IMG/VR virus record: IMGVR_UViG_3300007735_000913
Coordinates: 1 to 22,870 of that record
Length of the DNA stretch: 22,870 nucleotides
Direction: 5' to 3' (one strand)
Source: a virus
The translations under genes and the position numbers were made by a program. The notes beneath the pieces are model-generated. The model had not been told where the DNA came from, did not search any database, and saw nothing but the letters and a program-made list of their open reading frames with translations. Shown piece after piece: positions 1 to 22,870 of this stretch (its first letter is position 1; the number at the start of each line of letters is the position of its first letter).

Positions 1-1040
1 ATAGTTCCTTTAAGGATACGGTAAATATGAGTAATCTTTGTATGGAAATCACACTTCCAACAATACCGTTTCAGCATATTGATGACGATGGACCAGAAGA
101 AATCGCAACTTGCATTTTGAGTGCATTAAATGTTGGTAAAATCAAATCAGATGAAGAACTTGAAGAACTCTGTGACCTCACAGTAAGGGCACTTGAGGAA
201 CTGATTGATTATCAACATTATCCAGTCAAGGCAGCAGAAAACTTTACAAAACGTCGTAGAGCATTAGGTGTGGGATTTATTGGTCTGGCACATTATCTTG
301 CCAAACTTGGATTTGCCTATGATTCACAAGAAGCATGGGATGCAACGCATAGTCTTTCTGAATCGTTTCAGTATTTCTTATTGAAGTCTTCAAATCAAAT
401 CGCAAAAGAAAAGGGATATTGTGAATACTTTGGACGCACCAAATATTCTGATGGAATTCTTCCGATTGATACTTATAAAAAAGATGCAGATGGGATTAGT
501 AACATTCCCTTTCAACACGATTGGGAAGCACTGCGAGCATCCATATCTAAATATGGGTTGAGACACTCCACATTATCTGCTCAGATGCCCTCAGAAAGTA
601 GTAGCGTAACATCAAACGCAACAAATGGAATTGAACCTCCTCGTGGATATTTGTCTGTAAAGAAATCCAAAAAGGGTCCTTTGAAACAAGTTGTTCCCCA
701 GTACACAACTCTGAAAAATAACTATACTTTACTTTGGGATATGAAATCTAATCGTGGATATATTAATATTGTTGCCGTGATGCAGAAGTTTTTTGACCAG
801 GCAATATCGGGAAATTGGTCTTATAATCCAGAAAATTATCCAGACAACGAAGTTCCTGTGAGTGTAATGGCACACGATATGCTTTATGCCTACTCTGTTG
901 GTCATAAAACAGCATATTATCAAAATACTTATGATGCTAAAACTGATGAAGTAGTAGAAGAACCAAAACCAGATCTTCAATCACTCCTTCAAGAACTTTC
1001 TGGTGCTGAAGAGGAAGATTGTTCTTCTTGTAAAATTTAG
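1..1040 (+). CDS. nrdA: Ribonucleoside-diphosphate reductase alpha subunit, C-terminal part (class Ia NrdA), 5' end outside window
   Basis: This is the large catalytic subunit of aerobic ribonucleotide reductase, which reduces NDPs to dNDPs for phage DNA synthesis. The frame is open to the left edge (SSFKDTVN precedes the ATG at 27), so that ATG is internal and only about 345 C-terminal residues of a protein of about 750 are present. Family landmarks are visible: SNLCMEI, the N-x-C-x-E radical site (Asn437, Cys439, Glu441 of E. coli); PSESSSVTSNATNGIEPPRG in the barrel; TAYYQNTYD, with the two tyrosines of the radical-transfer path; and a C-terminal redox pair in CSSCKI (C-x2-C; E. coli has C-x4-C). 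nrdB follows 3', as in T4-like cyanophages. The identification is very secure; only the N-terminus is unknown. Confidence 0.97.
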   Translation, partial: SSFKDTVNMSNLCMEITLPTIPFQHIDDDGPEEIATCILSALNVGKIKSDEELEELCDLTVRALEELIDYQHYPVKAAENFTKRRRALGVGFIGLAHYLAKLGFAYDSQEAWDATHSLSESFQYFLLKSSNQIAKEKGYCEYFGRTKYSDGILPIDTYKKDADGISNIPFQHDWEALRASISKYGLRHSTLSAQMPSESSSVTSNATNGIEPPRGYLSVKKSKKGPLKQVVPQYTTLKNNYTLLWDMKSNRGYINIVAVMQKFFDQAISGNWSYNPENYPDNEVPVSVMAHDMLYAYSVGHKTAYYQNTYDAKTDEVVEEPKPDLQSLLQELSGAEEEDCSSCKI

Positions 1041-1178
1041 CAAAAGTGTAAGAAAATGGATAAATCCATAATCTTGGAGTATACTGAAAATCAAATAATT
1101 TTTAGTGGTAAATAGTGTGTGTGGATTGGTAATTGAATTTGAAAAAATATGTTGAAAGGATTATCTAGAGGTCAAAAA
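1041..1178 (+). promoter_or_regulatory. nrdA-nrdB intergenic region with a weak promoter-like sequence
   Basis: No other gene lies between nrdA and nrdB. A TGGATA-like -35 and TATACT -10 (near 1079) with 17-nt spacing, and a small inverted repeat ATGGAT-AA-ATCCAT, could give nrdB extra transcription. The -35 is a poor match, so this is only a suggestion; read-through from nrdA is equally possible. Confidence 0.25.
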
Positions 1179-2360
1179 ATGCAGTTTAAAATTCTTAATC
1201 AAGAAGAACAACAAACTCAAGTAAAAGGCATGACTGTTTTTAACACGGATCAGGTTGATACTAAAAAGTCTCCAATGTTCTTTGGAAAACCTTTGGGAGT
1301 TCAGAGGTATGATTCATATAAGTATCCCGTTTTTGAGAAACTTACCACACAGCAACTTGGGTATTTCTGGAGACCTGAAGAGGTATCACTTCAGAAAGAT
1401 CGTGGAGACTATCAAACTCTGCGTCCAGAACAAAAACATATCTATACTTCAAATCTGAAGTATCAGATTATGTTAGATAGTGTACAGGGAAGGGGACCCG
1501 GTATGGCATTTTTACCATACTGCTCACTCCCAGAACTTGAGGCTTGTATGACTGTATGGGAGTTTATGGAGATGATTCATAGTAGATCATATACTTATAT
1601 TATTAAAAATATCTATTCAAATCCTTCTGAAGTGTTTGACACTATTGTCACTGATGAACGTATTTTGGAACGTGCTAAAAGCGTCACAGAATCTTATGAT
1701 GACTTTATTCATACAGCACAGAGTTATGGATCATCCAATCAATGGATGTATCAACTTGAAGATGTTCCATTAGCAAAAGAAATGAGGAATGATGTCAAAA
1801 GAAAGTTGTACAGAGCAGTTGCAAATGTTAACATTCTTGAAGGTATTCGGTTTTACGTTAGTTTTGCTTGCAGTTTCGCCTTTGGTGAACTTAAGCTTAT
1901 GGAAGGATCCGCTAAAATCATTAGTCTCATCGCAAGAGACGAAAATCAACATTTAGCAATCACTCAAAATATCTTAAATAAGTGGAAAGAGGGTGATGAC
2001 CCAGAAATGAAACAGATTATGAAAGAAGAAGAAGAGTGGACTTATAAAATGTTTGATCTTGCCGTCAACGAAGAGAAAAGGTGGGCTGACTATCTTTTTA
2101 AGGATGGTAGTATGATCGGACTTAATGATAAACTTCTTCAGCAATATGTTGAGTGGATTGCAAATCGTAGGTTGAGGGCAATTGGGTTAAAGGCACAATA
2201 TGATATTTCGGCAAGTAATAATCCACTTCCTTGGACTTCTCATTGGATTAATTCAAAAGGACTTCAGGTAAGTCCTCAAGAAACAGAAAACGAGTCCTAT
2301 ATTGTTGGTGGAATCAAACAGGATGTGAAAAAGGACACATTTAGCGGTTTCAAACTTTAA
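1179..2360 (+). CDS. nrdB: Ribonucleoside-diphosphate reductase beta subunit (class Ia NrdB)
   Basis: The radical-generating partner of NrdA, with a di-iron centre and tyrosyl radical. All landmark residues are recognisable against E. coli R2: Asp in DRGDYQ, Glu and His in FMEMIHSRSY with the radical Tyr two residues after the serine, Glu in ILEGIRFY, Glu and His in ARDENQHL, and a C-terminal Tyr in ESYIVGG for radical transfer to NrdA. The frame is open from an ATG at 1149, but I prefer the ATG at 1179 (MQFKILN) because AGAGG sits 7 nt upstream; 1230 (MTVFNTDQ) is a third possibility, since the conserved family sequence begins there. The gene ends just before a strong terminator. Confidence 0.96.
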   Translation: MQFKILNQEEQQTQVKGMTVFNTDQVDTKKSPMFFGKPLGVQRYDSYKYPVFEKLTTQQLGYFWRPEEVSLQKDRGDYQTLRPEQKHIYTSNLKYQIMLDSVQGRGPGMAFLPYCSLPELEACMTVWEFMEMIHSRSYTYIIKNIYSNPSEVFDTIVTDERILERAKSVTESYDDFIHTAQSYGSSNQWMYQLEDVPLAKEMRNDVKRKLYRAVANVNILEGIRFYVSFACSFAFGELKLMEGSAKIISLIARDENQHLAITQNILNKWKEGDDPEMKQIMKEEEEWTYKMFDLAVNEEKRWADYLFKDGSMIGLNDKLLQQYVEWIANRRLRAIGLKAQYDISASNNPLPWTSHWINSKGLQVSPQETENESYIVGGIKQDVKKDTFSGFKL

Positions 2361-2377
2361 TATCAAGTATAGATGTG

Positions 2378-2402
2378 GGAGTAATCAACACTCCCCCTTT
2401 TT
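2378..2402 (+). terminator. Rho-independent terminator after nrdB
   Basis: GGGAG, a 9-nt loop, CTCCC, then CCTTTTT, 18 nt after the nrdB stop codon. The T-tract directly touches the ATG of the next small ORF. Confidence 0.85.
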
Positions 2403-2573
2403 ATGCCAAGACCAAGAAATGAAATGAGTAAAGACGAACTCAAAGTTCGTGTATTGAAATTAAAATACAAGTTATATGAAGATCAAGTAGATCAACTTAT
2501 TACGAATCCTAAGGTTCTGTCTCATAAATATCTGAACAAAGTTCTTGACACACTTGATGAGTATAGGTATTAA
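2403..2573 (+). CDS. Small conserved-type phage protein, 56 aa (paralogue of the ORF at 17887)
   Basis: A 56-residue basic protein (MPRPRNEMSKDEL at the N-terminus, YLNKVLDTLDEYRY at the C-terminus) with no recognised domain. Its reality is supported by a paralogue at 17887-18051 that shares the MPR-N start, the KDE motif and the YLNKVLD-x3-E-[YF]RY ending. Both copies start at the T-tract of an intrinsic terminator and lack a conventional Shine-Dalgarno. The last 4 nt overlap the 3' end of the convergent homing endonuclease gene. Function unknown; the charged helical sequence would suit a small nucleic-acid or protein-binding factor, but that is a guess. Confidence 0.7.
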   Translation: MPRPRNEMSKDELKVRVLKLKYKLYEDQVDQLITNPKVLSHKYLNKVLDTLDEYRY

Positions 2574-3286
2574 ATTAAAAATATAATACCCTCCTCTAAT
2601 TGTTTCTTATATTTTTGAAATCCTACCTTATTGTCTTTCATCCATTCAGTTACACTTTTCCAAGTTTTAGTTCCATCACTAATATTATGTCTCCTGGAAT
2701 TTAAAAGTTTATTTTTATGCTCTTCTGATAGTTTTGTTCCGTACATAGGATTTCCTTCACCAGAATGCATTTCACTCAATTTTTGTCTAACGTCTGGTCT
2801 TTTAGCAGGATTGTTATTACCAGTCATAAGTTTTCGTTTATCATCTCTATACTTATCATTTCTTAAAACTACCTCATAAATACCTGCTCGTTCACTTACA
2901 AAAAATCTTCCTTCAATATTTGTGTTATAATAATCATCAGTCATTAGAACATCTCTTTTGAATTGTTCCATAGTTTCATAATAAGACATAGATTTTTTAT
3001 GAGGACATAAGTAAAGTATTTCTCTTAAGAATTTATCTCCTCCTATAAGTTTTACATCTTCATTTAATTCGTCACAGGATCCAAAGTAATCTTTCCAATC
3101 ACTCTCTTTGGTTTTTCTTCTTCCTGTTTTTTTATCCTTTCTTCTTGTCCAAAAAGATTTCTTACCAACATATTTTCTATCGTTTGTTAAATTTGTTATT
3201 AGATAAACAAATCCTTCCATTCCTTTAGGGGCATCTATATAATCTTCGTCGTTATATTTCCAAGTCATAGAAATACTTTCTTTCAT
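2570..3286 (-). CDS. GIY-YIG homing endonuclease with NUMOD3 repeats (Seg-like)
   Basis: A 238-aa free-standing homing endonuclease. The N-terminal GIY-YIG nuclease domain is seen in GFVYLITNLTNDRKYVGKKSFWTRR (residues about 25-50; FVY and YVG are the GIY and YIG equivalents, with the following Lys/Arg). The C-terminal half has two NUMOD3-type DNA-binding repeats, TGNNNPAKRPDVRQKLSE and GEGNPMYGTKLSEEHKNKL. It is one of only two minus-strand genes here, an orientation expected for a mobile gene inserted between nrdB and the next operon. A TATAAATA late-promoter box lies only 7 nt upstream of the first ATG, so the Met at codon 7 (about 3268, preceded by GAAAG) may be the true start. No intron is evident. 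Confidence 0.88.
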   Translation of the reverse strand: MKESISMTWKYNDEDYIDAPKGMEGFVYLITNLTNDRKYVGKKSFWTRRKDKKTGRRKTKESDWKDYFGSCDELNEDVKLIGGDKFLREILYLCPHKKSMSYYETMEQFKRDVLMTDDYYNTNIEGRFFVSERAGIYEVVLRNDKYRDDKRKLMTGNNNPAKRPDVRQKLSEMHSGEGNPMYGTKLSEEHKNKLLNSRRHNISDGTKTWKSVTEWMKDNKVGFQKYKKQLEEGIIFLI

Positions 3287-3292
3287 TAAAAC

Positions 3293-3300
3293 TATTTATA
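3293..3300 (-). promoter_or_regulatory. T4-type late promoter (TATAAATA) for the homing endonuclease
   Basis: A perfect TATAAATA on the minus strand just upstream of the endonuclease gene. It is so close to the first ATG that transcription from it would be nearly leaderless or would skip that start. Confidence 0.55.
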
Positions 3301-3306
3301 CTGAAA

Positions 3307-3573
3307 ATGTTTTTAACAATACTAAAAATTATCAATTGGTTCTTGACGGAAGAACCAAGTGCTCCTATAGTGGAGGAACCTGCTTCCGAAAAGATTATTA
3401 TGAACGCAACGACCGAGGATATTGTTTCTCATATAAGAGAATGGTCGATTGAGCGGGTATCAGATAAAAGTATCTCAAGAGAGGATGCTCGTGCGGTTCT
3501 TAAGGAGTTTTATGAATGGATTGAACCAGAAGGTAATGATTTGGAGATTTTCTCTATCGAAGAGGTCTCTTGA
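3307..3573 (+). CDS. Hypothetical acidic phage protein, 88 aa
   Basis: An 88-residue protein with a short hydrophobic N-terminus (MFLTILKIINWFL), then an acidic, helical body (IVSHIREWSIERVSDKSISREDARAVLKEFYEWIEPEG). No family recognised. The N-terminus may be a membrane anchor or poor signal. The gene is divergent from the homing endonuclease and ends at a sigma70-type promoter. Start uncertain: a downstream Met at 3403 is possible, and no clear Shine-Dalgarno is seen for either. Confidence 0.6.
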   Translation: MFLTILKIINWFLTEEPSAPIVEEPASEKIIMNATTEDIVSHIREWSIERVSDKSISREDARAVLKEFYEWIEPEGNDLEIFSIEEVS

Positions 3574-3598
3574 CAAACCCTAAATAATCACTTATAAT
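3570..3598 (+). promoter_or_regulatory. Consensus sigma70-type early promoter, TTGACA-N17-TATAAT
   Basis: TTGACA at 3570-3575 and TATAAT at 3593-3598 with exactly 17 nt between. It overlaps the stop codon of the 88-aa gene. The predicted start point (about 3604-3606) falls at the first bases of a terminator hairpin. Confidence 0.85.
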
Positions 3599-3602
3599 GT
3601 TT

Positions 3603-3630
3603 AAGCAATCTTTAAAGGATTGCTTTTTTA
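3603..3630 (+). terminator. Rho-independent terminator at the predicted start of the 3570 promoter
   Basis: AAGCAATC, 7-nt loop, GATTGCTT, TTTTT. It would end transcripts of the 88-aa gene. For RNA starting at the 3570 promoter it would be a 5'-terminal hairpin or cause very early termination. Confidence 0.8.
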
Positions 3631-3726
3631 TTATGAGATTTTGAGTGCGATTAGAGCCGTGGAAGATGCCCTTCGAGAGTTGGGTGTACCCCTCTTCTAT
3701 ACGGATGTAGAGTTCTATTTTTTTAA

Positions 3727-4095
3727 ATGCGTTTATTCAGTTTACTTCTTGCTTTTGGTTTAGTTGGTGTATCGCCAGTAACAGCAAAAGCAGCATCCCC
3801 AGCAAGTTCATGCAGTCTTGCTTCTAACTACGGTGTGGGGGATGGATATAATGGGCAGACAACTGCCAATGGCGAAAGGTTCAATGCATACGGTTATTCG
3901 GTAGCACATCGTTGGCTGCCATTTGGAACCAAACTTAGAGTGACAAATCAGGCAAATGGTAAGTCAGTGGTTGTGCGTGTAAATGATAGAGGTCCTTTTG
4001 TTGGGGGAAGAGATCTTGACTTGTCCTACGGGGCGTTTGTGGCAATTGCACCCCCAGGACAAGGAGTTGCTAATGTCTGTTATACTATTGCCTAA
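3727..4095 (+). CDS. Secreted RlpA-like double-psi beta-barrel protein
   Basis: A 122-aa exported protein. Residues 1-22 form a classical signal peptide (short basic start, LLLAFGLVGV core, cleavage near AKA-A). The rest is one RlpA-like double-psi beta-barrel: ASNYGVGDGYNGQTTANGERF, then AHRWLPFGTKLRV (His equivalent to the catalytic His of lytic transglycosylase RlpA) and VRVNDRGPFVGGRDLDLS (Asp equivalent to the catalytic Asp). RlpA cleaves peptidoglycan lacking peptide stems. Here the domain stands alone without a SPOR domain, so it probably acts on the host cell wall in the periplasm, for example during lysis, but a non-catalytic role is possible. No good Shine-Dalgarno precedes the ATG; a T-run is present instead. 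Confidence 0.88.
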   Translation: MRLFSLLLAFGLVGVSPVTAKAASPASSCSLASNYGVGDGYNGQTTANGERFNAYGYSVAHRWLPFGTKLRVTNQANGKSVVVRVNDRGPFVGGRDLDLSYGAFVAIAPPGQGVANVCYTIA

Positions 4096-4107
4096 CAGAT
4101 AGTTGGA

Positions 4108-4133
4108 GGGAGGTTTATTACCTCCCTTTCTTG
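4108..4133 (+). terminator. Rho-independent terminator after the RlpA-like gene
   Basis: GGGAGGT, 5-nt loop, ACCTCCC, then TTTCTT. Confidence 0.85.
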
Positions 4134-4168
4134 CATATATAAACACATACCTATATTAAAGGAAAATT

Positions 4169-4363
4169 ATGTCAGAAACAGTACAACAACTTACAGATGC
4201 AGTTGCAGCGTGGCAAGTTGAAGATGAAAAGTTCGTTGCAGGTAATAATGCTGCAGGAACTCGTGCTCGCAAAGCACTTCAAGAAATTTCTAAACTTGTA
4301 AAAGAACGTCGCAATGAAATCATTATGGAAAAGAATTCCCGTAAAGAAGCATCGGCTGGTTGA
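4169..4363 (+). CDS. Small histone H1-like basic protein
   Basis: A 64-aa protein with a good Shine-Dalgarno (AAAGGA, 4158-4163). The core NNAAGTRARKALQEISKLVKERRNEI resembles the histone H1-like (Hc1-type) small proteins of T4-like cyanophages: a single helical, Lys/Arg-rich segment after an acidic N-terminus. A role in phage or host DNA compaction is inferred from the family only. It is a single-gene unit bounded by terminators on both sides. Confidence 0.75.
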   Translation: MSETVQQLTDAVAAWQVEDEKFVAGNNAAGTRARKALQEISKLVKERRNEIIMEKNSRKEASAG

Positions 4364-4370
4364 TATATAT

Positions 4371-4394
4371 GGGGAGTATAACTCCCCCTTTTTT
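4371..4394 (+). terminator. Rho-independent terminator after the H1-like gene
   Basis: GGGGAGT, ATA loop, ACTCCCC, then CTTTTTT. The last T of the tract is the first base of the next late promoter. Confidence 0.88.
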
Positions 4395-4401
4395 ATAAAT
4401 A
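4394..4401 (+). promoter_or_regulatory. T4-type late promoter (TATAAATA)
   Basis: A perfect TATAAATA fused to the preceding terminator, 20 nt upstream of the ATG at 4422. Confidence 0.75.
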
Positions 4402-4421
4402 ACTAAAAAAGTAGTTGTAAG

Positions 4422-4772
4422 ATGAACTCACAAGACTTTCGCAATCTTCAAGAAGCATATTTAGATGTTTATTATGAGTTAGATGAAGAAAAGAAACCTC
4501 TTCCTGTTGGAAGGATGGACGCAAAAGCAAATGAATTGAAATCAAAATTTTTAAAATCAAAACCCGGAAGTCCCGAAGCAGGAAAACTTATTTCAAGAGC
4601 AAGTCAAATAACAGGAACAAGAGATAGTAAAGTGGTTCCTGAAAGTTATGACCTCTACGACCTCATTCTTACACATCTTTTAGATGAAGGTTATGCTGAA
4701 ACTGTAGAAGCAGCAGAAAGTATTATGGTGAATATGAGTGAAGATTGGAGAGAAAGTATTTGTGAAGTTTGA
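4422..4772 (+). CDS. Cyanophage-conserved protein, probably structural, 116 aa
   Basis: MNSQDFRNLQEAYLDVYYELDE is a typical N-terminus of virion-associated proteins in T4-like cyanophages, and the C-terminal block YDLYDLILTHLLDEGYAETVEAA with MSEDWRESI recurs in several cyanophage structural proteins. The middle is basic and low-complexity (KSKFLKSKPGSPEAGK). No enzymatic domain. The late promoter directly upstream agrees with a virion role. Function is inferred from expression class and resemblance, not demonstrated. Confidence 0.8.
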   Translation: MNSQDFRNLQEAYLDVYYELDEEKKPLPVGRMDAKANELKSKFLKSKPGSPEAGKLISRASQITGTRDSKVVPESYDLYDLILTHLLDEGYAETVEAAESIMVNMSEDWRESICEV

Positions 4773-5160
4773 CTTTCAATTTGGAAAGAAACCAAAGACT
4801 ATTTTTAGATATGCAATCATCGGAGTGATATTTACTTCTTTGGTGACGGGAGTATCACAATGTACTCATATTCCAGAAGAGAAGATTTATGATATAGTAG
4901 ATCAAGTTCAAAGAAAAATACCTGGAAAACCTTTGAATGATTATATTATCAATGATCCGGTGCTCTTGGATCGTAGAGTGCATCGGGATGTGGACAGAGC
5001 AATCAGTGATTATGAACGCTTGACGGGGGACGATGCGAGTGCTATGATAAGGGGACCGAAGTTGGTTGAGAAACCACCAGACGGTAGCAAAGCACAGGAA
5101 CTACTTGGTGGTGAAATGCGTCTTTGTGCTCCTTGGGTTGACTCGTGCTCCTTGCCGTGA
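4762..5160 (+). CDS. Single-pass membrane phage protein
   Basis: The frame is open from an ATG at 4738, but the GTG at 4762 (VKFDFQFGKKPKT) is my preferred start: it has GGAGAG upstream and overlaps the preceding gene by 11 nt instead of 35. Residues about 14-33 (FRYAIIGVIFTSLVTGVSQC) form one transmembrane helix, ending in a Cys that lacks a proper lipobox. The rest is a charged domain (EEKIYDIVDQVQRKIPGKP) with an acidic C-terminal region. It is probably co-transcribed with the upstream gene from the late promoter. No known function; similar short membrane proteins occur in cyanophages. The sigma70 promoter of the tRNA region lies inside its 3' end. Confidence 0.7.
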   Translation: MKFDFQFGKKPKTIFRYAIIGVIFTSLVTGVSQCTHIPEEKIYDIVDQVQRKIPGKPLNDYIINDPVLLDRRVHRDVDRAISDYERLTGDDASAMIRGPKLVEKPPDGSKAQELLGGEMRLCAPWVDSCSLP

Positions 5161-5166
5161 TATACT
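5138..5166 (+). promoter_or_regulatory. Sigma70-type promoter of the tRNA region, TTGACT-N17-TATACT
   Basis: TTGACT (5138-5143) and TATACT (5161-5166), 17-nt spacer, overlapping the end of the membrane-protein gene. It is the first promoter upstream of the tRNA-Arg gene and the rest of the tRNA cluster. Confidence 0.8.
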
Positions 5167-5172
5167 AGTCTC

Positions 5173-5220
5173 ATAGGCAGCGGGGGTCCAAACTCCGTAT
5201 AAGTCCTGCCCCTTCTATGC
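5173..5220 (+). ncRNA. GC-rich structured leader at the 5' end of the tRNA transcript
   Basis: Just downstream of the 5138 promoter, CATAG (5173) pairs with CTATG (5216), enclosing GCAG/CTGC and an inner hairpin (CGGGGGTCC...ACTCCG). The segment is far richer in G+C than its surroundings and has no convincing ORF. It could be a structured 5' leader or a small RNA; no known family recognised. Confidence 0.3.
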
Positions 5221-5254
5221 CTCTCAACGATGCACAAACCAGGAGGGTTCTTAA

Positions 5255-5326
5255 GGGCACATAGTTAAAAGGACATAACCCGATTCTTCTAAAATTGTAT
5301 TCCTGGTTCGATTCCAGGTGTGCCTG
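5255..5326 (+). tRNA. tRNA-Arg (UCU)
   Basis: Full cloverleaf: acceptor GGGCACA/TGTGCCT (G1.U72), D stem GTTA/TAAC, anticodon arm CGATT-CTTCTAA-AATTG, T arm CCTGG-TTCGATT-CCAGG, G73. Anticodon TCT reads AGA. CCA is not encoded, so the host must add it. Confidence 0.9.
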
Positions 5327-5345
5327 TTGGAGTATAATGCTCCAT
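5326..5345 (+). other. 3'-trailer hairpin of tRNA-Arg (GTTGGAG...CTCCA)
   Basis: TGGAG-7 nt-CTCCA begins right at the discriminator base. tRNA-Asp (6166-6186) has the same arrangement, so it may be a processing or stability element. The following sequence to 5412 has no gene; 5373-5383 is the exact reverse complement of tRNA-Arg D-arm bases 5269-5279. Confidence 0.4.
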
Positions 5346-5412
5346 ATATAAACTGATAGAGGGTAAGTCCCTGTTATGTCCTTATGAGATATATCACACT
5401 TACTCCATCATA

Positions 5413-5484
5413 CCGTTGGTAGTCTAGTGGTCAGGACAGGCAGACAATGCACTTGGAGTTTGGGTTCGATTCCCGATCAACGGC
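5413..5484 (+). tRNA. tRNA-like gene 1, anticodon unresolved
   Basis: Acceptor CCGTTGG/TCAACGG, D arm GTCT-AGTGGTCA-GGAC and T arm TTGGG-TTCGATT-CCCGA are convincing and correctly spaced. The anticodon arm (AGGCAGACAATGCACTTGGAGT) forms no 5-bp stem in any register I tried, and there is no T33-type loop. Bases GACAGG-n-AGACAATGCACTTGG are shared with the second tRNA-like gene at 6679. It could be a degenerate tRNA, a tRNA mimic, or a tRNA needing unusual processing. Confidence 0.55.
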
Positions 5485-5513
5485 AAACACAACATACACA
5501 CAGGAGTAAAACA

Positions 5514-5711
5514 ATGACACCTTACGAACTTCGTTTTGAGATTTTTAAGCAAGCAAATGGTCTTGCTCAAGATGAATATCATGCAGCATTTGAAACTGCT
5601 GAAGAGTGGAACAAAAGTAATTCAGTAAAAATGGATTATCCAGAGTTTCCTTCTTATGAAAAAATTGAAAAACTTGCAGACAAAATTAATAACTTTGTAA
5701 GTTCTAAATAA
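5514..5711 (+). CDS. Cyanophage-conserved small protein (MTPYELRFEIF), 65 aa
   Basis: The start is the ATG at 5514 because AGGAG lies at 5501-5505; the longer open frame upstream runs through the tRNA-like gene. The sequence MTPYELRFEIFKQANGLAQDEY, then AAFETAEEWNKSN and YPEFPSYEKIEKLADKINNFVSSK, is a pattern I recognise from T4-like cyanophage genomes, where it is a small conserved hypothetical. Helical, acidic, no known domain. It is embedded in the tRNA cluster, probably on the same transcript. Function unknown. Confidence 0.82.
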   Translation: MTPYELRFEIFKQANGLAQDEYHAAFETAEEWNKSNSVKMDYPEFPSYEKIEKLADKINNFVSSK

Positions 5712-5816
5712 AATAGTGGGGTGGCAACACCCATGTTAGTATTTTTTCGTAGGAAGTGCAACCCCGCTCGCTGGTCTAGTATTCTGTGTCTGGATGAAGG
5801 GAAAGGCAATTCTGTT
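5712..5816 (+). other. Non-coding stretch with GC-rich inverted repeats
   Basis: No credible gene. GGGTG-GCAA-CACCC (5719-5732) forms a tetraloop hairpin, and TGGGGT near 5716 can alternatively pair with ACCCC near 5760. It precedes a strong terminator, so it may be the 3' untranslated part of the 65-aa gene transcript. Confidence 0.3.
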
Positions 5817-5845
5817 GGGGAAAGAATTTCTTTCCCCTTTTCTAT
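5817..5845 (+). terminator. Rho-independent terminator
   Basis: GGGGAAAGA, ATT loop, TCTTTCCCC (perfect 9-bp stem), then TTTTCT. Confidence 0.88.
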
Positions 5846-5850
5846 ACCTT

Positions 5851-5907
5851 GTGCCACTTGTGCGAGTGTCCCTAAAGTTACCCACAGACCTCAAATCGTG
5901 GTATTCT
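5851..5907 (+). promoter_or_regulatory. GTGCCACTT-type promoter element, copy 1
   Basis: GTGCCACTT at 5851-5859 with TATTCT at 5902-5907 (first base to first base 51 nt). There is no -35 consensus at normal distance. It lies between a terminator and tRNA-Lys. Same architecture as 7103-7160 and 8602-8659. The 60 nt between the -10-like hexamer and the tRNA hold nothing else recognised. Confidence 0.5.
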
Positions 5908-5970
5908 AAGGGAGTGGTGAGGGAAGCAGTCCTCTTGAACCTTGAAAACTGAATATTTACCATATTACTT

Positions 5971-6051
5971 GGGTCAGTTCCCCTAGCGGCGACGGGACCG
6001 AGCTTTTAACTCGTGATACAAACACCGTGGGTTCGAGTCCCACCTGACCCA
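5971..6051 (+). tRNA. tRNA, probable Lys (UUU), with unusual 12-13 nt variable arm
   Basis: Acceptor GGGTCAG/CTGACCC, T arm GTGGG-TTCGAGT-CCCAC, anticodon arm CCGAG-CTTTTAA-CTCGT with anticodon TTT. Odd features: the D stem pairs best as TCCC/GGGA, leaving one linker base instead of two, and the variable region TGATACAAACACC can form a GTG/CAC mini-stem. The long variable arm is class-II-like (Leu/Ser), but the loop sequence favours Lys. Confidence 0.7.
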
Positions 6052-6094
6052 CTTGGTAGATTATCATATTATAAAGTTTTGAATTTAAATTTAA

Positions 6095-6166
6095 GTCCCT
6101 ATAGTGAAGTGGTTATCACGCTTACCTGTCTAGTAAGAATCTGGGATTCAAATTCCCATATGGTCG
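6095..6166 (+). tRNA. tRNA-Asp (GUC)
   Basis: D arm GTGA-AGTGGTTA-TCAC, anticodon arm CTTAC-CTGTCTA-GTAAG (anticodon GTC), T arm TGGGA-TTCAAAT-TCCCA, G73. The acceptor GTCCCTA/TATGGTC has U2.U71 and C5.U68 mismatches, so it may be suboptimal or decaying. Confidence 0.75.
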
Positions 6167-6216
6167 TTGGAGATTTATCTCCATATTCCAGGTAATCTAA
6201 TAATCTTTTAGATTAC
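6166..6216 (+). other. Two inter-tRNA hairpins after tRNA-Asp
   Basis: GGAGAT-TT-ATCTCC (6169-6182) abuts the discriminator base like the trailer of tRNA-Arg. GTAATCTA (6192-6199) pairs perfectly with TAGATTAC (6209-6216). Neither is followed by a T-run, so RNA processing or stability roles fit better than termination. Confidence 0.45.
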
Positions 6217-6223
6217 TCTGCGT

Positions 6224-6299
6224 GCCGTAGTAGACAAACTGGTTAAAGTCATCACCCTTTCAAGGTGAATTTTTGGGGGTTCGACTCCCCTCTACGGTG
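6224..6299 (+). tRNA. tRNA-Glu (UUC)
   Basis: Acceptor GCCGTAG/CTACGGT (G1.U72), D stem GAC/GTC, anticodon arm TCACC-CTTTCAA-GGTGA (anticodon TTC), T arm GGGGG-TTCGACT-CCCCT, G73. A TTCCCA/TGGGAA hairpin follows at 6300-6316. Confidence 0.88.
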
Positions 6300-6327
6300 T
6301 TCCCAATAAATGGGAAATTAGTTAAAA

Positions 6328-6399
6328 CCGGGTGTAGTAGAAAAGTTATAACTCTGCGTTTGGGACGCAGCAAAGAGGGGGCAGTACCTTCCACTCGGA
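6328..6399 (+). tRNA. tRNA-Pro (UGG) with non-canonical T loop
   Basis: Acceptor CCGGGTG/CACTCGG with the C1-G72 typical of bacterial tRNA-Pro, anticodon arm CTGCG-TTTGGGA-CGCAG (anticodon TGG, G37), A73. The T stem GAGGG/CCTTC forms, but the loop is GGCAGTA instead of TTCRANY, and the D stem (GTAG/TAAC) has one mismatch. It is a tRNA by position and anticodon arm, but its elbow may be altered. Confidence 0.75.
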
Positions 6400-6400
6400 T

Positions 6401-6418
6401 TGAGAACTTAAGTTCTCA
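6401..6418 (+). repeat. 18-bp perfect palindrome between tRNAs
   Basis: TGAGAACTT followed by its exact reverse complement, 1 nt after tRNA-Pro and 27 nt before tRNA-Leu. No T-run follows. Possible processing hairpin or protein-binding site. Confidence 0.6.
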
Positions 6419-6445
6419 CCTTCCCATTCGTACATCTTGTGCCTT

Positions 6446-6518
6446 GCCCTAGTATTCCAACGGTAGAGAAAATGAACTTAAAATTCATACAGTGTAAGTT
6501 CGAATCTTATCTAGGGTA
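6446..6518 (+). tRNA. tRNA with UAA anticodon (Leu) but class I architecture
   Basis: Acceptor GCCCTAG/CTAGGGT (G1.U72), D arm TTCC/AGAA with one mismatch, anticodon arm ATGAA-CTTAAAA-TTCAT (anticodon TAA), variable loop of only about 5 nt, T arm GTAAG-TTCGAAT-CTTAT, A73. Bacterial tRNA-Leu normally has a long class II variable arm, which is missing here. Confidence 0.82.
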
Positions 6519-6547
6519 TTGACTATCTTTCATAGATAGTCTATAAT
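6519..6547 (+). promoter_or_regulatory. Sigma70-type promoter inside the tRNA cluster with a perfect inverted repeat as spacer
   Basis: TTGACT (6519-6524), 17 nt, TATAAT (6542-6547). GACTATCT (6521-6528) and AGATAGTC (6534-6541) are exact inverted repeats with a TTCAT loop, so the hairpin fills the promoter. It directly precedes tRNA-Ser. Confidence 0.8.
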
Positions 6548-6551
6548 TAAA

Positions 6552-6633
6552 GGAGAATAGCACCGATGGTCGGTAAATCGTCTTGAAAACGATGCCAGAC
6601 GAAAGTCTGATTGTTCGATTCAATTATTCTCCG
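6552..6633 (+). tRNA. tRNA-Ser (UGA), copy 1
   Basis: Class II tRNA: acceptor GGAGAAT/ATTCTCC, D stem ACC/GGT, anticodon arm ATCGT-CTTGAAA-ACGAT (anticodon TGA), variable arm CAGAC-GAAA-GTCTG, T arm GATTG-TTCGATT-CAATT, G73. A second copy at 9785 differs by compensatory base pairs. Confidence 0.93.
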
Positions 6634-6678
6634 TTGGTAGTCGTTAGGCACATATCCTAAAAAGACGCCACATTTATA

Positions 6679-6750
6679 CCTCTGGTGGTCTATTGGTAAG
6701 GACAGGAAGACAATGCACTTGGGTACTGAGTTCGATTCTCAGCCAGAGGA
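6679..6750 (+). tRNA. tRNA-like gene 2, anticodon unresolved
   Basis: Acceptor CCTCTGG/CCAGAGG, D arm GTCT-ATTGGTAA-GGAC, T arm CTGAG-TTCGATT-CTCAG, A73: all well paired and correctly spaced. The anticodon arm AGGAAGACAATGCACTTGGGTA does not fold, and it shares GACAGG-n-AGACAATGCACTTGG with tRNA-like gene 1 although the acceptor and T stems differ. Assigned as tRNA-like only. Confidence 0.55.
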
Positions 6751-6761
6751 AACTTTATTTT

Positions 6762-6832
6762 GGGGGATTAGTTAAACGGTATAACAGGTGCTTTGCAAGT
6801 ACTCATTAACAGTTCGATTCTGTTATCTTCCA
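6762..6832 (+). tRNA. tRNA-Ala (UGC)
   Basis: Acceptor GGGGGAT/ATCTTCC with G3.U70 and G4.U69, D stem GTTA/TAAC, anticodon arm GGTGC-TTTGCAA-GTACT (anticodon TGC), T arm AACAG-TTCGATT-CTGTT, A73. The G3.U70 pair is the alanine identity element. Confidence 0.9.
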
Positions 6833-6857
6833 TTTAACATCATTTCATAAATCGTGC

Positions 6858-6865
6858 TATAAATA
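6858..6865 (+). promoter_or_regulatory. Late-promoter-like TATAAATA upstream of the tmRNA
   Basis: A perfect TATAAATA about 30 nt upstream of the P2 3' strand of the tmRNA acceptor piece. It could start the tmRNA precursor late in infection; transcription from the upstream tRNA promoters is also possible. Confidence 0.45.
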
Positions 6866-6997
6866 TTGATGTTGAAGAGATTGGAAAGTCTGATGAACGA
6901 CACGAGAGTTCGAATCTCTCCAGATCCATTACTTGGGTCTGCTCTGGAATCGACCGTTCATAAAGGTTCTAATTGTTGACGCAACAAACAAACAAAC

Positions 6998-7048
6998 GCA
7001 AACAAAATTGTTGCATTTTCGAGGACTTCTGTACCTTCTTTAGTATAG
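6998..7048 (+). other. tmRNA tag-peptide reading frame, 16 codons plus TAG
   Basis: GCA AAC AAA ATT GTT GCA TTT TCG... encodes ANKIVAFSRTSVPSLV. The start ANKIV-FSR matches marine picocyanobacterial tags as I remember them (ANKIVSFSRQTAPVAA in Prochlorococcus), with the same length of 16. The C-terminus is SLV instead of VAA. Confidence 0.88.
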
Positions 7049-7070
7049 AACTCTAACGAATTAAAAATAC

Positions 7071-7095
7071 AGAGGGTCTTATGCCCTCTTTTTTA
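7071..7095 (+). terminator. Rho-independent terminator of the tmRNA
   Basis: AGAGGG, 7-nt loop, CCCTCT, TTTTT, 22 nt after the tag stop codon. Confidence 0.88.
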
Positions 7096-7102
7096 TGTCA
7101 TT

Positions 7103-7160
7103 GTGCCACTTGAAGAACTGGTAGAAAGTTCTTACTAAATTGGATTGAGTGTGCTATGAT
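7103..7160 (+). promoter_or_regulatory. GTGCCACTT-type promoter element, copy 2
   Basis: GTGCCACTT (7103-7111) and TATGAT (7155-7160), 52 nt apart first base to first base. An AAGAACT/AGTTCTT hairpin (7113-7133) lies between. It follows the tmRNA terminator and precedes the nuclease gene by 27 nt. Confidence 0.55.
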
Positions 7161-7186
7161 TACAGAGTAATCAAAAAAACCAACCA

Positions 7187-7717
7187 ATGTTCCATTCCAT
7201 TTTTGAAGATGGTTCTCTCCAAGATTATATCGATCAAAATGTACAAGATCCTTGGATTGGTACACATTTTGAAGGTTATGTGTTTATGTCACCAAGACAC
7301 AAAGGTATTTTTGGTGAAAGATTTGTTTCTAAGTATTTTGTGTTGAGGGGAAGTAAAGTAGAAAAACCAAAAAATACTGGACACGATAGAATAATTGATG
7401 ATAAATTTTCAGAGATCAAGTTTTCTCTTGCTACCCGTGGTAAAAAAGGTAAAATAAATGAAGATCAGTTTATCATAAATCACGTCTCAAAATGTAAAGA
7501 TTGGGAACGTCTTGTTTTCTTTGGTATAAATCCATCTGAAGAAGACTGCCGTTTATTTTGGTTCTCTAAAGAAGATTTTATTCAGCACCTTGAGAGTGAT
7601 AAATGTTTATTTGAACCTCAACAAGCTGGTAAAACTGGTGGTAATGATGATTATATCTGTAAAAATATCAATAAATTGAGGAGTATGCCTTTTGTAAAGT
7701 CTATAGATCAATGGTAA
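7187..7717 (+). CDS. PD-(D/E)xK restriction-endonuclease-like protein
   Basis: A 176-aa protein carrying a PD-(D/E)xK-type active-site pattern: IFGERFVSKY (Glu44), GHDRII (Asp67) and FSEIKFS (Glu76, Lys78), i.e. D-x8-E-x-K, in the usual order. After this comes a strand-like segment WERLVFFGINP, as in type II restriction enzymes. The context supports it: its stop codon overlaps the start of a methyltransferase stub, and a complete but frameshifted methyltransferase follows. Specificity cannot be read from the sequence. It could act as a phage-encoded restriction enzyme, a host-DNA-degrading nuclease or a homing enzyme. It is transcribed from the GTGCCACTT-type promoter upstream. Confidence 0.65.
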   Translation: MFHSIFEDGSLQDYIDQNVQDPWIGTHFEGYVFMSPRHKGIFGERFVSKYFVLRGSKVEKPKNTGHDRIIDDKFSEIKFSLATRGKKGKINEDQFIINHVSKCKDWERLVFFGINPSEEDCRLFWFSKEDFIQHLESDKCLFEPQQAGKTGGNDDYICKNINKLRSMPFVKSIDQW

Positions 7718-7797
7718 ATCTTCATTTAGGTGATTGTTTCCCAATTACAAATAGATATTTTGCTAAATTTGACTTGGTTTATAAATCATGCTAAAAT
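7711..7797 (+). pseudogene. N-terminal stub of a DNA methyltransferase
   Basis: The ATG overlaps the nuclease stop codon (ATGGTAA). The 28-aa product starts MVNLHLGDCF and has FDLVYKSC near the end, like the beginning of beta-class methyltransferases (VNLHLGDC...IDLVLTDPPY), but it stops just where the catalytic DPPY would be expected. A sigma70-type promoter occupies its 3' end, suggesting that later sequence replaced the rest of the gene. The original partner of the nuclease may have been lost here. Confidence 0.45.
7769..7797 (+). promoter_or_regulatory. Sigma70-type promoter, TTGACT-N17-TAAAAT
   Basis: TTGACT 7769-7774, TAAAAT 7792-7797, 17-nt spacer, 45 nt upstream of the methyltransferase ATG. 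Confidence 0.7.
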
Positions 7798-7841
7798 TAA
7801 TATGTCACATCAAGAACGGAATAGAATTTAATCTAACATAA

Positions 7842-8658
7842 ATGACTATATTTAATATTCACAAAGAAGATTATGTAGGGGAGATTGTACCCAATAGTTT
7901 AGTCAGGGCGGATTGTCTTGATGCTATGAAGTACATTGCAGATGGATCAGTAGATCTGATTCTCTGCGATCTCCCCTACGGTTAGCACTACTGCTTGCAA
8001 ATGGGATAGTATTATTCCATTGGATAAGTTATGGGAACAGTATAATCGTATTTGTAAGAAAGATGGTGCAATGGTGTTCACTGCGGCACAACCATTTACT
8101 ACTATACTTGCAGAATCTAATCTTGAGAACTTTCGCTATGAATGGATTTGGGAAAAACCTCAAGGAACTAATCCAATGAATGCCAAGATTATGCCACTCA
8201 AATCACACGAAAACATTTTGGTATTTTATAGAAAGAAACCAACATATAATCCTCAGATGTGGTATTCAACTCCTTATAGTGGTTTCTCATCAGATACCAG
8301 TAAGATTGGTGAAGTTTATGGTAGTGCAAAGAGTAAGCATCGTGACAATCCAGAGGGATCAAGATATCCCAAAACAGTATTGCGATTCAAACAAGAAAAA
8401 GGTTTGCATCCTACACAGAAACCTGTAGAAATGATGGAATATTTAATTAAGACATATTCTAATGAGGGTGATGTTGTACTGGACAATACTATGGGTAGTG
8501 GTACAACTGGTGTTGCCTGCATAAATACAAATAGAAATTTTATTGGAATTGAAATGGAAGAAAATTATTATAAACTTTCAGAACAGAGGATTTCGAGCAC
8601 TGTGCCACTTACTAAACCGGCACATAACACCAGCAATGCCCTTGCAGACCTGCTATAA
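7842..8658 (+). pseudogene. Beta-class DNA methyltransferase interrupted by a frameshift
   Basis: Frame 1 (ATG 7842) reads 47 codons to the catalytic motif IV, LILCDLPYG, then hits TAG at 7983. The +1 frame continues as TTACKWDSIIPLDKLWEQ, the normal continuation of this family, through a target-recognition region (EWIWEKPQGTNPMNAK) to LHPTQKPVEMMEYLI and SAM-binding motif I, VLDNTMGSGTTGVA. Motif IV before motif I defines the beta class (adenine-N6 or cytosine-N4). An extra TAGC between GGT and ACT explains the shift. The ORF from ATG 8020 lacks DPPY and should be inactive alone. Alternatives are +1 programmed frameshifting at GGT-TAG-C or a sequencing error. Confidence 0.8.
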
Positions 8659-8659
8659 T
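8602..8659 (+). promoter_or_regulatory. GTGCCACTT-type promoter element, copy 3
   Basis: GTGCCACTT (8602-8610) and a consensus TATAAT (8654-8659), 52 nt apart, inside the 3' end of the methyltransferase. Here TGTGCC also has an inverted partner GGCACA 12 nt away, suggesting a dimeric binding site. Confidence 0.55.
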
Positions 8660-8686
8660 TAAAGAGGAATTGATATAAGTGATTAT

Positions 8687-8776
8687 ATGTTTGAAATGTG
8701 TGAATCTAATTGGGAATCAGTAATTGATACTGATGAAGGTGATTGGTTCAATTCCGTCTGGGGGATCTTGACATAA
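8687..8776 (+). CDS. Very small acidic ORF, 29 aa
   Basis: MFEMCESNWESVIDTDEGDWFNSVWGILT, strongly acidic and Trp-rich. It starts about 20 nt after the predicted start point of the third GTGCCACTT-type promoter, and its stop codon lies inside the next promoter. Shine-Dalgarno is weak (AGAGG is about 17 nt upstream). Non-random composition suggests a real mini-protein, but there is no paralogue or domain to confirm it. Confidence 0.45.
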   Translation: MFEMCESNWESVIDTDEGDWFNSVWGILT

Positions 8777-8796
8777 TACTCATTATATCTTATAAT
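8768..8796 (+). promoter_or_regulatory. Consensus sigma70-type promoter, TTGACA-N17-TATAAT
   Basis: TTGACA 8768-8773, TATAAT 8791-8796, 17-nt spacer. It drives tRNA-Gly and tRNA-Met. A GGGAGA-GCAA-TCTCCC hairpin (8820-8835) lies in the leader, 7 nt before tRNA-Gly. Confidence 0.88.
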
Positions 8797-8842
8797 TACT
8801 TGGTGTGAAGGAAGTCGCCGGGAGAGCAATCTCCCAAAATTT

Positions 8843-8913
8843 GCGGATATGGTGTAGTGGCAACACAAGAGTTTTCCAAACTTTTATCCTCGGTTCAAAT
8901 CCGTGTATCCGCT
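8843..8913 (+). tRNA. tRNA-Gly (UCC)
   Basis: Acceptor GCGGATA/TATCCGC, D stem GTGT/ACAC, anticodon arm AGAGT-TTTCCAA-ACTTT (anticodon TCC), T arm CTCGG-TTCAAAT-CCGTG with one U.U mismatch, U73. A GCCCC/GGGGC hairpin (8916-8931) separates it from tRNA-Met. Confidence 0.9.
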
Positions 8914-8937
8914 CTTGCCCCCTTGTGGGGCATTCAA

Positions 8938-9009
8938 AGCAGAGTAGAACAGTAGTAGTTCGTCAGGTTCATACCCTGAAGGTCGTGGGTGCAATTCCCA
9001 CCTCTGCCA
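8938..9009 (+). tRNA. tRNA-Met (CAU)
   Basis: Acceptor AGCAGAG/CTCTGCC with an A1.C72 mismatch, D stem GAAC/GTTC, anticodon arm TCAGG-TTCATAC-CCTGA (anticodon CAT), T arm GTGGG-TGCAATT-CCCAC, A73. The unpaired 1-72 position is an initiator-tRNA feature, but the anticodon stem lacks three consecutive G-C pairs. Initiator, elongator and Ile (lysidine) identities cannot be separated with certainty. Confidence 0.85.
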
Positions 9010-9010
9010 T

Positions 9011-9018
9011 TATAAATA
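9011..9018 (+). promoter_or_regulatory. T4-type late promoter (TATAAATA) for the Dps gene
   Basis: A perfect TATAAATA starting 2 nt after tRNA-Met and 16 nt before the Dps ATG. Confidence 0.75.
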
Positions 9019-9034
9019 TAAACAAAAAAGTATA

Positions 9035-9469
9035 ATGGAAAAATTATATAAACTTTTAAGTGATGCTCAGTCGTCACTTTTTGTTTTATTTCACAAAACT
9101 TGGGTGTTTCATTGGAACGTTGTAGGAAGTGATTTTACTCAACTTCATCAACTTTTTGGTGGACAGTATGAAACAATGTTTGAAGAAATTGACAGACTCT
9201 CAGAACATATGAGATACTTGAATATTAAACCTTTAAGTTCTCTTTCAAGAATGCTTGAAGTAACTCAGATTAAAGAGGCAGCAAGTTCTACTGGATCGAA
9301 AGAAATGCTTCAAGAACTTCTTGATAATAATAATAAGTTTTGTGAATTGTTGAAAGATATTTCAGAAGAGTCTGAAGAGCAAAAGCAATATGCAACTGCT
9401 AACCTAGTCCAAGACTTAATGGAATCCCATGGAAAATTTGTCTGGCAATTAAAATCTCATTTACAATAG
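9035..9469 (+). CDS. dps: Dps-like ferritin-family protein
   Basis: A 144-aa four-helix DNA-protection/ferritin-like protein. The Dps signature is visible: FHKTWVFHWNVVGSDFTQLHQLF, with ferroxidase ligands His26 (FHWNV) and His38 (LHQLF), and FEEIDRLSEHMRYL with Asp53 and Glu57 in the D-x3-E pair. The position four residues after His38, Asp in E. coli Dps (Asp67), is Gly42 here, with another Gly next to it; the site may bind iron differently. Dps forms dodecamers that oxidise and store iron. In a phage it could protect DNA or the host from peroxide made during photosynthesis. Late promoter directly upstream; probably cotranscribed with the zinc-ribbon gene. Confidence 0.88.
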   Translation: MEKLYKLLSDAQSSLFVLFHKTWVFHWNVVGSDFTQLHQLFGGQYETMFEEIDRLSEHMRYLNIKPLSSLSRMLEVTQIKEAASSTGSKEMLQELLDNNNKFCELLKDISEESEEQKQYATANLVQDLMESHGKFVWQLKSHLQ

Positions 9470-9483
9470 ACGGAGTATAAACG

Positions 9484-9735
9484 ATGATAACGATCAGATG
9501 TAAATCCTGCAACAAAGAACTGGCAGGAAACTCGACAAAAACCGTAAGTTGTGGTTGTCCAAATATGGCAATAATCGCAGGTGATAAAATTTCTGCGGTT
9601 GATTTGAAGCAAGTGGTTATGCTAAACTCAATTAAAGAGACACCAAAAACAAATGTTCTGACACCAGAAGATCTTGCCTTTCAAGAGGAGAGAAGAAATC
9701 GTAAAGTAAGACGTTTAGATTTTGAAATACGATAA
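9484..9735 (+). CDS. Cyanophage-conserved zinc-ribbon-like protein, 83 aa
   Basis: The N-terminal knuckle CKSCNKEL (C-x2-C) and the second CGC at residues 23-25 could bind one zinc. The rest, GDKISAVDLKQVVMLNSIKE and LTPEDLAFQEERRNRKVRRLDFEIR, is helical and ends strongly basic. I recognise the overall pattern from T4-like cyanophages, where it is a conserved hypothetical. ACGGAG is placed 8 nt before the ATG. It follows dps with a 14-nt gap, so both are likely on one late transcript. Nucleic-acid binding is plausible but not shown. Confidence 0.82.
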   Translation: MITIRCKSCNKELAGNSTKTVSCGCPNMAIIAGDKISAVDLKQVVMLNSIKETPKTNVLTPEDLAFQEERRNRKVRRLDFEIR

Positions 9736-9784
9736 TTTGGTTGATTAGATTGTTAGTATTCATAATGCGAAACATTTGAGATAT

Positions 9785-9866
9785 GGAAAATAGCACGGAT
9801 GGTCCGTAAATCGTCTTGAAAACGATGCCAGACGAAAGTCTGATAGTTCGATTCTATTATTTTCCG
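9785..9866 (+). tRNA. tRNA-Ser (UGA), copy 2
   Basis: Same class II fold as the copy at 6552, with identical anticodon and variable arms. Acceptor GGAAAAT/ATTTTCC, D stem ACG/CGT and T arm GATAG/CTATT differ from copy 1 by paired compensatory changes. G73. Confidence 0.93.
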
Positions 9867-9868
9867 CT

Positions 9869-9876
9869 TATAAATA
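9869..9876 (+). promoter_or_regulatory. T4-type late promoter (TATAAATA)
   Basis: A perfect TATAAATA 3 nt after tRNA-Ser copy 2 and 24 nt before the ATG at 9900. Confidence 0.75.
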
Positions 9877-9899
9877 TAGAAAAATTTATTTTCGTTTTT

Positions 9900-10046
9900 A
9901 TGGACGACAGAACTCGTGAGAATTGGCAAAAAATTAAGGATACTATGGAGGCATCAGGAAACACTAAAAACATGTTCTACAAGAGAGCTTGTGAAGTAAT
10001 GAGAACTGGTGTTGACCCAATGGAAAAGATGTGGAATAATAAGTAA
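9900..10046 (+). CDS. Cyanophage-conserved small protein, 48 aa
   Basis: MDDRTRENWQKIKDTMEASGNTKNMFYKRACEVMRTGVDPMEKMWNNK. The start at 9900 is chosen because the longer open frame runs back through tRNA-Ser copy 2 and the late promoter. The helical sequence with SGNT-NMFYKRACE and TG-DPMEK is a recurring small protein in T4-like cyanophages, function unknown. It overlaps the HNH gene by one base (TAATG). Confidence 0.8.
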   Translation: MDDRTRENWQKIKDTMEASGNTKNMFYKRACEVMRTGVDPMEKMWNNK

Positions 10047-10243
10047 TGAAGAATGTTAATAAGTTATTGTGCGAGTATGGCAAACCAGCACCTATTGAAC
10101 TTGATCATATTAACGGAAACCATCAAGACAATCGTTTTGAGAATCTTCGTTTACTTTGTCCTAATTGTCATGCACAGACGGATACTTATAGAGGTAAAAA
10201 GAAAAAATGTGCATCAGGACAGTTTCAAAATTGCCTCTCTTGA
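10046..10243 (+). CDS. Truncated HNH endonuclease, 65 aa
   Basis: Contains the HNH core: IELDHINGNHQDNRFENLRLLCPNCHAQTDTYRG, i.e. DH, the central Asn, N-LRLLCPNCH and the zinc-binding C-P-N-C. Full-length phage enzymes of this type usually have an upstream zinc knuckle (C-x2-C...W.GK) and extra DNA-binding sequence. Here only MKNVNKLLCEYGKPAP precedes the core, so the first knuckle appears deleted. Probably a decayed homing endonuclease or an HNH fragment kept as a small protein. Translation would be coupled to the upstream gene through TAATG. Confidence 0.75.
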   Translation: MKNVNKLLCEYGKPAPIELDHINGNHQDNRFENLRLLCPNCHAQTDTYRGKKKKCASGQFQNCLS

Positions 10244-10268
10244 CTTTCGTTCCCAGTTCTTCTATAAT
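10240..10268 (+). promoter_or_regulatory. Sigma70-type promoter, TTGACT-N17-TATAAT
   Basis: TTGACT 10240-10245, TATAAT 10263-10268, 17-nt spacer. It overlaps the stop codon of the HNH gene and drives the two following genes. Confidence 0.88.
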
Positions 10269-10290
10269 TAGTAGGTAATCAGTCAAATCA

Positions 10291-10503
10291 ATGTCTCTCA
10301 TTTCAAAGTTCAAAAAGGAAGTCAGCACTCTTCGTTCTGCTGCTCATGGTGAAATTTTTCTTGATGTAAAGAATCCGAAACTTTACAAGAAGGTTTTTAG
10401 GTATTATCAAAACGAAGGTGTAATATTCTCTGATGATGCTCTAGATAACTATGACATTCTAATTGAATGCCTAATTCAAGATCTTGAAACCGTTGAAGTA
10501 TGA
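10291..10503 (+). CDS. Hypothetical phage protein, 70 aa
   Basis: MSLISKFKKEVSTLRSAAHGEIFLDVKNPKLYKKVFRYYQNEG, then an acidic C-terminal half (DDALDNYDILIECLIQDLETVEV). No domain recognised. It follows an early-type promoter by 22 nt and overlaps the next gene by 4 nt (ATGATG/TGA), so the two are translationally coupled and probably expressed early. Confidence 0.75.
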   Translation: MSLISKFKKEVSTLRSAAHGEIFLDVKNPKLYKKVFRYYQNEGVIFSDDALDNYDILIECLIQDLETVEV

Positions 10504-10754
10504 TGTCAAAAGTTCTTCTAGAACGTGAAGGATACCGTTTTGTTGAAAAGGGTATCATTGAACTTAACGGTATGACCGATTACCGTATGCAAAAACAGGA
10601 TTATTATACCAAACGCTGGAATGACATCTATCTCTTTGATAATTCTATGCAGTGTTTGACTGCTATGGAAGATATTGAGTATGCGCGTTGGTTAGATTCT
10701 GATGGTGTTCCTTGTTATGTAGATCCTAATGATATTCTTGATTGGGATAAATAA
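10500..10754 (+). CDS. Hypothetical phage protein, 84 aa
   Basis: MMSKVLLEREGYRFVEKGIIELNGMTDYRMQKQDYYTKRWNDIYLFDNSMQCLTAMEDIEYARWLDSDGVPCYVDPNDILDWDK. Mixed alpha/beta, acidic at the C-terminus, rich in aromatics; no known family. Start at 10500 or the adjacent Met at 10503. It belongs to a two-gene early unit. A late-promoter-like ATAAATA lies across its last codons (10747-10753). Confidence 0.72.
   Translation: MMSKVLLEREGYRFVEKGIIELNGMTDYRMQKQDYYTKRWNDIYLFDNSMQCLTAMEDIEYARWLDSDGVPCYVDPNDILDWDK
10747..10753 (+). promoter_or_regulatory. Late-promoter-like ATAAATA
   Basis: ATAAATA core 48 nt upstream of the membrane-protein ATG. Just before that ATG, AGGGAG (10784) is partly inside a GAGT-GTAA-ACTC hairpin that could limit ribosome access. 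Confidence 0.45.
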
Positions 10755-10800
10755 TCTTGGGAAGACTCTAGACTCAACCTGGTAGGGAGTGTAAACTCTT

Positions 10801-11022
10801 ATGTCTAAGACAAGTATACTTCGTTACTTAGGCAATATTCTCCTCATAGTTGGTTATCAAACTATGTTATGGGGAGATTTTAAATATGGACTACTTGTAA
10901 AATGCGTTGGTGGTATTTTAACAATACCTTTTGCAGTAAAACTTAAACTCTATGATGTCTTGATTTTATGTGGATTTTTTACCGTAAACGAGATAGCAAA
11001 GTTAGTTCATTTATTTTCTTAG
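10801..11022 (+). CDS. Small integral membrane protein, 73 aa
   Basis: Nearly all hydrophobic: probable helices ILRYLGNILLIVGYQTMLW, YGLLVKCVGGILTIPFAV and VLILCGFFTVNEIAKLVHLF, joined by short charged turns. No lipobox and no family recognised. Two or three transmembrane spans in 73 residues would also fit a holin, but it is not next to the lysin genes, so I do not assign that. Confidence 0.68.
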   Translation: MSKTSILRYLGNILLIVGYQTMLWGDFKYGLLVKCVGGILTIPFAVKLKLYDVLILCGFFTVNEIAKLVHLFS

Positions 11023-11037
11023 TTTTCTAAAAACTAA

Positions 11038-11202
11038 GTGGTGGATCCAAAGACCCCCTATGTCCTCGTCGGATGGACTTCAAATATGCCGACTGGTGCG
11101 GGTGAGGATATTGCTGCCTGGTTTCCAATTTCCAGTTAAAGAATTGGTGGCGATCCTGAATTTCAGAAGATGGGTTGCATAAACCCATCTTTTTTTGTAT
11201 AA
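11038..11202 (+). pseudogene. Possible coding remnant, GC-rich, one internal stop
   Basis: From GTG 11041 the frame reads VDPKTPYVLVGWTSNMPTG then AGEDIAAWFPISS, TAA at 11137, and continues as RIGGDPEFQKMGCIN. Composition looks protein-like and clearly richer in G+C than its neighbours, but there is no ATG and no recognised family. It could be a decayed gene fragment or a tiny GTG-started ORF. The 11023-11168 stretch holds no other gene. Confidence 0.25.
11169..11196 (+). terminator. Rho-independent terminator upstream of the glycan operon
   Basis: GATGGGTT, loop GCATA, AACCCATC (8 bp), TTTTTTT. Confidence 0.88.
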
Positions 11203-11203
11203 T
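11175..11203 (+). promoter_or_regulatory. Sigma70-type promoter superimposed on the terminator, TTGCAT-N17-TATAAT
   Basis: The -35 TTGCAT (11175-11180) lies in the terminator loop region, the 17-nt spacer contains the second stem arm and T-tract, and TATAAT (11198-11203) follows at once. It is the only recognised promoter for the seven-gene glycan operon, 60 nt upstream of its first ATG. Confidence 0.75.
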
Positions 11204-11262
11204 ACATACTAAAGATATTAAAAAATTTCTGAACAAATTAAAAATAAAGTGGGAGAACTCTT

Positions 11263-11922
11263 ATGATTGAAAATTTTTCTTGGGCAATTAATAATAAAGG
11301 AAATATATGGAGGCAATATGTAAGATCTCTTGATGATGATAATGTATCGGAAATATTAGGATCTATTCCTTCTGCGTGGAACGTTCCACCAAAAGGACAC
11401 CATTCATTTGCAAAGTGGTTAGTTGAAAAAGTAAATCCAAAAGTTACTGTTGAACTTGGTGTAGACTATGGATTTTCTCTATTTGTTTGGAGCATTTACA
11501 ACAATGGAAAGGTGTATGGTATAGATAGTTTTTCAACTGAACATCATCAATCCCGAGTTGGAGATGATTATCAATTTGTTATTGATATCAAAGAGAAACT
11601 TAAATTGGATAATTTGAAAGTAATTAAGGGATACTTTAATGATGTTGCAAGTACATGGAATAAAAAAATAGATATTCTCCACATTGATGGTCTTCATGAT
11701 TATGATAATTGTAAAAATGATTATGAAACCTGGAAAAAGTTCCTGAAGAAAAATGGGGTAATAGTTTTTCATGATACAATTTCTTATCCAGATGATGTTG
11801 GTAGATTATTTTCTGAAATTGAACTTCCCAAATTTAACTTCACCAACTCTCATGGATTGGGTGTAGTTTCAACAAATGAAAAACTAATTGAAGAAATACA
11901 AAATACCTTTGGTCAGCAATGA
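11263..11922 (+). CDS. Class I SAM-dependent methyltransferase (Methyltransf_24-like)
   Basis: A 219-aa methyltransferase. SAM-binding motif I is VELGVDYGFSLFVW (residues about 65-78), motif II acidic end VYGIDSF, then ILHIDGLHDYDNCKNDYETW and GVIVFHDT, a His/Asp pattern typical of Methyltransf_24/TylF-like enzymes that modify sugars or small molecules. First gene of an operon of glycosyltransferases, so O-methylation of a glycan is the likely job. Preceded by GGGAGA 12 nt upstream of the ATG. The stop codon overlaps the next start by 4 nt (ATGA). Confidence 0.85.
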   Translation: MIENFSWAINNKGNIWRQYVRSLDDDNVSEILGSIPSAWNVPPKGHHSFAKWLVEKVNPKVTVELGVDYGFSLFVWSIYNNGKVYGIDSFSTEHHQSRVGDDYQFVIDIKEKLKLDNLKVIKGYFNDVASTWNKKIDILHIDGLHDYDNCKNDYETWKKFLKKNGVIVFHDTISYPDDVGRLFSEIELPKFNFTNSHGLGVVSTNEKLIEEIQNTFGQQ

Positions 11923-12716
11923 AAATAGGATTTAATTATCTTGGAAAAATGGGGCAAATTGGAAATCAAATTTTCCAATTTGCTTCAGTTAGGGGAATAT
12001 CTGAATATTACTCAGCAGAATGTTATGTCCCAAAACATGATGAAATTTTTGATGATGGAATGGGTAATAGATATAAAATCATGATTTATGATTTGTTTGA
12101 TATTCCAGAAAAATATATTGGTTATGTTGATAATCCTTTATTATACAAGGAAACTAAATTTTCATACAATGAAGAAGTTTATCAATTAGATCCCAATTAT
12201 GATTATTGTTTAGTTGGTTATTTTCAGACTGAAAAATATTTTCAGAATATTAAAGACCAATTGAAAAAGGAATTAAAATTCAAAAATTATATTCTAGAAC
12301 CTTGTCTAGAAAGTATATCTAATTTTGATTCTCCAATAGCACTTCATATTAGAAGAGGAGACTTTTTGATAAATTCTGGAAATCATTATAATCTTCAATT
12401 AGATTATTATGAGAAAGCTTTAAAAAAATTTGATAATGATAGAGAAGTTATTGTTTTTTCTGACGATCCAGACTGGTGTAAAAAACAAAATATATTCCAT
12501 AGTGACCGATTTATGGTATCAGAGTCGTCAAAGTATATTGATTTATGTCTAATGAGTTTGTGCTCTGATTTTATTATTGCAAACAGTACTTTTAGTTGGT
12601 GGGGTGCATGGCTTTCTGGTAGGGGGAAAGTTATTGCACCTTCCAAGTGGTTTGGTCCAAATCTAATACATAATGATATTAACGATTTATACTTTGGAGA
12701 TTACGAAATTATATGA
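11919..12716 (+). CDS. GT11 family alpha-1,2-fucosyltransferase-like enzyme, copy 1
   Basis: A 265-aa glycosyltransferase of family 11 (FutC/WbsJ type). It has the N-terminal GQIGNQIFQFASVRGIS, YFQTEKYF, the donor-binding motif ALHIRRGDF (around residue 142), SDDPDWCKKQ and NSTFSWWGAWLS near the C-terminus. The family transfers fucose from GDP-fucose to galactose in an alpha-1,2 bond. All signature blocks are intact. It is coupled to its neighbours by 4-nt overlaps and shares much of its sequence plan with the second copy at 14238. The acceptor could be a host surface polysaccharide, phage glycoprotein or DNA; the sequence does not say which. Confidence 0.9.
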   Translation: MKIGFNYLGKMGQIGNQIFQFASVRGISEYYSAECYVPKHDEIFDDGMGNRYKIMIYDLFDIPEKYIGYVDNPLLYKETKFSYNEEVYQLDPNYDYCLVGYFQTEKYFQNIKDQLKKELKFKNYILEPCLESISNFDSPIALHIRRGDFLINSGNHYNLQLDYYEKALKKFDNDREVIVFSDDPDWCKKQNIFHSDRFMVSESSKYIDLCLMSLCSDFIIANSTFSWWGAWLSGRGKVIAPSKWFGPNLIHNDINDLYFGDYEII

Positions 12717-13474
12717 AAAAATTTGCATTATATTATCACATATGGTCTCCCCCAGATAGCGATATTTGGAAACTTTTTATTGATGAACAAATTAAAAGAA
12801 TTTATAAGAGTGGTATTACAAAATACGCTGACGTAAAATGTGGTATCAACGGAAAAAGTTCGTCAAGAGTTTATGAATTTGTAAAAAATCACAGTTGGAT
12901 TAATGTAGTTGAAGTTTCTGATAGCGATGAGCAGTATGAAGGATTTACACTAAAACACCTTTATTGCGATTCACTTTCTGATACTTATGAGAAAGTAGGT
13001 TATATTCATACTAAGGGCATTAGTTTTTTGTCTGGTCATCGTGATCATGATCCAACTAGACCTGGTATTAGAGATTCATCCCAAGACAAGACAATAATTG
13101 CAATTAATAGTTGGAGACACTTTTTGGAATGGGGATGTATTGATATGTGGAAAGAAAATGTTGATAAACTCGATCAACATCATACTAGTGGCGTAAATTA
13201 TAGTCCAGTTCCTTGGCCTCATTATAGCGGTAACTTTTGGTGGGCTAGAAGTGATTACGTTAAAAACTTAGAGCATCCTATTGAAAGGATGAATAAAAAA
13301 AGTGGTTGGGCAGATCAAAGATTGTCATTTGAAAGTTGGATTGGTATTGGAAATCCAAAACCATACAGTATAAAAAACATAATATTCCAAGCATATTACC
13401 CCCAAAATGATGACATATTTCCTTCCCTAGTCGATATTTCTAATTTCTATTCTAATCTACCGAGTTATCAATAA
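12713..13474 (+). CDS. Glycan-operon protein of unassigned family (YIHTKG motif)
   Basis: A 253-aa soluble protein with Trp-rich blocks: VGYIHTKGIS (residues about 97-106), INSWRHFLEWGCIDMW and HYSGNFWWARSDYVKNL (about 169-185). The HTKG...H.-SGNFWW pattern occurs in uncharacterised proteins of polysaccharide clusters that look like GT-A type glycosyltransferases, but I cannot name the family or see a clear DxD. The start overlaps the preceding gene by 4 nt; the stop shares one base with the next ATG (TAATG). A glycosyltransferase role is inferred from context. Confidence 0.72.
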   Translation: MKKFALYYHIWSPPDSDIWKLFIDEQIKRIYKSGITKYADVKCGINGKSSSRVYEFVKNHSWINVVEVSDSDEQYEGFTLKHLYCDSLSDTYEKVGYIHTKGISFLSGHRDHDPTRPGIRDSSQDKTIIAINSWRHFLEWGCIDMWKENVDKLDQHHTSGVNYSPVPWPHYSGNFWWARSDYVKNLEHPIERMNKKSGWADQRLSFESWIGIGNPKPYSIKNIIFQAYYPQNDDIFPSLVDISNFYSNLPSYQ

Positions 13475-14241
13475 TGACAAAATTATCAATTGCTATTCCA
13501 TGTTATGAAATGAATGGATTTGGTTATCAATATTTGAAAGAATGTTTTGATAGTATATTAAAACAAACTTTTGTGGACTATGAAGTTATTATATCTGATC
13601 ATTCTTTTGGTGATGATATAGAGAAGTTATGTGTAGAATATAAAAATTGTTTGAATATTGAGTATTATAAAAATTCTAAACATAAGGGAAATGGACCTTA
13701 CAATACAAATCATGCTTTGATTAAATGTAAGGGTGAGATTGTAAAAATAATTTTTCAAGATGATTTATTTTTTGATAAAAAAGCACTGAAAATAATAGTT
13801 GATAGTTTTAAAAGTTCCGATTATAAATGGTCTTTATGTGGTTTTAATCATACTATCGATGGTAAAATTTTTAGTAGACCGATGATTCCTAAGTGGACTA
13901 CTTATATGCTTGAGGGGGATAATTTACTTGGTGGTCCAACTAATTTTGCATGTAAAAGAGAATATTTGGAGGAATTTGATTATAATATAAAACTTTGCAT
14001 GGATACTGAGTTTTATCATAGAATGAGGTGCAATCATGGATTCCCTTTAATTATTGAAGATATATTGGTTTCTCATCGAGAACATGATAATAGGATAAGT
14101 AAAAACCTTGAATATGATATTGTTATTGAAATTGAAAATAAATCATGGAATATGATTCAAAGTGAACTTGATTATATTCAAACAAAACATCAAGAATTTT
14201 GCGAAATGGATGAGCGTAAGTATCCAGATGAAATATTATGA
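13474..14241 (+). CDS. GT2 family glycosyltransferase
   Basis: A 255-aa inverting GT-A glycosyltransferase: N-terminal nucleotide-binding strand LSIAIPCYEMNGFGYQYLKECFDSILKQ, VDYEVIISDHS, GPYNTNHALIKCKGEIVKIIFQDDLFF with the metal-binding acidic pair (FQDD, around residue 98), and a later GPTNFACKREYLEEFD acceptor region. Membrane segments are absent, so it is soluble or peripheral. It overlaps the following GT11 gene by 4 nt. Donor sugar unknown. Confidence 0.88.
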   Translation: MTKLSIAIPCYEMNGFGYQYLKECFDSILKQTFVDYEVIISDHSFGDDIEKLCVEYKNCLNIEYYKNSKHKGNGPYNTNHALIKCKGEIVKIIFQDDLFFDKKALKIIVDSFKSSDYKWSLCGFNHTIDGKIFSRPMIPKWTTYMLEGDNLLGGPTNFACKREYLEEFDYNIKLCMDTEFYHRMRCNHGFPLIIEDILVSHREHDNRISKNLEYDIVIEIENKSWNMIQSELDYIQTKHQEFCEMDERKYPDEIL

Positions 14242-15032
14242 TTGGGATTAATAACCTTGGAATGAATGGAAGACTGGGAAACCAAATGTTTCAATATGCG
14301 GCATTAGTTGGAATTTCTCATAATTTAAAATATGAATATATTATTCCAAATAATGGAAATGATTTGACTGAGTGTTTTTTATTGGAATCTTGCACAAATC
14401 GTGGATTAATAGATGGAGATGAAGTTTTTTTACATGAGACTCACGAATTTTGTGAAGATATTTTTAATCAGTGTCCTGATGATGTTACGCTGAATGGGTA
14501 TTTTCAAACTGAAAAATATTTTAAGAATGTTGAAAATATAATCAGAAAAGATTTTTCATTTAAAGAAAATATTCAGCAATTGGTTTTTTCTTTGTATAAT
14601 GACCTAAGTGATTATATTTCTATAGTCGTTAGAAGATATAAGGATGATTTTGATTATATTGGATGTTCTGATAACCATAGAAATTTACCTATAGAATATT
14701 ATGAGGAAACTATGAATATTTTTGGTCAAAATCAAAAATATATTATATGTTCAAATGATATTGATTGGTGCAAAAAACAAAAAATATTTCAAAAAGAAAA
14801 TATTATTTTAAACGATGTTGAAGTTGAATGTAAACCTTATTTTGATTTATGTCTTATTTCAAATTGTAAAAATTTTATTATTTCAAATAGTAGTTTTAGT
14901 TGGTGGGGTGCTTGGTTGGGTTCAAATAAAAATAAAAAAATACTTGCACCAAAACAATGGTATGGACAAGGACTTTCTCATATTAATACAAAAGATTTAT
15001 TTCTAGAAGAATGGATGTTAATTAAAAAATGA
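14238..15032 (+). CDS. GT11 fucosyltransferase-like paralogue, copy 2, with altered donor motif
   Basis: A 264-aa paralogue of the gene at 11919. Shared blocks: GRLGNQMFQYAALVGIS, NGYFQTEKYFKNVE, SNDIDWCKKQKIF, YFDLCLISNCKNFIISNSSFSWWGAWLG and LAPKQWYGQ. The diagnostic H-x-R-R-G-D motif is replaced by IVVRRYKDDF (about residues 128-137): the His and the Gly-Asp are lost, but both arginines remain. It may use another donor, have reduced activity, or be a remnant kept for structure. Base composition is even more AT-rich than in copy 1. Coupled by 4-nt overlaps on both sides. Confidence 0.87.
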   Translation: MIGINNLGMNGRLGNQMFQYAALVGISHNLKYEYIIPNNGNDLTECFLLESCTNRGLIDGDEVFLHETHEFCEDIFNQCPDDVTLNGYFQTEKYFKNVENIIRKDFSFKENIQQLVFSLYNDLSDYISIVVRRYKDDFDYIGCSDNHRNLPIEYYEETMNIFGQNQKYIICSNDIDWCKKQKIFQKENIILNDVEVECKPYFDLCLISNCKNFIISNSSFSWWGAWLGSNKNKKILAPKQWYGQGLSHINTKDLFLEEWMLIKK

Positions 15033-15838
15033 TAAATTTAAAGGAAGCAACTTTTATTATTCCTCTACGTATAGAATCTTCCGATCGTCTTCGTAATGTA
15101 ATTACAACGACGGCGTTTTTATTAGAAAATTTTGATACTAATATTATTATTAAAGAAGTTGATAGCGAGTCTATTTTTCAAAAAGAAGCACTTCCAATTT
15201 TGAAAGATATTTTAGATGTTGATCTTAATATTAATCATATTTTTGAACAATCTGATGATTCTTCATTTCATCGACAAAGAGTTTTGAATGAAATGATTGT
15301 GGAGTCAAAAACAAAAGTTGTAGTTAATTATGATTGTGATGTTATTCTTCCTTTAGATTCTTATCACGAAGCATATAGTTGTATTGTTTATAATACTCAT
15401 GATGTTGTATATCCTTATGGTCAAGGAATTTATCAAAAGCAAGTGAATGCAACAGATGAAGTTGTGTCTCAATTTCTAGAAACTGGTGATTATTCTTATT
15501 TTGATAAAAACTCAAAATCTTATATTTCTGATTTTGGTTGGGTTCAATTTTTTAATCGTCAAGTTTATATTGATGGCGGAATGGAGAATGAAAATTTTAT
15601 TGCCTATTCTCCAGAAGATAAAGAGAGATTTTACAGATTTACTACTTTAGGTTATAATGTAGGTAGGATAAATGATTATGTTTATCATCTAGAACATTCG
15701 AGAGGACAAAACTCTTGGTTTACTAACCCATATACGCAGCAAAATAATGCTATATGGGAAGAGATTCAAAAAATGGATATTAATCAATTAAAGGAATATT
15801 ACTCAACTCAAGATTATCTTAAAAAATATAATGGATAG
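15029..15838 (+). CDS. GT-A glycosyltransferase, galactosyltransferase-like
   Basis: A 269-aa enzyme beginning with ATFIIPLRIESSDRLRNV (nucleotide-binding strand), with a DxD motif in VVVNYDCDVILP (about residues 100-111) and the C-terminal block GWVQFFNRQVYIDGGMENENFIAYSPEDKERFYRF followed by RINDYVYHLEHSRG. This block (W..F.R..Y...GG.NE.F..-.-ED.E...R) is the galactosyltransferase C-terminal (glyco_transf_7C-like) signature. It is soluble. It overlaps the GT25 gene by 8 nt. Confidence 0.82.
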   Translation: MINLKEATFIIPLRIESSDRLRNVITTTAFLLENFDTNIIIKEVDSESIFQKEALPILKDILDVDLNINHIFEQSDDSSFHRQRVLNEMIVESKTKVVVNYDCDVILPLDSYHEAYSCIVYNTHDVVYPYGQGIYQKQVNATDEVVSQFLETGDYSYFDKNSKSYISDFGWVQFFNRQVYIDGGMENENFIAYSPEDKERFYRFTTLGYNVGRINDYVYHLEHSRGQNSWFTNPYTQQNNAIWEEIQKMDINQLKEYYSTQDYLKKYNG

Positions 15839-16634
15839 AAACAAGTCTACTTATAAACTTAAAAATATTGGACCAATTTATTATTTAAACCTTGATGGAC
15901 AATTGGAAAGAAGAGAATATATGGAATCTCAATTTAAGTATTGGGAAATAGAAAATTATACTCGTATTTCTGCATATGATGGTCGTGAGGATGATTTGAG
16001 TGACATTATTAGTGGACGTTATCCTGAAATGATGTCTTCTGGTGAGATTGGATGTACTACTTCTCATCTTAAGGCAATCAAACATTGGATGGAAACTTCT
16101 GATAGTCCTTATGCAATCATTATGGAAGATGATTGTAACTTAGATTTGGTAAGATTTTGGAACTTTACTTGGAATGATTTTTATGCAAATCTGCCTTATG
16201 ATTGGGATGTGGTCCAAATTGCGATTATTTGTACTGGGGATATTCACGTTAAACTTCATAAGAGATTTGTAAATGATTTTTCCACAGCATGTTATTTGAT
16301 TAATCGTCATCATGCCGAAAAACTATTGAAGTTTCACACAAGAGGTGAAAAGTATAAACTTGATAATGGATGTAAGCCTCGTCCAGTTGCAGATGACCTA
16401 ATTTATAATTCTGGAAATACATATTCAATTCCTCTTCTTCTTTATAGAATTGAATTGGGTTCTTCCATTCACCCAGAGCATATTGATGCATTTCATAGAG
16501 CAAATTATAATGCCCTGTCTCAATTCTGGGAACAAAATGGTGCTAATATTGACATTAAGGATTATATGAACTATGATCCATACCTGGGTCGGATAACCGA
16601 AAATTCTTCCGCACAACCCCCACCAGAGGGTTGA
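15831..16634 (+). CDS. GT25 family glycosyltransferase (LPS/procollagen galactosyltransferase type)
   Basis: A 267-aa GT25 enzyme: IYYLNLDGQLERREYMESQF at the N-terminus, YTRISAYDGRE, SSGEIGCTTSHLKAIKHW (residues about 65-82), and YAIIMEDDCNL with the metal-binding EDD. Family members transfer galactose or glucose to LPS or to hydroxylysine in collagen. The C-terminus after the catalytic region (DYMNYDPYLGRITENSSAQPPPEG) is a short low-complexity tail. Last gene of the glycan operon; its stop codon lies within the -35 of the next promoter. Confidence 0.88.
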   Translation: MDRNKSTYKLKNIGPIYYLNLDGQLERREYMESQFKYWEIENYTRISAYDGREDDLSDIISGRYPEMMSSGEIGCTTSHLKAIKHWMETSDSPYAIIMEDDCNLDLVRFWNFTWNDFYANLPYDWDVVQIAIICTGDIHVKLHKRFVNDFSTACYLINRHHAEKLLKFHTRGEKYKLDNGCKPRPVADDLIYNSGNTYSIPLLLYRIELGSSIHPEHIDAFHRANYNALSQFWEQNGANIDIKDYMNYDPYLGRITENSSAQPPPEG

Positions 16635-16664
16635 CAGAAATTCTACCCCCTGTTACAATAAATA
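16631..16664 (+). promoter_or_regulatory. Combined early (TTGACA-N17-TACAAT) and late (ATAAATA) promoter for the SLH-porin
   Basis: TTGACA 16631-16636 and TACAAT 16654-16659 form a sigma70-type promoter with a 17-nt spacer. The last two bases of its -10 are the first two of ATAAATA (16658-16664), the late-promoter core. The leader to 16715 holds no ORF. Confidence 0.75.
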
Positions 16665-16715
16665 GGTTCTTGAGACGCCTGTAAGTCTCTACAACATTTC
16701 ACTAAAATAAAATTT

Positions 16716-17600
16716 ATGATCACTCGTTCAATTTTTGCTGGTGTTGCTGTTATTGCAACCTCTGCTCCTGTACTTGCTGCTCCCGCTACTTATTCGGATC
16801 TGCAACCTACAGACTGGGCATATCAGGCAATTCAAAACCTTAACTCACGCTATGGATGTCTTGCTGGTTATCCCAACGGCACTCTGAAGCCTGCTGCTGA
16901 TTCAACTCGCAATGAAGTTTTTGCTCTGACAAATCATTGCCTTGATAATATCACTGCATTTTATACCGAAGCAGATGCTCAGTTGGGTGCTGCTCTTCGG
17001 GCACAAATCGGTGCGGTAAGCAAGCGTGTAACCAATTTGGAAGTTGCTGCTGTGACTGCAACACAACGCCGTGAACTTGGTGTTGGTAACTATGGTGGTA
17101 TTGCCTTTGCTGGTAATGCTGCTAACTATCCTGGGGTTACTCCTCTTGCTTCCCGTGTTTATGAGTCAGGCATTACTCTTCAAGGTCGTGTAAAGGCATT
17201 TGATCTTGGTAGTCAGTATGCTGTATCTGCTCGTCCTTATGTGACTCTCACCTCTAGTCCCAACTATGTAAGTGGTGGTGTATTTGGTGGTGGACTTGCT
17301 ACTCTTGATATTCCCGTTGCCCGACGTACTCTTGCTGATGGATCCAAAGTATCTACTGCTAACATTTATGTTGGTGCTGGTGGCCAGGTGGGTGGCAATC
17401 AAGGTGCTGGTATTGGTGTTGCAGGTGCAGAAGTATCAGTAGCAAAGAATGTTGTTCTTTTTGCTGATGCCAAGATTCCATTCAGTAATACTGGTGCCGA
17501 AACCTTTGGATCTACTCGTGTAGGTCGTGTGAATTATAACTATGGCAGTGGTCAAGGTTACAATGTAACTGGAACCGTTGGCGTTGGTATCAAGTTCTAA
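16716..17600 (+). CDS. Cyanobacterial-type SLH-domain outer-membrane porin-like protein
   Basis: A 294-aa exported protein. Residues 1-21 are a signal peptide (SIFAGVAVIATSAPVLAAP). Residues about 26-77 are one S-layer homology domain of the kind at the N-terminus of cyanobacterial porins: YSDLQPTDWAYQAIQNLNSR, GCLAGYPNGTLKPAADSTRNE, ALTNHCLD, which binds pyruvylated secondary wall polymer in the periplasm. A short coiled coil follows (AQIGAVSKRVTNLE), then alternating polar/hydrophobic strands ending in Phe (GVGIKF), as in beta-barrel outer-membrane proteins. The barrel region is short compared with host SomA-type porins. Codon use is richer in G+C than the glycan operon, suggesting host origin. 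It probably alters the host envelope. Confidence 0.88.
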   Translation: MITRSIFAGVAVIATSAPVLAAPATYSDLQPTDWAYQAIQNLNSRYGCLAGYPNGTLKPAADSTRNEVFALTNHCLDNITAFYTEADAQLGAALRAQIGAVSKRVTNLEVAAVTATQRRELGVGNYGGIAFAGNAANYPGVTPLASRVYESGITLQGRVKAFDLGSQYAVSARPYVTLTSSPNYVSGGVFGGGLATLDIPVARRTLADGSKVSTANIYVGAGGQVGGNQGAGIGVAGAEVSVAKNVVLFADAKIPFSNTGAETFGSTRVGRVNYNYGSGQGYNVTGTVGVGIKF

Positions 17601-17610
17601 TTTTAATATA

Positions 17611-17817
17611 ATGATCACAACGGAAGACGGAAACCGTCAAAATATGTTTGCAACAGAACCTAGAATGTACATTACGGAGAAAGATATGGAACAACACGAA
17701 AAGGAAACTTATGCTGAAAGGGCAGAAAAACAAAATGGAAGAGCCGCTATGGCTGGATTTGTTGCCGCAGTGGTCTCTTATTTGGCAACTGGAAAACTCT
17801 TTTTCGGTCTATATTGA
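17611..17817 (+). CDS. hli: High-light-inducible protein (Hli), single-helix chlorophyll-binding
   Basis: The start is taken as the ATG at 17611 (MITTEDGNRQNMFATEPRMYIT), because this N-terminus matches cyanophage Hlis and the longer open frame overlaps the porin gene. The 68-aa protein has the ELIP/Hli motif AEKQNGRAAMAGFVAAVVSY (E-x2-N-G-R-x-A-M-x-G-F, chlorophyll ligands Glu/Arg and Asn) in one transmembrane helix, ending TGKLFFGLY. Hlis protect photosystems from excess light and stabilise assembly, keeping host photosynthesis running in infection. It is 10 nt after the porin and probably cotranscribed; the terminator follows. Confidence 0.93.
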   Translation: MITTEDGNRQNMFATEPRMYITEKDMEQHEKETYAERAEKQNGRAAMAGFVAAVVSYLATGKLFFGLY

Positions 17818-17843
17818 AACCATAACATAATTATCCTTATATA

Positions 17844-17886
17844 AAAAGACTCTATTCTATATAAGAATGGAGTCTTTTCTTTTTTT
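17844..17886 (+). terminator. Rho-independent terminator after hli
   Basis: AAAAGACTC pairs with GAGTCTTTT, with an inner ATTCT/AGAAT extension, then CTTTTTTT. The tract ends at the ATG of the next ORF. Confidence 0.88.
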
Positions 17887-18051
17887 ATGCCACGAAATCA
17901 ATTGACAAAAGATGAAATTCTCTGTTGGGTAATGAAATGTAAGAATGACTTACATGAACAAAAACTTACTCAATATACCTCAGACCCTAAAATATTAGCT
18001 AATATGTATTTGAATAAAGTTTTAGATAAAATCAACGAATTCAGATACTAA
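17887..18051 (+). CDS. Small phage protein, 54 aa (paralogue of the ORF at 2403)
   Basis: It starts MPRNQLTKDEILCWVMKCKND and ends YLNKVLDKINEFRY; the MPR-N, KDE and YLNKVLD-x3-E-F/Y-R-Y blocks match the ORF at 2403. The ATG follows the T-tract of a terminator, as at 2403, and no standard Shine-Dalgarno exists apart from GGAG inside the terminator stem. Two Cys residues are specific to this copy. Function unknown. The paralogy is the main evidence that both are real genes. Confidence 0.7.
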   Translation: MPRNQLTKDEILCWVMKCKNDLHEQKLTQYTSDPKILANMYLNKVLDKINEFRY

Positions 18052-18053
18052 AT

Positions 18054-18143
18054 ATGCCATACACACAAATCTTATTATTCTTTTGTGTGAGTATTTGCCT
18101 AGTAATTATAAAGACTGCTTACTTTAATGGAGACAATAAATGA
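18054..18143 (+). CDS. Short single-span membrane peptide, 29 aa, coupled to the lysin genes
   Basis: [29 protein letters not shown]: a short N-terminus, one hydrophobic helix of about 16 residues and a polar C-terminal tail. The stop overlaps the next ATG (ATGA), so it is translationally coupled to the C39-like peptidase. Position before two cell-wall hydrolases suggests a holin-like or accessory lysis role, but 29 residues is short for a holin and no family is recognised. Confidence 0.5.
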   Translation: MPYTQILLFFCVSICLVIIKTAYFNGDNK

Positions 18144-18835
18144 AAATTGATTTGCATAATTTCTTTCAGTACTATGATGAGAAAAATCCAAAGCACGTTG
18201 CTGCTGTGGAACAACTTGAAAAAGATTTAACTGATTCACCTTTGATAGATGATACATCAAATTGGGTAAGAATTTTTAGAACAAAACCAGAAAAATCAAA
18301 ATCTACTATTGTTTTAGATGTTCCTTATTTCCCACAAACGGATAATTATAGAGATGCGAATCGTACTTGCAACTCATCTTCTTGTGCGATGTGTCTTGAA
18401 TTTCTTAAACCCGGAACTCTCAAAGGAGCACAAGGCGATGATGCTTATATCGGAAAAGTATTTCAGATAGGAGACACAACAGATCACGAAGTACAAACCA
18501 AGGTATTATCTTCTTATGGTATTCAATCTCGGTTTAGTTATAATTTGTCTTTCGCAGATCTTGATCGTGAGTTGTCTGCTGGACGACCTGTTGTTATTGG
18601 GATTCTCCATAGAGGTTCTTTGTCTGCTCCTACTGGTGGGCATATGGTCGTTGTAGTTGGAAAGACTGAAGATGGAAAATCTTACATATGTAATGACCCT
18701 TATGGGAATTTGATGGATGGATACACTACTGATGTTTATAATGGTAAGAGAGCTATTTACCCCAAAGAAGTTCTTAAATATCGTTGGTTAGAAGGTGGTA
18801 AAGATAATACTGGATGGGGTAGGATTTTCTCATGA
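18140..18835 (+). CDS. C39-like cysteine peptidase, probable lysis enzyme
   Basis: A 231-aa protein. Residues 1-50 are a helical module ending in RIFRTKP that is shared with the following lysin. The peptidase domain starts [11 protein letters not shown], with Cys in [13 protein letters not shown] as candidate nucleophile, then [20 protein letters not shown] (His) and YICNDPYGN (Asp/Asn), the C39_2-type Cys-His-Asp order. It likely cuts peptide bonds in peptidoglycan or another envelope component. No signal peptide. It overlaps the preceding and following genes by 4 nt. The exact substrate is inferred. Confidence 0.82.
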
Positions 18836-19518
18836 CTATTAACTTTTTAGATGCAATAAAATTTAACAAAAATACTCCAGAGCAATTGAAAGCATGGGAG
18901 TATCTTCAAAAGCACGTAGCACCTGAGATTCTGGAAGAGTTTGCAAAACTCTATAGAACCAAACCACCAGTATATGGTATGCAACTTGTTTCAAAAGAGG
19001 AACTTGCATTCATCTGGGGTTGTAGTACTGCTCTTATTCAAGATATAGAGATTGTTGAGTTGAATAAGTGCCTGAAGACTTTTGAGATTACTACTCCTGT
19101 TCGTATTCGGCACTTTCTTGCACAGATTTCTCACGAAAGTGGTGGTGGAAGATATAAGGAAGAACTAGCATCCGGTAATGATTATGAAGGTCGTGGTGAT
19201 CTTGCAAGATATCTTGGAAATACTCAATCTGGTGATGGTCCAAGATATAAAGGTGCAGGTTATATTCAATTGACTGGTAGAGCAAACTATCAGGCATTTG
19301 CCAATTACATCAAGGATCCTGAAGTGATGAGTGGTGTATCATATGTTGCTTCCAGATATCCATTTACCAGTGCCGGTTACTGGTGGTATTCTAATCAAAT
19401 GAATATTCTATGCGATACAAATCCAACCGTAGAACAAGTTACTCTCCGGGTAAATGGTGGTTATAATGGATTGGATGACCGTAAGATGTATTATAAGAGA
19501 TGTTGTAATGTAATTTAA
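18832..19518 (+). CDS. GH19 chitinase/endolysin-like protein
   Basis: A 228-aa protein. Residues 1-50 are the same helical module as the upstream peptidase ([35 protein letters not shown]). The catalytic domain is family 19: [15 protein letters not shown] (catalytic Glu in HES), then [28 protein letters not shown], and [13 protein letters not shown]19 phage enzymes hydrolyse peptidoglycan or chitin-like glycans. No signal peptide, so it needs a holin-like step. It ends by 4-nt overlap with the minus-strand gene. Confidence 0.88.
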
Positions 19519-19703
19519 TTTTCTTGACTTAGTATCCAGTCTTTTAATCTATAAACATATTGACGGAGATATTCGGCTTGTTCTTCATGCCAGATATCTC
19601 CGGTTTTTATGTAAAAATCTGTATGATTATCTATTGCTTTTAATGTCCTATGAATAGGACCATTCCAGGGTTCTCGGATCGGAGTGTTGAAGTCCCTAGA
19701 CAT
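19515..19703 (-). CDS. Small cyanophage-type protein, 62 aa
   Basis: [62 protein letters not shown]. It has no shadowing gene on the other strand. The composition ([18 protein letters not shown]) is typical of an amphipathic helical protein, and I recognise the pattern from T4-like cyanophages. It is tail-to-tail with the lysin. A minus-strand CTAAATA late-promoter variant lies upstream at 19724-19730. Confidence 0.78.
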
Positions 19704-19723
19704 TGATGAGAAGAAATTTTAAG

Positions 19724-19738
19724 TATTTAGAATAAATA
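19724..19738. promoter_or_regulatory. Divergent late-promoter cores (minus CTAAATA, plus ATAAATA)
   Basis: TATTTAG (19724-19730) reads CTAAATA on the minus strand toward the 62-aa gene. ATAAATA (19732-19738) reads on the plus strand toward the tail protein, about 85 nt away. Confidence 0.45.
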
Positions 19739-19779
19739 TCATCACATAATGATTTATTTTTTGATATTAATGTGCTATG

Positions 19780-19786
19780 ATAAATA
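19780..19786 (+). promoter_or_regulatory. Late promoter core ATAAATA for the tail protein
   Basis: GATAAATA 36 nt upstream of the GTG start, a usual distance for cyanophage late promoters. It is preceded by TGTGCTATGAT, which also occurs at 7150-7160. Confidence 0.65.
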
Positions 19787-19821
19787 ATATTATAAAATTA
19801 GAAAGTATTTAATATTGTAAA

Positions 19822-22800
19822 GTGACACTTAAAAAACCATCAGATATTTTTGATAAAAAACCTGAAGATTTAGACATTAAAATTGTTGAGTCTGATAATA
19901 CTTTACGTGAAGAATTAGTAAAGGTAGAAAATCTTTCTGAGCAAGTAATTCAACTTCAACAGGAATTATCACAGAAAATTGTTAAAAATGATTTAGAGAG
20001 TTTGGTGCTTTCTCAAATCAATACTATGAAGGAGAACTTTGATTTCTTACAAAATGATTTCAAAAAGTCAAATAAAAAAGATATTTTAGAGTTCAAAGAA
20101 AAAGTATCAGAACTTACTGATATTATTGGTAATCTTGTAGAGAATGAACTGCCAAAGTATAAAAAACAAGTAACTAAAACTGAATTTAGTATTGGTGAAA
20201 GATTTTCCGAATTAAAGGAAATTGTCGAAAATAATATTATTGAAGTGGATGAAAAGATTGATGATATTGCAGAAGTAATTGATAATAATTTAGATGTTTT
20301 TAATAGACAAATTCAAGAAAACTTTTTAGAAGTCAAGAAGACTTCAGATACTTATAATAAACTTTCTAATATTATAGAAAGTAAAGTATCAAAAGAGAAT
20401 GATAAGTTAGAAGAGTATTCCCAAGTTATTCAATCTATCCATAAAGAATTTGTTAATCTTGAAAAATCTATCCAAGAAAAAACTCTTACATATAATCAAA
20501 TTATTGAAGATAAGTTTGAAAGTATTTCTTCTAATATTAACAATAAAATTGATAATATTGATGAAGATGTAAAAAATAAAATTAATACCATTGATGATAA
20601 AGTAGATACTTTTAAATCTCAAGTCTCATCCGAAGTATCAAATATTAAAACAGATGTTGTAATCTTTGAGAAGCATAATAAGGATACTCAAAAAACCATT
20701 ATTGAAACTAAAAAAGATTTAGAAATTGTCGAAAGATATATTCAAAAGAATCACAAAGAACTTTTAGAACTTAAAGAAGAAGTATTCGGCGAAATTGAAA
20801 AACTTCCTCTAGGTAATATTCAAGAGAACCTTGAAAGTCTTGAAAAGAAGATTGATTATATCAAGGAAACTTATTCTAAGATTGAACCTGAAGTTATTGT
20901 AAAAGAAGTCATTAAAGAAGGTCTTCTGAATGAACCACCAGATACAAAAAACTCAGATCCTCTTACACCACTAGATCAAAACTTTGTTACATTAGACCAA
21001 CTTCAACAACATTATAGATTATTCATCAATCGTATTCAACAACAAATTTCCACAATAGGTGGTGGTGGAGAAACTAGATTAAAGTATCTTGATGATATTG
21101 TTGGTATTGCTACGAATGCAAGTGCTTATGATGATAAATTTCTTAAGTATAATCATAGTATAGGTAAATTTGAATTTGTAACAGTTTCTGGAGGAGGTGG
21201 TGGTGGATCTCAAACACTTAATGATACATTAGGACTTGGTAATACATCTAGTCTTGGAATGAGTGTTGGTGTAGTGACTGCAACTTCTTTTAGTGGTTCT
21301 GGAACTGCATTAACAGGTATTGTAACTTCTATTATTGCTGGAACTAATATTACTGTTTCTGGTTCTACTGGACAAGTTACTATAAACTCCACTGCTTCTG
21401 GTGGTGGATCATCACAATGGGTTACGACTGATGTAGGTATTCATACTTTATCTAATGTTGGTATAGGAACCACAAATCCAACATCAAAACTTCATATCGT
21501 TGGTGATGCAAGAATTACTGGAATTTTAACAATCGGAACAAGCTCTTTAGTATTTGATGGGACAAATAATAAAATTTATGTTGGATCTGGAGTTACGATT
21601 AGTGCAACAGAAATTTCAATTGGTTCAAATATAATTGGTTCTGGTGGTTTTTCTGGTAATGCTTCTAGTGCTACCTTTGCAACATCAGCAGGAATAGCAA
21701 CTTATGCAACATCTGCAGGAATAGCAACTTATGCAACATCTGCAGGAATAGCAACTTATGCAACATCTGCAGGAATAGCAACTTATGCAACCTCAAGTGG
21801 TATAGCAACTTATGCAACATCTGCAGGAATAGCAACTTATGCAACCAATGCAGGCATTGCAACTTATGCAACATCTGCAGGAATAGCAACTTATGCAACC
21901 TCAAGTGGTATAGCAACTTATGCAACATCTGCTGGAATAGCAACTTATGCAACCAATGCAGGCATTGCAACTTATGCAACATCTGCTGGAATAGCAACTT
22001 ATGCAACCTCAAGTGGTATAGCAACCTATGCTTCTAGTGCTGGAATTTCTACAACTGCTCAAGGACTTACTGGAACTCCTAATCTAAGTGTTGGTATCAT
22101 AACTGCTACACAACTTTCTACTGGTGCATCAGGAACTGGTGTTAATATTAGTACTGATACTATTTCTGGTCCTTCACTACTTTATATTGACCCTGCTGCT
22201 GTTGGAGATAATACTGGTGCAGTTAGAATTAAAGGTGATTTGTATGTTGATGGAACTCAATTTATTGTCAATTCAACCACGATTGAACTTGCTGACTTTA
22301 ATGTTGGTATTGCAACTACAGTAGGAACAAATGAACTTCTTGATGGTGCTGGTATTGGTATTGGTTCTACTGGTATAAGAAAAACATTAACTTGGAATAA
22401 TAGTTCTACTGCACTTAAGTCCAGTGAAGACTTTGATATTGCTTCAGGTAAAGTTTATAGAATTAATGGAACTTCTGTACTTTCTAATAATACTTTAGGA
22501 AGTAATATTACAACTTCTTCACTCACTTCTGTTGGAACATTGGGTAGTTTGAGTGTTGGTAATGTAAACTCAACTGGTATTATTACGGCATCAAGTTTTG
22601 CTGGTAATGCTTCTAGTGCAACCTTTTCAACCAATGCAGGTATTGCAACAAGTGTAATTGGTGGTATTGCATCAGTTACTTCATTATCAGTTTCTGGTGT
22701 TTCTACTGTTGGAGTATTAACTGCATTTAGTATTGGTATTGGAACCACTAATCCAACAAGCTCTCTTCACGTTGTTGGTAATACATTAGTTACTGGTATT

Positions 22801-22870
22801 GTAACAACATCAAGTTTGAGAGGTTATAGTGCATTAGTTGGAACCGCAAGTTCTACTACAACAACTTTTA
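19822..22870 (+). CDS. Tail-fibre-type virion structural protein, 3' end outside window
   Basis: The frame is open from GTG 19822 to the window end (over 1000 codons); the product begins VTLKKPSDIFDKKP. Residues 1 to about 380 are almost continuous coiled coil rich in Glu/Lys/Asn (KENFDFLQNDFKKSNKKD), ending in LTPLDQNFVTLDQLQQHYRL. GGGGETRLKYLDDIVGIA follows, a link seen in T4-like cyanophage structural proteins. The C-terminal part is Gly/Ser/Thr-rich beta-repeat sequence, with VGIGTTNPTSKLHIVGDA and a later copy IGIGTTNPTSSLHVVGNT, plus thirteen ATSAGIATY repeats. This fits a trimeric fibre or stalk reaching toward the host. No start ATG fits the conserved N-terminus, so GTG is preferred. 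Late promoter upstream. Confidence 0.85.
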   Translation, partial: MTLKKPSDIFDKKPEDLDIKIVESDNTLREELVKVENLSEQVIQLQQELSQKIVKNDLESLVLSQINTMKENFDFLQNDFKKSNKKDILEFKEKVSELTDIIGNLVENELPKYKKQVTKTEFSIGERFSELKEIVENNIIEVDEKIDDIAEVIDNNLDVFNRQIQENFLEVKKTSDTYNKLSNIIESKVSKENDKLEEYSQVIQSIHKEFVNLEKSIQEKTLTYNQIIEDKFESISSNINNKIDNIDEDVKNKINTIDDKVDTFKSQVSSEVSNIKTDVVIFEKHNKDTQKTIIETKKDLEIVERYIQKNHKELLELKEEVFGEIEKLPLGNIQENLESLEKKIDYIKETYSKIEPEVIVKEVIKEGLLNEPPDTKNSDPLTPLDQNFVTLDQLQQHYRLFINRIQQQISTIGGGGETRLKYLDDIVGIATNASAYDDKFLKYNHSIGKFEFVTVSGGGGGGSQTLNDTLGLGNTSSLGMSVGVVTATSFSGSGTALTGIVTSIIAGTNITVSGSTGQVTINSTASGGGSSQWVTTDVGIHTLSNVGIGTTNPTSKLHIVGDARITGILTIGTSSLVFDGTNNKIYVGSGVTISATEISIGSNIIGSGGFSGNASSATFATSAGIATYATSAGIATYATSAGIATYATSAGIATYATSSGIATYATSAGIATYATNAGIATYATSAGIATYATSSGIATYATSAGIATYATNAGIATYATSAGIATYATSSGIATYASSAGISTTAQGLTGTPNLSVGIITATQLSTGASGTGVNISTDTISGPSLLYIDPAAVGDNTGAVRIKGDLYVDGTQFIVNSTTIELADFNVGIATTVGTNELLDGAGIGIGSTGIRKTLTWNNSSTALKSSEDFDIASGKVYRINGTSVLSNNTLGSNITTSSLTSVGTLGSLSVGNVNSTGIITASSFAGNASSATFSTNAGIATSVIGGIASVTSLSVSGVSTVGVLTAFSIGIGTTNPTSSLHVVGNTLVTGIVTTSSLRGYSALVGTASSTTTTF
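21679..22029 (+). repeat. Thirteen tandem 27-bp repeats encoding ATSAGIATY
   Basis: Thirteen in-frame 27-nt units (351 nt), each encoding AT[SN][AS]GIATY. Units 5-8 and 9-12 form a higher-order 108-nt duplication (SSG, SAG, NAG, SAG) differing only at synonymous GCA/GCT sites. The translated repeat predicts a regular beta structure. Confidence 0.95.

Follow-up and report, generated by a model that had tools for sequence, protein, structure and literature searches.

A previously undescribed tRNA-like small RNA is encoded by cyanophages, and two copies of it are located in the window (the whole stretch of DNA analysed, a virus record of 22870 bases, IMG/VR IMGVR_UViG_3300007735_000913). Comparison of homologues indicates that the anticodon arm in this element is replaced by a short hairpin with a bulged adenine and a five-nucleotide loop, on a body with the organization of a tRNA. 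The role of the element is most likely the binding of a protein or an RNA in the infected cell.

Both copies are on the + strand and are 72 nt long. Copy 1 is at 5413-5484 and copy 2 at 6679-6750, where the earlier note had placed two tRNA-like genes. They are enclosed by a tRNA array (5255-6833, + strand), in which ARAGORN also finds tRNAs for Arg, Lys, Asp, Glu, Leu, Ser and Ala. ARAGORN, which that note had proposed as a check, calls both copies as tRNAs, 'His(atg)' for copy 1 and 'Leu(caa)' for copy 2. The anticodons are inconsistent among homologues, however, for which the calls are His, Leu, Val, Cys, '???' or none. The Rfam tRNA cut-off is reached by copy 1 alone (34.8 bits), and the scores with the covariance model of the family (R1) are 89.9 bits for copy 1 and 87.7 bits for copy 2.

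Copy 1 consists of an acceptor stem (5413-5419/5477-5483), a D arm (5422-5437), the hairpin, a T arm (5460-5476) and a variable discriminator base (5484). The acceptor stems of the two copies are unlike in sequence and yet well paired, as had been noticed earlier (CCGTTGG/TCAACGG in copy 1 and CCTCTGG/CCAGAGG in copy 2). The near identity of their middle parts was also confirmed, as the core GACAGGNAGACAATGCACTTGG occurs twice with no mismatches, with 0.00 occurrences expected from 100 shuffles. Copy 1 belongs to a subfamily with the D loop AGTGGTCA and TGGAGT, and copy 2 to one with the D loop ATTGGTAA. The window therefore contains one element of each subfamily; 16 longer records carry one full-scoring copy each.

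The classical five-base-pair stem with a seven-nucleotide loop is truly absent from the middle part, as the earlier note had stated, but its claim that no stem is formed there is wrong for the family. In the homologues, this segment covaries as a stem of four base pairs (columns 27-40, 28-38, 29-37 and 30-36), with one bulged A on the 3' side, three pairs below the pentaloop. The sequences of the segment include AGGCA-GACAA-TGCACT, ACCCC-GACAA-GGGAGT, GGGTG-GACAA-CACACA, AGGCG-GACAA-CGCACT, AAGCA-GACAA-TGCATT, ACCTC-GACAA-GAGAGT and AGAGC-GACAA-GCTACG, among others. The pairs hold in 99-100% of 95 distinct 72-mers; among 70 distinct cores the figure is 97-100%, each position shows several pair types, and the bulge is an A in all 70. 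Double changes are found at all four pairs in an alignment of 35 sequences, and the observed covariation score is higher than those of all 500 shuffles. Three of the hairpin pairs, together with the acceptor, D and T stems, also emerge from RNAalifold without guidance.

Other arrangements of this segment are less consistent with the sequences. The registers of an unbulged, classical anticodon stem reach at best 76% paired, as compared to 99% for the bulged hairpin, and no register is more than 71% paired when the partner strand of the hairpin is slid along the 95 distinct 72-mers. Single-sequence minimum-energy folds disagree between homologues and were set aside. Pairing of GTCT in the D arm with AGAC in the middle, which had been suggested as a substitute for GGAC, is formally possible in many members (four pairs in 49 of the 70 cores), GAC being part of the loop. 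This pairing is not supported by compensation: it is broken by the loop GTCAA and by a C at column 30, and 68 of the 70 cores keep an intact ordinary D stem.

The hairpin of copy 1 (5439-5452, + strand) is assigned from covariation in the homologues, with the loop GACAA at 5443-5447 and the invariant bulged A at 5451, and all four pairs are formed. The hairpin of copy 2 (6705-6718, + strand; loop GACAA at 6709-6713, bulged A at 6717) is assigned from the alignment, the pair counts and the R1 alignment. It has one mismatch, A29-G37, which is seen in no other member of the family. Copy 2 may be under less constraint given the presence of copy 1.

The pentaloop follows the pattern G-N-Y-A-A and is nearly always GACAA, with rare GATAA and GTCAA. 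When IMG/VR was scanned with a pattern that constrained nothing but portions of the D and T arms and allowed a middle of 12-22 nt, 147 loci were recovered among the matches listed. The middle is 16 nt in all of them, and the loops are GACAA (139), GATAA (6) and GTCAA (2). Among 2.9 million viral contigs, scans for members that lack G at the first loop position, or A at the fourth, gave one identical contig, which is not a member, as its flanks fail to form the element. No match was obtained in the same 2.9 million contigs when the bulged base was required to differ from A. Invariance is asserted here solely for positions that were left free in at least one scan, and more divergent members may be missed by these patterns, which fix parts of the T arm or the D arm. 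With the D arm left free, the family was widened to members with the D stems GTCC/GGAC and GTCT/TGAC and with NNG in place of TGG. The TGG on the 3' side of the hairpin, which had been fixed in the early patterns, is thus not invariant (TAG, TTG, CGG, TCG and GGG are also found). The 15-mer AGACAATGCACTTGG by itself is unspecific, and many of its viral matches are unrelated sequence.

Fixed sequence is confined to the loop, the bulge and portions of the D arm, and the sequence of the stem varies freely. As the loop and the bulge are kept while the stem is not, the head of the hairpin is probably a recognition surface. A special function rather than random decay had been proposed for the two genes, and this proposal is borne out by the conservation of the family, its invariant loop positions and bulge, its compensatory changes and its spread over phage families. 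The reason given for it, that sequence is kept and structure lost, is the reverse of what is observed, as structure is kept and the stem sequence drifts.

The loop is identical to that of P22 boxB, where GACAA adopts a GNRA tetraloop-like fold and the C is turned outward to contact the N peptide (PMC12550061). The two variable loop positions of the element, 2 and 3, are those that a GNRA-like fold tolerates, which from sequence alone is consistent with such a fold and with base 3 flipped out. On the other hand, the hairpin of the element is carried on a tRNA body, has a bulged A and is free in its stem sequence. The shared loop, and the frequent position of the element upstream of late structural genes in isolates, would also fit a cis-acting signal in the RNA as it is transcribed, for instance an antitermination or regulatory site of the boxB kind. 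We consider this highly improbable, as such a site has no need of a complete tRNA body whose acceptor and T stems covary, elements without a second tRNA at their locus share no downstream gene, and boxB stems, to our knowledge, have no bulged A.

The body of the element is that of a tRNA. Its acceptor and T stems covary, and the contacts of the elbow are tRNA-like. The pair between the D and T loops, G19-C56, becomes A-U in S-SZBM1. At the Levitt-like columns 15 and 47, one subfamily has U-A and the other has G-U. Columns 26 and 41 mostly carry A-U or G-A, a kind of pairing also known from positions 26-44 of tRNAs. On the origin of the element the signs are mixed: apart from the element, only tRNA-Glu and tRNA-Gln have the D arm GTCT...GGAC, and in several genomes the ordinary tRNA that scores best with the family model is tRNA-His. 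An acceptor stem extended by a pair of base -1 with the discriminator is not supported (60 pairs observed, 61.5 expected).

There are several differences from ordinary phage tRNAs (RF00005), with which the element shares the cloverleaf, the elbow contacts, the position in tRNA arrays and the processing context. The element has no anticodon, and instead of a seven-nucleotide loop it has the five-nucleotide GACAA loop, closed by a covarying pair and accompanied by the bulged A. The discriminator base varies (A in 108, T in 71, C in 29 and G in 5 of 213 elements), and position 7-66 is mismatched in most of the family. A search with the family covariance model, of the kind that had been recommended, places the members at 69-98 bits and the ordinary tRNAs of the same phages at no more than 41 bits, with none between. 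Homologues with normal arms, which would have pointed to simple degeneration, are absent among the members.

These features bear on the possibility of a decoding tRNA with an odd anticodon arm or of a decaying tRNA pseudogene. The tRNA calls by ARAGORN for both copies and by Rfam for one, and the broken pair in copy 2, are in its favor, and we nevertheless regard it as extremely improbable. The varied discriminator and the absent anticodon indicate neither a decoding tRNA nor a decaying one. The anticodon is moreover inconsistent among homologues, and the closing pair of the short loop covaries. A degenerate tRNA or pseudogene is ruled out by the covariation together with the invariant loop and bulge, which decay would not yield. 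The function of the element is almost certainly outside translation. The tRNA-like domain of tmRNA also lacks an anticodon; in comparison, the element is a single closed unit of 72 nt with an intact D stem and has no tag reading frame.

Homologues were found by BLAST in six cyanophage isolates (S-PM2, S-CREM1, S-RIM32, S-RIM8, DSL-LC03 and S-SZBM1), and the site is unannotated in all six. The S-CREM1 genome paper reports 24 tRNAs and Rfam matches to abiF, wcaG, manA and glnA (PMC9964418), and the element is not mentioned in the parts of that account examined. Rfam has no family of its own for the element. More than 200 homologous loci are present in IMG/VR, and the family is larger than the set of loci sampled. 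The carriers are T4-like myoviruses and S-CBS2-like siphoviruses, and the element is located in tRNA arrays or alone. Another tRNA is within 1.5 kb for 209 of 213 sampled elements, the nearest always on the same strand and at a median distance of 5 nt. Solo elements, with no second tRNA at the locus, are found at L318, L319, L321, L344, L354 and others, and also at L328, which matches S-CBS2-like siphoviruses.

Two sequence patterns of the element are absent from 84,980 prokaryotic genomes, and it was not found in plasmids. An attachment-like site, one of the functions suggested earlier, is unlikely given this absence and the T4-like phages, which are lytic, among the carriers. The element was also not found in 12 other cyanophage isolates, including the tRNA-rich S-CRM01 and S-CBWM1, and is therefore dispensable. 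Its presence in unrelated phage families with shared hosts suggests a target in the host. Matches in Streptomyces phages share the T arm alone, and the Jay2Jay region was set aside. That region (L278:1464-1537) is an unannotated tRNA-like sequence without an ARAGORN call, and it recurs in many related Streptomyces phages.

The element is a neighbor of abiF RNA in some of these phages. abiF acts as the RNA antitoxin to AbiF, a toxic HEPN protein (PMC12373285; PMC12737573). Like the wcaG and manA RNAs, abiF RNA (RF03085) is a non-coding RNA of the same cyanophage RNA arrays, and the element differs from all three in sequence and fold. As context, tRNA-Arg in the window is preceded at a distance of 7 nt by an abiF RNA (5211-5247, + strand; 44.7 bits against an Rfam cut-off of 37). 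Among the cyanophage loci examined, all 51 abiF or abiF-like RNAs have a tRNA (42) or the element (9) no more than 15 nt downstream. A short pattern served to recognize the abiF-like variants, in which the inner part is longer, and not all of them reach the Rfam cut-off. In these positions the element stands in the place of a tRNA 3' of abiF, which would fit cutting by RNase P, and the placement suggests release by this enzyme.

The element could accordingly be a processing module, a tRNA-shaped handle that lets RNase P free a neighboring RNA such as abiF from a longer transcript. The strict spacing of the 51 RNAs and the solo elements directly 3' of abiF in several phages agree with this explanation. 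It is quite unlikely, as it leaves the invariant loop and bulge unexplained, solo elements without abiF exist (L328, L354 and L226), and other elements are located amid real tRNAs that could serve the same purpose.

Another explanation, and a special case of the binding role, is a decoy or inhibitor of a host nuclease that targets tRNAs, in which the tRNA body would lure the enzyme and the hairpin would remain uncut or trap it. Phage tRNAs counter tRNA-cleaving defences (PMC10264068), anticodon loops are cut by the HEPN RNase Cas13a (PMC11042736), of which AbiF is a relative (PMC12373285), and abiF antitoxin-like RNAs adjoin the element in 17 loci. However, a decoy of an anticodon nuclease should retain the recognized anticodon arm, and the arm of the element is wholly different. 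Moreover, inside tRNA arrays the element is beside abiF 3 times, as compared to 8.7 expected, and Rfam finds abiF in two of the six isolates with the element and in one of the 12 without it. By these counts, elements in arrays show no preference for a place beside abiF, abiF does not define the function of the element, and an obligate partnership is unsupported. We judge the nuclease decoy to be unlikely.

The reading that we favor, with moderate confidence, sees the element as a natural 'tRNA scaffold', which would act in trans by binding a factor and sequestering or redirecting it. We infer its expression, processing, target and effect as follows. The element would be transcribed with the tRNAs or alone, and would be excised by RNase P together with the enzymes that process tRNA 3' ends, and it might receive a CCA tail. 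Its likeness to tRNA would give the RNA stability, and decoding would be impossible with no anticodon, a five-nucleotide loop and a shortened arm. The head of the hairpin would probably be recognized through its pentaloop, with a putative GNRA-like fold in which the third base turns outward as in P22 boxB, and the element would thereby capture or redirect a factor. A host factor is more likely than a phage factor, since unrelated phage families share the RNA. Engineered tRNA scaffolds, in which a protein-binding hairpin replaces the anticodon arm, work (PMC3753655). The element resembles them in having another hairpin in this place on a tRNA body; it differs in being natural and phage-borne and in having one conserved hairpin, with a partner that is putative.

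A broader proposal, which we offer tentatively, is that the element represents a new class of viral RNA. The tRNA body would be a stable chassis for the display of a GNRA-like hairpin with its bulged A, and this hairpin would capture a host factor in the course of infection. This RNA would be traded between unrelated cyanophage families and sometimes coupled with an abiF antitoxin-like RNA as a counter-defence cassette.

Several other features are located near the two copies. The segment just 5' of copy 2 (6632-6671, GTAGTCGTTAGGCA...AAAGACGCCA) recurs 5' of the S-SZBM1 element (L277, about 1898-1934) and is a possible RNA motif. The segment before copy 1 (5327-5412, GAGGGTAAGTCCCTGTTATGTCC...) resembles S-SZBM1 sequence beside its element (L277, about 2077-2130), and has no Rfam match in the window. 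The region 5171-5411 has 79% identity to S-SRM01. A permuted tmRNA (Rfam RF04321, tmRNA_permuted; 51.8 bits) is at 6879-7042, separate from both elements. Its likely tag is ANKIVAFSRTSVPSLV*, with a cyanobacteria-like start and an end that is not -AA; the corresponding sequence at a second phage locus is ANNIVRFERIAVAA* (L338:2462-2654, - strand). The resume codon was placed by eye. A DNA methylase gene (N6_N4_Mtase) and an adjoining 176-aa ORF without a Pfam match, possibly a restriction-modification pair, are at 7187-8658, between two parts of the tRNA region. A SegE-type GIY-YIG homing endonuclease with NUMOD3 (2570-3286, - strand) is located between the gene for the small subunit of ribonucleotide reductase and the tRNA region. 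Further downstream, a wcaG RNA (11060-11161, 61.4 bits) precedes a run of ORFs resembling sugar-transfer genes (11263-16634).

In the isolates tested the element goes unannotated, and ARAGORN mistakes it for a tRNA (His, Leu or undetermined). That abiF-like RNAs are so strictly placed just 5' of a tRNA or of the element is a testable lead in its own right. Since the carriers include cultured phages with cultured hosts (S-PM2 and S-CREM1), the partner of the element can be sought directly. The element would be a naturally occurring equivalent of the tRNA scaffolds made in the laboratory, and would form a new family of non-coding RNA in Synechococcus viruses, and if it counters a defence that targets RNA or tRNA, it would help to explain the large RNA arrays of cyanophages.
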